Source: Clostridiales bacterium (GTDB lineage Bacteria > Bacillota > Clostridia > Christensenellales > Aristaeellaceae). Taken from it: a stretch of DNA of 64,000 nucleotides. A model generated the notes under the pieces. That model had not been told where the DNA came from and did no database searches. It saw nothing but the letters and a program-made list of their open reading frames with translations. A program made the position numbers and the translations under genes. Position 1 is the stretch's first letter. Every line of letters starts with the position of its first letter. Location of the stretch: NCBI GenBank assembly GCA_015056145.1, contig SVGY01000001.1, positions 310,001 to 374,000 on the forward strand, in the 5' to 3' direction. Below are positions 1 to 64,000 of this stretch, one piece after another.

Positions 1-815
1 TCCTTCACCCGCTTTTCAAGGTCAATCTCGATCTGATCCAGGTTGCGGTTCATCTTCTCCCTGTCCATGGCGTAATGGGTGGCCGGGAAAACCATGGCAT
101 GTTCCAGGTTGGAGAGCACATTGCCGGTCATGGCGTCAATTTCCCGGATTCTCTCGATCTCATCTCCAAAAAACTCGATCCGCAGGGCATGTTCACGCTC
201 GCTGGCAGGAATAATCTCCAGCACGTCGCCTTTGACCCGGAAGCTGCCACGGGTAAAATCAAAATCACTTCGCTCGTACTGAATCTCGATCAGCCTTTCG
301 ATGAGCTGATTACGGCCAATCTCCATACCGGGCCGCATGGAGACCATCATGCCCTCGTACTCGCTGGGATCGCCCATGGAGTATATGCAGCTGACGCTGG
401 CCACGATGATCACATCCTTGCGTTCCCGCACGGCAGAAGTGGCGCTGTGGCGCAGGCGGTCGATCTCCTCATTGATGGAGGCATCTTTTTCAATATAGGT
501 ATCGCTGGCTGCAATATAGGCCTCCGGCTGATAATAATCATAGTAGGAAACGAAATACTCCACTGCGCTATCCGGAAAAAAAGCCCTGAGTTCGCTGCAA
601 AGCTGTGCAGCCAGCGTCTTATTGTGGGCCAGCACCAGCGTGGGTTTCTGCACCCTTTCAATAACAGAGGCCATGGTAAAGGTTTTTCCGCTGCCGGTAA
701 CGCCCAGCAGCACCTGATGCTTTTTCCCTTCCATTACGCCCTTTGCCAGGGAATCGATAGCTGCGGGCTGGTCGCCCCGGGGTTCATAGGGAGCCTTAAG
801 CACAAAACGGTTCAT
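1..815 (-). CDS. uvrB: Excinuclease ABC subunit B, N-terminal part (cut by window edge)
   Basis: UvrB is the damage-verifying helicase-like subunit of UvrABC nucleotide excision repair in the cytoplasm. About 271 N-terminal codons are visible; the rest lies beyond base 1. Reading the minus strand from the ATG at 815 gives [20 protein letters not shown], then a Walker A motif GVTGSGKT, the [13 protein letters not shown] helicase segment and the [11 protein letters not shown] beta-hairpin that UvrB inserts between DNA strands. The start is supported by GGAAAGGA about 5 bases upstream. It is transcribed divergently from murA. Family assignment is very secure; the truncation is only the window edge. 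Confidence 0.96.
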
Positions 816-1117
816 AATGTTTCCTTTCCCAATTTCTATACAATGCTTTGTAAAAGATAGCGCCATTATAGCACGCTTTCCAATACCGGTAAAGATGAAA
901 AAAACCATATTACGACATGGAAACCTTCCGTCTGCGTGGTTTCCAGGGGCTTATGCTGACAATGCCTGCCTTGAAGCGGCACAGCGGTGCTGCTGAAAAA
1001 CCTTTCCACGGCTCATGCTTCGCCTTTCATCGGGCCACAATGTGGGCGAGATGGAGGGATGAACATGTTATCTGGACTTATGTTTCTTTGTTCCTTGCCC
1101 TTTGGGAGGAATGCGCT
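816..1117. other. Divergent intergenic region between uvrB and murA
   Basis: This 302-base gap holds the uvrB promoter on the minus strand. An open frame in the murA frame extends upstream from 1117 to 917, but its codons do not resemble any MurA N-terminus and it lacks a ribosome binding site, so I treat it as non-coding leader. I could not identify a convincing -35/-10 pair for murA, and no riboswitch-like structure is obvious. Confidence 0.5.
865..893 (-). promoter_or_regulatory. Predicted uvrB promoter
   Basis: On the minus strand TTTACC (888-893) and TATAAT (865-870) are separated by exactly 17 bases, about 50 bases upstream of the uvrB start codon. The -10 box is a perfect consensus and the -35 matches 4 of 6. 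I see no clear LexA box overlapping it. Confidence 0.55.
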
Positions 1118-2374
1118 ATGGCAACTTATCTGATCCGACACACGCCTGTTCTGAGTGGCGAGGTGGAGCTGTGCACTGCGAAAAATGCAGTGCTTCCTCT
1201 GCTGGCAGCAGGGCTGCTTACCCAGGAGCCGCTGGTGATCAAGGCCGTACCGCAGATCACGGATGTGGAAATTCTTCTTACGATCCTAAGGGATTGCGGG
1301 GCAGAGGTGGTACGAAACGGCGGCGACGTTTCCGTGTGTGCGCTGCATCCGCAGAGCCCTCGCCATGACGAAAACATGCGCAGGCTGCGGGCAAGCATCC
1401 TTATTCTGGGCCCGATTCTGGCTCGCAGTGGCAGTGCGTGCGTGGGTTTGCCAGGAGGCTGCGCCATTGGCCAAAGGCCCATTGATCTGCACCTGAAAGG
1501 GCTGCAGGCGTTGGGAGCACAAATTTGGCCCGTAGGTGGCAAAAGGCAACTATCCGGACAGCTGACCGGGGCTCACATCTATCTGGATCTGCCCAGCGTA
1601 GGAGCGACGGAAAACCTGATGATGGCTTCGGCGCTGGCCAAAGGCATCACCGTGCTGGAAAATGCTGCCAAAGAGCCGGAAATCGTGGATCTTGCCCAGT
1701 GCCTTAATCAGATGGGCGCAAACATCAGCGGCGCAGGAACTGCCACCATCACCATTATCGGGGTGGAGAGGCTGCATGGTACGGTGTTCCAGCCCATTCC
1801 TGACCGCATTGAAGCAGGCACACTGCTTTGCGCCGCAGCCATCACTGAAGGCAGTGTGCTCATACGGGGTGCCAGCGGCGAACATCTGCGCTCCCTGCTT
1901 TTCAAGCTGGCAGAAACTGGTGTGGGGATCCGGGAAACCCATGTGGGAATCCGTCTGGGCGGCTCTGCAGCAACACCTTTTGACGTACGCACTTTAGCTT
2001 ATCCGGGCTTTCCCACGGACATGCAGGCGCCCATGACGGTGGTGGCTCTGCATTGCCACGGCGCCAGTACCATCCATGAAACCGTGTTTGAAAACCGTTT
2101 CATGCATATCGCAGAGTTAAGCCGCCTCGGAGCCCGTATCCGTGTGGAAGGCAACATGGCGCTGGTGGACGGCGGCTTTCCCCTGAAAGGCGCACAGGTA
2201 CGCAGTACAGACCTCAGGGCAGGCGCTGCACTGATGCTGGCAGGCCTTATGGCGGAAGGCGAAACCATCCTCAACGATCCAGCCGGCCACATCGAACGGG
2301 GCTACCAGAACCTGCCGGAAAAGCTGCGCATTCTCGGCGCAGACATTGAAAAACTGGAGGATTATCCCACCTGA
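1118..2374 (+). CDS. murA: UDP-N-acetylglucosamine 1-carboxyvinyltransferase (MurA)
   Basis: MurA transfers enolpyruvate from PEP to UDP-GlcNAc, the first committed step of peptidoglycan synthesis in the cytoplasm. The start at 1118 has GGGAGGA seven bases upstream and gives a 418-residue protein, the usual MurA length; the frame is open upstream to 917 but without family resemblance. The substrate-loop motif LPGGCAIGQRP carries the catalytic cysteine at residue 115, the same number as in E. coli MurA, so the enzyme should be fosfomycin-sensitive. The KNAVLP segment near the N-terminus and RASILILGP are typical. Many Firmicutes have two MurA paralogues; which one this is cannot be decided from the window. 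Confidence 0.94.
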   Translation: MATYLIRHTPVLSGEVELCTAKNAVLPLLAAGLLTQEPLVIKAVPQITDVEILLTILRDCGAEVVRNGGDVSVCALHPQSPRHDENMRRLRASILILGPILARSGSACVGLPGGCAIGQRPIDLHLKGLQALGAQIWPVGGKRQLSGQLTGAHIYLDLPSVGATENLMMASALAKGITVLENAAKEPEIVDLAQCLNQMGANISGAGTATITIIGVERLHGTVFQPIPDRIEAGTLLCAAAITEGSVLIRGASGEHLRSLLFKLAETGVGIRETHVGIRLGGSAATPFDVRTLAYPGFPTDMQAPMTVVALHCHGASTIHETVFENRFMHIAELSRLGARIRVEGNMALVDGGFPLKGAQVRSTDLRAGAALMLAGLMAEGETILNDPAGHIERGYQNLPEKLRILGADIEKLEDYPT

Positions 2375-2396
2375 AACAGCGGAAATCTGGGAAAAC

Positions 2397-2425
2397 TTGA
2401 CATTTGCTTTTGTGGGGAGTATATT
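2397..2425 (+). promoter_or_regulatory. Strong predicted promoter of the LacI-type regulator gene
   Basis: TTGACA (2397-2402) and TATATT (2420-2425) are 17 bases apart. Transcription would begin near 2432, inside the palindrome at 2430-2439, which suggests direct autoregulation. Confidence 0.75.
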
Positions 2426-2429
2426 AAAA

Positions 2430-2439
2430 CAAACGTTTG
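2430..2439. promoter_or_regulatory. LacI-family operator-like palindrome
   Basis: CAAACGTTTG is a perfect 10-bp palindrome with the central CG typical of LacI/GalR-family and CcpA operators. It covers the predicted start point of the promoter at 2397-2425 and precedes a LacI-type regulator gene, so it is probably the regulator's own operator, with maltodextrin as the likely inducer class given the downstream gene. Confidence 0.65.
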
Positions 2440-2481
2440 CACACATGCAAAACCTCACTCCAGCAAAAGGGGGCCTCCGCC

Positions 2482-3489
2482 ATGAAAGCAACCATCAAGG
2501 ACGTAGCCAAAGCTGCCGGTGTATCGCCCTCTACGGTAAGCCGTGCGCTGCAGAACAATCCCCGCATCAGCGAGGCCGCCCGCAGCAGAATTCGGCAGAT
2601 CGCTGAGGATATGGGCTTCCGTCCCAATCAGATCGCCCGCAGCCTTGTAAACCGGGAGACCCGGGTCATCGGCGTGGTTTTTCCTGCCAATCTTTCCCAA
2701 AGCCTTGCCCATCCCTTTTATCCGCAGGTGCTGCAAGGGCTTGGACAGATAGCCGCTCAGCGCAAGCATTACATGCTCCTGGGCACTGGGCAGGAAGGCC
2801 AGTCCACCGCAGACGTGATCCGTTCCCTGGAAGACAGCGGTTATGTAAGCGGCCTTATCCTTTTGGCCGCAGAGGAAGGCTTTGATGCCGGCTGCTCTTT
2901 GCCCGCAGTGACCATTGGCCGCCCCGACGGCACAGAGAACATGTACTGCGTAGATAACAATAATATCAGTGTGGGCAGGGAAGCCGCCCAATACCTCATC
3001 GACAGGGGGCATGAAAAACTGATGCTTCTGGGCTGGGACAGCCAGTACGCCGTTACAGTCCATCGCCGCATAGGTTTTGAGCAGGCGCTCAAGGACAATG
3101 GTCTTCCTCTTCGGGAGGACTGGATTGTGCCTACCCGTTTTCTGGACAATCACACCGACCAGTCCTCTCTTATGTCCATTTTCCGCAAGGAGGAACGGCC
3201 TACTGCCGTGGTGTGCATGGACGATGCACAGGCCATCACCCTCACCGCCTGCCTTGGCTCTCTGGGGCTGACAGTGCCCTGGGATGTAAGCCTCATCAGC
3301 TTCAACAATACCGAGGCAGGCAGGCTGCATATGCCTGCCCTCACCTCCTTTGACGTAAACCCCTTCCAGCTGGGGTCCAGCGCAATGAACATGATGCTGG
3401 ATATTCTCAGCGGCCAGGAACCGCCAACCTGCATCGAGGTTCCTTTCCTTTTGATGGAACGGGACAGCGTAGCCCGGGCCCACAAATAA
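2482..3489 (+). CDS. LacI-family transcriptional regulator, probably of maltodextrin use
   Basis: The protein has 335 residues. A LacI helix-turn-helix occupies residues 2-25 (ATIKDVAKAAGVSPSTVSRA), including the hinge-side region RPNQIARSLV, followed by a periplasmic-binding-protein-like sugar sensor domain. The start at 2482 follows a G-rich AAAGGGGG ribosome binding site and begins exactly where LacI proteins begin. It lies 26 bases upstream of a GH13 maltodextrin hydrolase, presumably in one transcript, resembling MalR-type regulators of starch-oligosaccharide genes. A palindromic operator overlaps its own promoter. The family is certain; the ligand is inferred from the neighbour. Confidence 0.9.
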   Translation: MKATIKDVAKAAGVSPSTVSRALQNNPRISEAARSRIRQIAEDMGFRPNQIARSLVNRETRVIGVVFPANLSQSLAHPFYPQVLQGLGQIAAQRKHYMLLGTGQEGQSTADVIRSLEDSGYVSGLILLAAEEGFDAGCSLPAVTIGRPDGTENMYCVDNNNISVGREAAQYLIDRGHEKLMLLGWDSQYAVTVHRRIGFEQALKDNGLPLREDWIVPTRFLDNHTDQSSLMSIFRKEERPTAVVCMDDAQAITLTACLGSLGLTVPWDVSLISFNNTEAGRLHMPALTSFDVNPFQLGSSAMNMMLDILSGQEPPTCIEVPFLLMERDSVARAHK

Positions 3490-3515
3490 TCTCACTTTCC
3501 AGGAGGCTTTCACTC

Positions 3516-5261
3516 ATGCGCACAGTTCACTTCGGTTCCATTTATCACATGCCCTGGCTGGAATACCGCCACGCCACTCCGGAAGGCAGGGTCTGCCTCC
3601 GCATCCGCACGGGCAAGGATGAATTTACCCATGTGGAGGCCCATGTAACCAGTAATTATGATCTGCCTGATTTTTTTGCAAAAGCCCACATCTATCCCAT
3701 GAGCATTGTCGCCAGCGATGAGTGGCATGACTGGTACGAAGTGATCTTTGATCCTCACGACCGCCGTCTTAAATATCTCTTTGTGCTCATTAGTGACGAG
3801 CAGGTTTTCAAGCTGGATGCATCCGGCCTTCACTTCGGCAGGGATTACGAGGAGAACGTCAGCGAGGCTTTCGCCTTCGCCTATGCTTATCCGGAACAAG
3901 CAGCCCCCGAATGGGCTCAGGGCGTTATTGGCTACGAAATTTTTCCCGACCGTTTCCGCAGGGCCGGGCAGTGGGAAGATGGTCTTGAACCCTGGACCAG
4001 CGACCGTGTACAGAATGAATTCCGCTTCGGCGGTAATCTCAGGGGCATTATCGAGGCAGTGCCTTACCTCAAAAACCTTGGTGTGGAAATGATCTACACC
4101 ACTCCCCTTTTTTTGAGCGACACTTCCCACCGCTACAATACCTTTGATTATTATCAGGTGGATCCTCTGCTTGGCACCCAGGAAGACCTGTGCGAGCTGG
4201 TGGAAACCCTTCACAATAACGGCATGAAGCTGATGCTGGACGGTGTTTTTAATCACTGCGGGCTTGAATTTGCCCCCTTCCGGGATGCTCTGGAAAAGGG
4301 TGAAAATTCTCCCTACCGGGACTGGTTTTTCTTTGACAACAGCGAGGCTTGCGGCTACCAGACCTTCGGTCACTGGCCCTATATGCCCAAGCTGAACCTT
4401 GCCAACCCCGCCTGTGCCAAGTATTTTCTGGAAGTAGGCCGTTACTGGATTAAAACCTGCCATGTGGATGGGTGGCGTCTGGACGTAAGCCCGGAAGTAT
4501 GGCCGGATTTCTGGCGGCAGTTCCGCAGAATGATCCTGGAAGAAAACCCCGAAGGCCTCATGGTTGCCGAGTGTTGGGATGACAGCCGTCAGTGGCTCAC
4601 CCAGGGCGATATGTTCCATTCCACCATGAGCTATGTGTGGAGCCGCAATGTATGGAACCGCCTCAGCTACCAAAAAATCAGCCTGAAGGAATTTGATGCT
4701 GTAAACAACCGTGCCCTGATGCTCTACCCCGATCATGTAAATCAGGTACTCTGGAATTTTCTTGACACCCACGACACCGCCCGCATCCGTACTCGCAGCG
4801 GCGGCAGTTGGGAAATGCAGAAGGCGGCAGCATTCTTCCAGTTTACCTTCCCCGGTTCCCCCATTCTCTACTATGGCGACGAGCTTGCTATGGAAGGTGC
4901 TGACGACCCTTATTGCCGCTTTCCAATGCCCTGGGACAAAACGGAAAACCATCCCATGCTGGCACATTATTCCCGCCTTGCTGAGCTGCGCCGGGAGCAT
5001 CCTGCCCTGCGGCGGGGCGCCTTCCGCACATGGAAAGTGCTGGAAAACGGGCTGTACGCCTATCTGCGTACCCGGGGCGACGAGCAGCTTCTCTGTGTGC
5101 TGAATACCTCCCGGCAGCCCGTCAGCACACTGCTGCCCCTGCCGGAAGGCATGGCGGAAATGAGCATGCTCACTGACCTCTATGCTTCCCAGGCAGTGCC
5201 GGTTGAGTCCGGCTTGGTAAAAATTGAGCTTTCTTGCGGAGAAGGCTTGATTTTAGGTTGA
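3516..5261 (+). CDS. GH13 alpha-glucan hydrolase (cyclomaltodextrinase/neopullulanase type)
   Basis: This 581-residue intracellular enzyme (no signal peptide) hydrolyses maltodextrins, cyclodextrins or pullulan-type oligosaccharides. Residues 1-120 resemble the N-terminal CBM34-like domain of GH13 subfamily 20; the catalytic barrel follows from about 135. GH13 conserved regions are visible: DGVFNH (242-247), GWRLD with nucleophile Asp323, VAECWD with acid/base Glu352, and DTHD with transition-state Asp420. The ATG at 3516 has AGGAGG 10 bases upstream. It follows the LacI-type regulator by 26 bases, so they probably share a transcript. The exact substrate preference within GH13_20 cannot be read from motifs. 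Confidence 0.9.
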   Translation: MRTVHFGSIYHMPWLEYRHATPEGRVCLRIRTGKDEFTHVEAHVTSNYDLPDFFAKAHIYPMSIVASDEWHDWYEVIFDPHDRRLKYLFVLISDEQVFKLDASGLHFGRDYEENVSEAFAFAYAYPEQAAPEWAQGVIGYEIFPDRFRRAGQWEDGLEPWTSDRVQNEFRFGGNLRGIIEAVPYLKNLGVEMIYTTPLFLSDTSHRYNTFDYYQVDPLLGTQEDLCELVETLHNNGMKLMLDGVFNHCGLEFAPFRDALEKGENSPYRDWFFFDNSEACGYQTFGHWPYMPKLNLANPACAKYFLEVGRYWIKTCHVDGWRLDVSPEVWPDFWRQFRRMILEENPEGLMVAECWDDSRQWLTQGDMFHSTMSYVWSRNVWNRLSYQKISLKEFDAVNNRALMLYPDHVNQVLWNFLDTHDTARIRTRSGGSWEMQKAAAFFQFTFPGSPILYYGDELAMEGADDPYCRFPMPWDKTENHPMLAHYSRLAELRREHPALRRGAFRTWKVLENGLYAYLRTRGDEQLLCVLNTSRQPVSTLLPLPEGMAEMSMLTDLYASQAVPVESGLVKIELSCGEGLILG

Positions 5262-5309
5262 AAGATTCCTATAATATCCTCTAAGCAGCATACAAAGGAG
5301 GACGCCGCC

Positions 5310-5885
5310 ATGAAGGAACTGGTGGAAGCCATTCGGGCACAAGGAAAGGGTATCGGAACTGATATCGTAAAGGTGGATATGTTTCTTAATCACCGTCTGG
5401 ATACAGATTTGTTTGTCAAGATGGGTCAGGCTTTTGCCGATGCTTTCAAGCCGGAAACGCCGGATATCGTCCTTACCGTGGAAGCCAGCGGCATCGCTGC
5501 TGCACTGACCACTGCAATGGCCTGTGGCAACGTGCCCGTGATATTTGCCAAAAAGAGCCGTACCCGCAATGTTACCGGTGATGTATACGAAAGCACTGTT
5601 TTCAGCTTCACCCACGGGGTTGAAAACCACATCCGGGTTGCCAAGGATTACATTCCCAGCGGCGCACGAGTACTTATCATTGATGATTTTCTTGCCAACG
5701 GCGAAGCCGCTCAGGGCCTGTGCGATATCGTGCGTCAGGCAGGAGCAGAGGTGTTGGGCATTGGCGTTTGTGTGGAAAAAACCTTCCAGCCCGGCCATCA
5801 AAAACTGGAAGACGACGGCTACAAGGTGGTATCCCTTGCCAAAATCAAAGGTATTGCCAACGGCCAGCTGATTGTAGACGACTGA
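5310..5885 (+). CDS. xpt: Xanthine phosphoribosyltransferase
   Basis: Xpt converts xanthine and PRPP to XMP in purine salvage. The 191-residue length is standard. Visible features are the N-terminal MKELVEAIR segment, VEASGIAAA, the FAKKSRTRN segment shared by Xpt proteins and the PRPP-binding motif VLIIDDFLANG around residues 124-135. AAAGGAGG precedes the ATG. The gene starts only 48 bases after the GH13 gene, leaving no room for the guanine riboswitch that precedes xpt in Bacillus, and no pbuX permease follows. It may be read from the upstream transcript. Confidence 0.93.
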   Translation: MKELVEAIRAQGKGIGTDIVKVDMFLNHRLDTDLFVKMGQAFADAFKPETPDIVLTVEASGIAAALTTAMACGNVPVIFAKKSRTRNVTGDVYESTVFSFTHGVENHIRVAKDYIPSGARVLIIDDFLANGEAAQGLCDIVRQAGAEVLGIGVCVEKTFQPGHQKLEDDGYKVVSLAKIKGIANGQLIVDD

Positions 5886-5925
5886 TTTTCTGACCACTAA
5901 AGAATAAAAAAGGAGCTTGTTTTCC

Positions 5926-7164
5926 GTGGACACACCCTCGTTGCAGATACTGATTATGGTTCTGCTGGTTCTCTTATCTGGATTCTTCTCTGCATCCGAA
6001 ACCGCTTTTTCCGCCCTGAACCGCACCCGTATCAAGAGCATGGCGGACCGGGGCAACAAGCGAGCAGCCTCTGCCCTTGCCCTGTCCGAGCGGTATGACG
6101 ACCTGCTTTCCACCCTTCTGGTGGGAAACAACATCGTCAATATCGCCCTGGCCTCCATCGGCACGGTGTTCTTCGTTGCCTGGCTCGGAAATAACGGCGT
6201 CAGCATTTCCACGGCAGTTATTACTGTCGTTGTGCTGATCTTCGGCGAAATCACCCCCAAGAGCATCGCCAAGGAAAAACCCGAAAGCTTTGCTATGCTG
6301 GTTACGCCGGTCATACGGATGCTGATGCTCCTCCTTACTCCCATCAACTGGCTTTTCAGCAAGTGGAAGCTTCTCATCAGCCGCATTTTCAAGCTGGAAA
6401 GCGACCGCACCTTCTCCCAGGATGAACTGATCACGCTGGTGGACGAAGTTCACCAGGAGGGTGGAATGGACGAGGATGAGAGCGACCTTATCAAGAGCGC
6501 CATCGAGCTGTTCGACGACCGCAGCCTCTACGATATCCTCACGCCCCGTGTGAAGGTGGACGGCATCCCCGTGGATTCCTCACCGGAGGAGATCATCGAA
6601 ATCCTCAAGGAAAGCAATCACTCCCGCATGCCCATTTACGACGACACTCTGGATCATATCGTAGGCGTGCTCCACCAGAAGGATTACTTCCACCGGGTAC
6701 TGCCCGGTGAAGCCACGCTGCAGGAAGCAATGCAGAAACCCCTCTTTGTGCCTGAAACGGCGCAGATATCCAACACCCTCAAGCTGATGCAGCAAACCCA
6801 CAGCCAGATGGCCATCGTGGCGGACGAGTATGGCGGCACTGCCGGCATCGTTACCATGGAGGACATTCTGGAAGAACTGGTTGGCGAAATCTGGGACGAG
6901 CACGACGAAGAAACTGTCAACATCAAAGCCGAAACCAACGGCTGCTTTACCGCCTCCGGCGATACGCCCCTGGATGAGCTGGAGGAAGAGCTGGAGCTGG
7001 AGCTGGAAACCGAGGCCAGCACACTGGGCGGCTGGGTAATGGAGCAAACCGAAAAGGTGCCCAATCCCGGGGACAGCTTCCAGTGGGAAGGCTGGGAATT
7101 TACCGTAATGAAAGCGGACGGCCGCCATGTAATCGAGGTGGAAATCAAGTCCGCAGCCAAATAA
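5926..7164 (+). CDS. CorC/HlyC-type membrane protein (CNNM domain, CBS pair)
   Basis: About 412 residues. The N-terminal CNNM/DUF21 membrane domain (roughly residues 1-190) begins with hydrophobic [15 protein letters not shown], typical of this family. Two CBS domains follow (about 200-320, with [12 protein letters not shown] and [18 protein letters not shown]), then a C-terminal CorC_HlyC transporter-associated domain. These proteins are linked to magnesium or cobalt efflux. I chose the GTG at 5926, ten bases after AAAAAAGGAG. A TTG at 5917 is in frame but only one base from the Shine-Dalgarno. The neighbouring genes give no functional hint. Confidence 0.88.
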
Positions 7165-7174
7165 ATCCATATAC

Positions 7175-7203
7175 GACAGCTGATCATCTCAGCTGTCTTT
7201 TTC
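7175..7203 (+). terminator. Rho-independent terminator after the CorC-like gene
   Basis: GACAGCTGA (7175-7183) pairs perfectly with TCAGCTGTC (7189-7197) across a five-base loop and is followed by a T-rich run. Confidence 0.8.
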
Positions 7204-7347
7204 TTTCTCCTCAGAAAACCTTAATGTTGTTTTCACTAACTCTGCATGCCAATCTCAAGCATCTCATTTTGCTCTGTGCTAAGATAATAACCGTCGGAGG
7301 GAGAAAAAACCAACTCCCCCACTTAAAAGAAAAAGGAGGATTCCATC

Positions 7348-7704
7348 ATGGAATTTCAGAATGGCAACTTTGCATACGAGCAGGAACCCCAGCAGACCCA
7401 GCAGACCCAGCAGCCCGAGGCAGCTCAGGAAGCCAAAAAGGAAGGTATCTTCTCCAAGCTTTTCCGCACCCGCATCAAGGTGGCAAAGGGCGACCTGGCA
7501 ATTATGAACGTATCTTCCCTGTTCCTTATCTTCAGCCTGCTGAGCGCCCTTTGGCTCGTGGTGATCGGCGCCGTTATCGCCCTGCTGCTTGGCTACCGCT
7601 TCTCCATCGAAAAGAATTCTCCCGACTTCTGCGGCGAGTTCAAGGAACTGGTCAAAGATGCCGGAAGCAATGTGCGCAGCGCTGTAAATTCCTTTGTAGA
7701 ATAA
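7348..7704 (+). CDS. Small membrane protein, DUF4342-like architecture
   Basis: A 118-residue protein of unknown function. It starts with a Gln-rich, charged cytoplasmic segment (residues 1-40, with repeated QQTQQTQQ), then a basic stretch KLFRTRIKVAKGD, then one long hydrophobic segment (about 50-90, probably a membrane hairpin) ending GYRFSIEK and an amphipathic C-terminus. The order KVxKGD, IMNVS, hydrophobic block, GYRFSIE resembles DUF4342 proteins, but I am not sure of the match. AAAGGAGG lies nine bases before the ATG. It is flanked by terminators on both sides, so it is transcribed alone. Confidence 0.7.
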   Translation: MEFQNGNFAYEQEPQQTQQTQQPEAAQEAKKEGIFSKLFRTRIKVAKGDLAIMNVSSLFLIFSLLSALWLVVIGAVIALLLGYRFSIEKNSPDFCGEFKELVKDAGSNVRSAVNSFVE

Positions 7705-7724
7705 GATTTACCGCCGGGTAAAAA

Positions 7725-7760
7725 AACTCCCTTGCAGAAAACACACTGCAAGGGAGTTTT
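7725..7760. terminator. Bidirectional terminator between convergent genes
   Basis: AACTCCCTTGCAG (7725-7737) pairs with CTGCAAGGGAGTT (7746-7758). A runs lie to its left and T runs to its right, so it can end both the small membrane protein gene and the convergent gene at 7791-8891. Confidence 0.85.
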
Positions 7761-7790
7761 TCGTATTCTCATTTTTGGGATACAGCCTCA

Positions 7791-8891
7791 TCAGCCGTTA
7801 CCCATATCCTCGGGAACACTTTCCCAGTCAAAGCTCTCATCCTCAGGGAAATCCGGAACATATTCCTCCGCAGGGTAATCTTCAGGAAGGTATACGCCAT
7901 CAAAAGATTCATCGTAAGTTTCCTCAGGCCATTCTTCCTGCCACTGTTCTCCCTGATCGTAAGCGGGTTCCTCGGTCCAGTCGGACCATTGATTCTTGTT
8001 TGCATCCCACAGAGAAAGCTGCTGCTGCATCCAAAGATCGCTGAAATTGTAGTAGAAACTGCTCAGCCCAGCAGGATCATAGCTGAGGGTCATAGGCATG
8101 TACAGCAGGGCTGATTTTGCGCCGTTTACGGGAATCCAGTCCCCTGCAGAATATGCCGGATAACCGCTGATTGCCGGGTCAGACTCAAGACCAGCGCAGT
8201 CCGTAATCAGGTATACGCTGAGGCCGTGCACCTCCACATTGGCATTGGACAGAAACAGCGGCTGCACGGAAATGCTGTCGTTCTGCATGGTTATTGCAGC
8301 CTGACCCACCACATAGAGATTGCTGGCACAGAGATTCACATACTGCACACCGGAGGATCGCAGCTGTTCCAGATCCAGCATAGTGCCCATCATCCAGTCG
8401 TTGGTGATACGCCCGTCCAGATCCCGAAGCCTTACGCCGTAGGTGCAACCGGTGTTGTACTCCATCCTGGGCTGCTGGTGCATGTAGGGAATAGCATATA
8501 CCATATTGCCCACATAAAGCGTAATCAGATAGGGCTCCGTCTGATTATAGGAATAAGGAAGATAGATTACGCCGCTGTCGAACAGTTTGCTCTGGTAGCC
8601 GTAGTCCTTATCCATAAGAAGGGTCTGAGTATTGACCTGCGTCAGGGTGAGACGCACCGGTTCGGCCAGTTCGCTGGATTGGCTCACCTGCTTGATAATG
8701 CGCAGCCCCATCATAGAGGAAGTAAGGTTTTCGGATACATAATCGTTGCTGTTGAGCCGGGATATATCCAGGCTGTCCACATCAAGGGTGAAATAATCCG
8801 CTTCCCCGGCGTGGACAGGCCCCGCAGCAAACAAAAGGCACATAAGCAAACTGTACAGCAGGATGTATTTCTTCCAACCCATCCGTTTCAT
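7791..8891 (-). CDS. Secreted protein of unknown function with acidic C-terminus
   Basis: 366 residues. A signal peptide is clear: KRMGWKK, a hydrophobic core and cleavage after GPVHA near residue 28. The body, rich in Tyr, Ser and Asn (for example SSMMGLRIIKQ and GVIYLPYSYNQ), looks like extracellular beta structure. The last 70 residues are strongly acidic with many Tyr, Trp and Pro (EEWPEETYDESFDG). I recognise no domain. AAGGATGG precedes the ATG at 8891, and a promoter lies at 8952-8980. It is divergent from the peptidoglycan-binding protein gene at 9181. An envelope role is inferred only from secretion and location. Confidence 0.75.
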   Translation of the reverse strand: MKRMGWKKYILLYSLLMCLLFAAGPVHAGEADYFTLDVDSLDISRLNSNDYVSENLTSSMMGLRIIKQVSQSSELAEPVRLTLTQVNTQTLLMDKDYGYQSKLFDSGVIYLPYSYNQTEPYLITLYVGNMVYAIPYMHQQPRMEYNTGCTYGVRLRDLDGRITNDWMMGTMLDLEQLRSSGVQYVNLCASNLYVVGQAAITMQNDSISVQPLFLSNANVEVHGLSVYLITDCAGLESDPAISGYPAYSAGDWIPVNGAKSALLYMPMTLSYDPAGLSSFYYNFSDLWMQQQLSLWDANKNQWSDWTEEPAYDQGEQWQEEWPEETYDESFDGVYLPEDYPAEEYVPDFPEDESFDWESVPEDMGNG

Positions 8892-8951
8892 GTTGCTTCC
8901 ATCCTTTCAGTAAGTAAGGGCTGTTTTGCCCTTCGCATATAGGAACGATTC

Positions 8952-8980
8952 AGTTTAGCATTATCATCCCGCATTGTAAA
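8952..8980 (-). promoter_or_regulatory. Predicted promoter of the secreted-protein gene
   Basis: On the minus strand TTTACA (8975-8980) and TAAACT (8952-8957) are separated by 17 bases, about 60 bases upstream of the start codon. Confidence 0.55.
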
Positions 8981-9047
8981 GAAATAACGGACTTTGCAAG
9001 CATTGAGAAAAAAACATATTTCAATTTGTAACATTTTCGTAATACTC

Positions 9048-9076
9048 TTTACTTTTTTGAAATGATTTGCTATACT
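9048..9076 (+). promoter_or_regulatory. Predicted extended -10 promoter for the peptidoglycan-binding protein gene
   Basis: TTTACT (9048-9053), a 17-base spacer and TATACT (9071-9076) preceded by TG one base upstream (extended -10). The leader to the ATG at 9181 is about 100 bases. It diverges from the promoter at 8952-8980. Confidence 0.55.
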
Positions 9077-9180
9077 ATGCCCCGAACGATGGGAAAAACC
9101 TTTCCTATCCCAATCATGAATACAAAAGCAACCAGAATATACGATCTGCTGCCGAAGCAGCCTCAAAGGAGGACAAACAC

Positions 9181-10851
9181 ATGAAGATTCAGCAACATAT
9201 GAAACGGGCCGCAGCCCTGCTGACTGCCCTGATGCTTATGTGCCCCTTTTTCTCAGCCCTTGCAGCGCCCTACGTTACGCTGCAGTACGGCTCCCGGGGC
9301 GATGCCGTGCTGGAACTGCAGCGGGCGCTGGTTTCTCTGGGCTATGATACCAATGGCACCGACGGCAAATTCGGCCGGGGAACCGAAAATGCCGTGAAGC
9401 AGTATCAAAAAGCCATGGGTCTTGTGGTGGACGGTAAAGCCGGCGCCAAAACCCTGGGGCTGCTTTATGCAAGCAAAGAATCCGCAGGATCGTCTTCAGG
9501 TTCCACTGTTCCCCCGGTTATCTCTGTCGGTGCAAGCACCTCCACCAATCCCAACACCCTCAAGTACGGTGACAGCGGAAGCCGTGTGCGTGAGCTGCAA
9601 ACCGCCCTTAAGGTACTGGGCTACAATCCTGGCATAGTGGATGGCAAATTCGGTGCAGGCACGCATTCTGCTGTAGTTGCCTTCCAAAAAGCCAATGGGC
9701 TTACCGCCGATGGCCTCGCAGGCACTCAAACTCAGAATCTGCTCTACTCCAAGGCTGCACAGTCTTCCGGCAGCAGTTCCAGCGGTTCATCCAGTTCCTC
9801 CGGTTCTGTATCCTCCGGCAGCGCTGCGGGGCTGACCCGTACCCTGCGCAGCGGCTGCAGCGGCTCCGATGTGCGGGAAGTGCAAACCCGTCTGAAGGCG
9901 CTGGGGTACTACAAGCTGAACATTGACGGCATCTACGGCAACGGCACCATCGCCGCCGTAAAGGCTTTCCAAAAAAATAACAAGCTCACCGCAGACGGTT
10001 TAGTGGGCAAGCAGACCTATGCCGCACTTTTCGGCTCCTCTGCAAATCCCAATACCGGTTCTTCCAGCAGTTCCTCCGGCTCTTCCAGCACCACTACGCC
10101 TCCTGCCACCGGCGAAAGCGATTCTTCGGACAGCTATCCCACCCTTTCCTACGGTTCCAGCGGTGCCAGCGTCAAAAAGCTGCAGCAGGCCCTGAAAGAT
10201 CTGAAATACAACGTAGGGGTGGACGGACAGTACGGCGCCCTTACCCAGTCTGCCGTGGCCGCTTTCCAGAAACAAAACGGTCTCACTGCTGATGGCGTTG
10301 CCGGCAGCAAGACCCAGGAGCTTCTTTACAGCGGCAGGGGCAAGGAAGCAGACCCCAACGCTGACAGCAACATGGCTCTCCCCGACGGTGTCGGCACAGC
10401 CTCAGGCCCCAGCAAGAGCAAAGTTCAGCTCCTCCACTGGTTCAACGAGGTAAAAGGTACCCTCAAGAGCGGCGACCGTCTCCTGGTATTCGACCCCGCC
10501 ACTAATCTGCAATGGACCCTCCGGGTATACAGCCGGGGCCGCCACTGCGACAGCGAGCCCCTCACCGCCACCGATACCCGCATTATGTACAAGGCCTTTG
10601 GCAACAAGAATTCCTGGGGCCCCAAGGCCGTATACGTCAAGCTCCCTGACGGCCGCTGGACGGTAGCCTCCACCCACAATGTGCCCCACGAAAGCCAAAG
10701 CATCAAGGACAATGAGTTTGACGGCCATCTCTGCGTTCACTTCCTCCGTGATATGGACGAAGCCAAAAAGAACGACCCCAATTACGGTGTGCAGAACCAG
10801 AACGCCATCCGCAAAAAATGGAAGGAAATGACCGGTATTACCGTGGACTGA
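9181..10851 (+). CDS. Secreted protein with four PG_binding_1 repeats and a divergent transpeptidase-like C-terminal domain
   Basis: 556 residues with a signal peptide (basic start, hydrophobic core, cleavage near SALAA). Four PG_binding_1 repeats follow (about 31-98, 121-187, 216-280, 312-376), each of the form LxxGxxGxxVxxLQxxLxxLGY, joined by Ser/Gly-rich linkers. The C-terminal domain (about 412-556) carries HxDxxPxTxxDTRxM, VPH (His503) and GHLCVHF (Cys518). The same arrangement ends the protein at 39200-41839. It looks like a distant relative of YkuD L,D-transpeptidases, whose hallmark is SHGCIR. AAAGGAGG supports the ATG at 9181 rather than the longer frame. Wall binding is secure; catalysis is inference. 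Confidence 0.85.
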
Positions 10852-10864
10852 CCTTCACCCCGCC

Positions 10865-11083
10865 ACTGCCGCATACACTGCGGCAGTTCTGGCTGTCAAA
10901 AAATGCGCAGGGTGCAGGGGGATCATCCCCCTGCCGGGTGTGGGCAGAGCCCACATTCCTTGTGCCGCAGCACTTTCATGAAAGCACAGCGAGCACCGAA
11001 GGTGCAAGATTTGCGGCTTTGACTGACAAGAATGAGGTTTTTCGACAAGCTGCACTGCCGCATACACTGCGGCAGTTTTTTTG
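10865..11083. repeat. Intergenic hairpin cluster bracketed by an exact 25-bp direct repeat
   Basis: The 25-base sequence from 10864 to 10888 recurs exactly at 11053-11077; each copy contains ACTGCCGCA, a five-base loop and TGCGGCAGT. The second copy runs into seven T's and makes a good terminator for the gene ending at 10851. Between them are four further perfect inverted repeats: 10914-10934 (arms GCAGGGGGAT), 10939-10955 (TGTGGGC), 10973-10984 (CTTTCATGAAAG) and 10993-11005 (GCACC). This fills most of the 320-base gap before the esterase gene. No coding sequence is seen in it. Confidence 0.8.
11054..11083 (+). terminator. Rho-independent terminator after the peptidoglycan-binding protein gene
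   Basis: Second copy of the nine-base-pair hairpin, here followed by TTTTTTT. The first copy (10865-10887) lacks the T run. Confidence 0.8.
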
Positions 11084-11107
11084 TCCTGTTTTTGATATGA
11101 AATAAAA

Positions 11108-11137
11108 TTGACAGCTTACAGACTGCAAACATATAAT
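11108..11137 (+). promoter_or_regulatory. Predicted promoter of the esterase gene
   Basis: TTGACA (11108-11113) and TATAAT (11132-11137), both perfect consensus, separated by 18 bases. The -10 box overlaps an upstream in-frame ATG at 11136, which argues that the true start is the ATG at 11172. Confidence 0.75.
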
Positions 11138-11171
11138 GTGTTTATACATCGTATCAAAAGGAGTGTTTTGG

Positions 11172-12032
11172 ATGAAACTGCTACTGACTGTTCTGATGAT
11201 GCTGTGCTGTCTTTTTGCGGCTATTCCGGCCTTTGCACAGGAGGAAAACTTCTCCGTACCCGAAGGCTTCGATGAAAAGCGGGAAAACACCAACTACGGC
11301 AAAATGGTTTATTTCACCTACCCCTCTCAAACCACCGGCTGGGAAAGAAAGTGCTATGTAATCCTCCCCGTGGATTATGACGAAACCAAATCCTACCCTG
11401 TGCTGTACCTGCTTCACGGTATCGGAGGCGACCACAGCGAATGGCTGGGCGGAAAGCCTGATGTGGTTATCGGCAATCTGGTAGCCGACGGCCTTGCCAA
11501 AGACATGATCGTTGTACTGCCCAACGTGCGTGCCCGCATGAATGATGCTGCAAACCCCGCAGACATCTATTCACCGGAGCATTTTGCCGCCTTTGACAAC
11601 TTTATCAACGACCTGAAAAACGACCTGATGCCCTACATGGCCGCCAATTACAGCATCGCCACAGGCCCTGAGAACACCGCCATTGCCGGCCTTTCCATGG
11701 GCGGACGGGAAGCCCTGTACATCGGCCTGAGCATGCCGGAAACCTTCGGCTATATTGGCGCCTTCACCCCCGCCCCCGGTATTCTGCCCTATAACGCAGA
11801 AGCGGGACTGTTCACCCCGGAAACCCTGAAAGCCGCCGACGGATATACTCCCTTCATCCTCATCAACGCCGGGAAATCCGACGGTGTTGTTGGCGCATGG
11901 CCGGAAACCTATTCCCGCACTCTTACAACGAACGGCACCAAAAACATATTCTATGTTACCGAAGGCGGTCATGACTTTATGGTATGGCGGCACGGATTGT
12001 ATCACTTTGCCAAAAACATTTTTGTGGATTGA
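11172..12032 (+). CDS. Secreted esterase, CE1 / esterase D-like alpha/beta hydrolase
   Basis: 286 residues with a signal peptide (hydrophobic LLLTVLMMLCCLFAA, cleavage near PAFA). The fold of putative feruloyl/acetyl-xylan or S-formylglutathione-type esterases is visible in VLYLLHGIGGDHSEW, the nucleophile elbow GLSMGG (about residue 175) and a C-terminal GGHDFMVW that supplies the catalytic His. AAAAGGAG lies eight bases upstream of the ATG at 11172. Substrate is unknown; secretion suggests release of acyl groups from glycans outside the cell. A decayed copy of its 3' end lies at 12642-12745. Confidence 0.85.
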   Translation: MKLLLTVLMMLCCLFAAIPAFAQEENFSVPEGFDEKRENTNYGKMVYFTYPSQTTGWERKCYVILPVDYDETKSYPVLYLLHGIGGDHSEWLGGKPDVVIGNLVADGLAKDMIVVLPNVRARMNDAANPADIYSPEHFAAFDNFINDLKNDLMPYMAANYSIATGPENTAIAGLSMGGREALYIGLSMPETFGYIGAFTPAPGILPYNAEAGLFTPETLKAADGYTPFILINAGKSDGVVGAWPETYSRTLTTNGTKNIFYVTEGGHDFMVWRHGLYHFAKNIFVD

Positions 12033-12134
12033 CCGGTCAAAGGTAAATTCGGCCAGCGGGACGTATCCGCACCGCCGGTCATTGCGGCCCGTTTTGAGGA
12101 CATATGCTGATTTACTGATTTCCATGGAGGATAT

Positions 12135-12521
12135 ATGAAAAACTATACTCAGGTGTATGTAAAAAACAGCATAGAAGCAGCGCAAATGTACTGCAAAGCT
12201 TTCGGCGCAGAAATCACACGGGTATTCCCCAACGCCACCAATACAGCTTACGATCACTGCGAGTTATCCGTAAACGGCGAAGGCTTCCTGGCCCTGGCAG
12301 AAGCGTCGAATCCTTGCGACATAAGCATTGTCCACAAATACAAATGGGAAACCATGACTTTCAATGTATTTGAGATGGGAAGCGAAGAAGCCGTACGGAA
12401 CGCACTGCACATCTTATCCGATGGCGGCGTGGTTCTCGAGCCCATCCACGAGCTGCCCTGGAGCAAGTGTTGCGCCACTGTTATTGACAAATTCGGCGTA
12501 TGCTGGTGGATTTCGATCTGA
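12135..12521 (+). CDS. VOC/glyoxalase-superfamily protein (PhnB-like)
   Basis: 128 residues with the vicinal-oxygen-chelate pattern of PhnB-like proteins: YVKNSIEAAQMYCKAFGAE at the N-terminus, AYDHCELSVNGEGFLALAE in the middle, and a C-terminal second half ending DKFGVCWWISI. The members vary widely in activity (metal-dependent isomerases, resistance proteins, non-enzymatic binders), so no reaction can be assigned. GGAGG precedes the ATG by about six bases. It lies about 100 bases after the esterase gene on the same strand and ends before a strong terminator. Confidence 0.8.
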   Translation: MKNYTQVYVKNSIEAAQMYCKAFGAEITRVFPNATNTAYDHCELSVNGEGFLALAEASNPCDISIVHKYKWETMTFNVFEMGSEEAVRNALHILSDGGVVLEPIHELPWSKCCATVIDKFGVCWWISI

Positions 12522-12543
12522 GGAGTTCACCCTGCATGCATAC

Positions 12544-12582
12544 AAAACCTCCGCATGAACCGGTCATGCGGAGGTTTTGCTG
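12544..12582 (+). terminator. Rho-independent terminator after the VOC gene
   Basis: AAAACCTCCGCATGA (12544-12558) pairs perfectly with TCATGCGGAGGTTTT (12564-12578). It is probably active in both directions. Confidence 0.85.
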
Positions 12583-12641
12583 TACATAGTCTGCTTTCCA
12601 AACTTTTTCCTTACGGGTGCCTCCAACGATGAAGTGGACGC

Positions 12642-12745
12642 ATGACCAGAAATCTATTCAATAAGCTCAACCGAAATAGCACCAAAAACATGTTTTATGT
12701 TTCGGAAAGCGACCATGATTTTTTCTGTGCAGCATGGATTAATAA
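12642..12745 (+). pseudogene. Remnant of the 3' end of a CE1-type esterase gene
   Basis: Frame 12675 onward reads NSTKNMFYVSESDHDF, which matches NGTKNIFYVTEGGHDF near the C-terminus of the esterase encoded at 11172-12032, at both protein and base level. The match fades after the His-Asp-Phe and no start, ribosome binding site or remaining domain is present. I read it as a leftover of a duplicated esterase gene, abutting and slightly overlapping the 3' end of the convergent leucine-rich-repeat gene. Confidence 0.65.
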
Positions 12746-15171
12746 AACAAATCATGGTTAAAAACAATGGAAGACGGTTCAGAATTGTCCAATTGTATAG
12801 TATAGGTTCCCGAGGCGTCTACCAGAATCAAATTCAACCCCTCAGTATGCCATGTACCGGAATAGATTGTTCTGCTTCCAAAATTCATCAAATCGTAACG
12901 ATCATATGAAAAAGTACCATCTTCAAAAAGAGAGAGCGTAAAGTATTCGCCGCGATCAAAATCTTCTCTGGTCTTCCAATATTTTTTCAACGTCACTTCT
13001 ATGGCTTCCTGCTGCCCTATGGTATAGCCTCGCTCTGCAGCCCAGCTCTGTGCATAACTTCCATCCGGTGCGTACACCGTGGTATCTGAAGGGAATGCAT
13101 TTTCTCCAATAAAGGTCACATTTTCACCAAGATGTACACTCTTCAGGCTGCTGCATTCTCCAAATGCCTCGGCGCCAATGGTGGTTACCTTATCAGGTAT
13201 CGTCACTTCTTCAAGGGAAACGCACCCAAAGAAAGCTCTGTCCTCAATAGAAACAAGGAAATTGGGAAGCTTGAGTTCCGGCAGCATTTTACACCCTTCG
13301 AAGGAACTGACCCCAATTTTTTTGATGGTCTGCGGAAAGCTGATCTTTGTCAGATTTTCTATGCCAAAGAATGCTTTTTCTCCAATTTCCTCCACAGACG
13401 AATATTGATCGTCGTAATTCAAAACACTGAAAATGTCCAAAATCAAGTATCCACCCTGTGTATCGCCCCAGTCGTATCCCATGATACAGGCTTTATCGTC
13501 CTCGTTGAAAACAAACAGGAATCCACTGTCCCGATAGCATCCATTTTCCTGGGGATGAGGCTGCAGGCTCACATTAACTGTAACAACTTCATCTACTGCC
13601 ATCATTTCTGCCCAGTCCTCCAGTGCCGTATCACGATAGCCGTATATGACCAGAGAATACTGTGCGGGGAAACAATTATCGCTTATTTTTTCAACGCTGA
13701 GTGGTACATCTACTCTTTCAAGGGATGTGCAACCGGCAAGCAGTTTTCTGGGAATCACCTTCACGCCCTCAGGAATGGACAGCTGCGTCAGATTCACGCA
13801 ATCAGCAAAGGCGGATACACCGAGTGTATCTATTGTTTGAGGCAAAGAGATGGTATTCATTCTGCAAAAACGGAACGCATCATCGGCAACGGCGGTTACA
13901 GAGATACCTTCTACCTGTTCAGGTACCTCCACATGTTCGCCGGTTCCCGTGTATCCACTCACAGCATAGGTACCGTTTTCAAGCAGGGAGAATTGAAGTT
14001 CAAAGGAAGCCTGCGCAGGGGTAATCGTTTGAACCTCAGCAAACAAAGAATCGTTGTTTTGCATGACCCATTTGTATGCAGAGGAACCCTCCGTAACGGT
14101 TACAACCACTTCATCCCCCAGCCAGGAAAAGGGATGGTCTTCAGAATTTACTTCAAGGCTTTGAGGGAGATTTAGCTTTTTTAGTGACGGAAGGGAACAA
14201 ATAGCATCATTGCTCAGGGTCTCCAAACCCTCTGCGAAAACCAGTTCTTCCAATTTATCGCAGGAAAAAAGGGCATAACTGCCAACCTTGCGTATCGTTT
14301 CCGGAAAACTGATCTTTGCAGCATTGCAATAAACGAAAGCATAAGGTGCGACAGAAGTTACGTCCTTTCCTTCAATGATGGAAGGAATGACAATTTCCGG
14401 GCCCCTTCCATACCAGGCAGTAATCTCTGCAGTTCCATCATCAAGCAAATGCCATCCGAAGCATTCTTCCATATCTTCTGTAGGCTCATAGACACGATAA
14501 AGAACCCGATCCCCAGTCACAAGCAGATGACCATATACAGAACAGCGCAACTGCTTCAGTTCAGCCAGCATTTCCTGAGAATGACCGGAGGGCAGAAGTG
14601 CCTCCAGTTCATCAATAACTACAGTTCCTTCCTTGAAGGAGTAGCGTCCGGCAAAATCGTAAACAAAATTGTTTTCCTTAATTCGTATACTCAATTCTCC
14701 ATTTTCAAGAAGCATTACCTGCAACGTCTGTCCATCACTCAGACCAAACCATTTTCCAACATAAGGCTCCTTTGCATCAAACGCAGGGGCATCATCGGTT
14801 GTCATGGATACTTCCCCATAAGCAGCCACCCTGTAAAACCTATGGCGATTTGCAAGTATCAAAATGTTCTCGCTATTATCCGACAAACTCATAGAATAAA
14901 CCAAAGGATTATCAGGATCAATCAGATACATTTGCAGATAAAACTGACCCGCATCCTCCGTCACCATGCAAGGCAGTGCCAGCTCCTCCATAGACAAATC
15001 CGGAATGAGATATTTTTCCGAAGGAGAAAGGCTCAGGCGAGCTTTATATCCATCCATTTCCCCTTCCCATACACCATAAAACCTTTCCGGTTCATTTGCA
15101 CATATTCCGCTGATTGGGACAGCAAACAGGATTACGACGGCAACAACCAAAACAAGCAAACGTTTCCGCAT
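12739..15171 (-). CDS. Secreted BspA-type leucine-rich-repeat protein
   Basis: 810 residues from the ATG at 15171 (AAGGAGA upstream; the in-frame ATG at 15201 lies next to the predicted transcription start). A signal peptide precedes cleavage near GICA. Residues about 25-245 contain two beta-rich, lipocalin-like units (FYGVWEGEMDG and YVGKWFGLSDG). Two blocks of LRR_5 (BspA-like) repeats follow, with the pattern AFxxCxxLxxIxxPxxVxxIG, and a third barrel-like unit is at the C-terminus (TIYSGTWHTEGLNLIL). No sortase motif or membrane anchor is seen. Such proteins commonly mediate host or glycan contact, which is inference here. Confidence 0.85.
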   Translation of the reverse strand: MRKRLLVLVVAVVILFAVPISGICANEPERFYGVWEGEMDGYKARLSLSPSEKYLIPDLSMEELALPCMVTEDAGQFYLQMYLIDPDNPLVYSMSLSDNSENILILANRHRFYRVAAYGEVSMTTDDAPAFDAKEPYVGKWFGLSDGQTLQVMLLENGELSIRIKENNFVYDFAGRYSFKEGTVVIDELEALLPSGHSQEMLAELKQLRCSVYGHLLVTGDRVLYRVYEPTEDMEECFGWHLLDDGTAEITAWYGRGPEIVIPSIIEGKDVTSVAPYAFVYCNAAKISFPETIRKVGSYALFSCDKLEELVFAEGLETLSNDAICSLPSLKKLNLPQSLEVNSEDHPFSWLGDEVVVTVTEGSSAYKWVMQNNDSLFAEVQTITPAQASFELQFSLLENGTYAVSGYTGTGEHVEVPEQVEGISVTAVADDAFRFCRMNTISLPQTIDTLGVSAFADCVNLTQLSIPEGVKVIPRKLLAGCTSLERVDVPLSVEKISDNCFPAQYSLVIYGYRDTALEDWAEMMAVDEVVTVNVSLQPHPQENGCYRDSGFLFVFNEDDKACIMGYDWGDTQGGYLILDIFSVLNYDDQYSSVEEIGEKAFFGIENLTKISFPQTIKKIGVSSFEGCKMLPELKLPNFLVSIEDRAFFGCVSLEEVTIPDKVTTIGAEAFGECSSLKSVHLGENVTFIGENAFPSDTTVYAPDGSYAQSWAAERGYTIGQQEAIEVTLKKYWKTREDFDRGEYFTLSLFEDGTFSYDRYDLMNFGSRTIYSGTWHTEGLNLILVDASGTYTIQLDNSEPSSIVFNHDLFY

Positions 15172-15213
15172 ACACAGTTCTCCTTCAATTATTCGCATCA
15201 AAGATTTGAAAAA

Positions 15214-15242
15214 ATTATATATCGTTTCTTATTTGTTGTCAA
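15214..15242 (-). promoter_or_regulatory. Consensus promoter of the LRR protein gene
   Basis: Minus strand: TTGACA (15237-15242), 17-base spacer, TATAAT (15214-15219). Both boxes are perfect, so the gene is probably strongly expressed. Transcription would start near 15207, downstream of which the ATG at 15171 is the usable start. Confidence 0.85.
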
Positions 15243-15261
15243 CTATATTGCATTTGTACAT

Positions 15262-15978
15262 TCAGATACTATTCACAATCAACGCCACACCAGAAATCAT
15301 CAGCATAATGATAATGCACCTTTTCAGCAGCTTCTCATTCATAAACTTCGTGCTGAGGATGCCCAGGCCGAGGCCCAGAAGCATCAGCGGTGCAAGCATG
15401 AGAAAGTTCTTTACCGAACTCAGGGTAAGAATGCCCATGAGGGAATAGACGATAATGCGGAAAGTATTTTCCGCAAAGAACACCATGCAGAAGTTACCCT
15501 TGAAGGAATGGCTGTCCTCGGTAACCTGGTGCATATATGCCCCCAGCAATGCGCCGATTCCGTAAAGCCCGCAAAGAATTCCTGACAGAATGCCGATGAT
15601 CGCCACGCTCCATTTGGAGGTTTTCTTCTGCACCCTGCCCACTTCAGCCAGTAGCATCTGCACGCCCACAAAAAGAATCACAAAGCCAAAAACGATCTTG
15701 ATTGCGCTGACGTCCACATTTTTCAGGAGGAAAATGCCCGGAAGGCTGCCGAGGATCACGAGGGCGATAACGGGCAGGCAGATCTTCCAGCGGATATGGC
15801 GCCGTTCCTTCCACACAAGAATGCAATTGGCGGGATAACCCAGCAGCAGCTCCACCGGCGAAATGTTCACGTTGCTATTGGCAAAGCTCAGCACGGAGGT
15901 AAAAACCAGCGTATTGCCCATGCCACAAACGCCCTTAACAAAATAGGCCAGAACCGTGGCGATAATCCACCAGTGCAT
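15262..15978 (-). CDS. TSUP-family membrane transporter (TauE/SafE type)
   Basis: 238 residues, nearly all hydrophobic, with about eight predicted membrane segments. The TSUP pattern is visible in FVKGVCGMGNTLVFTSVLSF at the N-terminus, SPVELLLGYPANC, and the repeated half with SGILCGLYGIGALLGAYM. The family exports or imports sulfite, sulfoacetate or other organosulfonates and some carboxylates. The start at 15978 follows GGGAG by ten bases; the frame opens further upstream to 16026 but without homology. Substrate unknown. The preceding hairpin at 16024-16051 separates it from the upstream operon. Confidence 0.82.
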   Translation of the reverse strand: MHWWIIATVLAYFVKGVCGMGNTLVFTSVLSFANSNVNISPVELLLGYPANCILVWKERRHIRWKICLPVIALVILGSLPGIFLLKNVDVSAIKIVFGFVILFVGVQMLLAEVGRVQKKTSKWSVAIIGILSGILCGLYGIGALLGAYMHQVTEDSHSFKGNFCMVFFAENTFRIIVYSLMGILTLSSVKNFLMLAPLMLLGLGLGILSTKFMNEKLLKRCIIIMLMISGVALIVNSI

Positions 15979-16017
15979 ATGGATTTCATCTCCCTGTATT
16001 TCTTGTCGCATTTCCAA

Positions 16018-16051
16018 AAGAAACACCCGAACAGAAAGCGCTGTCCGGGTG
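16018..16051 (-). terminator. Probable terminator of the ECF/Mrp operon
   Basis: On the minus strand CACCCGGACAG pairs with CTGTTCGGGTG with a single mismatch and is followed by TTTCTTTT, just after the stop codon of the C_GCAxxG_C_C gene. Confidence 0.6.
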
Positions 16052-16067
16052 CGAACCCCCTCGGGGA

Positions 16068-16529
16068 TTATGGTACCTCAAGTTCTTCTGCCAGCAGCTG
16101 TGCGGCTTTTTCAATATAGCGGTAACAGGGACGCTTCCGGTAATATTCCGGAGTGCGTTCCGCAGGAACATTGCTTGCGGCGATTCCTGCGGAGATCAGC
16201 AACTGACGGCAGTTGGAGGTCTCGTACTCCTTGCAGAATTCGCCATGAAGGCGCTGCACCGCTGCGTAGAGTTCCTTTTTGCCTTCGTAATCTGCCGCAT
16301 CGTTATAGCCACGAAGAGTACCCAGCACCAATGCCATGGCGGACACTGCACCGCAGGTTTCCCTCAGGCCACCGATGCCTCCGCCCATGCCGCTGGCAAT
16401 TTTCAAAGCAGTTTCCACAGGCACTTTCATTTCCTCGGCAAAGGCCGCAAAAACAGCCTGAGCGCAATTGTAGCCGCTGAGGTACAGCTCCCGGGCACGA
16501 TCGACTTTTCCTTGTGCGTACGGGCTCAT
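16068..16529 (-). CDS. C_GCAxxG_C_C family protein
   Basis: 153 residues. It carries the cysteine pattern that names the family (Pfam PF09719): YNCAQAV, then GMGGGIGGLRETCGAVSAMA, then a distal SNCRQLL. The cysteines probably bind a metal or cluster; the family is often near redox or membrane transport genes and has no established function. It is the last gene of a five-gene minus-strand operon, four bases after mrp, which suggests a connection with Fe-S or redox chemistry. That link is inference from position. Confidence 0.85.
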   Translation of the reverse strand: MSPYAQGKVDRARELYLSGYNCAQAVFAAFAEEMKVPVETALKIASGMGGGIGGLRETCGAVSAMALVLGTLRGYNDAADYEGKKELYAAVQRLHGEFCKEYETSNCRQLLISAGIAASNVPAERTPEYYRKRPCYRYIEKAAQLLAEELEVP

Positions 16530-16532
16530 GGC

Positions 16533-17375
16533 TTACTTGTGCTCCCGGGGCTGAAGCTCATAAATGGCGTCGGCCAGCTCGTTGAGCCAGTCGCCGTTGA
16601 ACAGCTCAATCATGCCCTTGTCCACGCCGCCTGCCAGCTTCTTGTCAATGGGCAGGGCTGCGGTGAGGGGAATGTTGTAGGTCTTGGCGATCTCTTCCCG
16701 GTGGCTTGCGCCGAAGAGCTCGATCTTCTTTCCACAGTCGGGGCACTCCACATAGCTCATGTTTTCTACCAGGCCCACCACGGGGATCTCCATCATTTCA
16801 GCCATTTTGATGGATTTTTCCACGATCATGCCCACCAGTTCCTGAGGGGTGGAAACAAGCACCACACCGTCCACAGGGATGGACTGATACACCGTCAGGC
16901 TGACGTCGCTGGTTCCCGGAGGCATATCAATGAAGAGGATATCCTTATCGCCCCAGATAACGTCCGTCCAGAACTGGCTCACAGCGCCGGCGATGATGGG
17001 GCCGCGCCAAGCTACAGGGTCGCTGTCGTTATCAAGGAGCAAATTCAGGCTCATAACATCGATGCCGGTGGTGGTCTTTACGGGAAGAATACCGCTGTTG
17101 TCGCCATAGGCTTTTTCTTTCACGCCAAAGGCCCTGGGAATGGAAGGTCCGGTAATATCTGCATCCAGAATGCCCACCTTCAGGCCCATGCGCTGCATCA
17201 TCACAGCCAGAAGGCCGGTGACCATGCTTTTGCCTACGCCGCCCTTGCCGCTGCTTACGCCAATGATCTTCTTGATCTTGCTCAGCTCGTGGGGCTTTTG
17301 AAGAAGGCTCTGGGGTTCAGTACGGGATCCGCAGTTTGCGCTGCAGGTGGAGCAATTGTGAGTACATTCGCTCAT
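16533..17375 (-). CDS. Mrp/NBP35-type P-loop ATPase, Fe-S cluster carrier
   Basis: 280 residues. The deviant Walker A motif GKGGVGKS (about residues 42-50) and DADITGPSIPRAFG identify the Mrp/ApbC/NBP35 family, which carries and delivers 4Fe-4S clusters. An N-terminal cysteine-rich leader, CTHNCSTCSANC, and a later CPDC pair (ECPDCGKKIELFG) are the expected cluster ligands. It sits between DUF3842 and C_GCAxxG_C_C genes in a tight operon. The family is secure; the client apoprotein is unknown. Confidence 0.92.
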   Translation of the reverse strand: MSECTHNCSTCSANCGSRTEPQSLLQKPHELSKIKKIIGVSSGKGGVGKSMVTGLLAVMMQRMGLKVGILDADITGPSIPRAFGVKEKAYGDNSGILPVKTTTGIDVMSLNLLLDNDSDPVAWRGPIIAGAVSQFWTDVIWGDKDILFIDMPPGTSDVSLTVYQSIPVDGVVLVSTPQELVGMIVEKSIKMAEMMEIPVVGLVENMSYVECPDCGKKIELFGASHREEIAKTYNIPLTAALPIDKKLAGGVDKGMIELFNGDWLNELADAIYELQPREHK

Positions 17376-17390
17376 AGATATCTTCCTCCG

Positions 17391-17828
17391 TTATTCTTTC
17401 GGGCACTGCCCGTTTTCAGCATTTACCACAAGGGATTCCACCATGCGTGCCGCTTCCCGGATGAGGGCATCCATGGGCTGTTTGCCCACGCCTGCCACAT
17501 ACAGGCCGCATCTTTCAAGGGGAATCAGCACCTTTTTGGCTTCACTGAGGCTTACTGCCATGGCAATGGCAGGTGAAATTTCTCCCAGCATGGCATTGGC
17601 ATGGAGTATGCCCGTCACGCCCAGAATGATATCCGCCGTTTTGCACTGGTAGCGGATGGCGCTTTCACCAGTGGCGCCCTGGTCAGCTCCGGCCTTCAGC
17701 ATGGCTGCGGTGGCCTGTGCGTTGGTGCCCAGGGCAAGAAGCGATACATCCGGCATGCGCTGCTTCAGGGCGGAAACAATGCTTCTGCCCATGCCGCCGC
17801 CCTGACCGTCTATAACGAGGATCTTCAT
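17391..17828 (-). CDS. DUF3842 family protein
   Basis: 145 residues from the ATG at 17828, which overlaps the stop of the upstream kinase gene as ATGA, so translation is likely coupled; GGGAGG lies seven bases upstream. It begins MKILVIDGQGGGMGRSIV, a glycine-rich Rossmann-like nucleotide-binding loop characteristic of DUF3842, and continues with LGTNAQATAAMLKAGAD and GVTGILHANAMLGEISP. The function is not known. Its neighbours (Mrp, a P-loop kinase, an ECF S component) suggest a role in cofactor metabolism or redox balance, by position only. Confidence 0.85.
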   Translation of the reverse strand: MKILVIDGQGGGMGRSIVSALKQRMPDVSLLALGTNAQATAAMLKAGADQGATGESAIRYQCKTADIILGVTGILHANAMLGEISPAIAMAVSLSEAKKVLIPLERCGLYVAGVGKQPMDALIREAARMVESLVVNAENGQCPKE

Positions 17829-18922
17829 GCTCCGGCCTCCCATGATATGCTGGTCAGGCGTAATTCTGCCCAACGTATGATATCATACGCCTTCCGATAC
17901 TTTTTTTCAAGGGGTATCCAGCGACTTTTGAACATATCCAGCATTTCCGGATTTCGTGCAGCAATGCGGCTCAATTGCTCTGCGTCATCCACTTCTATAT
18001 AGGCGGTGATGGCTCCGGCCTTTTCCCAGCCCGCCTGAAACTGCGGATGAAGGCTGTAGCTGCCCTCCACGATCCGAAGGGGCGCTGCGGGAATGTGGCA
18101 TTTTTCCATGGTGAAATCAGAACAGCAAAACCGCAGATAATCAAAGGCTTCTCCGCCAATAAGAGGCTGCATGGTTTCAGAAAGAATTCGTTCATAATGG
18201 ATATTTCCTCCGGGCTGAGAAAGCCGCTGCGGAGTGCGCATCTCCGGCGGAAGAAAGAAATGATCCATGGGAAGAATGGGTGCCGCTCCGAAAACCTGGG
18301 AAAGGAGGCCTGCCAGCGTAGTTTTGCCGCTGCCGCATGGGCCATCCATAATCACAAGAGCCTTTCCCTCTCTGCGCATTTTGGCTTCAACACGGGCAAT
18401 CAGCGGCAGCAGCACAGCGAAATCGCTGAGAACCACCCGGTAGGCAGGGCAGTACTGACGGCGGTACACTTCGCTGTGGCTCACCATGGGGTAGCCTTCC
18501 CGGGCATAGCTTTCCAGATAGCCTTCCAGCGCTGCGCTTCCGAAGGGAGTTTGGCCATTTTTTGCCATCTCCTTCAGCAAATCAAGGCTCTTGAGAAAAG
18601 CAGGCAGACTGTTCTCGGGCGATGTCAGATGTTTTTCCTGCGTTATCTGCATCATGGCAGCGATCCGTTCCGATGAAAGGCTTCTGACCAGCGGGTGATG
18701 CAGATTGAGCCTGCAAAGCCCTCCACCGATAAACTCAGCAGGGGCGCAGTCGGGATATTCATCGGTGGATGCGATCTCCTGACGAATACGCTGAGCCACT
18801 TTCTCCTGCTCAGCCAGCAGATGTCCACAGCCAAAATGATGCTGATAAAGCAGCTTTACCCCATCCACACAAAGCATGGATGGGGTTTTGTCAACAAGGG
18901 ATTTCAGCAGCGTTTCCTTCAT
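17825..18922 (-). CDS. Two-domain protein: N-terminal domain of unknown function fused to a uridine-kinase-like P-loop domain
   Basis: 365 residues. The C-terminal half (about 185-365) is a uridine kinase/phosphoribulokinase-like domain with Walker A GPCGSGKTT, PMDHFFLPPEMRT, and IVEGSYSLHPQF as the Walker-B-side segment. The N-terminal half has LLYQHHFGCGHLL, EFIGGGLCRLNL and YPMVSHSEVYRRQYCPAYRVV, motifs I associate with a free-standing uncharacterised bacterial domain. The start at 18922 is chosen because AAAGGA precedes it; an ATG at 18946 is possible. It is co-transcribed with an ECF S component, so phosphorylating an imported nucleoside or vitamin is a reasonable inference. The substrate is unknown. 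Confidence 0.75.
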   Translation of the reverse strand: MKETLLKSLVDKTPSMLCVDGVKLLYQHHFGCGHLLAEQEKVAQRIRQEIASTDEYPDCAPAEFIGGGLCRLNLHHPLVRSLSSERIAAMMQITQEKHLTSPENSLPAFLKSLDLLKEMAKNGQTPFGSAALEGYLESYAREGYPMVSHSEVYRRQYCPAYRVVLSDFAVLLPLIARVEAKMRREGKALVIMDGPCGSGKTTLAGLLSQVFGAAPILPMDHFFLPPEMRTPQRLSQPGGNIHYERILSETMQPLIGGEAFDYLRFCCSDFTMEKCHIPAAPLRIVEGSYSLHPQFQAGWEKAGAITAYIEVDDAEQLSRIAARNPEMLDMFKSRWIPLEKKYRKAYDIIRWAELRLTSISWEAGA

Positions 18923-18948
18923 GGAACAGCCGTCCTTTCCAGGCATAC

Positions 18949-19506
18949 TCAGTCTTTCAGGGGGATGAGCTTTGCCCTCTCCAGAGCAAAGATAACAATG
19001 GGGATCAAAACGATTTGCAAAACGATGCCCGGCCACGCATTCACGAAGCCGCCCGCCCAGAACATGGCAAGAGAGAAGCCGTTTTCCATAAACAGGGCGT
19101 AAATCAGGAAGCTGACAAGCCCCCATACTACACGCCCGGCCGCCATGGCAATCAGCAGTGAAAACAGTACCCGCAAAGGCGTTTTCTTAAGCAGCCGATA
19201 GCAAAGCCCCGCCACAGCGCCGTATGTAGCAAGCTCGAAGGCCATGGCAAGCGCCTTGGGCACCATGGGCGGCATACCAAAAAGCAGGCTGCGCAGTATG
19301 GGCACCAGAAGCCCGACGCCAAGCCCCCATTTCCAGCCGCAAACAAAGCCGCACAGCAGCACGGGCAGGTGCATGGGCAGAAGCATACTGCCAAACTGGG
19401 GAAGGTTCCCGGTCAAAAAGGGTAGCACCAGTCCCAGCGCCAGAAGCAGCGCCGAGAGAACCAATTTGCGGATTTTCAGCGAAGTGTTTTCTTTTGCAGC
19501 GATCAT
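18949..19506 (-). CDS. ECF transporter S component
   Basis: 185 residues with about five to six membrane segments. The pattern KIRKLVLSALLLALGLVLPF at the N-terminus, PMHLPVLLCGFVCG and the small-residue helix ending VPKALAMAFELATYG are typical of energy-coupling-factor substrate-binding subunits. It captures a vitamin or precursor and works with the shared EcfA1A2T module, which is not in this window. It is first in an operon with a kinase-like protein, DUF3842, Mrp and C_GCAxxG_C_C. The leader (19507-19650) does not fold into any riboswitch I recognise, so the ligand stays open. Confidence 0.85.
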   Translation of the reverse strand: MIAAKENTSLKIRKLVLSALLLALGLVLPFLTGNLPQFGSMLLPMHLPVLLCGFVCGWKWGLGVGLLVPILRSLLFGMPPMVPKALAMAFELATYGAVAGLCYRLLKKTPLRVLFSLLIAMAAGRVVWGLVSFLIYALFMENGFSLAMFWAGGFVNAWPGIVLQIVLIPIVIFALERAKLIPLKD

Positions 19507-19636
19507 ACAATACCTCCGGAAAACATCAAAAATACACCCTTTCTCCGCCTTCGGACGGAAAAAGATGCCTTCATGACATCCGGATTTGTAAGGGTTGTGG
19601 GTATTGTATCAAATTACAGACGGTTTGTAAAGGCGG

Positions 19637-19665
19637 TTGACGGCCCAAATCAAGGGGCGTATAAT
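19637..19665 (+). promoter_or_regulatory. Strong promoter of the AEC transporter gene
   Basis: TTGACG (19637-19642), 17-base spacer, TATAAT (19660-19665). Transcription would start near 19672, so the TTG start at 19713 with its AAGGAGG site fits better than the ATG at 19680. Confidence 0.8.
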
Positions 19666-19712
19666 ATGCTTAATTCCTTATGCACCATACTTTTGCAAGG
19701 AGGCGGCGCCTT

Positions 19713-20654
19713 TTGGAGGATCTCCTTTTTTCTGTTAAAACCATTTTTCCTTTGCTGATGATCATGGCTGTGGGTTTTCTCTCCCGCCGCCTTTCCTGGA
19801 TAGATGATCACAGCACCCGCAAGATCAACGCCTGTGTATTCAAGATTTTTCTTCCCCTGCTGATCGTTTTCAATCTGGTGGACATGCACATCGAAACCTC
19901 CATCGATTGGAAAACGCTGCTCTTTGGTTTTGTGGGCAGCCTTTCCTGTTTCGGGATTCTGTTTCTGATAACGCCCCTTTTCGCAAAGGAGCGCAAGGAC
20001 CGGGGCGTATTTATTCAGGGTTTCTGTCGCAGCAATTACGCCATTTTCGGCATACCGCTGGTGGCCATGATGTACCCGGAAAACAATGCTATTGCTTCCC
20101 TGATGGTGGCTGTGGTGGTGCCCGTTTTCAACGTGATGGCAACCATTGCCCTGATGATATACGGTACGGAAAAGCGTTCCTCTCCCTGGCAGATTGTTAA
20201 GGGCGTACTGCTCAATCCGCTGATTCTGGCTACCGCTGCCGGTTTCCTGATCTGGGGCCTCAAAATCCCCCTTCCAGAAATCATCGAAAAGCCTTTGCGC
20301 CAAATGGGCAGCATTTCCACCCCGCTGGCGCTGTTCTGCCTTGGCGCAACGCTGGATTTCAGCAAAGCCCGGGCCAATGGCAGGCTGCTTACCCTTAGCG
20401 TGCTGGGCAAGCTGGTGTTTGTTCCTTTTGTGTATCTGGGCATTGCGGTGCTCATGGGCATCCGGGATGTATCCCTGGCAACCCTCATCGCCGTATTTGC
20501 TTCTCCCGTCAGCGTTTCCAGCTTCCCCATGGCCCAGCAGATGGGGGGCAACGACGATCTGGCAGGCGGGCAAGTGGTGTTTACTACCGCATTTTCCATT
20601 GTGACGGTGTTTTGCTGGGTATACCTGCTCAAAATGCTTGGATTTATTGGCTAA
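19713..20654 (+). CDS. AEC-family (auxin efflux carrier) transporter
   Basis: 313 residues in about ten membrane helices. The AEC pattern is visible in FPLLMIMAVGFLSRR near the start, FCRSNYAIFGIPLV (the conserved asparagine-containing crossover) and SPVSVSSFPMAQQMGG near the end. Bacterial members carry organic acids such as malate or malonate, or amino acids. The TTG start at 19713 lies nine bases after AAGGAGG and gives the normal N-terminus; the ATG at 19680 has no ribosome binding site. Substrate not assignable. Confidence 0.87.
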   Translation: MEDLLFSVKTIFPLLMIMAVGFLSRRLSWIDDHSTRKINACVFKIFLPLLIVFNLVDMHIETSIDWKTLLFGFVGSLSCFGILFLITPLFAKERKDRGVFIQGFCRSNYAIFGIPLVAMMYPENNAIASLMVAVVVPVFNVMATIALMIYGTEKRSSPWQIVKGVLLNPLILATAAGFLIWGLKIPLPEIIEKPLRQMGSISTPLALFCLGATLDFSKARANGRLLTLSVLGKLVFVPFVYLGIAVLMGIRDVSLATLIAVFASPVSVSSFPMAQQMGGNDDLAGGQVVFTTAFSIVTVFCWVYLLKMLGFIG

Positions 20655-20668
20655 ACCAAAACGACTTT

Positions 20669-20712
20669 ACCGGCGTGAAGTGCAATTTGACTGCATTCCG
20701 CCGGTTTTGTTC
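20669..20712 (+). terminator. Probable terminator after the AEC gene
   Basis: ACCGGCGTGAAGTGCA pairs with TGCATTCCGCCGGT with two mismatches across a short loop, followed by TTTTGTT. Confidence 0.65.
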
Positions 20713-20807
20713 TGTTTAGGGTTTTCGCCGGGTTTTCCCTTGTGCTGCATGGCTTCTGTATGATAAAATTATTAAGTTATCCTATTTTTTTACCGGGAGA
20801 TGCTGTT

Positions 20808-22127
20808 ATGGCCACCTTAACCTTTCACCCCGCTGCACTCAGCGGTTCTGCTTCTGTACCCCCCGCCAAAAGCCAGGCGCACCGGGCTTTGCTTCTGGCT
20901 GCGCTGGGCGCAACCCCCTGCCGCCTGACCGGCTTTGCTCAGCCCCTCTGCGACGATGTACAGGCAATGATTGCCGGTGCACGGGCTCTTGGGGCAAAGG
21001 TTGATATCTGCGAAGACACCCTCTTTGTTACGCCGGATCCTGCGCATCTTGAGCCGGAAATGGTCACCTGCCATGTTAATGCCTGCGCTGCGGCCCTGCG
21101 CATGCTGATCCCCGCCTTTCTGGTACGGGGGCAGAAGGTACGCTTCACTATGGAAGAAGGGCTTTTCCGCCGGCCCCAGACCGCCTATGACGATCTGATC
21201 CATTCCGTGGGAGGGAGCATCCGCCGCATCCCCGCCCAAAATGGAAACCCCTGCGCCATTGAGGTGGAAGGCCGCCTCCCTGCCGGGTATTACGAAATCG
21301 ACGGCAGCCAGTCCAGCCAGTTTGCATCCGGTTTGCTGATTGCCCTGAGCCATTGCCGGGATGAAAGGGGCGAGCTTGCTCCCTCCACCCTGCAAATTAC
21401 CGGGAATATCGTCAGCCGTCCTTACCTTGATATGACCCTTGCCCAAATGCGCAACTTCGGCCTGTCCTTTGCTGAAGAGATCCCTGGACGTTTTTCTCTT
21501 TGCCCCCGCTGCGCCCCCTCGCCGGAGACCGCCCCTGTGGAAGGCGACTGGTCCCAGGCTGCGGTTCTTTTGTGCCTGAGCGCCCTGGGCGGCAAAGTCA
21601 GCGTGGCTAACCTCCACGAGGACAGCGTGCAGGGCGACAAGCAAGTAGTAAACGTTCTGGAATGCATGGGCCTTGAAAAACACGTTTCAAACGGTGAAAT
21701 GACTTTGCTTCTGCCCGAGGGCAGCAAGCTGAAACCCGTAGACGTTGACTGTACCAGCATTCCCGACATTGCGCCCATTCTGGCGCTGGCGCTTTCCCGG
21801 GCGCCTGGCGAAAGCGTGCTGCGTGGCGTAAACCGGCTTACCATCAAGGAAAGCGACCGTCTGGCCGCCACCGTGGAAACCCTCGCCCAGCTGGGCACCA
21901 CCGTTACCGTCGAAGATAACAACGATGTGATGCACGTCTTTGGCGGCAGCCCTCTCCGTGGCGGCTTTGAAGCCGACGCCAGGGGCGACCACCGGCTGGT
22001 AATGCTGCTGGCGGCCGCTGCCTCTGCGGCTGACAGCCCCATCACCGTCCATGGCGTGGAATCCATCACCAAATCCTGGCCGGGATTTTTTGAAACCATC
22101 AAAAGTTTGGGAGGAATCATTTCATGA
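20808..22127 (+). CDS. aroA: 3-phosphoshikimate 1-carboxyvinyltransferase (EPSP synthase)
   Basis: AroA joins shikimate-3-phosphate and PEP in the shikimate pathway. The protein has 439 residues from the ATG at 20808 (GGGAGA upstream). Family signatures include PPAKSQAHRALLLAA, the substrate-binding GSQSSQFASGLL and the C-terminal IKESDRLAAT and ARGDHRLVM. Its last codon overlaps the start of aroC (ATGA), so the two successive pathway enzymes are translationally coupled. Other shikimate genes are not in the window. Assignment is secure; the N-terminal motif KSQAHR is the variant usual in Clostridia. Confidence 0.95.
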   Translation: MATLTFHPAALSGSASVPPAKSQAHRALLLAALGATPCRLTGFAQPLCDDVQAMIAGARALGAKVDICEDTLFVTPDPAHLEPEMVTCHVNACAAALRMLIPAFLVRGQKVRFTMEEGLFRRPQTAYDDLIHSVGGSIRRIPAQNGNPCAIEVEGRLPAGYYEIDGSQSSQFASGLLIALSHCRDERGELAPSTLQITGNIVSRPYLDMTLAQMRNFGLSFAEEIPGRFSLCPRCAPSPETAPVEGDWSQAAVLLCLSALGGKVSVANLHEDSVQGDKQVVNVLECMGLEKHVSNGEMTLLLPEGSKLKPVDVDCTSIPDIAPILALALSRAPGESVLRGVNRLTIKESDRLAATVETLAQLGTTVTVEDNNDVMHVFGGSPLRGGFEADARGDHRLVMLLAAAASAADSPITVHGVESITKSWPGFFETIKSLGGIIS

Positions 22128-23263
22128 GCAGCCGAGACGGACGAGCCTTCTGCATACAGATCTTCGGCGAAAGCCATGGCCCGGTGGTGGGTGTTACCCT
22201 GGACGGCCTGCCCGCAGGGATCCTTCTTGATGAAAATGAGATTGCAGCCTTCCTCAAGCGACGTGCAGCCGCAGGCAGCCCCATTGCCACCGGCCGCAAG
22301 GAGGAAGATCTGCCCCATATTGTTTCGGGCCTGAAAGACAGCTTCACAACCGGCTATCCCCTTACCGCCCTGTTTTACAACAAGGATGCCCACAGTGCAG
22401 ATTATGGTTTTCTGCCGGATTGCCCCCGTCCCGGACATGCGGATTATCCCGCCATCGTGCGCAGCCATGGCTACGACGATCTCCGGGGCAGCGGCCATCA
22501 CAGCGGCCGCCTCACACTGCCTTATACTTTTGCAGGCGCCGTTGCCATCCAGGTTTTATCACAGTTGGGCATGGAGATATACTCCCATGTGGTTTCTGTG
22601 GGCGATGTAAAGGACGACGAACTGGATCCCCTCTGCCCCGATACTGCTGCCCTGAAAAAGGCTCTGTCCCACCCAGTACCTGCCCTGAACAAAGCGGCCT
22701 CTCAGCAGATGTTCGACGCAATCCTTGCAGCAAAGGCTGAAGGCGACTCCCTGGGCGGCGTGGTGGAGGTCGTTTGCACAAATGCCCCTGTGGGCCTTGG
22801 GGCACCTTGGTTTGATGGCGTAGAAGCCGTGCTGGCAAAGCAGTTTTTCAGCATTCCCGCAGTAAAAGGCGTAGAATTCGGCGCAGGCTTTGCCGCTGCA
22901 ACCATGCATGGCAGTCAGTACAACGATCCCTATCAGTGTGCGGATGGAAAGGTTCAGACCGTCAGCAACAATGCCGGCGGGCTTTTGGGCGGCCTGACCA
23001 ACGGCATGCCCATCACCGCCCGTGTGGCTTTCCGGCCCACCCCTTCCATCTCCAAAGCCCAGCAGAGCATTTCTCTTTCCGCACTGCAAGCAGGCAACGA
23101 GGCAGCCAAAATCCTGGAAGTAAAAGGCCGCCACGACCCCTGTGTAGCCGTAAGGGGCGTGCCCGTGGTAGAAAGCGCCATGGCCGTCGGCCTCTTGGAG
23201 CTGTGGCTTGAAAGAAACGGCGACCAAAGCCTTACAGGAGGCATTCCCCATGCAGAAAAATGA
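22124..23263 (+). CDS. aroC: Chorismate synthase
   Basis: AroC removes phosphate from EPSP to give chorismate, using reduced FMN. The protein has 379 residues. GESHGPVVGVTLDGLPAG near the N-terminus, RPGHADYPAIVRSHGYDD and GSGHHSGRLTLP are the conserved FMN and substrate segments; the last differs from the GGRSSAR of proteobacterial enzymes and is of the GHFSGR type seen in Clostridia. The start overlaps aroA by four bases and the end overlaps the RNA methyltransferase gene by 14 bases, so the three genes form one operon. Confidence 0.95.
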   Translation: MSSRDGRAFCIQIFGESHGPVVGVTLDGLPAGILLDENEIAAFLKRRAAAGSPIATGRKEEDLPHIVSGLKDSFTTGYPLTALFYNKDAHSADYGFLPDCPRPGHADYPAIVRSHGYDDLRGSGHHSGRLTLPYTFAGAVAIQVLSQLGMEIYSHVVSVGDVKDDELDPLCPDTAALKKALSHPVPALNKAASQQMFDAILAAKAEGDSLGGVVEVVCTNAPVGLGAPWFDGVEAVLAKQFFSIPAVKGVEFGAGFAAATMHGSQYNDPYQCADGKVQTVSNNAGGLLGGLTNGMPITARVAFRPTPSISKAQQSISLSALQAGNEAAKILEVKGRHDPCVAVRGVPVVESAMAVGLLELWLERNGDQSLTGGIPHAEK

Positions 23264-24614
23264 AGTGTTGACCCTTACCTGCTCCCGTCTTGGAAGCGAA
23301 CTGGAAGGAATCTGCAACCATGAGGGAATGACGGTTTTTGTGGCAGGCGCCCTGCCTGGCGAAACGGTGGAAGTCCAGGTTTTGAAAGTGCATCCCACCT
23401 ATGCCTTTGCCAAACTGCGCCAGGTGCTGGTGCCCTCTCCCGACCGGCAACAGCCCCCCTGCCCCGTCTACGACAAATGCGGCGGTTGCAGCGGCCAGCA
23501 CATGCTTTACGAAGCTACGCTGGAAGCAAAACGGATGCAGGTTTTCGATTGCTTTACCCGCATTGGTGGACTGAACATCAGCCAAAATGATGTTCCTCCA
23601 GTACTTGGAGCAGATAACCCCTGGCATTGCCGCAACAAGACCGCTCTGCCTGTGGGGGGAACCCCTCAGCAGCCTCAGCTTGGGTTTTACCGCCGCCGCA
23701 GCCACCAGATCGTCCCCATCGAGGATTGTCCCGTCACCATGGGCAGCCTTGCCCCGGTCATCAAGGCGGTTACCCAATGGATGAAATCTGCTCACGTTAA
23801 GCCCTATAACGAAGAAAACGGCAGCGGTTTGCTCCGTCATGTGATCCTGCGCAGCAGCCGCAGCGGCGAAAGCATGGTGCTGATGGTTGCAACAAAAGCA
23901 GAACTGCCCAAAACCGATTTGCTCATCCAGCTTTTGAAAGACAATGTCCCCGGTTTCTGTGCCCTGCATCTCAGCGTAAACAAGGCCCGGAACAATGTCA
24001 TCCTGGGCAAGGATTCCCAGTGTCTCTACGGGGCCGGAGCCATCTACGAAACCCTGCTGGGCCTCCGGTTTGAAATTGCGCCGCTTTCCTTCTTCCAGGT
24101 CAATCCGCCCCAAACCGAGCGACTGTATCAGTGCGCCATCGATCTTGCCCGTTTGAAACCTGACGACATCGTTGTGGATGCTTACGCCGGCGCAGGTACC
24201 ATCGCCCTGTGCATGGCCCGCACAGCAAAGAAAGTCGTCGGCATCGAAATCGTCCCTCAGGCTGTGGAAGCCGCAAAGCGAAACGCCGAAGCCGGCGGCA
24301 TTACCAATGCAGAGTTCCACACCGCCGCAGTGGAGGATCTGCTGCCCGTATTGGTGAAGGACGGCCTTCGCCCCGATGTGATCATGCTGGATCCGCCCCG
24401 GAAGGGTGTGGAAATTCAGGTTGTCGAAGCAGTTCTGAAGGCCCGCCCCCGACGGGTGGTATATGTGAGCTGCCATGTGCCCACCCAGGCCCGGGATATT
24501 AAGCTGCTCTGTGAAGGCGGTTATCGCTTTGAAGCCTGCCAGCCGGTGGATATGTTCTGCTGGGCCGGCGGCGTGGAGAATGTGGCTGTTCTGACCAGAA
24601 ATGGCGGCGACTGA
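23250..24614 (+). CDS. 23S rRNA (uracil-C5)-methyltransferase, RlmD/RlmCD type
   Basis: 454 residues. An N-terminal TRAM domain (about 1-55) is followed by an Fe-S cysteine cluster CPVYDKCGGCSGQHM and a SAM-dependent methyltransferase domain with FFQVNPPQTERLY, VVDAYAGAGTIAL, DPPRKG and YVSCHVPTQARD, where the Cys is the catalytic nucleophile. This identifies the TrmA/RumA group acting on U747/U1939 of 23S rRNA in Firmicutes. The ATG at 23250 has CAGGAGG eight bases upstream and lies inside the end of aroC. The exact target uridine cannot be told from sequence. Confidence 0.9.
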   Translation: MQKNEVLTLTCSRLGSELEGICNHEGMTVFVAGALPGETVEVQVLKVHPTYAFAKLRQVLVPSPDRQQPPCPVYDKCGGCSGQHMLYEATLEAKRMQVFDCFTRIGGLNISQNDVPPVLGADNPWHCRNKTALPVGGTPQQPQLGFYRRRSHQIVPIEDCPVTMGSLAPVIKAVTQWMKSAHVKPYNEENGSGLLRHVILRSSRSGESMVLMVATKAELPKTDLLIQLLKDNVPGFCALHLSVNKARNNVILGKDSQCLYGAGAIYETLLGLRFEIAPLSFFQVNPPQTERLYQCAIDLARLKPDDIVVDAYAGAGTIALCMARTAKKVVGIEIVPQAVEAAKRNAEAGGITNAEFHTAAVEDLLPVLVKDGLRPDVIMLDPPRKGVEIQVVEAVLKARPRRVVYVSCHVPTQARDIKLLCEGGYRFEACQPVDMFCWAGGVENVAVLTRNGGD

Positions 24615-24655
24615 TCCTCCCCATGATTCATACTGTACTTTTCGCATAAGTCGCA

Positions 24656-24684
24656 TTACATTTGCAAATGTACTCCCCTAATAC
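24656..24684 (+). promoter_or_regulatory. Promoter of the acylation operon
   Basis: TTACAT (24656-24661), 17-base spacer, TAATAC (24679-24684), 28 bases before the first ATG of the operon. A perfect palindrome fills the spacer. Both boxes are moderate matches, as expected for a regulated promoter. Confidence 0.55.
24657..24672. promoter_or_regulatory. Perfect 16-bp palindrome, candidate operator of the acylation operon
   Basis: TACATTTGCAAATGTA is a perfect palindrome overlapping the -35 box and spacer of the predicted promoter. A dimeric repressor bound here would block RNA polymerase. No regulator gene is adjacent, so its binding protein is unknown. Confidence 0.6.
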
Positions 24685-24711
24685 GCTTATTACCAAAGGA
24701 GATCTGGCATA

Positions 24712-26040
24712 ATGCGGATAAAAAGACTTTTGAAAATCCTTGCATTTGCAGGCATTTTTCTGGTTCTCTTTTCTATTGTTTCCAAAATACTGGTCGCCCC
24801 CAACGATTACCGCAACTATCAGCGGGTGGGCGGGTTCTATGAAGAGCCTGAAAATTCCCTGGATGCTGTGTACATCGGTTCCAGTACCTGCTATGCCTTC
24901 TGGAATCCGATGGTGGCATGGGATAAATACGGTCTGGCCATTTATCCCTACAGTGCAAATTCCCAGCATTTCATCGCAGCGGAGCATCTGATCCGGGAAG
25001 TGCGCAAAACCCAGCCCGATGCGCTTTTCATCGTCACCATCAACACCATTGACGATGAAAAAATGAATGTATTTGAATTTCACTACCAAATCGACTATAT
25101 GCCCTTCTCCCTCAACAAGTTGAGCCTTATCAGGCATCTTTCCAAAAACGCAAATCTCCCCTTCCGGGAAGAAATGGAGCTGTACCTTCCCTTCTACCGT
25201 TATCATGAACGCTGGAGCCAGCTGGATCCCCAGGATTTCAAGTACCAGGTTGACGGCCTGAAAGGCGTCAGCACTTATTCCACCTATAACTACGGCATCT
25301 TCGATATTTCCTCCATGTATGCCAGCACCGATGAAATCATCCCCCCTGCGGACTACGTCAACGATTCGCTGATGAGTCTGATGGACTTTTGCGAAGAAGA
25401 AAACGTCAACGTTCTTTTCGTGACGGTTCCCCGTGCGGAAAGCGTGACCCGTGTGGCTGAGCTGAACTATATTAACTCCATGCTGGAAAGCAGGGGCTTT
25501 GCAACCCTGAACCTGCTCAAACATCCGGAGGCAATGAAATTCGACTATACTCAGGACTTCTATAATGAGGGCCACACCAACCTGCATGGTTCCATCAAAT
25601 ATACCAGCTTCCTGTCCGAATACCTCATTGAACATTATGGCTTTAAAAGCCACCACGGCGACGCTCTCTACAACGGCTGGGGTGCCGGCTACGAAAAATA
25701 CAGCCCAACGATGTTCATCTATGCGCTGGATATCGAAATGGATGTTGATCACCGCACCACGGACTTACTGAAACCCGGCAATCTGACGGCTGTCGCCGAC
25801 GGGCAGAACATTTCCGTAACATGGGAAGCATCTGAAGGGGCCGAAGGCTATGCTGTATACCGCAAAGCCTACAAAGGCTGTTGGGAGAGGCTTTCCACCA
25901 CGGAAGAACTGTGCTTTACAGATTCTGGCGCACAAACCGGCATTCAGTACCAGTACACTGTGGTTCCCTTTTGCACCTCAGATGGCGAAACCTTCTACGG
26001 CTGTTTTGACTATCTTGGCGCATTTATAGAATTGCAGTAA
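24712..26040 (+). CDS. DltD/AlgX-like SGNH-fold protein with C-terminal Fn3-like domain
   Basis: 442 residues. One N-terminal membrane anchor (residues about 8-28) puts the rest outside. The SGNH-type block I motif VYIGSSTCYAFW contains the putative nucleophile Ser57, and the late DFYNEGHTNLHG segment (Asp282, His288 or His292) supplies the rest of a triad. This resembles DltD and other partners that pass acyl groups from MBOAT proteins to surface glycans. Residues about 355-442 (PGNLTAVADGQNISVTWEAS to the end) look like a fibronectin type III domain, unusual for DltD. It is first in a five-gene operon. A role as final acyltransferase is inferred. Confidence 0.8.
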   Translation: MRIKRLLKILAFAGIFLVLFSIVSKILVAPNDYRNYQRVGGFYEEPENSLDAVYIGSSTCYAFWNPMVAWDKYGLAIYPYSANSQHFIAAEHLIREVRKTQPDALFIVTINTIDDEKMNVFEFHYQIDYMPFSLNKLSLIRHLSKNANLPFREEMELYLPFYRYHERWSQLDPQDFKYQVDGLKGVSTYSTYNYGIFDISSMYASTDEIIPPADYVNDSLMSLMDFCEEENVNVLFVTVPRAESVTRVAELNYINSMLESRGFATLNLLKHPEAMKFDYTQDFYNEGHTNLHGSIKYTSFLSEYLIEHYGFKSHHGDALYNGWGAGYEKYSPTMFIYALDIEMDVDHRTTDLLKPGNLTAVADGQNISVTWEASEGAEGYAVYRKAYKGCWERLSTTEELCFTDSGAQTGIQYQYTVVPFCTSDGETFYGCFDYLGAFIELQ

Positions 26041-26071
26041 CCAAAGAAGAAAACAAAGGTGGTACGAACCA

Positions 26072-27745
26072 ATGAGTTATCAATCGTTTGGCTTTTTGTT
26101 TTTCTCAGCCGCAGTGCTCCTGCTTTATTATCTGCTGGGAAAAAAGCTGCAGCGCTGGGTGCTTGCGGTCGCCAATCTGGTTTTCTACACTGTTGCAGGC
26201 CCGCAATATCTGCCCTTTATCCTCGTAACCATGCTGGCGACCTTCTTCACCGGCAAAAAAATGGGCGGCATCTATGAAGCAGCTGAGACACAGCTTGCCG
26301 CCTGTACAACGCCCGCAGAAAAAAAGGCCGTAAAGGCAAATGCAAAAAAGAAAGCGAAAACCGCACTGATCATCGGCATGGCTGTAACCATTGCGTTGCT
26401 TGCTGTTTGCAAATACACCGGCTTTGTTATGCGCAACATAAACCAGATTCTCAAACTTTTCCATGCGCCAAAGCTGCCTGTTTTCAAGCTGATCCTTCCC
26501 CTGGGCATCTCCTTTTATTCTTTCATGGCGCTGAGCTATGTGCTGGATGTATTCTGGAAGAGATATCCTGCCGAAACCAATTTCCTGAACTATGCAGTAT
26601 ATCTTTCCTATTTTCCCCATGTGGTTCAAGGCCCTATCGACCGCTTTAACGAATTCAACGCCCAGATTCAGGACGGTGTCAAGTTTGACAGCAAGAATCT
26701 GGTCTTTGGTTCGGAGCTGCTGCTTTTTGGCCTGTTTAAGAAACTGGTCATCGCCGACCGGCTTGCTCCCTTTGTAACCCATGCCTTCGGTTTCTGGAAG
26801 GAAACCAACGGCGCATTCCTGTTTGTAGCCATGCTGGCCTATTCTGTTCAGATTTACGCTGATTTTTCCGGATGCATCGATATCGTCACCGGTGTTTCCG
26901 AAATGTTCGGCATCAAGCTGCGCAAGAATTTCAACCATCCTTATTTTTCCAAAACCATGGGCGAATTCTGGCGGCGCTGGCATATCTCCTTGCAGGAATG
27001 GTTCAAGGATTATGTGTACTACCCCGTTTCTGCCTCCGGGCTGATGCGCAAAGCCAAAAAGCACTTCAACCAAAAAAACAAGCCCCGTGCAGCGGAGCTA
27101 TTCTCCTCCTGCTTCCCCATCCTTGTGGTGTGGCTGATTACCGGCATTTGGCACGGCGCCTCCTGGAATTACATCATCTGGGGCATCTATCACGCCATCC
27201 TGCTCATTGGCAGCCAGATATTCTCACCCCTGTTCCAGAAGGCAAACCAGCGGCTGAAAATCAATGTTTCTTCTCCCCTGTGGAAATTCTGGCAGATGAC
27301 CCGCACCTTCCTTCTGTGCGGCTTTGGACGGATTTTCTTCCGGGCCAACTCTGTAACAGGCGCTCTGGGCTATTTCGGACAGATGTTCACACAATTTTCA
27401 TTCAAAGCTCTGTTTACGCCTCTGTACAACGGGCTGAAAAATGTATATAGTTATTTTACATCTTCCGGCAGCATAACCAGCTTCTGGCTGAAGCTGCGGC
27501 CGGAGCTCAACAGGGATTTTGGCCTGGGTATCACCCCTGCCAATATCATGATGGCCCTTGTAACCATTCTGATTTTGTGGTGTGTGGATATGCTTCAGGA
27601 AAAGCATTCTCTTCGTGAATCCCTATTAAGAAAGCACATCATCATCCGCTGGACGATCATCTTCGCCGGATTGTTTGCAGTGATCGTCTTCGGCGTTTAC
27701 GGCCCCGGATATAATGCGAAAAGCTTTATATACGAACAATTCTGA
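26072..27745 (+). CDS. MBOAT-family membrane O-acyltransferase (DltB/AlgI/PatA-like)
   Basis: 557 residues, polytopic. MBOAT hallmarks are FKLILPLGISFYSFMALSYV, YFPHVVQGPIDRF, MGEFWRRWHISLQEWFKDYV and GIWHGASWNYIIWG, where His361 is the invariant active-site histidine. Such proteins move acyl groups from an intracellular thioester carrier across the membrane to hydroxyls on teichoic acids, alginate, peptidoglycan or exopolysaccharide. The start at 26072 lies 31 bases after the SGNH gene and the carrier gene follows by 29 bases. The acyl group is not D-alanine by default: the ligase and transporter in this operon differ from dlt. Confidence 0.93.
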   Translation: MSYQSFGFLFFSAAVLLLYYLLGKKLQRWVLAVANLVFYTVAGPQYLPFILVTMLATFFTGKKMGGIYEAAETQLAACTTPAEKKAVKANAKKKAKTALIIGMAVTIALLAVCKYTGFVMRNINQILKLFHAPKLPVFKLILPLGISFYSFMALSYVLDVFWKRYPAETNFLNYAVYLSYFPHVVQGPIDRFNEFNAQIQDGVKFDSKNLVFGSELLLFGLFKKLVIADRLAPFVTHAFGFWKETNGAFLFVAMLAYSVQIYADFSGCIDIVTGVSEMFGIKLRKNFNHPYFSKTMGEFWRRWHISLQEWFKDYVYYPVSASGLMRKAKKHFNQKNKPRAAELFSSCFPILVVWLITGIWHGASWNYIIWGIYHAILLIGSQIFSPLFQKANQRLKINVSSPLWKFWQMTRTFLLCGFGRIFFRANSVTGALGYFGQMFTQFSFKALFTPLYNGLKNVYSYFTSSGSITSFWLKLRPELNRDFGLGITPANIMMALVTILILWCVDMLQEKHSLRESLLRKHIIIRWTIIFAGLFAVIVFGVYGPGYNAKSFIYEQF

Positions 27746-27774
27746 CAAAAAACATTATCAGGAGGTAGCTTATC

Positions 27775-27996
27775 ATGGATCAACTCAAAGAAATGCTTCA
27801 GAACAAATACCCCGCCATCGACTTCGACAGTGAAAAAAAACTCACTTCCTCCGGTATTCTGGATTCCATGGCCGTTGTGAACATCATTGCGGAAATCGAG
27901 AACCTGTTTGATATTTCCGTAACCATGGAATACATCCAGCCCAAGTACTTTGAGTCCGTGGAAACTATGTGGGAGATGGTGGAGGAACTGATGTGA
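27775..27996 (+). CDS. Acyl carrier protein, DltC-like
   Basis: 73 residues. SSGILDSMAVVNII holds the phosphopantetheine attachment serine (Ser31 in LDSM), and the rest is the acidic four-helix carrier fold. Its sequence around the serine is nearer to DltC and other dedicated carriers (GLLDS type) than to fatty-acid ACP (DSLD type). AGGAGG lies nine bases before the ATG. The next gene starts inside its stop codon (GTGA), tying its expression to the transporter. Predicted to carry the acyl group from the AMP ligase to the MBOAT protein. Confidence 0.9.
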   Translation: MDQLKEMLQNKYPAIDFDSEKKLTSSGILDSMAVVNIIAEIENLFDISVTMEYIQPKYFESVETMWEMVEELM

Positions 27997-29432
27997 AAAA
28001 AGATTTTGCTTTGCTGAAAAAACACAAAAGACTGCTTCTGACCCTTGGCGGCCCGGCCCTCTTTGCACTATGCCTGCTTCTGCCGGAAAGCGTCTTCCCG
28101 GCGCTTAAGGCCCGCTATGCCATTGGCACGGTAGCGTGGATGGCCTTCTGGTGGATTACCGGCCCTGTGGATTTTGCGGTAACGGCGTTCCTTCCCATCG
28201 CCCTCAATGCCCTGCTCCAGATTGCAGATATGTCTGCGGTGATCGCCAATTACGCATCGGAGACCATTCTGCTGCTCCTGGGTGCATCCATCCTGACGGT
28301 TTCCTGGGAGGAAACGGGGCTTGACCGCCGCATGGCAGCCAAGTTTCTTTCCCTTGTGGGCAGCAATCTGCGCTCCCAGGTCATCTTCTGGTTCCTCCTG
28401 TGCGCATTTCTTTCCTCCATCCTGCCCAACGCCGTAGTTTGTGCCGCCGTCACCCCCATTGCGGTATCCATGCTGCGCTATGTAGGTCAGGCCGACATTG
28501 CCAAGAGCAAGTCGGGTTCGCTGCTGCTGTTGACCATCGCCTACGCCACCGGTGTAGGTGGCCTGGCCTCCCCCCTTGGCGGCGCAATGAACCTTGTTAC
28601 CGTTGACTATCTGGAACAGGTGACCGGCCAGGAATTCATGTATATTTCCTGGGTGGTTCGCTTCCTGCCCATTATGGCCATCCTGATTGTGAGCAATATC
28701 CTGATCCTGCTCATCGGCTGCAAAAAATCCGATCAGCTGGGCGGCTCCCGGGAGTACTTCATCAACCAGTACAAAGCCATGCCCAAAATCTCTTCTGAGG
28801 AACTTATTTCCCTGTGCCTGTTCCTGCTGGCAACTCTGCTTGCCTTCACCCGCCAGCTGTACCAGAACCTGCTGCCCGGTCTGAAACCGGCCTATGTTTT
28901 CATCATCTGTGCAATCCTGTCCTTCCTGATCACCCGCAAGGACGGCAGCCGCCTGATGACCTGGAAAAAGGCACAGACCAAAATCGGCTGGGAGCTGATA
29001 TACGTCTTTGCAGGCGGCCTGGCTGCAGGCACCCTGATCAGCAAGAGCGGTGCAGCAGATGCCATCGGCGATTTTATCGCCAGCACCAACATGAACGGCG
29101 GCTTTATGACCGTGTTTGCTATCGTCGCCTTCACCGTTATTCTGTCCGATGTTACCAGCAACACGGCCACGGCAGCAGTAGCCATCCCCATTGTAATCAG
29201 CGTGGTGCAGGGCCTTGGGCTCAACCCCATCCCCTATATCTACATCGCCTCCATCGGCGTCAACCTTTCCTACATGCTGCCCACCTCCATCCGGGCCATT
29301 CCCGTGGGCTATGGGCTTGAACCACGGTATATGCTCAAAAAGGGTGTGCCCATTACCATTGTGGTCATCCTGCTGATGAGCGTTGCAGGATATCTGCTGA
29401 TGAAGTTCTGGCCTGCCTTCAGTACCATCTAA
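27993..29432 (+). CDS. DASS/SLC13-family carboxylate transporter
   Basis: 479 residues and about eleven membrane segments. The GTG start at 27993 overlaps the carrier-protein stop; GGAGG lies seven bases before it. The DASS family takes up di- and tricarboxylates, sulfate or related anions, usually with sodium. The second sodium/substrate motif SNT is intact in SDVTSNTATAAVAIP, while the first appears as LPNA (SSILPNAVVCAAVTP), so coupling or substrate may differ from succinate carriers such as VcINDY. Lying between the carrier protein and the ligase, it probably delivers the acid to be activated. That is the unusual component relative to dlt operons. Confidence 0.88.
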   Translation: MKKDFALLKKHKRLLLTLGGPALFALCLLLPESVFPALKARYAIGTVAWMAFWWITGPVDFAVTAFLPIALNALLQIADMSAVIANYASETILLLLGASILTVSWEETGLDRRMAAKFLSLVGSNLRSQVIFWFLLCAFLSSILPNAVVCAAVTPIAVSMLRYVGQADIAKSKSGSLLLLTIAYATGVGGLASPLGGAMNLVTVDYLEQVTGQEFMYISWVVRFLPIMAILIVSNILILLIGCKKSDQLGGSREYFINQYKAMPKISSEELISLCLFLLATLLAFTRQLYQNLLPGLKPAYVFIICAILSFLITRKDGSRLMTWKKAQTKIGWELIYVFAGGLAAGTLISKSGAADAIGDFIASTNMNGGFMTVFAIVAFTVILSDVTSNTATAAVAIPIVISVVQGLGLNPIPYIYIASIGVNLSYMLPTSIRAIPVGYGLEPRYMLKKGVPITIVVILLMSVAGYLLMKFWPAFSTI

Positions 29433-29445
29433 GGAGATTTGATCC

Positions 29446-30906
29446 ATGTTTGACTCAATCGTACAAGCGGTATTCCATTATGCGGATGTGCAGCCCAACA
29501 AGCTCTGCCTGGCTGATGACCAGAGCGAGGTCACCTATAGCCAGTACCGCCAGCTGATCCAACGCTATGCCGCCGTGTTCCACTCTGCCGGAGTCAGGGC
29601 TGGGGATACTGTATTGGTGGAAGCCTGCCAGACCGTGGAATACCTTGCCATGGAGCTGGCCATTCAGCTGCTGGGAGCCATTTTTGTTCCCGTGGAGCAC
29701 AATTGCGCCAGGGACAAAATTGCATCCTTTGCCAAACGTGCAGAGGCCCGGTGCGTAATCGCCTGCAGCGAAGCCGAATACGGCGTGGAGCATTTCACCT
29801 TCGATCAGCTGCGCACCCAGCAAGTGGAAGCAGCCTGCTATGAACCTGCAGGTTTTCCGGAGGCAGATTCCATTTCGGAAATCCTTTTCAGTACCGGCAC
29901 CACCGGCAAAGAAAAGGGCATCGTCATTACCCACAAAAACAACATTGCCCTTGCGGAAAACGTCATCTACGGTGTGGAAATGGAAAAGGACAACGTGGAG
30001 CTGATCCCCTCCCCCATGAACCATTCCCACGGCCTGCGCCGTTACTACGCCAATATGTACAACGGCTGCACTGTAATCCTGCTGGGCAGTGTGATGAACA
30101 TCCTCCGCTTTTTCCAGGCCCTGGACAAATACGGTGTCAATTCCATCGACCTTGTTCCCACGGCCCTGTCCGTCGTGCTGAAGCTTTCCAAAACCAAGCT
30201 GAGCGAGTATAAAGACCGGCTGCGCTACATCCAGTTTGGCGCAGCCCCCATGATGGAGGCGGATCAGCAGAAAATCTGCCAGCTGCTGCCCCAAACCCGC
30301 CTGTACAACTTCTACGGCAGTACCGAAAGCGGCTGCATCTGCATCTACAATTTCAACCGCCCGGACGATAAGAAGCACTGCATCGGCAAACCGGCTCACA
30401 ATGCGGAAATCATCATCGTGGATGACGAGCATCGCCCCATCAGCTCATCTGCCGAAAATACCGGTCTGCTTGCCAGCATTGGCAAAATGAATATGCCTGG
30501 CTACTGGAAGGACGAAGAAGAGACCAGCCGTGTGCTGATCGACGGCGTGGTATACACCAACGACGTGGCGTACTACGACCAGGACGGCGACATCATCCTG
30601 CTTGGCCGCAAAGGCGATGTGATCAACGTTGGTGGCAACAAAGTATCCCCCGAGGAAATCGAGAATGCAGCCAAGTCCATCCCTGAAGTTGCGGACTGCG
30701 GCGTGATTCCTGTGCCGGACAGCATGAAGGGCAGCGTACCCAAGCTGTTTGTGCAGCTTCAGCCCGGCGCAGCCTTCGATCCCATCGCCATCCGCTCCTT
30801 CCTGGCAGGGAAGCTGGAACCCTACAAGGTGCCGGAGTATATTGAACAAATCCAGCGGATTCCCAGAAGTTACAACGGAAAACTGCTGCGGAAGGAACTG
30901 AAATAA
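29446..30906 (+). CDS. AMP-forming carboxylate ligase loading the operon's carrier protein
   Basis: 486 residues of the ANL superfamily. Motifs are the P-loop LFSTGTTGKEKGIVITH, YGSTESG, the hinge-side LGRKGDVINVGGNKVSPEEI and the C-terminal catalytic lysine in NGKLLRKELK. The overall pattern is nearer to acyl-CoA/OSB-type ligases than to DltA, which points to an acid without an amino group. It should adenylate the acid and transfer it to the carrier encoded at 27775. It is the last gene of the operon, 13 bases after the transporter, and is followed by a strong terminator. Substrate is not predictable by eye. Confidence 0.88.
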   Translation: MFDSIVQAVFHYADVQPNKLCLADDQSEVTYSQYRQLIQRYAAVFHSAGVRAGDTVLVEACQTVEYLAMELAIQLLGAIFVPVEHNCARDKIASFAKRAEARCVIACSEAEYGVEHFTFDQLRTQQVEAACYEPAGFPEADSISEILFSTGTTGKEKGIVITHKNNIALAENVIYGVEMEKDNVELIPSPMNHSHGLRRYYANMYNGCTVILLGSVMNILRFFQALDKYGVNSIDLVPTALSVVLKLSKTKLSEYKDRLRYIQFGAAPMMEADQQKICQLLPQTRLYNFYGSTESGCICIYNFNRPDDKKHCIGKPAHNAEIIIVDDEHRPISSSAENTGLLASIGKMNMPGYWKDEEETSRVLIDGVVYTNDVAYYDQDGDIILLGRKGDVINVGGNKVSPEEIENAAKSIPEVADCGVIPVPDSMKGSVPKLFVQLQPGAAFDPIAIRSFLAGKLEPYKVPEYIEQIQRIPRSYNGKLLRKELK

Positions 30907-30923
30907 TCCCCGGTAAATATGCA

Positions 30924-30970
30924 AAAAAATCTCTGGCCGGAGTTCGTTTCTCCGGTCAGAGATTCCTTTC
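30924..30970. terminator. Bidirectional terminator between the acylation operon and the DUF4097 gene
   Basis: AATCTCTGGCCGGAG (30928-30942) pairs with CTCCGGTCAGAGATT (30950-30964), one G-T pair, flanked by an A run on the left and T-rich bases on the right. Confidence 0.85.
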
Positions 30971-30993
30971 CGTTGGTCCATTTTCAAAAGAAC

Positions 30994-31821
30994 TCAGTTG
31001 TTGCCCTGCAGGATCAGATTACCGCTGACGCTGTCGGCCTTGATGATGCATTCTCCATTGCCGCCAACATAGGCCCTGCCGTCCATGGCAGCAGGCAGAC
31101 TGCAGTTCACATCGCCGCTGACGCTGTCCAGTTCCGCCCGGAAACCCGCATCTCCGGGCAGGGAGATCGTCACATTGCCGCTGACGGCGTTTGTTGTAAC
31201 GCTGTCGGGATTGCGGTCAAAGGCGAAGTACATATCGCCGCTGGTGGAATCTGCCGTTAGTTTCTCCACCCGGGCCTGTTCCATCCTGATGCTTCCGGAA
31301 ACCGTGTCGATCTCCAAATTGTCCGCATCCAGTTTGTTCAGGATGATATTGCCGGATACGGTCTCAAAGGTCATGTTCTCCCCTTCCAGGCCCTGCACAT
31401 CAACATCTGCGGAAACGGTAGAGATCTTCACTTCGTCCATTTCCATGTTTTCCGGCAAAAGCACCGTCAACTTTTTGTTCAGGTTCTTGAAGCTTCTGGA
31501 ACCGGAAGCGGCATACTTCACATACAGCTTGTGTCCATCCTTGTACCAGTGGAGCTCTGTCTTACGGCTAAGCTTACCGGATGCTTCTTCTTCAAGGATG
31601 ATCTCGTCGCCATCGTGATAGCGCACTTCCACTCCGCCCTCAATCCAGCTGATATCCATTTCGTTCACCCTGCCGGAAATGCTGGCTCCGCCTGCGGTAT
31701 AGCGTTTGGAGTTCTCGTAGGTATATCCTCCGAACAGGCTGCTGCCTCCGCCGATGCTGCTCAGGCAAATCAGCAGGCACAGGGCTACCACCAGCAACAG
31801 AATATACGTTTTCTTCTTCAT
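30994..31821 (-). CDS. DUF4097 family membrane-anchored protein
   Basis: 275 residues. A single N-terminal membrane segment (KKKTYILLLVVALCLLICL) is followed by a right-handed beta-helix-like repeat region typical of DUF4097: STVSADVDV, ETVSGNIIL, DTVSGSIRM, DSTSGDMYF, NAVSGNVTI, DSVSGDVNC and DSVSGNLIL, spaced 18-22 residues. The ATG at 31821 has a purine-rich AGAAGAGAAG site; the upstream in-frame sequence is outside the membrane segment and unlikely. Such proteins are often associated with envelope-stress regulators in Firmicutes, but no PspC or anti-sigma gene is adjacent here. Confidence 0.85.
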   Translation of the reverse strand: MKKKTYILLLVVALCLLICLSSIGGGSSLFGGYTYENSKRYTAGGASISGRVNEMDISWIEGGVEVRYHDGDEIILEEEASGKLSRKTELHWYKDGHKLYVKYAASGSRSFKNLNKKLTVLLPENMEMDEVKISTVSADVDVQGLEGENMTFETVSGNIILNKLDADNLEIDTVSGSIRMEQARVEKLTADSTSGDMYFAFDRNPDSVTTNAVSGNVTISLPGDAGFRAELDSVSGDVNCSLPAAMDGRAYVGGNGECIIKADSVSGNLILQGNN

Positions 31822-31898
31822 GGTTACTTCTCTTCTTTCTTTGGGCTCCGGCAATAACGGAGGCTTGTGATAGTGGCGTGGCGTTTTTCCACGATGAC

Positions 31899-31927
31899 AG
31901 AATATCACTTTTTCAGAAAAGTTACAA
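31899..31927 (-). promoter_or_regulatory. Predicted promoter of the DUF4097 gene
   Basis: Minus strand TTGTAA (31922-31927), 17-base spacer, TATTCT (31899-31904), leaving a leader of about 70 bases. Confidence 0.5.
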
Positions 31928-32035
31928 AAAGAACAGAATTACAAAAAAATGAAAACTTGATGAGATGCATCTATTCCAACCAGATCCATCCAGCTGACCA
32001 TTTTTAGGCAAATAAAGACGATCGGAGGCAAAATC

Positions 32036-32434
32036 ATGGGACAGTTTCAATCCATTGAGGAAGCCAGAAATTTTTTCAAGGATGACCTTTTCGCTACAAA
32101 CGCCGGCGTTACCATTGATGAACTGGGCGATGATTGCTGCGTATGCAGCATGCCCATAACCGCAAACCACAAAAATGCCGCAGGCGGAGTCATGGGAGGG
32201 GCCATCTTCACCCTTGGAGATCTGGCCTTTGCTGTAGCGGCAAACAACATGCACCGCATCACCGTGGCCCAGCAGGTGAGCATCAATTTTCTCAGCGGAA
32301 GCAAAGGCAGCAGGCTTGTCGCCCGGGCACAGTGCAAGAAAGACGGCAGAACCACCTGCGTTTTCAACATCGATATCACCGACGATCTTGGCCGGGATAT
32401 TGCCCAGTTTGTGGGCACCGGCTACAAGCTATAA
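32036..32434 (+). CDS. Hotdog-fold thioesterase (PaaI type)
   Basis: 132 residues. The PaaI-like hotdog pattern is clear in NHKNAAGGVMGGAIFTLGDLAFAVAAN, where an acidic residue on the central helix normally activates water, and in VSINFLSGSKGSRLVARAQ. These enzymes hydrolyse acyl- or aryl-CoA thioesters. CGGAGG lies about eight bases before the ATG. It forms a short operon with the HD-domain gene 18 bases downstream. Its substrate is not known. Confidence 0.85.
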   Translation: MGQFQSIEEARNFFKDDLFATNAGVTIDELGDDCCVCSMPITANHKNAAGGVMGGAIFTLGDLAFAVAANNMHRITVAQQVSINFLSGSKGSRLVARAQCKKDGRTTCVFNIDITDDLGRDIAQFVGTGYKL

Positions 32435-32452
32435 TCACAAGGAGGAACCGTT

Positions 32453-33016
32453 ATGAACGCCACATTTACCCGCAGCGAAGCCCTGGAATTGCTGAAAAAG
32501 TACAACAAGGAACCCTTCCACATCCAGCACGCCCTGACCGTTGAAGGCGTGATGCGCTACTTTGCCGAAACCCTTGGCTACGAAAACGAAGCCGATGACT
32601 GGGCGCTGGTAGGCCTGCTTCACGATGTGGACTTTGAGCTCTACCCCGAAGAGCACTGCCTCAAAGCACCGGAAATGCTGAAAGAGATCGGCGCAAACGA
32701 TGACTTCATCCATGCGGTATGCTCCCATGCCTATGGTCTGTGCTGCGATGTAAAACCCGAGTTGGAAATGGAAAAAGTCCTTTTTGCAGCCGACGAACTG
32801 ACCGGCCTCATCGGTGCCGCCGCCTTGATGCGGCCCTCCAAGAGCGTGGATGATATGGAAGTAAGCAGCATCAAGAAAAAATTCAAGGACAAGAAATTCG
32901 CCGCCGGTTGCTCCCGTGACGTGATCCGTCAGGGTGCGGAAAACCTTGGATGGGATCTGGAGAAGCTTTTCCAGGAAACGCTGGAAGGCATGAAAAAATA
33001 CAAGCCTGCGGAGTAA
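32453..33016 (+). CDS. HD-domain phosphohydrolase-like protein
   Basis: 187 residues. FHIQHALTVEGVMRYFAE, LLHDVDFELYPEEHC and CSHAYG present the histidines and the HD pair expected for a metal-binding HD domain; the family is annotated as HDIG-like hydrolase and often acts on nucleotides. The C-terminal third (SKSVDDMEVSSIKKKFKDKKFAAG) is characteristic of a Clostridia subfamily of about this length. AAGGAGG precedes the ATG. It is followed by a strong terminator. No specific reaction is assigned. Confidence 0.85.
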   Translation: MNATFTRSEALELLKKYNKEPFHIQHALTVEGVMRYFAETLGYENEADDWALVGLLHDVDFELYPEEHCLKAPEMLKEIGANDDFIHAVCSHAYGLCCDVKPELEMEKVLFAADELTGLIGAAALMRPSKSVDDMEVSSIKKKFKDKKFAAGCSRDVIRQGAENLGWDLEKLFQETLEGMKKYKPAE

Positions 33017-33032
33017 TTCCCCCGCAAGATGA

Positions 33033-33070
33033 AAAAGCCCGGAATGAAGCATCATTCCGGGTGATTTTTT
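33033..33070 (+). terminator. Terminator after the HD-domain gene
   Basis: CCCGGAATGA (33038-33047) pairs with TCATTCCGGG (33052-33061) and is followed by TGATTTTTT; A's on the left allow some function for the convergent gene. Confidence 0.85.
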
Positions 33071-33731
33071 ATACTTTCAGTGTTGCAAGATATTCCTTTT
33101 TCTCCGCTGAGAGCAGACGACTCTCCCTGGCTTTTTGAATTGCTTTGTTATGGATCCATTTGCTGAGCTGTCCATTTCTGAATATTTCCAGCGTCTCCTC
33201 CCACCTATGGCACAGCGCCGTGGCCAGATACCATGCAATAGCCATATTGACATAGTAATCTTCCGAGCGAACACCGCATACCCAGTGCAGGTGCTCCTGC
33301 CGGAACTCTGCCCCGAGAAAATGCTGCATCAGCATAACGATGGCAAATCGCTGCGTGTAGGTTTTTCCCGAATCCAGCCAACGGCGGATGTATGGCAGCA
33401 GTCTCTTCTCATGCCGGAAAACACCCGGTCTCAGCTGATCACAAACCGCCCAGTTGTCAACATAGGGCAGAAATGCATCCACCTTTTTCACACAGCGGAT
33501 AAAATCGCCTTCTCGGGCAATGCAATACGCATGAAGAAGGTTTTGCTCATAATATTGATGCGGAAGCGGGCCCAGCTGCTCTTCATCCAGCTTTGCAGCC
33601 ATTCGGCGCAGTAGCGGCGCACGCACGCCGATGATGCTTTCCGGCGGCAACGTGGGCAGCAGTTTTCGCTGAAAAGCAGCGTACCGTTCGTCCCCTTCCC
33701 CCTGCAGGCTTCTGATAATACTTGCTTCCAT
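33069..33731 (-). CDS. DNA alkylation repair protein, AlkD-like HEAT-repeat protein
   Basis: 220 residues, entirely helical. The AlkD/AlkC-like pattern is visible in GVRAPLLRRMAAKL, KVDAFLPYVDNWAVCDQL (the Trp-Asp region that contacts the lesion in AlkD), RFAIVMLMQHFL and AIAWYLATALCHRWEE. AlkD-type glycosylases remove N3- and N7-alkyl purines. The conserved VDNW motif suggests an active member, though some homologues lack activity. It is followed by a small membrane-protein gene upstream on the same strand. Confidence 0.85.
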   Translation of the reverse strand: MEASIIRSLQGEGDERYAAFQRKLLPTLPPESIIGVRAPLLRRMAAKLDEEQLGPLPHQYYEQNLLHAYCIAREGDFIRCVKKVDAFLPYVDNWAVCDQLRPGVFRHEKRLLPYIRRWLDSGKTYTQRFAIVMLMQHFLGAEFRQEHLHWVCGVRSEDYYVNMAIAWYLATALCHRWEETLEIFRNGQLSKWIHNKAIQKARESRLLSAEKKEYLATLKV

Positions 33732-33752
33732 ATACGTCCTTTCCCTTGCAGG

Positions 33753-34157
33753 TCACAGCTTGATGGGAATGGTGCAGACGGCGGTCACAATCAGCCCTAT
33801 GGCCCACAATGCAACATCGTATCCCATACCGATACCTGTCAGCTGTGCGCCCACAGAAAACAAAAGATACAGCAGCGCAAACCAACCAAACCGTTCCAGA
33901 TGCCGCAGAGCGAAGCGTTTCCGACGTTCGGAGCCCGCTTCCTTCGCTTCTTCAAAGGTTACGCCGTTAATCCAGTAGACGGCCTCTGCTTTGTAGATGA
34001 TAAACATCAGCGCCACAAGAAGAAATCCCATCACATTCAGAAAAATGCGGGTCATCAGATCTCCGTCCCGGATGGGCAAAAAAGCGGCGGCTACTGTCAG
34101 TGCAAACATCAGAACCAACCACCAGACCAAGCCTTTATAGCTTTTTTTGTATTCCAC
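33753..34157 (-). CDS. Four-helix membrane protein of unknown function
   Basis: About 134 residues with two hydrophobic hairpins (WWLVLMFALTVAAAFL; IFLNVMGFLLVALMFIIY; FGWFALLYLLFSVGAQL; VALWAIGLIVTAVCTIP) and a charged central loop EEAKEAGSERRKRFALRHLE. I do not recognise the family. The GTG at 34157 is preferred since GGGAGG lies eight bases upstream; the frame's GTG at 34166 overlaps that site. It is transcribed with the AlkD-like gene 21 bases downstream. No function is proposed. Confidence 0.7.
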   Translation of the reverse strand: MEYKKSYKGLVWWLVLMFALTVAAAFLPIRDGDLMTRIFLNVMGFLLVALMFIIYKAEAVYWINGVTFEEAKEAGSERRKRFALRHLERFGWFALLYLLFSVGAQLTGIGMGYDVALWAIGLIVTAVCTIPIKL

Positions 34158-34187
34158 ACATTGCACCTCCCGTCCTTTTTACCAGAT

Positions 34188-34225
34188 GAAAAAACGGAGG
34201 AAACCCAAGGCTTCCTCCGTTCAAA
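34188..34225 (-). terminator. recA terminator
   Basis: Minus strand: AACGGAGGAA pairs with TTCCTCCGTT (34193-34202 and 34212-34221) with a short loop, followed by T's. Confidence 0.85.
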
Positions 34226-34231
34226 GTCACA

Positions 34232-35374
34232 TTATTCGTCCAAAAGGGCCAGATCCGGATCTTCATCGGCCTCAGAATCAGCCTTTTCCTGTGCGGTAGG
34301 AGCCACAGCCTTGCCCACGTCCTTGCCGGCTGCAAGGGCTGCCTTGGCTTCCTCACGGATGATACGATCGATCTCCGTGGCGATATCGGGATTATCCCGG
34401 AGGAAAATGCGGGCGTTTTCACGGCCCTGACCGATGCGCTGATCCTTGTAGCTGAACCAGGCGCCGCTCTTGTGGATGATATCACGCTCCACGGCCATAT
34501 CCAGCAGGGTACCTTCAGCGGAGATACCTTCCCCGTAGATGATATCGAATTCGGCCACCTTGAAAGGCGGAGCCACCTTGTTTTTGACTACCTTCACCTT
34601 GGTACGGTTGCCCACAACTTCGGATCCATTCTTCAGCTGCTCGCCGCGGCGCACATCCAGACGCACAGAGGCGTAGAACTTCAGGGCACGGCCGCCGGTG
34701 GTGGTTTCGGGATTGCCGTACATAACGCCGACCTTTTCACGCAGCTGGTTAATGAAGATGGCTACGCAGTTGGTCTTGGAGATAACGCCGGTGAGCTTGC
34801 GCAGGGCCTGGCTCATAAGGCGGGCCTGCAGACCCACGAAACTGTCGCCCATTTCGCCTTCGATTTCAGCACGGGGCACCAGGGCGGCAACGGAGTCGAT
34901 AACGATCATATCCACAGCGCCGGAACGAACCAGAGCTTCGCAGATTTCAAGGGCCTGCTCACCGGTATCAGGCTGGGAAATATAGAGTTCATCCACATCC
35001 ACACCCAGCTTGCGGGCATATACGGGGTCAAGAGCATGCTCAGCATCGATGAAAGCGCAAACGCCGCCCATCTTCTGGGCTTCCGCTACGCAGTGCAGGG
35101 CAACAGTGGTCTTACCGCTGCTTTCAGGGCCATAAATCTCCACCACGCGGCCACGGGGCAGACCGCCCACGCCCAGAGCAAGATCCAGCTCAAGGCAGCC
35201 GGTGGGAATCACTTGCAGGTTTGCATCTGCTGCTGCATCGCTGAATTTCATCACAGCACCCTTGCCGTAGGTTTTATTCAGCTGTGCCAGTGCGCTTTCC
35301 AGCGCTTTCATTTTCTCCTCCCGCAGCTCTGCGGCTTTGGTGGCTTCTTTTTTGGTTTCTTTCTTTGCTGCCAT
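34232..35374 (-). CDS. recA: Recombinase RecA
   Basis: RecA catalyses homologous strand exchange and LexA self-cleavage. 380 residues, with the Walker [10 protein letters not shown], the [10 protein letters not shown] segment, Walker [13 protein letters not shown] and the L2 loop [14 protein letters not shown]. The N-terminal 25 residues are unusually Lys/Glu/Ala-rich ([20 protein letters not shown]). The acidic C-terminal tail ends [13 protein letters not shown]. It lies downstream of rimO-pgsA-cinA, a gene order conserved in Clostridia and bacilli. No intein is present. I did not find an obvious LexA box in the short gap upstream, so it is probably co-transcribed with cinA. Confidence 0.98.
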
Positions 35375-35406
35375 TGTGCTTCTCCTTTAGCTTTCTTTTG
35401 CTTTGT

Positions 35407-35562
35407 TTATGTCACTGCGTCAATGATTTGCTCGATAATCTCCCCAGCCACGTCCAGTACCGCCTCCAGCACATTCAGCTTTTGCGCCTTCCGTGCCACA
35501 TCGTCTGCGGTTTCTGGAGCGTTTTCCTGAGGGATGATTTGCTGAAATTCTTTATCTTCCAT
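35407..35562 (-). CDS. Small acidic protein between cinA and recA
   Basis: A 51-codon open frame on the minus strand, starting at the ATG at 35562 with AGGAAG about six bases upstream and ending TAA at 35407. It begins MEDKEFQQIIPQENAPETAD and ends with an amphipathic helix LNVLEAVLDVAGEIIEQI. It fits exactly in the gap between the stop of cinA (35577) and the start of recA (35374), which would otherwise be a 202-base untranslated gap. I do not recognise it. Coding is supported by its fit, ribosome binding site and helical composition, not by homology. Confidence 0.6.
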   Translation of the reverse strand: MEDKEFQQIIPQENAPETADDVARKAQKLNVLEAVLDVAGEIIEQIIDAVT

Positions 35563-35576
35563 AACATGCTTCCTGC

Positions 35577-36068
35577 TTATCTGTTTTCGTCCAGCAGCAT
35601 CTCCAGCGCCATGGACAAGGCTTCCTGGGCGCTTTGCTCCCGAACACTCTGACGATCGCCTTCAAAATGGCACTTTTTAGCAAAAGTACCCTTTCTGCCA
35701 CTGACGCCCAGCCACACCGTACCCACAGGGTTTTCCTCCGTACCTCCGGTGGGCCCTGCAATGCCCGTGGCGCTGATGGCGATGTCCGTATTGAGCAGGT
35801 TCCTGGCGCCCTTGGCCATCTGAATGGCACAGGCTTCACTGACCACGCCCACGCCATCGATCACCACCTGTGAAACCCCCAGCACATCCCGCTTTACCTT
35901 GGGATCGTAGCTGACAATGCCACCCATCAGCACAGCCGATGCGCCGCTGATATCAGCCACAGCTGCAGCGATCATGCCTGCGGTAAGACTTTCGGCAGTA
36001 CCCAGGGTCGCACCTTTGGCTGAAAAGGTTTCCACTACCTGACGGGCTATCTCCTCCAGCCTGATCAT
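35577..36068 (-). CDS. Stand-alone CinA C-terminal domain (NMN amidohydrolase, PncC-type)
   Basis: 163 residues, corresponding only to the C-terminal domain of CinA. PncC-type proteins deamidate nicotinamide mononucleotide to nicotinate mononucleotide in NAD salvage. TLGTAESLTAGMIAA contains the catalytic serine region, followed by GGIVSYDPKVKRDVLGV and ISATGIAGPTGGT. The N-terminal ADP-ribose pyrophosphatase half of full CinA is missing, as in many Clostridia. Its start overlaps the pgsA stop (ATGA), so it is coupled to pgsA in the rimO-pgsA-cinA-recA operon. Confidence 0.92.
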   Translation of the reverse strand: MIRLEEIARQVVETFSAKGATLGTAESLTAGMIAAAVADISGASAVLMGGIVSYDPKVKRDVLGVSQVVIDGVGVVSEACAIQMAKGARNLLNTDIAISATGIAGPTGGTEENPVGTVWLGVSGRKGTFAKKCHFEGDRQSVREQSAQEALSMALEMLLDENR

Positions 36069-36634
36069 TGTGCCTTTTCCTCCCCCATGCTGAGCACGGA
36101 ACGGTTACGCACAAAGTAGTCCACACCGGACCACAGCGTCATCACAACTGCGGCACAGACAGCGATGGTACCCACAATGCCGATAAAGCTGACATCGCCA
36201 AACCGGCAGCCAAAAAGCAGGTAGAAAATGATAGCCACAATCTGGGTCACGGTCTTGATCTTGCCCAGCTTGCCTGCGGCAATAACCTTGCCCTGTTCCA
36301 CTGCCACCAGACGAAGGCCGTCCACTGCCAGTTCCCGGAAGAGGATCACAATGCAGACCCAGGCAGGAATTTTGTCAATGCCACAAAGAGCAATCAGTGT
36401 GCTGAGCACCAGCAGCTTATCCGCAACAGGGTCGATGAACTTGCCGAAATTAGTTACAAGATTATATTTGCGGGCCATCCAGCCGTCCACAAAATCGGTT
36501 GCGGCAGCGATGGAAAAAACGCACAGCGCTGCAATACGGCAGGGTATGTTCTGAAAATGCAAAAGCAGCACGCATACAGGCACAAGCATAATGCGCAGGA
36601 TAGAAAGGCGGTTGGGCCAATTCATATTTTTCAT
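36065..36634 (-). CDS. pgsA: CDP-diacylglycerol-glycerol-3-phosphate 3-phosphatidyltransferase
   Basis: PgsA makes phosphatidylglycerophosphate, the committed step to phosphatidylglycerol, at the cytoplasmic membrane. 189 residues with four to six membrane segments. The CDP-alcohol phosphotransferase signature is complete: DFVDGWMARKYN, then FGKFIDPVADK, matching DGxxAR-x8-GxxxDxxxD. NWPNRLSILRIMLVP is the typical N-terminus. It is 24 bases downstream of rimO and overlaps the next gene by four bases. Confidence 0.95.
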   Translation of the reverse strand: MKNMNWPNRLSILRIMLVPVCVLLLHFQNIPCRIAALCVFSIAAATDFVDGWMARKYNLVTNFGKFIDPVADKLLVLSTLIALCGIDKIPAWVCIVILFRELAVDGLRLVAVEQGKVIAAGKLGKIKTVTQIVAIIFYLLFGCRFGDVSFIGIVGTIAVCAAVVMTLWSGVDYFVRNRSVLSMGEEKAQ

Positions 36635-36658
36635 AACAGGGTCATCCTTTCGTATTGT

Positions 36659-37969
36659 TTAGATGCGTTCCGCATGCAAATCGTAGTGCTCGGCGTCCAC
36701 GATGCGGGCGGTAACAAAGCCGCCCAGATCTTCTTCATGAACGCCCTGAAGCTTGATGATGCCATCTGTATCCGGGGCTTCGGAGGAAGTGCGGCCGATG
36801 CCGCCTCCCATGCCATCCACGGATTCCACCAGCACCTTTTCCACCGTGCCGATTCTCAGCCTGTTGCGCTCCAGCGATATCTGCTGCTGCGCTGTCATCA
36901 GTTGATCCAGGCGCTGCTGCTTGATCTCTTCGTCGATCTGCCCGGGCATTTCGGCAGCGGGGGTATCTTCTTCCGGAGAGAAGGTAAAGGCGCCAAGCCG
37001 GTCGAACCGGATCTCCTCTACAAAATCCATCAGCCTTGCAAACTGCTCCTCCGTTTCGCCGGGGAACCCGGTAATGAAGGTTGTCCGCAGGACAAAACCC
37101 ATGTCTCTGGCTTTCTTCAAAAGGGCCTTGGTGGCTGCCATATCGCCCCGGCGGTTCATTGCCCTGAGCAGTTGCGGATCTGCGTGCTGCAAGGGCAGGT
37201 CGAGATACTTGCAGATATTGTCGTGAGAGCTCATAACCCTGAGCAGCTCGTCATCCACCTCGTCAGGGTAGCAATACAGCACACGCAGCCACTCCACACC
37301 GGGAATCTGTGCAGCCTTGTCCATCAGTTCCGGCAACAGGGAACGCCCTGCCTTGTCAATACCAAAGCGGGAGGTGTCCTGGGCCACAAGCACATGCTCC
37401 TTGACACCCTGCGCAGCAAGCGTGCGGATTTCCTCCAGCACGCTTTCCATATCCCGGGAACGGAATCCGCCACGGATCAGCGGAATGGCACAATAAGCGC
37501 AGCGGTTGTCGCATCCGTCCGCAATGCGGATGTAAGCGGTGTAGGGAGCAGAGGTCAGCACCCTGTCGCCGGAAAGCACGCTGTTATCCTGCGCACAGTA
37601 GCTGGGCCGCTTACCGTTCATGGCTTCCTTCAGCGCTTGCGGCAGACGGGGATACTGGCTTGTACCCAAAAGAAGGTCGATCTCCGGCATCGCGTCCAGC
37701 AATTCCTTTTCGTAACGCTGGGTAAGGCAGCCGGTGGCCACCAGAAGCTTGCATTTGCCGGTTTTTTTATGCTCGGCCATGGCAAGGATGGTATCAATGC
37801 TTTCCTGCTTGGCAGGGTCGATAAATCCGCATGTATTTACAATCAGAATTTCCGCTTCGCTTTCGTCGGCGGTAATAGTGTATCCGTGTTTTTTCAGGAT
37901 GCCCAGCATCAGCTCGGTATCCACCTGATTTTTGCTGCAACCCAGCGAAACAACACCAACGGTCGTCAT
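36659..37969 (-). CDS. rimO: Ribosomal protein S12 methylthiotransferase
   Basis: RimO methylthiolates an aspartate of ribosomal protein S12. 436 residues. The N-terminal UPF0004 domain opens VGVVSLGCSKNQVDTELM; the radical-SAM motif is CDNRCAYCAIPLIRGGFRSR; LGAFTFSPEEDTPA precedes a TRAM domain (about 370-436). GCSKNQVD and the YSPEE-like FSPEE distinguish RimO from MiaB. The ATG at 37969 follows GGGGTG; the upstream extension to 38032 is not conserved-looking. It heads the rimO-pgsA-cinA-recA operon. Confidence 0.93.
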   Translation of the reverse strand: MTTVGVVSLGCSKNQVDTELMLGILKKHGYTITADESEAEILIVNTCGFIDPAKQESIDTILAMAEHKKTGKCKLLVATGCLTQRYEKELLDAMPEIDLLLGTSQYPRLPQALKEAMNGKRPSYCAQDNSVLSGDRVLTSAPYTAYIRIADGCDNRCAYCAIPLIRGGFRSRDMESVLEEIRTLAAQGVKEHVLVAQDTSRFGIDKAGRSLLPELMDKAAQIPGVEWLRVLYCYPDEVDDELLRVMSSHDNICKYLDLPLQHADPQLLRAMNRRGDMAATKALLKKARDMGFVLRTTFITGFPGETEEQFARLMDFVEEIRFDRLGAFTFSPEEDTPAAEMPGQIDEEIKQQRLDQLMTAQQQISLERNRLRIGTVEKVLVESVDGMGGGIGRTSSEAPDTDGIIKLQGVHEEDLGGFVTARIVDAEHYDLHAERI

Positions 37970-38062
37970 TGCGCACCCCAAAAAAATAGAATGGGGAAGA
38001 ACAAACACATGTGCGCATTCTTCCTTGTCCATTCTATCATATTTTCATCCGGATGAAAAGCC

Positions 38063-39097
38063 CTACTCCCTTTCCTCAAGCCCGATTTCGGAAAAAAGTG
38101 CCTTCTTTTTTATGGCAAGCTGACCGAAATCCATGCTGCGGATGTAGGGTCTTTCCAGCTCATCGTGGAGGGCCTTGGCCTGCGCCAGCTGCTCCAGTGC
38201 ACGCTGACACAAAAGCTCGTAGGCATTGCGGTCAAAGCTGTATTCTTCCTGGCCTTTTACATCAAAAGCAGCTTCCGCAGGCAACGCTTCCCGGGCCGTT
38301 TTTTCTTCCACGCATCCAAAGAGGAGAGCGTATTCCGGAAGCCACAGCATATCGGTTTTTGACGGGTCAAGGGGATTCAGAAGGGCTATTCTGTCAAGCC
38401 CCCTATCCGCCATGAGGCTGTCGAGGCGACCCATCAGAGATTCCGCATGGCACCCGAAGGGGCATTCCAGCAAATACTGCTGTGTTGTTTCCGGAAAGAT
38501 GGTGACTGTATGCAGACCTTTGGGACTAAAGGCTTTGGCAAAGCATTCCCGCCTCTGGCCCATGCCGCCCCGCAAAGGGAGCCGTCTGCCCCAGTCATTG
38601 GCCAGATTCCTGGATTTTTCCAGATTTTCCGTGCCCTGGGGTGCAGCCTGCAGAATCTCGCTGGCGGCAGTCAGATAGTGGTAACACCTTTTAAACTTGC
38701 CTGAGATTTCCTTCTGTATATCCCTCAACTCACGGGCCCCAGGACGCAGCTTTTCCGTATCCAGATAATCCCCCAGAGAAACCAGCGTATCCCTCGCACC
38801 GGGCAAAATCGGATCGTATACATGGGGCGCTGTTCCATCCATCAAAGCAATACCTCTTTGGGGAAAGGCAATGCCGTCCAGACTGTCCGGGTCGGAGGAA
38901 CAGTGAAAATACTCCACTTCCCATCCCGTTTCTTCCCCCACTTTGCCAATTTCCTTCATCAGGCTGCTTTTTCCCACACCCGGACCACCCTTGATATAAT
39001 ACATCCGCCTGCGCCTGTCCTCCGGCATGATGTGATCAAAGCAGGAATAGAAGCCCCTTGCTGTGTTTCCACCCGCCAGATAATGCATTACCTTCAT
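38063..39097 (-). CDS. P-loop ATPase of the PRK06851 type
   Basis: 344 residues from the ATG at 39097 (AAGGGG upstream). NTARGFYSCFDHIM precedes the Walker A IKGGPGVGKSSLMKEIG; the second half repeats an NTPase-like core without a clear Walker A (RRECFAKAFSPKGLHTVTIF, LLECPFGCHAESLM). This two-lobed layout is found in an uncharacterised Firmicute ATPase family sometimes listed as PRK06851. The family contains spore-formers and others. No partner is evident here. Function unknown. Confidence 0.75.
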   Translation of the reverse strand: MKVMHYLAGGNTARGFYSCFDHIMPEDRRRRMYYIKGGPGVGKSSLMKEIGKVGEETGWEVEYFHCSSDPDSLDGIAFPQRGIALMDGTAPHVYDPILPGARDTLVSLGDYLDTEKLRPGARELRDIQKEISGKFKRCYHYLTAASEILQAAPQGTENLEKSRNLANDWGRRLPLRGGMGQRRECFAKAFSPKGLHTVTIFPETTQQYLLECPFGCHAESLMGRLDSLMADRGLDRIALLNPLDPSKTDMLWLPEYALLFGCVEEKTAREALPAEAAFDVKGQEEYSFDRNAYELLCQRALEQLAQAKALHDELERPYIRSMDFGQLAIKKKALFSEIGLEERE

Positions 39098-39159
39098 AAT
39101 ATCCGCCCCTTTGCCGATTGATTGCAAAGGAGCATATGCCGCAGCCTGCTCCTGCATGA

Positions 39160-39191
39160 CAAAAGGCCGGGAATCTCTTCCCGGCCTTTAA
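39160..39191 (-). terminator. Terminator of the large SH3/peptidoglycan-binding protein gene
   Basis: AAAGGCCGGGAA pairs with TTCCCGGCCTTT (39162-39189) with a very short loop; on the minus strand it lies directly after the stop codon at 39200. Confidence 0.85.
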
Positions 39192-39199
39192 TTATTCAG

Positions 39200-41839
39200 T
39201 TACTTGCACAGTCCGGGCCACTTCTTCTTGGCGTAATCATAAGCCTTGTTGCAAGCGGCGTTGTGCTCGTTGATAACGGTCTGATTTGCGCTGCCGTGTC
39301 CCTTGGAATTGTAGAAACGGATGCACATACAGCCGTAGAAGTTGTTGTTTTCGTAAAGAAGCTTGCCATTGGGGAACTTCTGGGTGGAAAGACCGTCCTT
39401 TGCGCCGATGCCCTCGAAGCCGTGAGGCCAGCCATAAATGCTGACGGCGTATACATTGCCGTTCACATTCAGAAGGGCGGGTCGACGGTCCCATGCGCTG
39501 CCGATGGCCTTGACACCGGTGAGGGTGCCCTTGAAGTCGGGCCAGGTATAAGTGGAGTTGCTGTTGGGGCTGTCGTTGACGATCTTCTTCAGCTCTGCGC
39601 TGGTGGGCGTGCGTCCCGGATAGGTGAAGCCCACGATTTCGCACATGGTTCTGGTATCGTTGGTGGTGTAAGGCACTGCGTCGGGGTGATTGCTGCCGCC
39701 GGTGCGGTAGATGGTGAATACCTTGCCAGTGGTGATATCCAGCACCGTGGCGAAGGTGTACTTGGGCCAGTAGTTACCGTTATCAGCCTCATCCCAGGTA
39801 GGTTTGGTGACCTTGTTGACGGTACCGAAATCCGTTACCACCGCACTGGTGCCGCCGGAGGTAGAGCCGCTTCCGCCAGGCTTGACGGTAGTGCTGCCGT
39901 CAGAGATCTGCTTGGCCATATTGCACAGCACAGGCCAGGTCTGCACGCCGATAACGCCGTCTGCGCCGATCTTCTGAGCACGCTGGAAATTTTTCACAGC
40001 GGCAGCGGTTTCATTGCCGTAGGTACCGTCCAGATTGCCGGTGTAGTAACCCAGTGCATACAGAGCCAGCTGAGCGGCGTACACCCGCACATCGCCGTGG
40101 AGGGTGCCGTCATTGTAGAACTTATCGTTCAGGGGAGCATCCCACAGGGTAAGCACATAGCTGGCAAGGGCTGCATCGCTCATAACGCCTGCGCTCACAT
40201 CGGAGTAAAGCACATAGTAAATGGTGCCGTTAAAGTAGATCTGGCAATAGGTAGCGCCATTGCTGCCGCTGACCGTGTCGCCGGTAACCATGCGCACCAC
40301 GGATCCCTTGGGAATGGTCAAAGCTGCGCTTCCGCCGCCTGCGCTCTTGTATGCGGCAGTGTTTGCAGGAATGTTGATAAACTTGACAGTGGTGCTCACA
40401 GTTACGCTGCCCGCACCGCTGCCGCTGCCATTGCCACTGCCACTGCCACCGTTGCTGCCATTGGTGATCACTTCTGCGCAGTCGCTGCGCACATAACCCC
40501 TGGTACCGTTGGAGGTAACTACAGGATACCAGGTATAGGTGCCGCCGGCGGTTTCTGCGCCGATAAGGGATACGGTGGAACCCTTGGCCAGCACGATGCC
40601 GGTCTTATTGCCATTGGGGGCATTACGCACACGGGTACTGGTCTTGGTAATACGCAGGGAGCCTACGATAGTGTAATTCTGATTTCCAGAGGAACCGGAG
40701 GAAGAACCGCTTCCGCTTCCGCCGCCTGCATTCACATAAGTGCCCATAACCCAGCCGGTATTCACGCCGTAAACCACCTTATACCAGGTCACGCCACCGG
40801 AGGTCTTGGCATCGGAATAAGCCAGCGTTACGCCCTGGGGTACCACGCCCAGGCGGGTGGAAGATGTGGAGGTGGACTTACGCAGGTTTACGCTGTCGAT
40901 AGTGGTGAGGGTGCCCACGCCGCTTCCGGAACCTGCGCCACTGGCGTTGACATAGGTACCCATGAGCCAGCCGTTGAGGTTGTTATAGATTACCTGATAC
41001 CATACTACACCGCCGGATTCATAGGTACTGTAATAGGTGAGATTGGTATTCAGCGGCACGGTGGCCAGTTTGGGCGATTCCTTGCTGGCCTTTTCACGAA
41101 GATTGACGGAAACCTTGGTACGCAGCGTCCCAGTGGTGGAAGGAGCAGTGGTGGTACCGGAGGATGTGGAGCCGGAGGTGCTGCCGCCGGCAGAACCGGA
41201 ACCGTTCACCTGAGCATACAGTGCAGCCTGGGTGATGGGACCCGCATCGCCATCCTTGCTCAGGCCATTGGCACGCTGGAACTTGTATACAGCGTCGTCG
41301 GTAGCCTGACCATAATTGCCGTCCAGATTATCCTTGTAGTATCCCAGGGATTGCAGGGCCAGCTGCAAGCCGTACACCCGCACATCGCCCCGGAGGTTCA
41401 GGGGCATTTTGAGGGTGGTGTAGTTGCTTGCTCCCCAGACATTGTTCTTGATATAGGTCTGCACGTCTGCAGTGGTCATCAGGACTACGTCTTGGCAGCG
41501 TACATGGTGCACCTTATTATCATAGTAAACGCCGTAATAATTTACGGAATCCACCGTATAGTAATCTTCTGTTACCAGCATCCACACAGAACCTGCGGGC
41601 ACGGTAACAACGGTACCTGTGCCGCTGGTTTCGCCGGTAAAAAATGTGGCGCCTGCAGCCGGTACCTGAATAAAGGATTTGATGGTAGAGTCCACCAGAT
41701 TTCCGGAGGAACTGCCCACCGAAGTAGCCGCAAAGCCCTGCGGCACCGTCGTAATCAGCATGGCAAGAACCATCACCAGCGTCAAAAGCCGCCGGCCTCT
41801 GCCAAGCCATTTTGAGTTGATATAACGTTTCACCGTCAT
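39200..41839 (-). CDS. Large secreted wall protein: SH3-like domains, two PG_binding_1 units and transpeptidase-like C-terminus
   Basis: 879 residues with a signal peptide (cleavage near PQGFA, residue 37). Units in order: beta-rich module plus PG_binding_1 (about 50-212, ending GDAGPITQAALY); three bacterial SH3 domains (VNLREKASKES, VNLRKSTSTSS, TRVRNAPNGNK) separated by Gly/Ser linkers; a second copy of the first module plus PG_binding_1 (about 480-645); and a C-terminal domain (677-879). That last domain has HPDAVPYTTNDTRTM (His718), WPHG and GCMCIRFYNSKGHG (Cys839), matching the C-terminus of the 9181-10851 protein. Wall attachment by peptidoglycan binding is well supported. Enzymatic activity is inferred. 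Confidence 0.87.
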   Translation of the reverse strand: MTVKRYINSKWLGRGRRLLTLVMVLAMLITTVPQGFAATSVGSSSGNLVDSTIKSFIQVPAAGATFFTGETSGTGTVVTVPAGSVWMLVTEDYYTVDSVNYYGVYYDNKVHHVRCQDVVLMTTADVQTYIKNNVWGASNYTTLKMPLNLRGDVRVYGLQLALQSLGYYKDNLDGNYGQATDDAVYKFQRANGLSKDGDAGPITQAALYAQVNGSGSAGGSTSGSTSSGTTTAPSTTGTLRTKVSVNLREKASKESPKLATVPLNTNLTYYSTYESGGVVWYQVIYNNLNGWLMGTYVNASGAGSGSGVGTLTTIDSVNLRKSTSTSSTRLGVVPQGVTLAYSDAKTSGGVTWYKVVYGVNTGWVMGTYVNAGGGSGSGSSSGSSGNQNYTIVGSLRITKTSTRVRNAPNGNKTGIVLAKGSTVSLIGAETAGGTYTWYPVVTSNGTRGYVRSDCAEVITNGSNGGSGSGNGSGSGAGSVTVSTTVKFINIPANTAAYKSAGGGSAALTIPKGSVVRMVTGDTVSGSNGATYCQIYFNGTIYYVLYSDVSAGVMSDAALASYVLTLWDAPLNDKFYNDGTLHGDVRVYAAQLALYALGYYTGNLDGTYGNETAAAVKNFQRAQKIGADGVIGVQTWPVLCNMAKQISDGSTTVKPGGSGSTSGGTSAVVTDFGTVNKVTKPTWDEADNGNYWPKYTFATVLDITTGKVFTIYRTGGSNHPDAVPYTTNDTRTMCEIVGFTYPGRTPTSAELKKIVNDSPNSNSTYTWPDFKGTLTGVKAIGSAWDRRPALLNVNGNVYAVSIYGWPHGFEGIGAKDGLSTQKFPNGKLLYENNNFYGCMCIRFYNSKGHGSANQTVINEHNAACNKAYDYAKKKWPGLCK

Positions 41840-41927
41840 ACTGTTTCCCTCCGTAACATATACATAAGCAGCACAGATGAAAATGGCTGAATTCCTTCAG
41901 CGCAGTTTTTCCCTCTTTAGCATGAAT

Positions 41928-41956
41928 ATAATATTACAATTTTATTACGATGTCAA
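41928..41956 (-). promoter_or_regulatory. Promoter of the large wall-protein gene
   Basis: Minus strand TTGACA (41951-41956), 17-base spacer, TATTAT (41928-41933), leaving a leader of about 85 bases before the ATG at 41839. It shares the 304-base intergenic region 41840-42143 with the divergent pgcA promoter; the rest of that region is AT-rich and shows nothing else. Confidence 0.75.
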
Positions 41957-42048
41957 TGCTTCTTTTCCGGGAAAGTTTCCTGTTTTTGTATTATTTTTTC
42001 CATGTCGAAATAATTTGTTACAAAAATTCGACCAATGAAAAGTTGGAT

Positions 42049-42077
42049 TTGCATTAAGAGCGTTTATCCTATATAAT
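42049..42077 (+). promoter_or_regulatory. Promoter of pgcA
   Basis: TTGCAT (42049-42054), 17-base spacer, TATAAT (42072-42077). It is divergent from the promoter at 41928-41956. Confidence 0.75.
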
Positions 42078-42143
42078 GGTTACATGATTATTCCCTTGTT
42101 AGGGAAGGGCACCATAAACAGAATAAACGGGAGGCGTCAACCC

Positions 42144-43868
42144 ATGAGTTACCGTGAAAACTATGAGCAGTGGCTGAAGGACTTTGCTGCCGACGAAGCT
42201 GCCTATGCCGAGCTGAAATCCATTGCCGGTGATGAAAAAGAAATCGAAGACCGCTTTTACCGCAACCTGAGTTTCGGTACCGCAGGTATGCGTGGTGTAC
42301 TGGCAATGGGCATGAACCGCATGAACATCTACACCGTGCGCCGTGCTACCCAGGGCCTTGCAGACTACCTGCTGACCAACGAGGAAAACAAGACCCGTGG
42401 CGTGGTCATCGCATACGACAGCCGCCGCATGAGCAGCGAATTTGCCCTGGAAACCGCTCTGGTGCTGTGCGCCAACGGCATCAAGGCATTCCTGTTTGAT
42501 GCGCTGCGTCCCGTTGCCCTGCTCAGCTATGGCGTACGCCACCTGAACGCTGTTGCGGGCGTGGTCATCACCGCCAGCCACAATCCGCCCCAGTACAACG
42601 GCTACAAGGTCTACGCTGAAGACGGCGCTCAGATCGGCCCGGAAGTAGCCACGGAAGTGACGGCCCGTATCGACAGCCTGTCCTTCACTGCCGCCAAAAT
42701 GATCTCCAAGGAAGAAGCTCTTGCTTCCGGCCTTCTGAAGATTATCGGCAATGCAGAGGTGGATGATGACTACATCGCCCAGGTCAAGACCCTGTCCATT
42801 CACCCCGAGCTGGTGAAGGAAGAGGGCAAAAACCTGAAGATCGTCTACACTCCCCTCCACGGCAGCGGCAATGTGCCCGTACGCCGTATCCTCAAGGAGA
42901 TCGGCATCACCAACGTAAGCGTTGTAAAAGAACAGGAAATGCCCGATCCCAACTTCTCCACCATCAAGGTGCCCAACCCCGAAGACCCCGACGCCTTCAC
43001 CCTTGGCATCAAGCTGGCCAACGAAGTGGGCGCTGACGCCATTTTCGGCACCGACCCTGACTGCGACCGTCTGGGCGTGGCCGTGCGTGAAAAGGACGGC
43101 AGCTTCCGACTCCTCACCGGCAATCAGATCGGCTGTCTGATGCTCAACTACATCCTCAGCGGCAAAAAGGAACTGGGCACCCTGCCCACGAACGGCGCTG
43201 CCGTGAAGAGCATCGTTTCCACCGAGCTGGCACGTCCCATCTGTGCCGCCTACGGTGTGGACCTCTACGACACCCTCACCGGCTTCAAGTTCATCGGCGA
43301 AAAGATCCAGCAGTTTGAGGATGACGGTAGCCACACCTTCCTCTTTGGATTTGAAGAGAGCTACGGTTTCCTCAGCAGCACCTTCGTCCGCGACAAGGAC
43401 GGCGTGAACGCCTCCCTGCTCATCGCTGAGGCTGCCGCCTACTACCGCACCAAGGGCAAGACCCTCTCCGACGTGATGGAGGACATCTTCAAGACCTATG
43501 GCTACTATCTGGAGCACGTTACCTCCACCACTCTGCCTGGCATCGACGGTCTGAAGCTGATGGCCGATATCATGGCCCGCATCCGCAAAGAGCCTCCCAA
43601 GGAAATCGGCGGCGTGAAGGTTGCCCATGTGAAGGATTTCCTCGCCGGCACCGACACCAACCTGGCCACCGGCACCGTTGAAAAGATGGATTATCCGGAA
43701 AGCGATGTTCTCTACTTCGCTCTGGAAGGCGGTCACTTCGTCTGCGTACGTCCCAGCGGCACCGAACCCAAAATCAAGCTCTACGTCAACGTCAACCACA
43801 AAGAAGAAGCCCAGGCCAAGGCCCTTCTGGACAACCTGACCCGGGAAGCTTCTCTGCTTCTGAAGTAA
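42144..43868 (+). CDS. pgcA: Phosphoglucomutase/phosphomannomutase (alpha-D-phosphohexomutase)
   Basis: 574 residues. The enzyme interconverts glucose-6-phosphate and glucose-1-phosphate, feeding nucleotide-sugar synthesis. Superfamily motifs are present: FGTAGMRGVLAMGMNRMN, the phosphoserine loop VVITASHNPPQYNGYKVY, the Mg-binding DPDCDRLGVA, the GFEESYGFL sugar loop and the phosphate-binding SGTEPKIKLYV. Length and motifs match PgcA of Bacillus rather than GlmM (a separate glmM lies at 50259). The ATG at 42144 follows CGGGAGG by nine bases; the frame opens earlier at 42084, but that ATG lies only a few bases after the -10 box. Confidence 0.9.
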   Translation: MSYRENYEQWLKDFAADEAAYAELKSIAGDEKEIEDRFYRNLSFGTAGMRGVLAMGMNRMNIYTVRRATQGLADYLLTNEENKTRGVVIAYDSRRMSSEFALETALVLCANGIKAFLFDALRPVALLSYGVRHLNAVAGVVITASHNPPQYNGYKVYAEDGAQIGPEVATEVTARIDSLSFTAAKMISKEEALASGLLKIIGNAEVDDDYIAQVKTLSIHPELVKEEGKNLKIVYTPLHGSGNVPVRRILKEIGITNVSVVKEQEMPDPNFSTIKVPNPEDPDAFTLGIKLANEVGADAIFGTDPDCDRLGVAVREKDGSFRLLTGNQIGCLMLNYILSGKKELGTLPTNGAAVKSIVSTELARPICAAYGVDLYDTLTGFKFIGEKIQQFEDDGSHTFLFGFEESYGFLSSTFVRDKDGVNASLLIAEAAAYYRTKGKTLSDVMEDIFKTYGYYLEHVTSTTLPGIDGLKLMADIMARIRKEPPKEIGGVKVAHVKDFLAGTDTNLATGTVEKMDYPESDVLYFALEGGHFVCVRPSGTEPKIKLYVNVNHKEEAQAKALLDNLTREASLLLK

Positions 43869-43885
43869 CAGCAATTCAGCATTTT

Positions 43886-43917
43886 GCCTCCGGCGGCCCT
43901 GCCGGGGGCTTTCTTTT
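43886..43917 (+). terminator. pgcA terminator
   Basis: GCCTCCGGC (43886-43894) pairs with GCCGGGGGC (43901-43909), one G-T pair, then TTTCTTTTC. Confidence 0.75.
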
Positions 43918-43977
43918 CTTCTGAGAAGAAAAGAAACAAAAGAAGCACTTATGGCTTTGTTTCATGCTTTCTTTTCC

Positions 43978-44034
43978 CATATCGCTTTTCGGGTGGGTTC
44001 GGGAGGGGGCTTTTCTCAGAAAAGCCTTCTCCCG
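43978..44034. repeat. Intergenic hairpin repeat, copy A
   Basis: Runs from CATATCGCTTTTCGGGTGGG through a long hairpin whose arms are CGGGAGGGGGCTTTTC and GAAAAGCCTTCTCCCG with a three-base loop. It is about 85 percent identical to copy B at 44688-44745 on the other side of the GNAT gene, in the same orientation. Confidence 0.75.
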
Positions 44035-44140
44035 AGGAACTGTTTTTTCTTTGTTGCTTTCTTGCGCTTTTTGCCGAAACAAAAAGTAGGAGCGCCCCTT
44101 ATCTGACCACTTGGAAGAACCGTTCATCAAAAACGAAAAA

Positions 44141-44157
44141 ACCCGGACTTGCCGGGT
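44141..44157 (-). terminator. Terminator of the GNAT gene
   Basis: ACCCGG and CCGGGT with a five-base loop, followed on the minus strand by TTTTTTCGTTTTT. Confidence 0.8.
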
Positions 44158-44175
44158 AATCAGATAATTGATGAA

Positions 44176-44589
44176 CTATATTCTCTTCAAAAAGAAATAT
44201 TCCGAATATCCGTCGTCAGTGTTTTCATAACTCCCTGCCACTTCATAATGCAGGGACTCGTAGAATTCCTTTCCCTGCCAGCTGAAAGTGTCGAGACGGA
44301 TCGTATTTACACCCATGGCCTTGGCACGCCTTTCCATTTCTTCCATAAGCAGTTTTCCATAGCCCTTTCTGCGGTACTCTTCCCGGACAAATACGGTGGA
44401 AACGTACAGTATTTTGAAAGCGGTAACGCACGCATCCAGTCCGGCCACGATTTTTCCGTCTGATTCCAAACCAATCTGAATTCTTCCATCCAGCTGGCAA
44501 GAAATAAATTGCTTGTCAAAGGCATCCAGCTGGCCTTCTATATACTCTGCCTGTTCTTCGCTCATATCAATAAACTTCACGTTCTTCAT
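44176..44589 (-). CDS. GNAT-family N-acetyltransferase
   Basis: 137 residues. The acetyl-CoA-binding motif A is clear in STVFVREEYRRKGYGKLLMEEME, followed by GVNTIRLDTFSWQGKEFYESLHYEVAG, the usual GNAT beta5-beta6 end. The acceptor is unknown. GGAGGC precedes the ATG at 44589. The gene stands alone between two copies of an intergenic repeat, with its own terminator, and might have arrived as a cassette; this is speculative. Confidence 0.85.
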   Translation of the reverse strand: MKNVKFIDMSEEQAEYIEGQLDAFDKQFISCQLDGRIQIGLESDGKIVAGLDACVTAFKILYVSTVFVREEYRRKGYGKLLMEEMERRAKAMGVNTIRLDTFSWQGKEFYESLHYEVAGSYENTDDGYSEYFFLKRI

Positions 44590-44687
44590 TGCCGAGCCTC
44601 CTTTTCAGTCAGCCTTAAAAGCCAAAACGCCTGAACCGAGCCGTTCAAGCGTTCATGATCTAAAGACTGGATACACTTCCTTGTCTC

Positions 44688-44745
44688 ATATGCGCTTTTC
44701 GGATGGATTCGGGAGGGACTTTTTCTCAGAAAAGCCTCCTCCCGG
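44688..44745. repeat. Intergenic hairpin repeat, copy B
   Basis: CATATGCGCTTTTCGGATGG followed by the same GGGAGG...CTTTTTCTCAGAAAAGCC...CTCCCG hairpin as copy A, with a few changes that break some arm pairs. The region 44590-44763 otherwise shows nothing. Confidence 0.75.
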
Positions 44746-44763
44746 CCTCCGTTCCAAACAGAA

Positions 44764-45495
44764 TCAGTATCCGCCTTCCATTTCCTTCAGGGTCTCAGCT
44801 TCTTTCAGCGTGCCGGCGGCATAGCGTTCTTCCGCTTCCTTCATGATCTTTTCCGTGGCGGATACGCCGCAACGGGTTGCGCCAATGGCACGGGCAGCCA
44901 GAACCGTATCCAGGTCACGGATACCGCCGCTGCCCTTTACCTGCACATGGGAAGGAACAGCGTCGTACATCAGCTGAAGGTCGTGAAGAGTGCAGCCGGA
45001 GGAACCGTAACCGGTGCTGGTCTTCACCCAGTCGCCGCCGGCTTCGGTTACAAGGCGGCAGGCAGTTTTCTTCTGGTCGTCATTGAGATAGCAGGTTTCG
45101 AGGATCACCTTCACCTTAGCTCCCCGGGAATGTGCCAGGTCAACGATGGCCTTGATTTCATCCTGAACGTACTTTTCGTCGCCAGCAATAAGGCGGCCCA
45201 CATTCAGCACCATATCCAGCTCGTCGCAGCCGTCATCCAGGGCAGCTTTTGCTTCTGCCAGCTTGATTTCGGGAGTGTGATTGCCGTGAGGGAATCCGAT
45301 AACGGTGCAAACCTTCACATCGCTGCCCTTAAGCAGTTCTGCCACCAGCTTCATGTCGCCGGGACGGGCGCATACGCTGGCGGTATTGTATTTCAGGGCG
45401 ATTTCACAGCCCTTGCGGATATCTTCTTCTGTCAGGAAGGGTTGAAGAGTGCTGTGATCCAGCATTTTTGCGATCATGGCAGGGGTCAGGGTCAT
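44764..45495 (-). CDS. deoC: Deoxyribose-phosphate aldolase
   Basis: DeoC cleaves 2-deoxyribose-5-phosphate to glyceraldehyde-3-phosphate and acetaldehyde in deoxynucleoside catabolism. 243 residues, TIM barrel. LDHSTLQPFLTEEDI opens the protein; VCTVIGFPHGNH, LDMVLNVGRL and the Schiff-base lysine in DWVKTSTGYG are all present, with GSGGIRD and GATRCGVSAT near the end. GGAGG lies about seven bases before the ATG. It lies 35 bases downstream of the TraG-type ATPase gene on the same strand with no terminator visible, so it may be read through from that operon. No deoR or other deo gene is adjacent. Confidence 0.95.
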   Translation of the reverse strand: MTLTPAMIAKMLDHSTLQPFLTEEDIRKGCEIALKYNTASVCARPGDMKLVAELLKGSDVKVCTVIGFPHGNHTPEIKLAEAKAALDDGCDELDMVLNVGRLIAGDEKYVQDEIKAIVDLAHSRGAKVKVILETCYLNDDQKKTACRLVTEAGGDWVKTSTGYGSSGCTLHDLQLMYDAVPSHVQVKGSGGIRDLDTVLAARAIGATRCGVSATEKIMKEAEERYAAGTLKEAETLKEMEGGY

Positions 45496-45530
45496 GATAA
45501 ATTCCTCCTTGAAAATACTTGGGATTGCCT

Positions 45531-46808
45531 TTACTTTTCCGTGGACTTAAGGCGGAACCGGAAAGGCGGGTAATGCATGGTGGTCAGGATAATTTCTCCG
45601 GGCTGGAGGGTGGTCAGATCCTCATCGCTGATAATGGGAGCATCCACAATCTGCTCCAGCACGTTGCGGGGCTGGGCAAGGGAAGCGTAGGATTCCTGGA
45701 TTCTGCATGTGCCATGAAGCTCCCTGACAAAATCCCGGCTTTCCATATCCCGCAGCTGGAAGGCTGCAATGGTACCGGCTGCCCCCAGCACAGAAGCGGC
45801 TGCCTGCGGATATTTCCGCTTAAGGCTGCCCACGTCCCGGGCGGTATAGATAATGCTTAGTCCGGCGCTGCGTCCCTGGGAAAAGGCATCCTCCAGATGA
45901 GGGATGGCCGGCAGGTCGCAGAAATCATCCATCACAAGATAGATATTGCCGGTTTTTTTACGATGATTCAGTCCGCAGCGGATCACCTGCCCAATGAGGG
46001 TACAAGCCACATCCCGCAGGCCTGCGTTCAGGCCGCCGCAAACAAAAAGCGTTTTTCCGCCCTTTTCTTCCAGTGCTGTGCGCACGGACTGGGTACCCTT
46101 ACCGCCAAACTGACCCTGAAAAATCTCCCGGGAGGCCTTCTGCAGGGCGGCAATCACGCTGAGAATGCGCTCTTCGTTCTCTCCCTGCAAATAGCAGCGG
46201 TAGCTTTTCAGTTCCGGTTCAGCCTCCAGCAGATCCAGCATGGTATTTACATCAAAGCCTTCGATGAGCTCCTTGAGGGCCTGGTTATTCATAAGGCTTT
46301 GGTCGCCTCTGCGGGCAAGGCACACCATCAGCGCCATGAGCAGATCCCGGGCAGCAGTTTCCGCAAAGGGATGCTCCGACCGGGCAATACGGTCCGCAAA
46401 GAGGTAGCTGCAAATCTCGGAAGCATCCTTCAATGCATCCTCTCCCTGGGATAATTCCTGGAACAGGTTCCATGCCGTTTTTCCGGCACGGTCATCCGCA
46501 GCCAGAACCACATCGCCCTTCTGATGCAGCAGGTTGTAGGATTCTCCAGACACGTCCAGCACCACAAGGCAATCCTGCTCGGTGAGCATCACCCGCAAAT
46601 TGCGTGCCAGCTGGCGAAGCATGCCTGTTTTCCCGGTAGAGGGGCCTCCCAGAAGGAGTATATGCCTCTCCACCATGCTGCGGCCAACCGGCAGAAAAGC
46701 CCGTTTGCCATTGCCGTCACTGCCGGTGAGGGCGAAGGACGCATCCGGGTCACGGTAGGGAATTTCTTTGGAAAGAGGTTGTCCTCTCAGCACGGTATAT
46801 TGTGCCAT
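45531..46808 (-). CDS. Soluble VirD4/TraG-type ATPase (type IV coupling-protein fold)
   Basis: 425 residues. Walker A GGPSTGKT (about residues 54-61), Walker B LVVLDVSGES, and IYLVMDDFCDLPAIPHLEDA followed by GRSAGLSIIYTARD are the characteristic DEF/RS-rich motifs of VirD4/TraG coupling proteins. The two N-terminal transmembrane helices of canonical coupling proteins are missing; the protein starts near the ATPase core. The second ATG at 46808 has AGGAGG seven bases upstream; the first, at 46814, is too close. It is fourth in an operon with no conjugation, relaxase or secretion-channel genes nearby. It may pump or remodel a substrate unconnected with conjugation; that is open. Confidence 0.82.
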   Translation of the reverse strand: MAQYTVLRGQPLSKEIPYRDPDASFALTGSDGNGKRAFLPVGRSMVERHILLLGGPSTGKTGMLRQLARNLRVMLTEQDCLVVLDVSGESYNLLHQKGDVVLAADDRAGKTAWNLFQELSQGEDALKDASEICSYLFADRIARSEHPFAETAARDLLMALMVCLARRGDQSLMNNQALKELIEGFDVNTMLDLLEAEPELKSYRCYLQGENEERILSVIAALQKASREIFQGQFGGKGTQSVRTALEEKGGKTLFVCGGLNAGLRDVACTLIGQVIRCGLNHRKKTGNIYLVMDDFCDLPAIPHLEDAFSQGRSAGLSIIYTARDVGSLKRKYPQAAASVLGAAGTIAAFQLRDMESRDFVRELHGTCRIQESYASLAQPRNVLEQIVDAPIISDEDLTTLQPGEIILTTMHYPPFRFRLKSTEK

Positions 46809-46823
46809 GGCCATTCCTCCTGT

Positions 46824-48968
46824 TTACTGTTCTTCTTTGTTTTTTTCAATAAGGCGGGCCATCAGGGAAGGCTCCTCCTGCCGGGCATCGGCTGGCTTTT
46901 TCAGCGTCTCGGCCATGGAAAGCGCCGCCGGATTTTCCTGCGCAGCGTTCTCGAAGAGGCTGAGCTGCTCCACCTTGGGAAGGGCTCTGCTCCACAGTGA
47001 TTTGCCCGGTTTTGCGTCGGTTTTTTCCTGCATGAGGGCTTCCAGCCGTTCCATTGCGGAAAGCTGGTCTTCCTCCACGGTTTCGGAGGTTTCCTCCGCC
47101 TCGTCTGTTTCAACGCTTTCGGCAGATTGAGCAGTTTCTGCGCCTTCATCCTCCGGAGAAAGTATTTCCTCGTTGCAGACAACTTCTTCAGCAGGCTCTT
47201 CATCCTGCAGAGATGCACTTTCCTCCTCCGTCTTTTCCGGGCAGACATTTTCCTGGATTTCAGAGGTTTTTTCTGCGGCTTCCTGATCCTGTTCCTCAGG
47301 AATAACGGTTTCCAGCTCAGCGGCTGCGGGTTCCTCATCCCTGGTAAACAGATAGCCCTCGTCGGAATCCAGCTCGGAGGCGGGCAATGCAATATCGCCA
47401 TAGGAGCAGCGTTTTATCTGGCTGCGCATGGTAAAACCGCTTTCGATACTGAGCATGCGAAGCGCATCGGGTGCAAACTGAATAGGCTGGGGATTCTCCT
47501 CGTCATCCTCAGGCAAGCGGCTCATTTCAAGCCGGTGAAGGTAATCAATATCTGCATCATAACCGCTCAGCTGCGCCCGGTCGCTTCGGGCGGCAGCGGT
47601 CTTCACCATTTCCTGATGGAGGGCCATTTTTTTATCCAGCACAGCCCGTGCCTTGCGGTAAGCGTCGGAACCCTCCCGGAGCTGGGTCAGCACGGCTTCC
47701 CGGCGATACATGGTATCGATGAGCTGGCCTTTGTTTTCCTGATTGGAGGCTTTTTCCAGCATGCAGACATAATCTCTTTCGGATACAAAGAGATTTTCAC
47801 AGACAAAGGCGCTGTTTTCCAGAGAGAGGCGGTCCGTACGGAGCAACTCGGCGCTGTCCTCCAAAAAAATCAGCTTATTGATCATTCCCAGCGGGTTCAT
47901 GCCGCTGCCGTAAGCGGGGTTATTGATGGTATTTGCCACCATGGGCTGCAAAGAGCGATCCTGCACGGTTACGATACGCACCTGATCCGGATATTTGCCG
48001 CATCTGGCTTCCATGGCGTATCTGGGCGGAATCTGATAACCCTGGCACAGCGCACGCACATCCAGCGTCATATTCTGGCGATCGATGTACTCTCCGGCCT
48101 CCTGATAAGAAAACCAGAGATCGCTGATATGCTCGTCGCCCGTATAGTACAGCTGCATCAGGCGTGCGGTGCTGCGGGTAACGGGCATGCGCTCAAAGGT
48201 ATCGCAGGCCACATGATAGGGCATATACTGGGGCAGATTTTCTCCCCTTCTGGCATATTCGGAAAAACGTCCTGGTTCTACCGGTTCATCCTCCTGCAAA
48301 CTCCTGACAAGGCTCATATCCTGCATGATACGGCCAAGCTCTTTCTGGGAAACAGTTACGGGGGCCAGCATGAACTGCCGCAGATATTCACGGCCGAAAA
48401 GCTCGGCGTCATAGTCCTCGCCGGCATCCACACGCTGCTTTACATAGGCGGCATAGTGATCGCCCCTGGCGCATATGCGCATATCCATTTCGGCGCTGTG
48501 CAACACGCCGCATCCTCTGGGATAGATGCTCTCCGGCACAGCCACGGCCTGACCGCCGCCGCCGATCATATAAAGAACCAGCCTCTCCCCCATAAAGGGC
48601 TCGTACTGGGGGAAATGATCCGCCCAGACCTGATCCACCGTCATCACGCCCCGGCCAACAAAATGACCGTCATAATCAAAATTGCGGCGGTAGTTATCGC
48701 CGGCATACAAATCGGGCATTTCATCATAAAGCTGCCGGTGGTATTCGCTCTGATCGATGGAAAAACCATTTCGGGATACAAAAGCGGAAAGACTTCCTCC
48801 TTTGCCGATATAGCGCATATTCTGCACCAATTCCACAGGAAAAAGCGGCATGAAGGCAGAGAAGCGATCCGTGCCGTTATCCTGTTGATAAAATTGCTTT
48901 GCCTGCCTGAAAAGAGCCGCTTTATCAAGGCCGGCGTAGCTGATGATTCCTGTTTCCTGATTGCGCAT
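46824..48968 (-). CDS. 714-residue protein of unknown function with acidic tail
   Basis: I do not recognise the family. No signal peptide or membrane segment is visible. Residues 1-550 look globular, with many Tyr, Arg and Asp (for example FMPLFPVELVQNMRYIGKGG, FSIDQSEYHRQLYDEM, MPLGMI-type segments and helical DAYRKARAVLDKKMALHQEM). About 550-660 is strongly acidic and low-complexity (many Glu in pairs), followed by a more conserved-looking end with AMERLEALMQEK and SLWSRALPKVEQLSLFE. GGGGG lies eight bases before the ATG. It is between the Syd-like gene and the TraG-type ATPase gene, with 15-32 base gaps, so the proteins probably work together, possibly as adaptor and motor. Confidence 0.75.
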   Translation of the reverse strand: MRNQETGIISYAGLDKAALFRQAKQFYQQDNGTDRFSAFMPLFPVELVQNMRYIGKGGSLSAFVSRNGFSIDQSEYHRQLYDEMPDLYAGDNYRRNFDYDGHFVGRGVMTVDQVWADHFPQYEPFMGERLVLYMIGGGGQAVAVPESIYPRGCGVLHSAEMDMRICARGDHYAAYVKQRVDAGEDYDAELFGREYLRQFMLAPVTVSQKELGRIMQDMSLVRSLQEDEPVEPGRFSEYARRGENLPQYMPYHVACDTFERMPVTRSTARLMQLYYTGDEHISDLWFSYQEAGEYIDRQNMTLDVRALCQGYQIPPRYAMEARCGKYPDQVRIVTVQDRSLQPMVANTINNPAYGSGMNPLGMINKLIFLEDSAELLRTDRLSLENSAFVCENLFVSERDYVCMLEKASNQENKGQLIDTMYRREAVLTQLREGSDAYRKARAVLDKKMALHQEMVKTAAARSDRAQLSGYDADIDYLHRLEMSRLPEDDEENPQPIQFAPDALRMLSIESGFTMRSQIKRCSYGDIALPASELDSDEGYLFTRDEEPAAAELETVIPEEQDQEAAEKTSEIQENVCPEKTEEESASLQDEEPAEEVVCNEEILSPEDEGAETAQSAESVETDEAEETSETVEEDQLSAMERLEALMQEKTDAKPGKSLWSRALPKVEQLSLFENAAQENPAALSMAETLKKPADARQEEPSLMARLIEKNKEEQ

Positions 48969-49000
48969 TCTGCATTCCCCCTTTTTCGGGAATCCGGGTG

Positions 49001-49588
49001 TCAGAATTCGTAAACAAACTGAAGCTTGGGCAAAAGACGGTCAATGTTCACCTTAAGATACAGGGGCTCGCATGGCCTGTCCGCATAGAGGACAAATGCC
49101 TGCCCATCTTCCGCACGGAGCATGAGCAAAAGGGGATCGCCGCCATCGCAGGAGGAAGCCATATTGAAGCACAGCGGCAGTTCCGGATGCTCTCTGCCAT
49201 AAATGAGAGCCTCCTGGAAAGCACGCTCCGGAGGGGCGGATTCGGTATTTTTGTAGGTTTCAAATGTACGCTTGTAAAGGAAGCTCAACGGGCTGCCGGA
49301 GCTGGCCACGGGCAAGTGGAAACGGATTTCCAGAAACTGACACATGGACAGATAATCCACAATGCTGGGATGGAACTTGGCCGCATCATTGCCAAGGGGC
49401 ACATTGCCATCCTTCCAGGGAATGGGCTGCCAGAAGGCATAGCCAGGCCGCTGGCAGCCCGCAAGCACCAGCTTTTCATCCATGGGCGTACGCAGCCAGG
49501 TAAGAGGCCTGCGTCCGGTCTCCTTGATGGCTGTTTGTTGAAAACGAATTAGATAATCACGCATGATAGGCCCCAGTGCCGTCTGCAT
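49001..49588 (-). CDS. Syd/SUKH-like protein
   Basis: 195 residues from the ATG at 49588, seven bases after GGAGGAGGG. The pattern resembles SecY-interacting protein Syd: RDYLIRFQQTAIKETGRRPL, then AFWQPIPWKDGN (compare YWQPQPF in E. coli Syd), then FHPSIVDYLSMCQFLEIRFH and CFNMASSCDGGDPLLLML. Syd belongs to the SUKH superfamily, whose members are often immunity proteins of polymorphic toxin systems. No toxin is adjacent. The match is by eye and moderate. It is in an operon with a TraG-type ATPase and two unknown proteins. Confidence 0.6.
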   Translation of the reverse strand: MQTALGPIMRDYLIRFQQTAIKETGRRPLTWLRTPMDEKLVLAGCQRPGYAFWQPIPWKDGNVPLGNDAAKFHPSIVDYLSMCQFLEIRFHLPVASSGSPLSFLYKRTFETYKNTESAPPERAFQEALIYGREHPELPLCFNMASSCDGGDPLLLMLRAEDGQAFVLYADRPCEPLYLKVNIDRLLPKLQFVYEF

Positions 49589-49617
49589 GAAAAATCCCTC
49601 CTCCAAAAGTACAAAAA

Positions 49618-50034
49618 TCAATCGTCGTTTTCGGAATAAATGACCCTTGCGGTACTGCCCCCGGTATAGGGATCGGTGCACAGGAAAATTTCCCCGAAGG
49701 GATAGGCGATGCGCACGCAGCTCCGGGTATCCGGGCACGGATCCTTCAGCCCCAGAGTCTGAAACAGGAAGCCCCTCTGCCGGTCCGTATCCGCATCCTG
49801 CCGGATGCCGATCATGGCGACATGCAGCGTTACCGCAGTAAGCCTGCCTTTTTCCAGCGTAAGCACCGGCGCAAGGGTTCCTCCCCTGACCGGATGGGCC
49901 CCCATGAGGTAGCAGCCGTTGCCATCCTCCAGATTGACGCCCACTTCCGCAAGCTGGATTTCGGTCATATCAGCGCTGAGACGCACCCCGTCCCGGAAAA
50001 GCAGCTGTCCCGTATCGCTTGACAAAAAAGCCAT
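49618..50034 (-). CDS. Unknown 138-residue protein, first gene of the ATPase/Syd operon
   Basis: I do not recognise it. From the ATG at 50034 (AAAGGAAG seven bases upstream) it reads MAFLSSDTGQLLFRDGVRLS with beta-rich segments VLTLEKGRLTAVTLHVAM and RIAYPFGEIFLCTDPYTGGS. The shape suggests a small all-beta or alpha/beta domain, cytoplasmic, with no membrane segment. It is 29 bases upstream of the Syd-like gene and follows a strong promoter. The frame continues upstream to 50169 but past the promoter, so it is not used. Confidence 0.7.
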   Translation of the reverse strand: MAFLSSDTGQLLFRDGVRLSADMTEIQLAEVGVNLEDGNGCYLMGAHPVRGGTLAPVLTLEKGRLTAVTLHVAMIGIRQDADTDRQRGFLFQTLGLKDPCPDTRSCVRIAYPFGEIFLCTDPYTGGSTARVIYSENDD

Positions 50035-50095
50035 TGTGGCACTTCCTTTGTGTAATGGATATACTAAGGCATCTTTCGACAATTTCCCATTCAAA

Positions 50096-50124
50096 AGTCT
50101 ACCATTCCACGCAAAACCTGTCAA
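50096..50124 (-). promoter_or_regulatory. Promoter of the ATPase/Syd operon
   Basis: Minus strand TTGACA (50119-50124), 17-base spacer, TAGACT (50096-50101), about 60 bases upstream of the first gene. It diverges from the glmM promoter at 50193-50221. Confidence 0.75.
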
Positions 50125-50192
50125 CCTCCATTTAGTGGAATCCGTACATTTTTCTCGCCATTTGCCCAAGATGTTGTGGATTTTCTTTGTGC

Positions 50193-50221
50193 TTGAAAAA
50201 AAAGGGTTTTAGGCGTATACT
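50193..50221 (+). promoter_or_regulatory. Promoter of glmM
   Basis: TTGAAA (50193-50198), 17-base spacer including a long A run, TATACT (50216-50221), 37 bases before the glmM start. The untranslated leader is too short for a glmS-type ribozyme. Confidence 0.75.
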
Positions 50222-50258
50222 GAAAAAGGCTTCTTAACCATCCCAAAGGAGTGTTCAT

Positions 50259-51608
50259 ATGGCAAGAATGTTTGGAACTGACGGCGTGCGTGGCATCGCC
50301 AATCAGGAGCTTACCTGCGATCTGGCTTTCCGTCTTGGTCAGGCCAGCGCATATGTATTGGCCAGCGATGTTCACCGCCCCACCATCCTTGTGGGCCGTG
50401 ACACCCGTATCAGCGGTGAAATGCTGGAAAGCGCACTGGTAGCAGGCATTTGCAGCGTAGGCGCAAGGGCCGTGCTGGTAGAGGTGCTTCCCACCCCCGC
50501 CATCGCTTATCTGACCCGTTTTTACGAAGCGGATGCAGGCGCCGTGATCAGTGCAAGCCACAACACCGTGGAATATAACGGTATCAAATTTTTCGACAAA
50601 AATGGCTATAAGCTGCCCGACGCAGTGGAGGATAAAATCGAAGATATTGTGAAAAACGGTATGCCTGCCGATTTTGAAGCCCCCACCGGCGAGCGTGTGG
50701 GCCGCCCCGTGCGGCAGCGCAACGCTTCCCGCCGCTATGTGGACTTTGTAAAGGAAACCACCGATGTGCGGCTGGACGGCCTTCATGTTGTGCTGGACTG
50801 CGCCCAGGGCGCCAGCTACGAAGTAGCCCCTCAGGTATTCCGGGAATTGGGCGCACAGGTCAGCTGCTACTACCATGAGCCCGACGGCACCAACATCAAT
50901 GACAACTGCGGTTCCACCCATCCCCGCCGCCTGTGCGAACTGGTTCGGGAACTGGGCGCCGACGTGGGCTTTGCCTTTGACGGCGACGCAGACCGCCTGA
51001 TGGCAGTAGACGAACGAGGCTCCCTCATCAACGGCGACCAGGTGATGGCGATCCTGGCCCAATACCTGAAAAACCAGGGACGCCTGCGCCATGGCACCAT
51101 GGTTGCCACGGTAATGAGCAACATGGGTCTTGATATCGCCATGAAGAAAAACGGCATCAAGATTGAAAAAACCAAAGTGGGCGACCGCTATGTGCTGGAA
51201 AAAATGCTGGCCGACGGCTATGTGCTTGGCGGCGAGCAGAGCGGCCATGTCATCCTGCTGGACCACAACACCACCGGCGACGGCCTCGTGACCGCCGTGC
51301 AGGTCATCAGCGCCATGGTCAAAGCACAGCAGCCCTTGAGCCGACTCAGTTCCATTATGACCATGATGCCTCAGAGCCAGTTTGCGGCCCATGTCAGCGA
51401 TGCCCGCAAGTACGACTTTGACAAGAACGAAACCATCGTGGCCGCCATCCAGAAGCTGGAAGAAAAGTACAAGGAAAACGGTCGTCTGGTGATCCGTGCC
51501 AGCGGCACCGAACCCCTTGTCCGTGTGATGATCGAAGGCCCCGACCAGCGGGAGATGGACAAAGATGTATACACTCTGAGCAAGCTCATCGAAAAAGAAC
51601 TTGCCTGA
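50259..51608 (+). CDS. glmM: Phosphoglucosamine mutase
   Basis: GlmM converts glucosamine-6-phosphate to glucosamine-1-phosphate for UDP-GlcNAc and peptidoglycan synthesis. 449 residues: FGTDGVRGIAN at the start, the phosphoserine loop AVISASHNTVEYNG, the Mg site AFDGDADRLMAV, GGEQSGHVIL and IRASGTEPLVRVM. AAAGGAG precedes the ATG. All hallmarks match GlmM rather than the larger PgcA encoded at 42144. Its own terminator has been split by an IS element (see 51616-52569), so glmM messages may now end differently or read into the element from the right side. Confidence 0.96.
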   Translation: MARMFGTDGVRGIANQELTCDLAFRLGQASAYVLASDVHRPTILVGRDTRISGEMLESALVAGICSVGARAVLVEVLPTPAIAYLTRFYEADAGAVISASHNTVEYNGIKFFDKNGYKLPDAVEDKIEDIVKNGMPADFEAPTGERVGRPVRQRNASRRYVDFVKETTDVRLDGLHVVLDCAQGASYEVAPQVFRELGAQVSCYYHEPDGTNINDNCGSTHPRRLCELVRELGADVGFAFDGDADRLMAVDERGSLINGDQVMAILAQYLKNQGRLRHGTMVATVMSNMGLDIAMKKNGIKIEKTKVGDRYVLEKMLADGYVLGGEQSGHVILLDHNTTGDGLVTAVQVISAMVKAQQPLSRLSSIMTMMPQSQFAAHVSDARKYDFDKNETIVAAIQKLEEKYKENGRLVIRASGTEPLVRVMIEGPDQREMDKDVYTLSKLIEKELA

Positions 51609-51672
51609 TACATGCACCCCCCGGGATGCCATGAATGAAGTGACCCCAAAAAGTTTGACAGAAAAATAAAGA

Positions 51673-52116
51673 TTAAGCAACCGAAAGGGCTTGAAGTCTG
51701 TGAAGAGCAGGCGTCAAGCCCTTTAACTTGAGCTTGATGCGCCGATTGTTGTAGTAGTCGAGATATTCTAACAGTTCTTGCTTGAAATGTTCCGCAGTTG
51801 TGCTGAAATCCCGATTAAGCAGATTGGGCGCAATTTTTCCAACTTCGCCTTTATAGGAACGGTACTTTCTCATCCTGACACGGCAGACCAACCCTTGTTC
51901 TTTCATGAGCCGCTGTACGGTTTTGTGGTTAAGGAGAATCTTCCGCTGCCGTAGTTCTTCGGTGATTCGCCGATAACCATAGCGGCCTTTGTTCTCGTGG
52001 TAAATTGCCGTTATCTCTTCTCGTGCCGTTTCATACTTATCATTCTTGTTCATTCGCTTCAGATGGTAGTAGAAAGTTGCACGAGCTAATTGAGCGATTG
52101 AAAGCAGAATTTCCAA
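51673..52116 (-). pseudogene. IS3-family OrfB with DDE core deleted
   Basis: The frame reads LEILLSIAQLARATFYYHLK, KGRYGYRRITEELRQRKILL (the HTH_21 region) and RKYRSYKGEVGKIAPNLLNR, then jumps directly to HFKQELLEYLDYYNNRRIK, the normal C-terminus of IS150-type OrfB. The integrase core between these points, with its Asp, Asp and Glu catalytic residues, is missing, about 120 codons. The reading frame is preserved across the junction. In a complete element OrfB is made by -1 frameshift from orfA; six A's at 52152-52157 on the coding strand lie in the overlap. Not expected to transpose. Confidence 0.85.
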
Positions 52117-52142
52117 TTTGTGCCGTTGCCTTAGTTCTTGAA

Positions 52143-52493
52143 CTACCTGCGTTTTTTGTGCTGGCGTCGCTCTTCTTCCAAAACTAAGGCTTGCAATCTT
52201 TTTAGGTATTCATTCTCCGCTCGCAACCGTTGTACCTCTGTCAGAAGATCCTCTTCCACCTCTTTGGGCAGCTTGCGTGGTCTTCCGGCGCTGTTTCGTC
52301 CACGGCGTTCGACAAGGAAGCCTTCCAGTCCTTCTTCCAGATAGATTCTCTCCCATGCTTGAATCCGATGGTGATCGTTGATCTCAAGCCGTCTGCCGGT
52401 CTCTCGATAGCTCAATTTCTCTTCCTGCATGGTTTTGATTACATGTTCCTTGAATTCTGGCGTATACCTTTTATTTGGCACTCCTTTTGGCAT
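52143..52493 (-). CDS. IS3-family transposase OrfA (DNA-binding subunit)
   Basis: 116 residues. RYTPEFKEHVIKTMQEEKLS, then HRIQAWERIYLEEGLEGFLV, form the helix-turn-helix of IS3-type OrfA, and the C-terminus LRAENEYLKRLQALVLEEE is the leucine-zipper region. It ends beside a run of A's where -1 frameshifting would fuse it to OrfB. The ATG at 52493 is preferred; GTG at 52502 is in frame. By itself it can act as repressor of transposition. Intact here, unlike its partner. Confidence 0.88.
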   Translation of the reverse strand: MPKGVPNKRYTPEFKEHVIKTMQEEKLSYRETGRRLEINDHHRIQAWERIYLEEGLEGFLVERRGRNSAGRPRKLPKEVEEDLLTEVQRLRAENEYLKRLQALVLEEERRQHKKRR

Positions 52494-52647
52494 ATAAAAC
52501 ACCCCACTTGTTATTCAGTATACCATACTGTCTAACAAATGGGGTGCAGTTCAGAAGCTCCCGGGGGGTTTGCTTTCTCTTTTTTGCTTTTATTCCATAC
52601 TTTTCCGGGCACACTATCCCTATCCTCACTTGGAAAGGAGCCCGGCC

Positions 52648-53763
52648 ATGGAAAAAAATCTGCTTTCCCCCATCCGAGCCTGGAATCGCAGGCAAAACCG
52701 TGTACCGCAGAAATTTCTGCTGACGCTGGCTGCTCTTTTTATAACTGCGGCGTTCCTGTTCCTGCTCAGATACCTGTGGCCCTTTCTTTTGTCGCTGATC
52801 TTTTCTGCTGCTATAGAGCCCCTGGTCAGCCGTATGGAACATCGTTTGAAGAAACCTCGTTTTTCCCGAAAAATCGGCGCTCTGCTCGGCATGCTTCTGC
52901 TTTTTGGTGTGGCAGGCGCAGGGGTAACTATTCTGGTGCAGTGGCTGCTTCAGGGGCTGTTTGGGCTGGTCAGGGGCGTTCCCCGGCTGGTTAGCTGGCT
53001 GGATGCCATCGGTCTGCCCTTTGCCAGGGATTGGTATGAACGGCTACGGCTGCTTGTGTCCCCCTATCTGTCCTCGGCGATTTCCACTGCCATCCAGCAA
53101 TTGACCCAAGGCCTGGTGCGCTGGGCCGGCAACGTTTCTGCAGCGCTGACCAGTGGAGCCTTCGCAACAGCGCTGTCTATTCCCGATGCGCTGCTTTCCG
53201 TTATGCTGACGCTGATGGGCACATACTACCTCTCCGCCGACCGGCCCCGGATTCTTAGCTGGTTCAGCCGCACCTTTCCAGAACCCTGGCGAAGAAAGTT
53301 TGCAGTATTCAGGACGCATCTGTATCAGGGGCTATTCGGACAGCTGAAAAGCCAGCTCATCCTGTCGTTAGTAACGGCGGCACTGCTGGCGCTGGCTTTT
53401 GCTTTATACCGAATTCCATCCGGTTTTGTTATTGGTCTGCTGATTGGGCTGGCTGATTCGCTGCCCCTCATCGGCGCAGGATTTTTCCTGATTCCATGGA
53501 GCCTTGTTTCCTTCCTGTTCGGTCAAAGCGGACGGGGCATTTTTCTGCTGTGTGCCTATGTGGGCGTGGCTCTTCTGAGGCAACTGCTGGAGCCCCGCCT
53601 TGTGGGAAAAAAGCTCGGAATCTATCCCCTGCTGACCATGGCGGCAATGTACGCCGGTTTCCGTGCCATCGGCTTTTTCGGCCTGTTGCTCGGGCCCATT
53701 GTGCTCAATGTAATGAAGGCGGTACTTGCAGCAGAGCTGCCCGGGGAAACTATCAGAACATAA
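52648..53763 (+). CDS. AI-2E family permease, YtvI-like
   Basis: 371 residues, about eight membrane segments. PFLLSLIFSAAIEPLVSRMEHRLKK and the late GADSLPLIGAG-like LADSLPLIGAGFFLIPWSLV and LLRQLLEPRLVGKKLGIYPL are AI-2E (PF01594) hallmarks. The long loop and size match the sporulation membrane protein YtvI, whose role is undefined. AAAGGAG lies seven bases before the ATG at 52648. Its 3' end overlaps the convergent DUF4340 gene by 11 bases, leaving no terminator between them. Not part of a recognisable operon. Confidence 0.85.
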   Translation: MEKNLLSPIRAWNRRQNRVPQKFLLTLAALFITAAFLFLLRYLWPFLLSLIFSAAIEPLVSRMEHRLKKPRFSRKIGALLGMLLLFGVAGAGVTILVQWLLQGLFGLVRGVPRLVSWLDAIGLPFARDWYERLRLLVSPYLSSAISTAIQQLTQGLVRWAGNVSAALTSGAFATALSIPDALLSVMLTLMGTYYLSADRPRILSWFSRTFPEPWRRKFAVFRTHLYQGLFGQLKSQLILSLVTAALLALAFALYRIPSGFVIGLLIGLADSLPLIGAGFFLIPWSLVSFLFGQSGRGIFLLCAYVGVALLRQLLEPRLVGKKLGIYPLLTMAAMYAGFRAIGFFGLLLGPIVLNVMKAVLAAELPGETIRT

Positions 53764-55279
53764 TTCTTTCCGCCAGTTCGCCAAGGGCCATCTGCAAAGC
53801 CTCGGAATGAACGTATTGCAGCATGACCCCGTCCACCAGAAGCGCATCCGTAAAGGGATCCATGGCATAGCCGGAAATGGTGCGAGTCTGGCCGTACACT
53901 GTAGTCACTTCCAGGGTCCAGCGAGGTTCCGTTCCCTGCCAGACAAAGTTTCCGGGCACAAGGCCGGAGGCTTTTGTCTGATAGAGGCGGTCCGCAAGCC
54001 TGTCCAGCCCATCCAGCGTCCATTCCTCTCCATCAACCAGAACCGTGATATCATAAACAATATTGCCTTCTTCGTCCACCTCCAGCTGATTGTTGGGCAG
54101 AACCCGTTCGGTATACTGGGCGTGGATTTCCATCTTGCCGGAGGCGGTAGTAAGCGTAACGCTGCCCAGCTGGGAAGATATCAACCGCATAGGATACTGG
54201 GTGATCCATACATCTGCGCCGCCCTTAACAAGGGCTTCCACAAGAAACCGGCTCACCATATAAATTTTTCCTTCGTAGAGGCAGGTGTAAAAATATTCCC
54301 CCTCCTGCCGGCCAAAAGTGAAACGAAGAGTCTGTTCCGGCAATTCCTGGGTGGAAAGAGCGCCGTTTTCATCGGTGATCATCCGGGTGCCGGCTTTCTG
54401 GTGCAGCTCCACCACGCAAAGAGGATCGTCAAATCCGTACGCTGCAAGTCTTTCCTCTGTTGCATCCCCTTCCAGCGTGCCGAGGACAAAATTATCCAGT
54501 GTGGTTTTCAGTGCAGCAACATATTCTTCCTCCATGGGGTAGCAATAGGGCGCAACGATGCTGCCCACAGTATTTCCGGCGGTATCGCTGGTCAGAAACA
54601 CTTCCGTGGTAACATCGCCCTTGGTAAGGATGACGCTGTCCACCAGCGTGGAGGAAAACTCCGGTTGCTGAACAGGTCTGAGACGGTTTTTGCTCATGAG
54701 GAAAGCGTCGCTTACACCGCTGTCGCACATATAGACCCCCGGAAGCTCCGACCAGCGGTAATAGCTGTAGGTGGTCTGCGGTACGCCCGAACCGATCTGC
54801 AGCGTATATTGCCTGCCGTCGGTCATGGTGACAGTTACCTCCACCCGGGGGGGCTTCAACCCCATATCAGCCAGATATGGCTCCACTTCAGCAGCATCAT
54901 CCGTCACCTTGTCGGAAACCAGCAGGTAGGTGGACACCTTCAGCAGCTCATCGGAATAGGTATCGTTGATATCAAGCCATTCCCCGTCTTCCACAAGGTA
55001 CAGTGCACCGTCCCGATAGCGAAGCTCATAGCTGTCCCCGTCCCGTTGGGAGATATAGACGCTTTCAAGCTGCGCAGGCTCTTCCTGGTGCAAAAGCGCC
55101 TGCTCCCGGGGTGGCGGCAGTTGATTTTCCGTCGCCGTTTTTCCGGGAATTTTTTCACGGATCGTAGGCAACAGCACAACCAATGCCACCGCAGCTGCAA
55201 GTGCAACGCCGAGAACAAGCCACAAAAGAAGTTTCTTTTTGCGGCTGTCTGTTTTTTTCTTTTTGGGAGGATGCTGCAT
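53753..55279 (-). CDS. DUF4340 domain protein of a Gld-type ABC system
   Basis: 508 residues. One N-terminal membrane segment (residues about 17-37) anchors a repeated extracellular domain: LYLVEDGEWLDINDTYSDEL, YLADMGLKPPRVEVTVTMTDGR (typical of DUF4340), AAYGFDDPLCVVELHQKAG and further repeats. DUF4340 proteins accompany GldG-type ABC exporters in many Firmicutes and Bacteroidetes. The gene is directly downstream of gldG-, gldF- and gldA-like genes on the same strand. The cargo is unknown. The end overlaps the convergent permease gene. Confidence 0.85.
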   Translation of the reverse strand: MQHPPKKKKTDSRKKKLLLWLVLGVALAAAVALVVLLPTIREKIPGKTATENQLPPPREQALLHQEEPAQLESVYISQRDGDSYELRYRDGALYLVEDGEWLDINDTYSDELLKVSTYLLVSDKVTDDAAEVEPYLADMGLKPPRVEVTVTMTDGRQYTLQIGSGVPQTTYSYYRWSELPGVYMCDSGVSDAFLMSKNRLRPVQQPEFSSTLVDSVILTKGDVTTEVFLTSDTAGNTVGSIVAPYCYPMEEEYVAALKTTLDNFVLGTLEGDATEERLAAYGFDDPLCVVELHQKAGTRMITDENGALSTQELPEQTLRFTFGRQEGEYFYTCLYEGKIYMVSRFLVEALVKGGADVWITQYPMRLISSQLGSVTLTTASGKMEIHAQYTERVLPNNQLEVDEEGNIVYDITVLVDGEEWTLDGLDRLADRLYQTKASGLVPGNFVWQGTEPRWTLEVTTVYGQTRTISGYAMDPFTDALLVDGVMLQYVHSEALQMALGELAERIMF

Positions 55280-55299
55280 AGTTTCGTCCTTTCCTGATG

Positions 55300-56775
55300 T
55301 CAGCGGTTATATCTGGGCAGAAGCACCCACAGTGCACAAATAAGCACAAGCAACGGCAGGCCCACGAGCACCACCACGCCAAAGGCATGATCTCCCGCCA
55401 TCAACGCAGGATGGAAGGCGCTCTTGCTCATCACGTTCAGCGATACATTGCTCTGGGGGATCATTTCGCCAAAAAGCACGGTCAGGAATTCTTCCACATA
55501 AGTGCTCTGGTACATGAATTCGTCGGTGATGGTAGCGCTGTTGCCCAGTGCAAACAGCCGGCTGATATTCCCGTTGTAATGCATGCGGTGGGCGTAAATC
55601 GCCAGGGAAAACTCGCCCGCAGGGTCATCGGGCTGTCTTTCAATGGAAAGCGTCGTATCTTCAAGGTTTCGCAGATAAGCATTGGGACCGGTTCTCAACA
55701 CTGTGCCCACAGAAAGGCTTGCATCGCCGGTTTCGCCCGGCGTTTCAAAGGCGCTGGAAGCGGGCATCAGCAGCACATCGTAACCGTTGAGGGTCAGGGG
55801 CAGGAGCATATCCATCTCATTCATATAGGGTAGCAGCCAGATGGGTTCATCCCCGTAATAGCTGCCTGCATCCTCTTTACCGGCCACCACAACGCCGTCC
55901 ATGGGAACAACGCCATAGCTGCGCAGAAGTGCCAGATAATTGGGCGTTTCCTCAAGGGGATCGGTGTAATCCCTGGTGATGAAAATGCTGCCGCCGTTCT
56001 GTGCAAACATGTTCAGCTCTTCCAGTTCCGCAGGGGTCAGATCCTTCTGCAGGCCTGTGATAAACAGAATATCAATGTTTTCCAGGGAATCGCCTGCGAG
56101 CAGGTTTACTTCCGTACACTGAATGCTGTTGCCCTCCATAAAACCGGTGAGCACCGCCAGCGCATCCATGGAAAGCTCGCCATGGCCCTGCAAAAAGCCA
56201 GCCGTGGGGAGATTTTCCCGGCTTACATACACTATAGCTTCCGTGAGGCGCTTCTCATAGGCAAGGCCATCCTGCACAAAAGTGCCTGTGTTAATATCGT
56301 AGCCAAGGCTGAGGAAATCATTATAATCCAGCACTTGATACCGATCCGTGGCGGGGCAGTAAACCACCACGCTGTCCGCAGCCACGGCAGTCTCCTCATC
56401 GCCCACAAAACGGGTCAGAATGCCCGGATTTTTGTTTATGTCCGTCAATATGACCTCCACATGGTCGCAGATGGAAGCGTAGCGTTTGAGTACCTGCAAC
56501 AATTGCACGTCCTCATCGCCATTCTGGTACAGCAGATAAAGCTCCACCTTTGTATCCACCTGGGCGAGCAGCCTTTCGGTTTCCTTGCCGGTGGTGGCAT
56601 AGCCGTTGAAGCTCATATCCTTTGTCCAGCCGTATTCCTCCTCCAGAGAGGCTACTGCAATATTCAAAAGCACGCACACTGTCACAAACCCAAGGGTCAG
56701 CAGTGTACTCAGCTTGCCATGCCGCCACTTGGGTTCCCTGAAGCGTCCCAGCAGAGTTTTGAGCCAACTTTTCAT
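55300..56775 (-). CDS. GldG-type ABC transporter auxiliary protein
   Basis: 491 residues. Two membrane segments, near residues 25-45 and at the C-terminus (AFGVVVLVGLPLLVLICALWVLLP), enclose a large extracellular domain similar to the ABC-type uncharacterised transport system family (GldG): GYATTGKETERLLAQVDTKV and LSMDALAVLTGFMEGN are visible. The ATG at 56775 has AAGGAGG nine bases upstream and overlaps the permease stop (ATGA). In Bacteroidetes GldG is needed for gliding; in Firmicutes its role is unknown. Confidence 0.85.
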   Translation of the reverse strand: MKSWLKTLLGRFREPKWRHGKLSTLLTLGFVTVCVLLNIAVASLEEEYGWTKDMSFNGYATTGKETERLLAQVDTKVELYLLYQNGDEDVQLLQVLKRYASICDHVEVILTDINKNPGILTRFVGDEETAVAADSVVVYCPATDRYQVLDYNDFLSLGYDINTGTFVQDGLAYEKRLTEAIVYVSRENLPTAGFLQGHGELSMDALAVLTGFMEGNSIQCTEVNLLAGDSLENIDILFITGLQKDLTPAELEELNMFAQNGGSIFITRDYTDPLEETPNYLALLRSYGVVPMDGVVVAGKEDAGSYYGDEPIWLLPYMNEMDMLLPLTLNGYDVLLMPASSAFETPGETGDASLSVGTVLRTGPNAYLRNLEDTTLSIERQPDDPAGEFSLAIYAHRMHYNGNISRLFALGNSATITDEFMYQSTYVEEFLTVLFGEMIPQSNVSLNVMSKSAFHPALMAGDHAFGVVVLVGLPLLVLICALWVLLPRYNR

Positions 56776-57491
56776 GCTGCGCCTCCTTCCGAAAACCGCC
56801 GGGCATCCAGCACACGCACCGTGCCCACAAGGCACACCGCAATAAACGTCAGGAAAAACAGCGTGCTGGCAAAGCTGAACTGCCCCAGCTGGAAGGCCTC
56901 ATACCGCTGATAGAGGCTGATAAAATTGAGCGAGTCCCGGATCCACGCAACGCTGATCTGCCCTGCCAACAAGTCCACCAGCCAGAGAAAAAAGTTGGCG
57001 GCAAAACCCAGTATTGCGCCGATAATCTGGTTTTTGGCAAAGCTGCTCATAAACAGGTCAAGGGCAACAAAAGCAAGGCTTTGCAGCACAAAGCCAAAAT
57101 AGCCCACAAACCACTCCCCTGTAAACAGGGTTCCATATACGGCGATCAGGAAGGTAATCACATTGAGCAAAAGGACAGTCAGCAGCATAACGGCAGCTGC
57201 GGCCAGATATTTTCCCAAAACAATGGCAGCCAGGGAAACCGGGGCAGTCATTACCAGCTGATCGCTTTTCTTCTGCCGTTCCTCGCTGATGAGACGCATG
57301 GTAAGCATGGGGCACAGCAGCATGCACAAAAGCCGGAGCTGTGCAAGAAACGTAAGCAGATCACCCGAAAGTACCCGAAGGTTTCCCAGATAGAAAAGCA
57401 GGCCGGAAAGTGCCAGAAAAATCCCGATGAACACATATCCTGTGGGGGTGCGGAAATAGGCCGCAAGCTCCCGTTTATATACAGTACGCAT
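56772..57491 (-). CDS. GldF-type ABC-2 permease
   Basis: 239 residues with six membrane segments. It begins VYKRELAAYFRTPTGYVFIG, typical of GldF/NosY-like ABC-2 permeases that cut across the membrane with a short cytoplasmic N-terminus; EERQKKSDQLVMTAPVSLAAIVLGKYLAA is the usual coupling-helix region. AAAGGAG precedes the ATG. It lies 23 bases after the ATPase gene and overlaps gldG by four bases. The transported molecule is unknown. Confidence 0.9.
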   Translation of the reverse strand: MRTVYKRELAAYFRTPTGYVFIGIFLALSGLLFYLGNLRVLSGDLLTFLAQLRLLCMLLCPMLTMRLISEERQKKSDQLVMTAPVSLAAIVLGKYLAAAAVMLLTVLLLNVITFLIAVYGTLFTGEWFVGYFGFVLQSLAFVALDLFMSSFAKNQIIGAILGFAANFFLWLVDLLAGQISVAWIRDSLNFISLYQRYEAFQLGQFSFASTLFFLTFIAVCLVGTVRVLDARRFSEGGAA

Positions 57492-57514
57492 GGAGCGCTC
57501 CTTTCGGTGGAAGG

Positions 57515-58447
57515 TTATTCGGAAATTGCCCGGAGAAAAAGCTGTTCCAGATTGCCATTCTGACGGCTCAGGTGCAAAATGGGCACATTCAGACCGCTAA
57601 GCAAGGCAAACAACCGCCGCTCCGGCTCAGTCAGTCCATGAAAGGTAATGAGCATGGTGGTCTGATCCACATGGCGGCCCGGCTGCACTTCCGCCTTTAC
57701 CACGCCATCCAGCGCCTTGACCCGGGGAAGGATGCTCTTTTCCGCAGCGCCGACGGTTGCCAGCAAAGTCACATTTCCGTTTTCCTGCGCACCCTGCTCT
57801 TTCAGGTTCAGGGAGGTTTTTACCACGCCGTCGTGAAGGATCACCACCCGGTCGCACAGTTGCTGCACCTCGCTCAAAATATGAGAGGAAAAAACGATGG
57901 TGCGGCCTTTGCCCATCTTCATGATCAGGCTGCGGATTTCCACGATCTGTTTGGGGTCAAGGCCCACGGTAGGCTCGTCCAGCACCAGCACCTCCGGATC
58001 GCCGCAAAGCGCCTGGGCAAAGCCGGCACGCTGCCGGTAACCCTTACTGAGGTGACTCAGCAGACGATGACGCATGCTGGTAAGGCCGCACAGCTCCATG
58101 ACCTCGTCCACATGGCCGGGGATACTGCGTTTTTCCACATTGCGCAGCTCCGCTGCATACCGCAGGTATTCCTGCACCGTCATTTCGTCGTAAAGAGGCG
58201 GTACTTCTGGCAGATAGCCCAATTGCCTGCGTGCTTCCTCCGGCTCCAGAAGCACATCCCGCCCGTCCAGCAGCACGCTGCCGGACGTGGGGGCAAGATA
58301 GCCGGTCAGAATATTGAGCAGCGTGGTTTTGCCTGCGCCGTTCTGGCCCAGCAAACCGAGTACAGTGCCCTTTTCCACACTAAGGCTTACATCCCGCAGG
58401 GCATATACCGTACCGTAACGCTTGGATACATTCCTGATATCAATCAT
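57515..58447 (-). CDS. GldA-type ABC transporter ATP-binding protein
   Basis: 310 residues. Walker A LGLLGQNGAGKTTLLN, signature HLSKGYRQRAGFAQAL, Walker B EVLVLDEPTVGLDP and the H-loop FSSHILSEVQQ are all intact. The extra C-terminal domain (about 220-310) is the accessory domain of bacitracin/GldA-type exporters. GAAGGAG lies about seven bases before the ATG. It is first in a four-gene operon: gldA, gldF, gldG, DUF4340. Export or envelope organisation is likely; substrate unknown. Confidence 0.92.
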   Translation of the reverse strand: MIDIRNVSKRYGTVYALRDVSLSVEKGTVLGLLGQNGAGKTTLLNILTGYLAPTSGSVLLDGRDVLLEPEEARRQLGYLPEVPPLYDEMTVQEYLRYAAELRNVEKRSIPGHVDEVMELCGLTSMRHRLLSHLSKGYRQRAGFAQALCGDPEVLVLDEPTVGLDPKQIVEIRSLIMKMGKGRTIVFSSHILSEVQQLCDRVVILHDGVVKTSLNLKEQGAQENGNVTLLATVGAAEKSILPRVKALDGVVKAEVQPGRHVDQTTMLITFHGLTEPERRLFALLSGLNVPILHLSRQNGNLEQLFLRAISE

Positions 58448-58546
58448 GAGGAAACTCCTTCACCGTTTCGTAAATAAATCACGCCGGTTATTATCATAAC
58501 ACACCTTTGCAGGCAATGGTGTAAATAATCTGTCAATTTCCAAAAA

Positions 58547-58579
58547 ACCCTCACAGAATCGGAAAAATCCTGTGAGGGG
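58547..58579 (-). terminator. glnS terminator
   Basis: Minus strand: CCCTCACAG pairs with CTGTGAGGG (58548-58556 and 58570-58578) and is followed by TTTTTTGG. The rest of the gap to 58599 shows nothing. Confidence 0.8.
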
Positions 58580-58599
58580 AAATGTATTTTGCTGTTGTA

Positions 58600-60321
58600 T
58601 CAGCGCTTAACCTGCTTGGCAAAGGTATCCTTGAGACCCACGACCCGGTTGAAAACGGGCTTACCGGCAGCAGAGTCGCTGTCCTTGCAGAAGTATCCTA
58701 CACGGGGGAACTGGTAGGTGGTGCCGGGTTCCACATCATCCAGAGCCTTTTCTGCATAGCCGGTGCAGGTTTCCAGGCTGCCGAAGTTGAGACGGGTGAG
58801 GAAATCATCCTTCAGGGGAATGCGGGCCTTGAGCTCTTCAAGAGCGGCTGCATCCAGGCCATTGGTCTCGCCCTCTTCAAGCAGGATGGGCTCAAACATG
58901 CGGGCTTCCACAGGCACATTCTCCGTGGCAGATACCCAATGCAGGGTGCCCTTCACCTTGCGGTTGGCGCCTTCGCTGCCGTTGCGGCTGTCCATATCCA
59001 CAGTGCAGAGCACGGCGGTAACGTTGCCGTTTTCGTCCTTTTCGCAACCTTCGCACTTGATGATGTATGCGCCCATCAGGCGAACTTCGTTGCCAGGGAA
59101 CAGGCGGAAGTACTTCTTGGGAGGTTCTTCCATGAAGTCTTCCTGCTCCACATAGATCTCACGGGTCATGACCACCTTGTGGGTGCCCATTTCGGGATGC
59201 TTGGGATGATTCTCGATCTCCAGCTCGTCCCGCTTGTCCTCGGGCCAGTTGGTCAGGATCACTTTCAGGGGCCGCACAACTGCCATGGCACGGGGCACCT
59301 TGTCGCCCAGGTCGTCACGGACGCAGCTTTCCAAAAGAGCCATATCCACGGTGCTGTCTGCCTTGGCAAGACCGATGCGGTCAATAAAATCCCGGATGGC
59401 TTCAGGGGTGAAGCCACGGCGGCGCATGGCGCACAGGGTGGGCATGCGGGGATCGTCCCAACCGGTAACAAAGCCGCCCTCTACCAGCGCACGCAGGTAG
59501 CGCTTGCTCATAACAGTACGGGTCAGGTTCAGACGGCTGAACTCGATCTGCCGGGGACGGCCAGGCAGCATGTGAGCGGACTTCTCCACCACCCAATCGT
59601 AAAGGGGCCGGTGATCTTCATATTCCAGAGAGCACAGGCTGTGGGTGATGCATTCCAGGGCATCGCCGATGGGGTGGGCGAAGTCGTACATGGGATAGAT
59701 GCACCATTCCTTGCCAGTGCGGTGATGCTCCTTATAGAGGATACGGTACATAGCAGGGTCACGCATGTTGATGTTGGGGGATGCCATGTCGATCTTCATG
59801 CGCAGGATCATGCTGCCCTCGGGATGCTTGCCTTCCTTCATTTCCTCAAAGAGGCGGAGGTTCTCTTCCATGGGGCGGTCACGATAGGGGCTGTTTTTGC
59901 CGGGTTCAGTGAGGGTGCCACGGTACTCACGCATTTCCTCCTGGGTCAGCTCGTCCACATAGGCCAGATCACGCTTGATCCAATCCACGGCGATATCGTA
60001 GCACTTCTGATAGTACTCGCTGGCAAAGAACAGGCCGCCCTTCCAGTCGAAGCCCAGCCAGCGGATATCCTCCATGATGCCATCCACATACTCGGTTTCT
60101 TCCTTGGCGGGGTTGGTATCGTCAAAGCGGAGATTGGTCACGCCGCCGTAACGCTCGGCAGTGAGAAAGTCAGCCACCAGGGCCTTGCAGTGGCCGATGT
60201 GCAGATAGCCGTTGGGTTCCGGAGGAAAACGGGTGTGAACGCTTTGGCAGCGGCCGCTCCGAAGATCTTCCTCTACGGCTTCCCAGATGAAATTCGTTTT
60301 GTTGGCAGCGGTCGTTTCCAT
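58600..60321 (-). CDS. glnS: Glutaminyl-tRNA synthetase
   Basis: 573 residues, class I. The HIGH motif is PPEPNGYLHIGHCKA and the KMSKS motif appears as VMSKRYL; FVTGWDDPRMPTLCAMRRRGF and the anticodon-binding domain (about 350-573) are typical of GlnRS rather than GluRS. It charges tRNA-Gln directly. Most Firmicutes use the GatCAB amidotransferase route; a minority of Clostridia carry glnS as well. The start at 60321 is supported by GGAAAGGAA upstream. The gap of about 60 bases to its promoter leaves no room for a T-box. Confidence 0.93.
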   Translation of the reverse strand: METTAANKTNFIWEAVEEDLRSGRCQSVHTRFPPEPNGYLHIGHCKALVADFLTAERYGGVTNLRFDDTNPAKEETEYVDGIMEDIRWLGFDWKGGLFFASEYYQKCYDIAVDWIKRDLAYVDELTQEEMREYRGTLTEPGKNSPYRDRPMEENLRLFEEMKEGKHPEGSMILRMKIDMASPNINMRDPAMYRILYKEHHRTGKEWCIYPMYDFAHPIGDALECITHSLCSLEYEDHRPLYDWVVEKSAHMLPGRPRQIEFSRLNLTRTVMSKRYLRALVEGGFVTGWDDPRMPTLCAMRRRGFTPEAIRDFIDRIGLAKADSTVDMALLESCVRDDLGDKVPRAMAVVRPLKVILTNWPEDKRDELEIENHPKHPEMGTHKVVMTREIYVEQEDFMEEPPKKYFRLFPGNEVRLMGAYIIKCEGCEKDENGNVTAVLCTVDMDSRNGSEGANRKVKGTLHWVSATENVPVEARMFEPILLEEGETNGLDAAALEELKARIPLKDDFLTRLNFGSLETCTGYAEKALDDVEPGTTYQFPRVGYFCKDSDSAAGKPVFNRVVGLKDTFAKQVKR

Positions 60322-60378
60322 AGTTCATACTTCCTTTCCATATGCGGCGGCAAAAGATTGAAGGCCGCCGTTCTTGCC

Positions 60379-60407
60379 ATTATAGAACGAAAACCTTCGT
60401 TTTGCAA
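60379..60407 (-). promoter_or_regulatory. Promoter of glnS
   Basis: Minus strand TTGCAA (60402-60407), 17-base spacer, TATAAT (60379-60384). Confidence 0.75.
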
Positions 60408-60425
60408 TATGGGAATGGAAGCTGT

Positions 60426-60454
60426 TTGTCATTTTTTCCAAAAAATGATATACT
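60426..60454 (+). promoter_or_regulatory. Promoter of the M50-like protease gene
   Basis: TTGTCA (60426-60431), 17-base spacer, TATACT (60449-60454), 42 bases before the ATG at 60497. It is divergent from and nearly adjacent to the glnS promoter, with about 18 bases between their -35 boxes. Confidence 0.7.
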
Positions 60455-60496
60455 TCGTTTTTGTATACAGAAACCATTGGAAAAGGGGATTTTCTT

Positions 60497-61651
60497 ATGA
60501 CCGAAACCAATACACCCAAAAAGAAAAACAAATTGCTTTCCTTTCTGCTGAGTATGCTTGTTTCCCTGGCGATAGGCGTTGGGCTTGGTCTTTTGCTGGT
60601 TCTGACTCTCAAGGACAGCGGAAAACTGGACGTGCCCTTCGGCCAGTTCATGCTGACAATGCTTGTCAACCTTTTGCTGCTTTATCTGGCGCTCTATCTG
60701 CAGTTCATCTTTCATGAGGGCGGACACTATGTTTTCGGAAAACTGACGGGATATGGCTTTATTCTTTTCCGTATCGGCAGTCTTACCTGGATCCGGGGTG
60801 ATGAAGGCATCAAGCTGAAGCGCATGAGCCTTGCGGGCACCGGCGGCCAGTGCCTCATGACGCCGCCGGAATGGAACGATGGCGTTTTTCCCTACAAGCT
60901 CTACAATTTCGGCGGAGCCATCATGAACCTGATCACCGCTGTGGTTTTCTTTGTGATCTACCTGTTTGTACGCAGGATCCCTTATCTTTCCTTCCTTTGC
61001 CTGTGCCTTACCGTTATGGGCGTCATCGTTGCCCTGCTTAACGGTATCCCCATGCGTATGAGCGGCGTGGATAACGATGGAAACAACGTTGTTTCCCTGA
61101 GCAAAAGCAAGGATGCACGCTGGGCTTTCTGGACGCAGATGGTTCTCTGCGGCGATCTGGCACGGGGCAAGCGGCTTATTGATGCGCCAGAAGAATATTT
61201 TACCCTTCCTGAAGGAAACTGGCAGGATAATGCCCTCACCGCCACCATTGCAGTCCTTAAGGAAAACCGCCACATGGATGCCCATGAGTTTGACAAGGCG
61301 GAGGAGCTGCTCCATATCCTGCTGGACGAGCCCAATGCCCTTGCCCAGCTGCACAAGAACATGCTTGTATGCGACCGGATGTATCTGGAGGCCATCGGCG
61401 AATGCAATCCCGAAAGAATCGCCGCATTGGATACAAAGGAACATCGGCAGTTCCGCAAAGCCATGAAGGAATACATCACCATCATCCGCACGGAATACGC
61501 CCTTGCACTCCTTCATGAAAAAAACAGCGAGAAAGCAGAAACGCTGCTCCTCGCCTTTGAAAAACGCTGTCCGACCCATCCCAACCCCGGCGAATGCGTC
61601 AGCGAACGTGAATTGATGGATATTGCCCGCCAGAAGGCGGAAACCCTGTAA
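60497..61651 (+). CDS. M50-family-like membrane metalloprotease with cytoplasmic helical tail
   Basis: 384 residues. Two hydrophobic segments are followed by FIFHEGGHYVFGKL, an HExxH zinc motif in a membrane helix as in site-2 proteases, and by a distal NGIPMRMSGVDNDGNNV, matching the second NxxP...DG zinc-ligand region. About six membrane segments precede residue 210. The last 170 residues are soluble and helical, resembling TPR-like repeats (HEFDKAEELLHILLDE, HEKNSEKAETLLLAFEK). The ATG at 60497 follows AAAAGGGGA. Site-2 proteases process membrane-anchored regulators; no anti-sigma factor gene is nearby, so the target is unknown. Confidence 0.8.
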   Translation: MTETNTPKKKNKLLSFLLSMLVSLAIGVGLGLLLVLTLKDSGKLDVPFGQFMLTMLVNLLLLYLALYLQFIFHEGGHYVFGKLTGYGFILFRIGSLTWIRGDEGIKLKRMSLAGTGGQCLMTPPEWNDGVFPYKLYNFGGAIMNLITAVVFFVIYLFVRRIPYLSFLCLCLTVMGVIVALLNGIPMRMSGVDNDGNNVVSLSKSKDARWAFWTQMVLCGDLARGKRLIDAPEEYFTLPEGNWQDNALTATIAVLKENRHMDAHEFDKAEELLHILLDEPNALAQLHKNMLVCDRMYLEAIGECNPERIAALDTKEHRQFRKAMKEYITIIRTEYALALLHEKNSEKAETLLLAFEKRCPTHPNPGECVSERELMDIARQKAETL

Positions 61652-62584
61652 TCATCCCCGGGAGGCAATCTCCTCCATGGCAGCTTTCACCGCCGCCTCG
61701 TAATGGTCATACCGGCTGGACTTGTGAATCTGCTTCATGGTCTTTTTCTCAAGGCCCTGCCCCCGGCCCAGCATGGCCCATACCTCTTTCATCTTCATAA
61801 TCACGAAGGCTTCTGTGCCGATATTCCGGCGATACCCTTCGTAAAGCATTGCGTGGAAGGCTTCCAGCTTCTCCACGCTTTCTTTTTCTCCATGCACAAG
61901 GCCATACAGCCCCGGATGCAAGAGAAATCCGCGCCCGCACATAATGCCGGAAACATAGGGATGAGTTTCATCAAAAGCCCGGATTTTTTCAGGCGTAAAC
62001 AGATCGCCGTTGTATACAACCGGCGCACGGCTTTCCTTTTCAGCATATTGAAACCATTCCAGATGCACCTGTCCGCCGTACTGCTCCTCCCTTACCCGGG
62101 GATGGATGATAAGCCTCTTCAGAGGATAATGATTGTATATAGAAAGCAGCTTTTCAAACTCCGCAGGGTCGCTCATACCAAGCCTGGTTTTGACCGATAC
62201 GGGCAGAGGCGATTTTGTAAACACTTCATCAAAAAAGGTGCGAAGTCTTTCCGTATCGGCAAGGAAGCCGGCTCCCCTGCCCTTGCGCACCACCGTGGAG
62301 GAAGGGCAGCCAAGATTCAGATTCACCTCGTCATATCCCATATCCGCAAGCATCTGCGTCGCCCACAGGAACGGCTCCGGGTCGTTTGCCAGTATCTGGG
62401 GAATGGCATGCACGCCGGGATTGTTTTCCGGGGCGATGTCGGCTCTTTCCCGGTGGGTCAGGGAATGATTTTTGGGGCAGATAAAGGGCATAAAATACTC
62501 ATCCGCCGGATGGAAACAGGCAGCCTGAGCCCGCCGGAACAAATGATGTGCCACCCCTTCCATGGGCGCAAAAAACAGTTTCAC
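61652..62584 (-). CDS. tRNA-dihydrouridine synthase family protein
   Basis: 310 residues. VKLFFAPMEGVAHHLFRRA is the Dus N-terminus; DEVNLNLGCPSSTVVRKGRGAGF contains the catalytic cysteine, followed by PVSVKTRLGM and RLIIHPRVREEQYGG. The GTG at 62584, eight bases after GGAG, gives the correct N-terminus; the frame runs further upstream without homology. These FMN enzymes reduce uridines in tRNA D-loops. It converges with the protease gene, their stop codons adjoining with no terminator between. Which uridine it modifies is not predictable. Confidence 0.9.
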   Translation of the reverse strand: MKLFFAPMEGVAHHLFRRAQAACFHPADEYFMPFICPKNHSLTHRERADIAPENNPGVHAIPQILANDPEPFLWATQMLADMGYDEVNLNLGCPSSTVVRKGRGAGFLADTERLRTFFDEVFTKSPLPVSVKTRLGMSDPAEFEKLLSIYNHYPLKRLIIHPRVREEQYGGQVHLEWFQYAEKESRAPVVYNGDLFTPEKIRAFDETHPYVSGIMCGRGFLLHPGLYGLVHGEKESVEKLEAFHAMLYEGYRRNIGTEAFVIMKMKEVWAMLGRGQGLEKKTMKQIHKSSRYDHYEAAVKAAMEEIASRG

Positions 62585-62616
62585 AAACAGTACTCCAATC
62601 TTTAACAAATTGTATA

Positions 62617-62644
62617 TTGATGATAACAGAAAAAGTGGTAAAAT
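62617..62644 (+). promoter_or_regulatory. Predicted promoter of the AI-2E permease gene
   Basis: TTGATG (62617-62622), 16-base spacer, TAAAAT (62639-62644), 26 bases before the ATG at 62670. Confidence 0.5.
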
Positions 62645-62669
62645 GGAATGGTAAGGAGGCGATTTTGTC

Positions 62670-63809
62670 ATGGACAAAAGCAAACGCATCGATATTATTG
62701 TCATTGGCGTTTTACTGATTGTAACATACATCATTTTGCAGCATTTCGGCGCGATCTGGAAGTTCTTTCTTTTACTGCTGGGAATATTGACCCCCTTCCT
62801 TTGGGGCTCCGCTCTTGCATTTATTCTTAATGTTCCCATGCGTTTTTTTGAAAACAAGGTCTTCAAGAAAATCAAAAAGTTGAACCGTTTCCCCACCCTT
62901 TGCCGCATTCTGGCCCTGCTTATCACCCTGGCTTTGGTCGTGCTGGTGGTTTACATCGTTGTTTCACTGCTGGTTCCTCAGATCTCCGCCACCCTGGAAA
63001 GCATTATTCTGGGGCTGCCCAAAGCGGTGGAGCGGCTCAACGCTTTCCTTACGGAAAAAGGTTTTGATCTTGGCGATTATCTGCAGACCAATCTTCTGGG
63101 CAATTCGCCCGAGCAGCTCCGCACCCGGATTGAGCAGGTGCTGGATGTTGCCCTCAAGGGCGTTATCTATTCCACCGGCGTTCTTGGAAGCGTGTATTCC
63201 GGTCTTCTGCAGTTCTGCTTCACGCTGATGTTCACTTTCTACATTCTCTTTTCCAAAGAACGGCTGGGAAAACAGTTCATCAAGGTGGGCTACGCTTACC
63301 TGCCGGAAAAAAAGGTGGACCGCTACCGCAAGGTGGCCAATCTGACCCAGCACACCTTCTCTTCCTTCATTTCCGGTCAGTGCCTTGAAGCGCTGATCCT
63401 GGGCGTGCTGTTCTTCATTGCCATGAGCATTTTCAAAATGCCCTATGTGCTTTTGATCAGCGTTTTCATTTCCGTTACTGCGCTGATTCCCGTGGTGGGC
63501 GCATGGCTTGGCTGTTTCGTGGGCGTACTGCTGATCCTGATGGTCAACCCTATGCAGGCGCTTGGCTTCGGTATTATGTTCATTGTTATCCAGCAGCTGG
63601 AAGGCAACCTGATCTACCCCCATGTAATGGGCAATGCCATCGGCCTGCCCTCCATCTGGGTGCTGCTGGCAGTGGTGCTGGGCGATGGCCTGCTGGGCGT
63701 TCTCGGTATGCTTCTGTTCATTCCGCTGACCTCTGTTGTATACAAATTGTTCCGTGAAAAAGTTAACACCCGCATCAATGAACGTGGGCTGGAAAGCAAA
63801 TTGCAATGA
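62670..63809 (+). CDS. AI-2E family permease
   Basis: 379 residues with about eight membrane segments. IDIIVIGVLLIVTYIILQHF and FLWGSALAFILNVPMRFFENKVF open the protein; FISGQCLEALILGVLFFIAM and ITALIPVVGAWLGCFVGVLL (compare AI-2E PIPxxG motif) and QQLEGNLIYPHVMGNAIGLP are characteristic of PF01594. The family includes TqsA and sodium/proton antiporters; function here is unknown. AAGGAGG lies ten bases before the ATG. A GNAT gene overlaps its stop codon by four bases. Confidence 0.88.
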   Translation: MDKSKRIDIIVIGVLLIVTYIILQHFGAIWKFFLLLLGILTPFLWGSALAFILNVPMRFFENKVFKKIKKLNRFPTLCRILALLITLALVVLVVYIVVSLLVPQISATLESIILGLPKAVERLNAFLTEKGFDLGDYLQTNLLGNSPEQLRTRIEQVLDVALKGVIYSTGVLGSVYSGLLQFCFTLMFTFYILFSKERLGKQFIKVGYAYLPEKKVDRYRKVANLTQHTFSSFISGQCLEALILGVLFFIAMSIFKMPYVLLISVFISVTALIPVVGAWLGCFVGVLLILMVNPMQALGFGIMFIVIQQLEGNLIYPHVMGNAIGLPSIWVLLAVVLGDGLLGVLGMLLFIPLTSVVYKLFREKVNTRINERGLESKLQ

Positions 63810-64000
63810 TGAAAATCCTCCTCCGGAAAATGACCCCCTGCGAGTTTGAAAACTTTTGCGCCTGTTCCGCAAAGGCTTACGCAGCCGACCTGCAAAATGA
63901 CGAGGGCATTTCTGAGCAGGAAGCCCTTGCACAGGCCCTGCAGGAATTGAAAAGCGAGCTTCCCCAAGGCGCAGATACTCCCGGCCATTGCCTGATGATG
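63806..64000 (+). CDS. GNAT-family N-acetyltransferase, N-terminal part (cut by window edge)
   Basis: 65 codons are visible; the gene runs beyond the window. It begins with two Met codons (63806 overlapping the permease stop as ATGA, and 63809) and reads ILLRKMTPCEFENFCACSAK, then an Ala/Glu-rich helix and LPQGADTPGHCLMM. The start ILLRxMTxxEFExF and the distal LPQGxDTPGH are usual in a GNAT subfamily of this type. The rest is unseen, so substrate and completeness cannot be judged. Confidence 0.65.
   Translation, partial: MMKILLRKMTPCEFENFCACSAKAYAADLQNDEGISEQEALAQALQELKSELPQGADTPGHCLMM

Follow-up and report, generated by a model that had tools for sequence, protein, structure and literature searches.

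The operon considered here raises the question of why a transporter of the DASS/SLC13 anion family should be encoded within a gene set that otherwise resembles the Dlt machinery, and which acid this transporter might handle. The operon occupies positions 24712-30906 (+) of the window, i.e., the whole stretch of 64,000 nucleotides that was analysed, and consists, as judged from the ORF calls, of five tightly packed genes on one strand (Table 1). Consecutive genes are separated by 31 and 29 bases, a 4-base overlap between the carrier and DASS genes, and 13 bases, and a Shine-Dalgarno-like stretch, judged by eye, precedes each of them. The stem of the hairpin located 3' of the ligase gene is the longest among 14 terminator-like sites in 24500-31100 (shuffled sequences: 6.6, sd 2.4). 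The five contiguous genes, the gaps of at most 31 bases and the overlap had all been described correctly in a first-pass annotation, which placed the operon at 24657..30906; the end is exact, and the start lies 55 bases 5' of the first ATG.

Table 1. Features of the operon and its 3' flank, in window positions.
Feature	Position	Strand	Remarks
Putative SGNH (DltD-like) acyltransferase	24712..26040	+	N-terminal helix, SGNH-type domain, C-terminal FN3
MBOAT O-acyltransferase, C-terminal acyl-shuttle motif FIYEQF	26072..27745	+	PF03062
Acyl carrier protein, Ser31	27775..27996	+	PF00550
DASS/SLC13-family anion transporter, separate clade (LPNA ... SNTAT ... PTSIRAI)	27993..29432	+	GTG start
ANL-superfamily acid:carrier ligase, Arg198 in pocket helix	29446..30906	+	PF00501, PF13193
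Terminator-like hairpin 3' of ligase	30928..30964	+	15-pair stem, weak T tail

The MBOAT protein scores 86 bits with its Pfam family (cut-off 27), and DltB is the only solved MBOAT matched at E 0.001 (6bug and 8jem, E 6e-26), with the DltB equivalog model TIGR04091 giving 171.9 bits, below its cut-off of 375. His361 of the WHG motif is found in 26 of 27 aligned sequences and the shuttle residue Tyr554 in all 27, window included. Since the shuttle Tyr is part of the C-terminus of the MBOAT itself, the unit combines a Dlt-style carrier with a Pat-style fused shuttle. The carrier is barely above the threshold of the PP-binding family (20.9 bits, cut-off 20.8), stays under those of the DltC models NF003464 (33.2, cut-off 68) and TIGR01688 (23.9, cut-off 52.35), and contains the previously proposed Ser31 within an LDSM motif. 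At E 0.001, neither Pfam nor NCBIfam matched the product of the first gene. Its AlphaFold model (pLDDT 90.7) is matched weakly with DltD by Foldseek (6pfx, E 2.3e-4; 3bma, E 6.6e-4), with poor superposition (rmsd 13-14, TM 0.27-0.36), and the matches of a further Foldseek search, which thus tests the SGNH part weakly, were taken up by a clear C-terminal FN3 domain at about residues 350-442 that the first-pass annotation had not mentioned. Gly56 and Ser58 of a GSS-type motif as well as His288 are present in all 15 aligned sequences, window included, and together with the DltD match they hint at an SGNH/DltD-like protein.

The ligase is recognized by both AMP-binding models (PF00501, 197.8 bits; PF13193, 54.4 bits; both above cut-off). 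Its residues Ser194 and Arg198 correspond, in what we take to be the numbering of the amino-acid pocket, to positions 235 and 239: the amino-binding Asp is replaced by Ser or Ala in all 26 aligned ligases, and Arg occupies position 239 in 25 of these (window included), with Arg198 likewise found in 29 of the 30 ligases from the 80 DASS loci described below. The placement of Arg198 in the pocket is based on the alignment and on its location in helix 194-206 of the AlphaFold model (pLDDT 91.5), and an Arg there would be compatible with a second acidic group on the acid. The top Foldseek ranks are taken by a MatB chimera, which is first by E-value, feruloyl-CoA synthetase and other acyl ligases, with MatB itself nearby; DltA appears at ranks 23 and 26, and the dltA model is absent from the best 25 of 103 NCBIfam matches. 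Plain D-alanylation is disfavoured by the ligase pocket and the profile scores, although DltA 3l8c shows the highest TM-score (0.89) among the 50 matches listed. The earlier impression that the ligase differs from DltA thus holds for the pocket, which differs from the D-alanine type.

The transporter is assigned to its family by Pfam (CitMHS, PF03600, 153.2 bits; Na_sulph_symp, PF00939, 120.4 bits; both above cut-off) and by an alignment to VcINDY that spans nearly the full length (E 4e-26), and it remains under the cut-off of TIGR00785 (158.9 bits, cut-off 198.6). The second SNT motif is kept in all 45 members of the clade described below, window included, and the position of the first one reads P-N-(A in 37, S in 7, V in 1), with PNA in the window protein. 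Arg434, which is aligned to the Asn of the VcINDY motif PPNAI with the preceding PP missing, is found in 44 of the 45 members, the remaining one having a gap.

A view on the gene neighbourhoods of this transporter was obtained from the 80 best-scoring of 351 DASS loci, with flanks of up to 8 kb a side. Forty-four of these form, together with the window, one supported group in the tree (45 rows, support 100/98). Their flanks contain an MBOAT homologue in 20, a ligase in 28 and either of them in 29 cases, as against 0, 1 and 1 among the other 36 loci (Fisher's test with the relatedness of the loci ignored: 6e-7, 4e-9 and 1e-9, respectively). Genes for all three proteins (DASS, MBOAT and ligase) occur together in 19 loci, which show 12 recorded gene orders, some of which differ just by an undetected short gene; since these orders were drawn from tblastn thresholds, an absent carrier or SGNH label may reflect non-detection. 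DASS is the best conserved protein in all 19 loci, with median identities of 68% for DASS, 43% for the ligase and 34% for the MBOAT. MBOAT relatives are common without a DASS of the window's type (141 of 200 family genomes as against 2). Neither ligase nor MBOAT was detected around 15 of the 44 clade members, which mostly lie, like the other loci, on MAG contigs with possible binning errors, and 7 of these 15 have a contig end less than 2 kb away on at least one side. The clade loci of Bacteroidota and Succinivibrio have no MBOAT in their flanks, suggesting that the DASS clade is not bound to one transfer chemistry. Locus L152, whose ligase match is weak (21.6% identity, E about 1e-11) and under the linkage threshold, was counted as acyl-linked in the tree. 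The acyl-linked label requires two changes on the DASS tree.

Some sibling operons without this DASS gene contain other importers instead. An SsuA/TauA-like ABC importer is encoded in four of them, in two (L194, L195) in the exact slot between carrier and ligase and in two (L197, L198) elsewhere in the unit; a further sibling contains an SSS symporter (L199) and another a distant CitMHS/DASS protein (L196). Genes of GC-rich loci were called with a codon-usage model. Ligases of the R198 type without an importer recognized alongside occur in L200, L208 and L209. Sister operons also show other acyl-supply modules, namely a PLP decarboxylase or in-place acyl synthesis, and those of L203-L205 have FD-type ligases. 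Taken together, the linkage of the clade and the other importers of the sibling operons lead us to reject a chance insertion of the DASS gene. The first-pass annotation had regarded the transporter as built into the unit, a view borne out by the linkage counts, and had named its absence from all homologous operons as the result that would speak for chance; this was checked, and the gene is present in such operons.

It might still be argued that the DASS protein serves ordinary carbon uptake and is merely carried along with a D-alanylation unit, as would fit the four clade members with full 8-kb flanks and neither ligase nor MBOAT (L083, L101, L112, L113) and the top TM-score of DltA 3l8c. We consider this highly improbable in view of the linkage in many gene orders, the importer exchange in the same slot, the conservation of DASS, which exceeds that of the MBOAT and the ligase, and the difference between the ligase pocket and that of DltA. 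Export of a surplus acid or by-product instead of supply to the ligase appears improbable as well: DASS relatives in Butyrivibrio gene clusters of the sulfoquinovose type might export sulfonate products, and excretion of such products has been described (PMC11659671), but the systems replacing DASS in siblings include those of the ABC type, which possess a binding protein and hence are importers.

The operon is thus best regarded as a unit for surface acylation, similar to Dlt, that includes an importer for the acid used; this acid probably bears a second acidic group. We assign this reading a probability of roughly 0.7. The DASS protein would take up a small organic acid, and the ANL ligase would adenylate it and load it onto the phosphopantetheine at Ser31 of the carrier. 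By analogy to the Dlt and PatAB mechanisms, the MBOAT would then transfer the acyl group from the carrier to the Tyr of its own FIYEQF motif and thereby across the membrane, and the SGNH-type protein, with Ser58 and His288 as presumed catalytic residues, would hand it on to a hydroxyl group on a surface polymer. This acceptor may be a glycan, and the modification may alter the charge of the surface.

With respect to the nature of the acid, a C4-C5 dicarboxylate and an organosulfonate bearing a carboxylate are about equally supported, and either assignment is tentative. Succinate or a relative would yield a hemi-ester with a free carboxylate. The solved DASS relatives are carriers of dicarboxylates, citrate or sulfate, which favours the dicarboxylate, as do the intact second SNT motif, Arg198 of the ligase pocket, an MmgE/PrpD-type gene in L111 and, to a slight degree, the presence of MatB (malonyl-CoA synthetase) among the nearest folds of the ligase. 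Beside a succinate producer, Phascolarctobacterium faecium highly expressed two SLC13/DASS genes (PMC7568257). A P. faecium protein (L140), which may or may not be the product of one of these two genes, belongs to the wider DASS group. The first DASS motif, PNA instead of SNT, speaks against a dicarboxylate. Moreover, we know of no NitT/TauT-type ABC importer serving as a route for C4-dicarboxylates, and succinate is produced inside most cells, which makes a dedicated importer hard to explain.

The alternative acid would be an organosulfonate such as 3-sulfopropionate, sulfoacetate or 3-sulfolactate, through which the surface polymer would acquire a permanent sulfonate group. Genes for related DASS proteins (39-44% identity) lie beside HpfG (1436 bits, cut-off 1000; L070, which coincides with L153) and in clusters of Butyrivibrio/Pseudobutyrivibrio that contain genes resembling those for SQase and SftI, but the SftI match of 408 is below its cut-off of 700, and L153 is a long branch of unsure placement in the tree. 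For the binding proteins of the sibling ABC systems, the SsuA sulfonate family gives the highest scores (L195, 69.8; L198, 81.5; L197, 97.2 bits), and solved SsuA/TauA are matched weakly; these scores are all under the cut-off of 163.5, the L198 protein has no Pfam match, and the four systems represent one lineage. L078 has CysD above cut-off and, upstream, an SsuA that is likewise above cut-off (237, cut-off 163.5). The HpfG profile gave 1 match above cut-off and 7 weaker ones in 11 genomes, and the one genome concerned (G767) has a ligase-MBOAT locus with no adjoining importer recognized, albeit as a single case. The acylation clade also differs from the sulfonate-cluster DASS group in having SNT (45/45) instead of NST (13/13), which speaks against the organosulfonate and casts doubt on one substrate common to the entire superclade. 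A paper on sulfoglycolysis in E. rectale (PMC11968277) does not mention SLC13, DASS or an exporter, and the accessible part of one on rumen sulfoquinovose degraders (PMC13219744) contains nothing bearing on the question. The dicarboxylate proposed in the first-pass annotation would agree with the Arg at pocket position 239, which fits a second acidic group, but the SsuA/TauA-like sibling importer and the related DASS in C3-sulfonate gene clusters make an organosulfonate fit equally well. It is a rather doubtful extension of this idea that gut bacteria import an organosulfonate, e.g., 3-sulfopropionate, from the breakdown of plant sulfolipid or host taurine and build it into surface glycans, the transporter family having been recruited to provide acyl groups across Bacillota, Actinomycetota, Bacteroidota and Pseudomonadota.

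If the proposed acylation unit with its own importer is correct, the surface chemistry of a gut bacterium would be determined not by its own metabolism alone but also by acids that stem from neighbours, the host or the diet, and the MBOAT-SGNH machine would be modular, with one transfer core served by different acyl-supply modules, here by import. The surface acyl group should then vanish when the acid is left out of the medium.

A search of the openly licensed literature by title and abstract opening revealed no unit of MBOAT, carrier and ligase into which an importer is built. Acidic acylation of surface polysaccharides has reportedly been studied for acyltransferase-3 (AT3) enzymes, which resemble the unit in that it, too, would put an acidic acyl group on a surface polymer, but which are not MBOAT proteins; to our knowledge, neither a carrier nor a linked importer belongs to that system. 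The transporter shares with the known DASS/SLC13 members VcINDY and NaCT the second SNT motif and, for VcINDY, the near full-length alignment, but differs in PNA at the first motif, in Arg434 and in its TIGR00785 score. The Dlt system of teichoic acid D-alanylation (DltABCD and DltX) likewise combines ligase, carrier, MBOAT and an SGNH-type protein, which is putative here, in one operon, whereas the ligase pocket of the present unit departs from the amino-acid type and a transporter is encoded inside; a separate DltX with the shuttle Tyr is absent from the operon, since the MBOAT C-terminus itself contains the shuttle motif, and the short gaps leave no room for it. The shuttle motif and the MBOAT thus form a fusion. 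This fusion is shared with the PatAB-type MBOAT-SGNH O-acetyltransferases, in which a C-terminal hexapeptide with an invariant Tyr is also part of the MBOAT and the SGNH-type partner is separate, and both the motif and the catalytic His are present here. According to a study on PatAB-type systems, these use an acyl-CoA donor and no carrier protein (PMC12148441), whereas the unit described here encodes both a carrier and a ligase.

The predicted acylation unit of the window is real and conserved. Its five contiguous genes are located in a draft genome (2.77 Mb, 31 contigs), and their coordinates bear out the compact arrangement noted in the first-pass annotation: the first two gaps measure 31 and 29 bases, the carrier and DASS genes overlap by 4 bases, and 13 bases separate DASS from the ligase. 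The source genome contains two matches to PF03062, both inside the single MBOAT gene of the unit, and one teichoic-type glycerophosphotransferase (PF04464, 231 bits) encoded elsewhere, which makes a teichoic-like acceptor polymer possible.

Features of the predicted acylation unit and its immediate surroundings in the window
Feature	Position	Remarks
Acylation unit (putative SGNH protein, MBOAT, carrier, DASS transporter, ANL ligase)	24712-30906	five genes, one strand
Terminator-like hairpin	30928-30964	15-pair stem, weak T tail, 3' of unit
Upstream neighbour, rRNA methyltransferase	23208-24614	reading by eye
Downstream neighbour gene	30994-31908	opposite strand

The MBOAT, carrier, DASS transporter and ligase all score over their Pfam cut-offs, the carrier barely so, and none of the unit's proteins reaches an NCBIfam cut-off among the matches listed (DltB, 171.9 bits against 375; DltC, 33.2 against 68; DASS, 158.9 against 198.6). 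The first gene had no match in the profile search (Pfam, NCBIfam). Its AlphaFold model (pLDDT 90.7) contains a clear C-terminal FN3 domain and matches solved DltD in Foldseek (E 2.3e-4), but the superposition is poor (rmsd 14, TM 0.32); the label of a putative SGNH protein therefore rests on this weak match together with conserved motifs, Ser58 and His288 being kept in 15 of 15 aligned sequences and the candidate triad acids Asp278 and Asp282 in 14 and 13 of them, respectively. This weak assignment slightly lowers our confidence in a Dlt-like surface acylation with its own acid importer, which we still regard as likely (about 0.7). The MBOAT ends in FIYEQF, and alignment of 27 sequences shows Tyr554 in all and His361 in 26.

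Among 200 genomes of the family, 35 contain any DASS match at E 0.001. Close matches occur in two only, the window's own and that of G169, a member of another genus, which is 84% identical and shares the gene order MBOAT-carrier-DASS-ligase; the remaining matches among those listed show at most 29% identity. Since MBOAT relatives (E 1e-40) are present in 141 of the 200 genomes, most of them lack this transporter. In the order, two of 297 genomes match at E 1e-20 (the window's own and one at 42%), and in the phylum 35 of 398 at 1e-30. Nine of the latter, own excluded, have DASS of 39-53% identity (one over a fragment only), and no MBOAT or ligase relative was detected near these nine, either by tblastn within about 1.5 kb or in reading frames of at least 100 residues over up to 19 kb scanned.

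A ten-member DASS alignment, run against named genomes, returned 351 relatives, the best 80 of which were kept. Forty-four of these loci carry a DASS at least 59% identical to that of the window; together with the latter they make up a clade of 45 rows (support 100/98). The proposed check for DASS genes inside MBOAT/carrier/ligase operons turned out positive: an MBOAT is present at 20 of the 44 clade loci and a ligase at 28 (either at 29, a carrier at 17, an SGNH protein at 14), versus one ligase (L118, 50% identity) and no MBOAT, carrier or SGNH protein at the other 36. The clade members are mostly MAGs, although Kineothrix sp. MSJ-39 and Succinivibrio dextrinosolvens DSM 3072 are among the named exceptions. 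According to their record titles, they fall in Lachnospiraceae, Oscillospiraceae, Eggerthellales, Erysipelotrichaceae, Prevotellaceae and other Bacteroidota, and Succinivibrio, and transfer between phyla is likely. The 19 loci with DASS, MBOAT and ligase, each on one strand, display twelve recorded gene orders, which argue for repeated re-linking; in all 19, DASS is better conserved than MBOAT and ligase. Neither MBOAT nor ligase was found at 15 of the 44 clade loci; seven of these lie within 2 kb of a contig end, yet four (L083, L101, L112, L113) have full flanks.

Five loci from Bacteroidota and Succinivibrio (L093, L099, L108, L111, L129), without MBOAT in the fetched flanks, combine a clade DASS with ligase, carriers and KAS III-type proteins, SDRs or GNATs in glycan clusters; the DASS of L129 (S. 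dextrinosolvens DSM 3072) adjoins flagellin-modification genes (FliS over cut-off, PseD- and PseH-like below). At three loci without ANL ligase (L095, L103, L113, the last on a profile basis), an ATP-grasp-type protein is encoded immediately beside DASS. These varied partners suggest a clade that supplies acids to glycan decoration in general. At L111:9230-9679, after the DASS and KAS III genes, lies a MmgE/PrpD-type gene truncated where the contig stops.

A ligase search in the 200 family genomes gave nine hits at E 1e-50 or better, and all nine neighbourhoods were inspected; in siblings lacking the clade's DASS, another importer mostly takes its place. DASS is present in the window's genome and G169, an ABC importer precisely between carrier and ligase in G010 and G160 and inside the unit in G023 and G128, an SSS symporter adjoining the ligase in G103, and a distant CitMHS/DASS in G194; no transporter was recognised in the neighbourhood in G195. 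Likewise, no importer was recognised beside the genes at six of 12 fetched loci (L200-L205, including that of G195) or beside the additional ligases of G767 (L208) and G240 (L209), obtained from searches of 299 and 200 genomes. The four ABC systems represent one lineage (binding proteins 41-80% identical). The three binding proteins scored by profile fit the SsuA sulfonate family best (L195, 69.8; L198, 81.5; L197, 97.2 bits; cut-off 163.5), and among solved structures those of L197 and L195 come nearest, though weakly in every case, to SsuA, TauA and nitrate binders. L194:9593-17038 also unites two MBOATs, one with Leu instead of the conserved WHG His, and three SGNH-like proteins.

Aligned with linear gramicidin synthase, the ligase has Ser194 at the position of the amino-group-binding Asp and Arg198 at pocket position 239. 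Arg198 recurs in 29 of 30 ligases from the best 80 DASS loci and is missing only at the outlying acidobacterial locus L152. The ligases linked to ABC importers (all four) and to the SSS symporter share it, as do those of L200, L208 and L209; the CitMHS-linked L196 ligase has Gly. The ligases of three sister operons with a decarboxylase-like gene and no importer are of amino-acid type (FDFD). Judged from these pockets, the window's ligase is predicted to take an acid that lacks an alpha-amino group, and Arg198 would fit a second acidic group. The earlier view of a ligase less like DltA agrees with the pocket. In overall fold, none of the matches listed is closer by TM-score than DltA (3l8c; TM 0.89, Foldseek rank 26). 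In the sister operons L203-L205, carrier, decarboxylase-like gene (in L204, the only one checked by profile, of PLP-dependent Orn/DAP/Arg type), ligase, SGNH-like protein and MBOAT occur together; an amino acid is possibly loaded, decarboxylated on the carrier and then transferred to the surface. At L201:3628-14001, MBOAT and SGNH-like genes are followed by FabD-like, carboxyltransferase-like, carrier and SDR genes (by eye); such a unit may make its own acyl group.

As for the acid, an organosulfonate is a tentative candidate. Related DASS (39-44%) adjoin HpfG (1436 bits, over cut-off) or lie in Butyrivibrio-type clusters with SQase-like (749, cut-off 553) and SftI-like (408, cut-off 700) genes, the sibling ABC importers are SsuA/TauA-like, and L078:440-7818 carries CysD, a by-eye CysN, an arylsulfotransferase and an SsuABC-type importer (SsuA over cut-off) directly upstream of a DASS acylation unit. 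G767, the sole genome of 11 tested with HpfG over cut-off, has its DASS (39%) in the HpfG cluster, and no importer was recognised beside its acylation locus; a pathway that includes HpfG and HpfX is described as yielding 3-sulfopropionate (PMC11489063). A dicarboxylate, the usual type of DASS substrate, appears similarly tentative: the second SNT motif is intact in 45 of 45 clade rows versus NST in 13 of 13 sulfonate-group rows, MatB is among the closest folds to the ligase model in the matches listed, and Phascolarctobacterium faecium is reported to express two SLC13/DASS genes highly beside a succinate producer (PMC7568257). The 13 sulfonate-labelled rows lie on one side of a branch (100/99) inside a 20-row group, seven of which are unlabelled; L153 has a long branch and an unsure placement. 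In Butyrivibrio, Pseudobutyrivibrio and other Lachnospiraceae (L125-L127, L130-L132, L134, L136, L138, L142, L144, L150), DASS within sulfoquinovose transaldolase-type clusters may serve that pathway as its sulfonate transporter.

The first-pass annotation knew of no described system of this composition, and we found none with a built-in importer in the openly licensed literature searched. According to one account (PMC12148441), the C-terminal Tyr of PatA acts as an acyl shuttle, and MBOAT-SGNH systems except Dlt are described without a carrier. Within the MBOAT-SGNH/Dlt kind, the window's unit stands out by its putative built-in acid importer and by having carrier and fused acyl shuttle together, a combination that also sets it apart from PatA-type systems.
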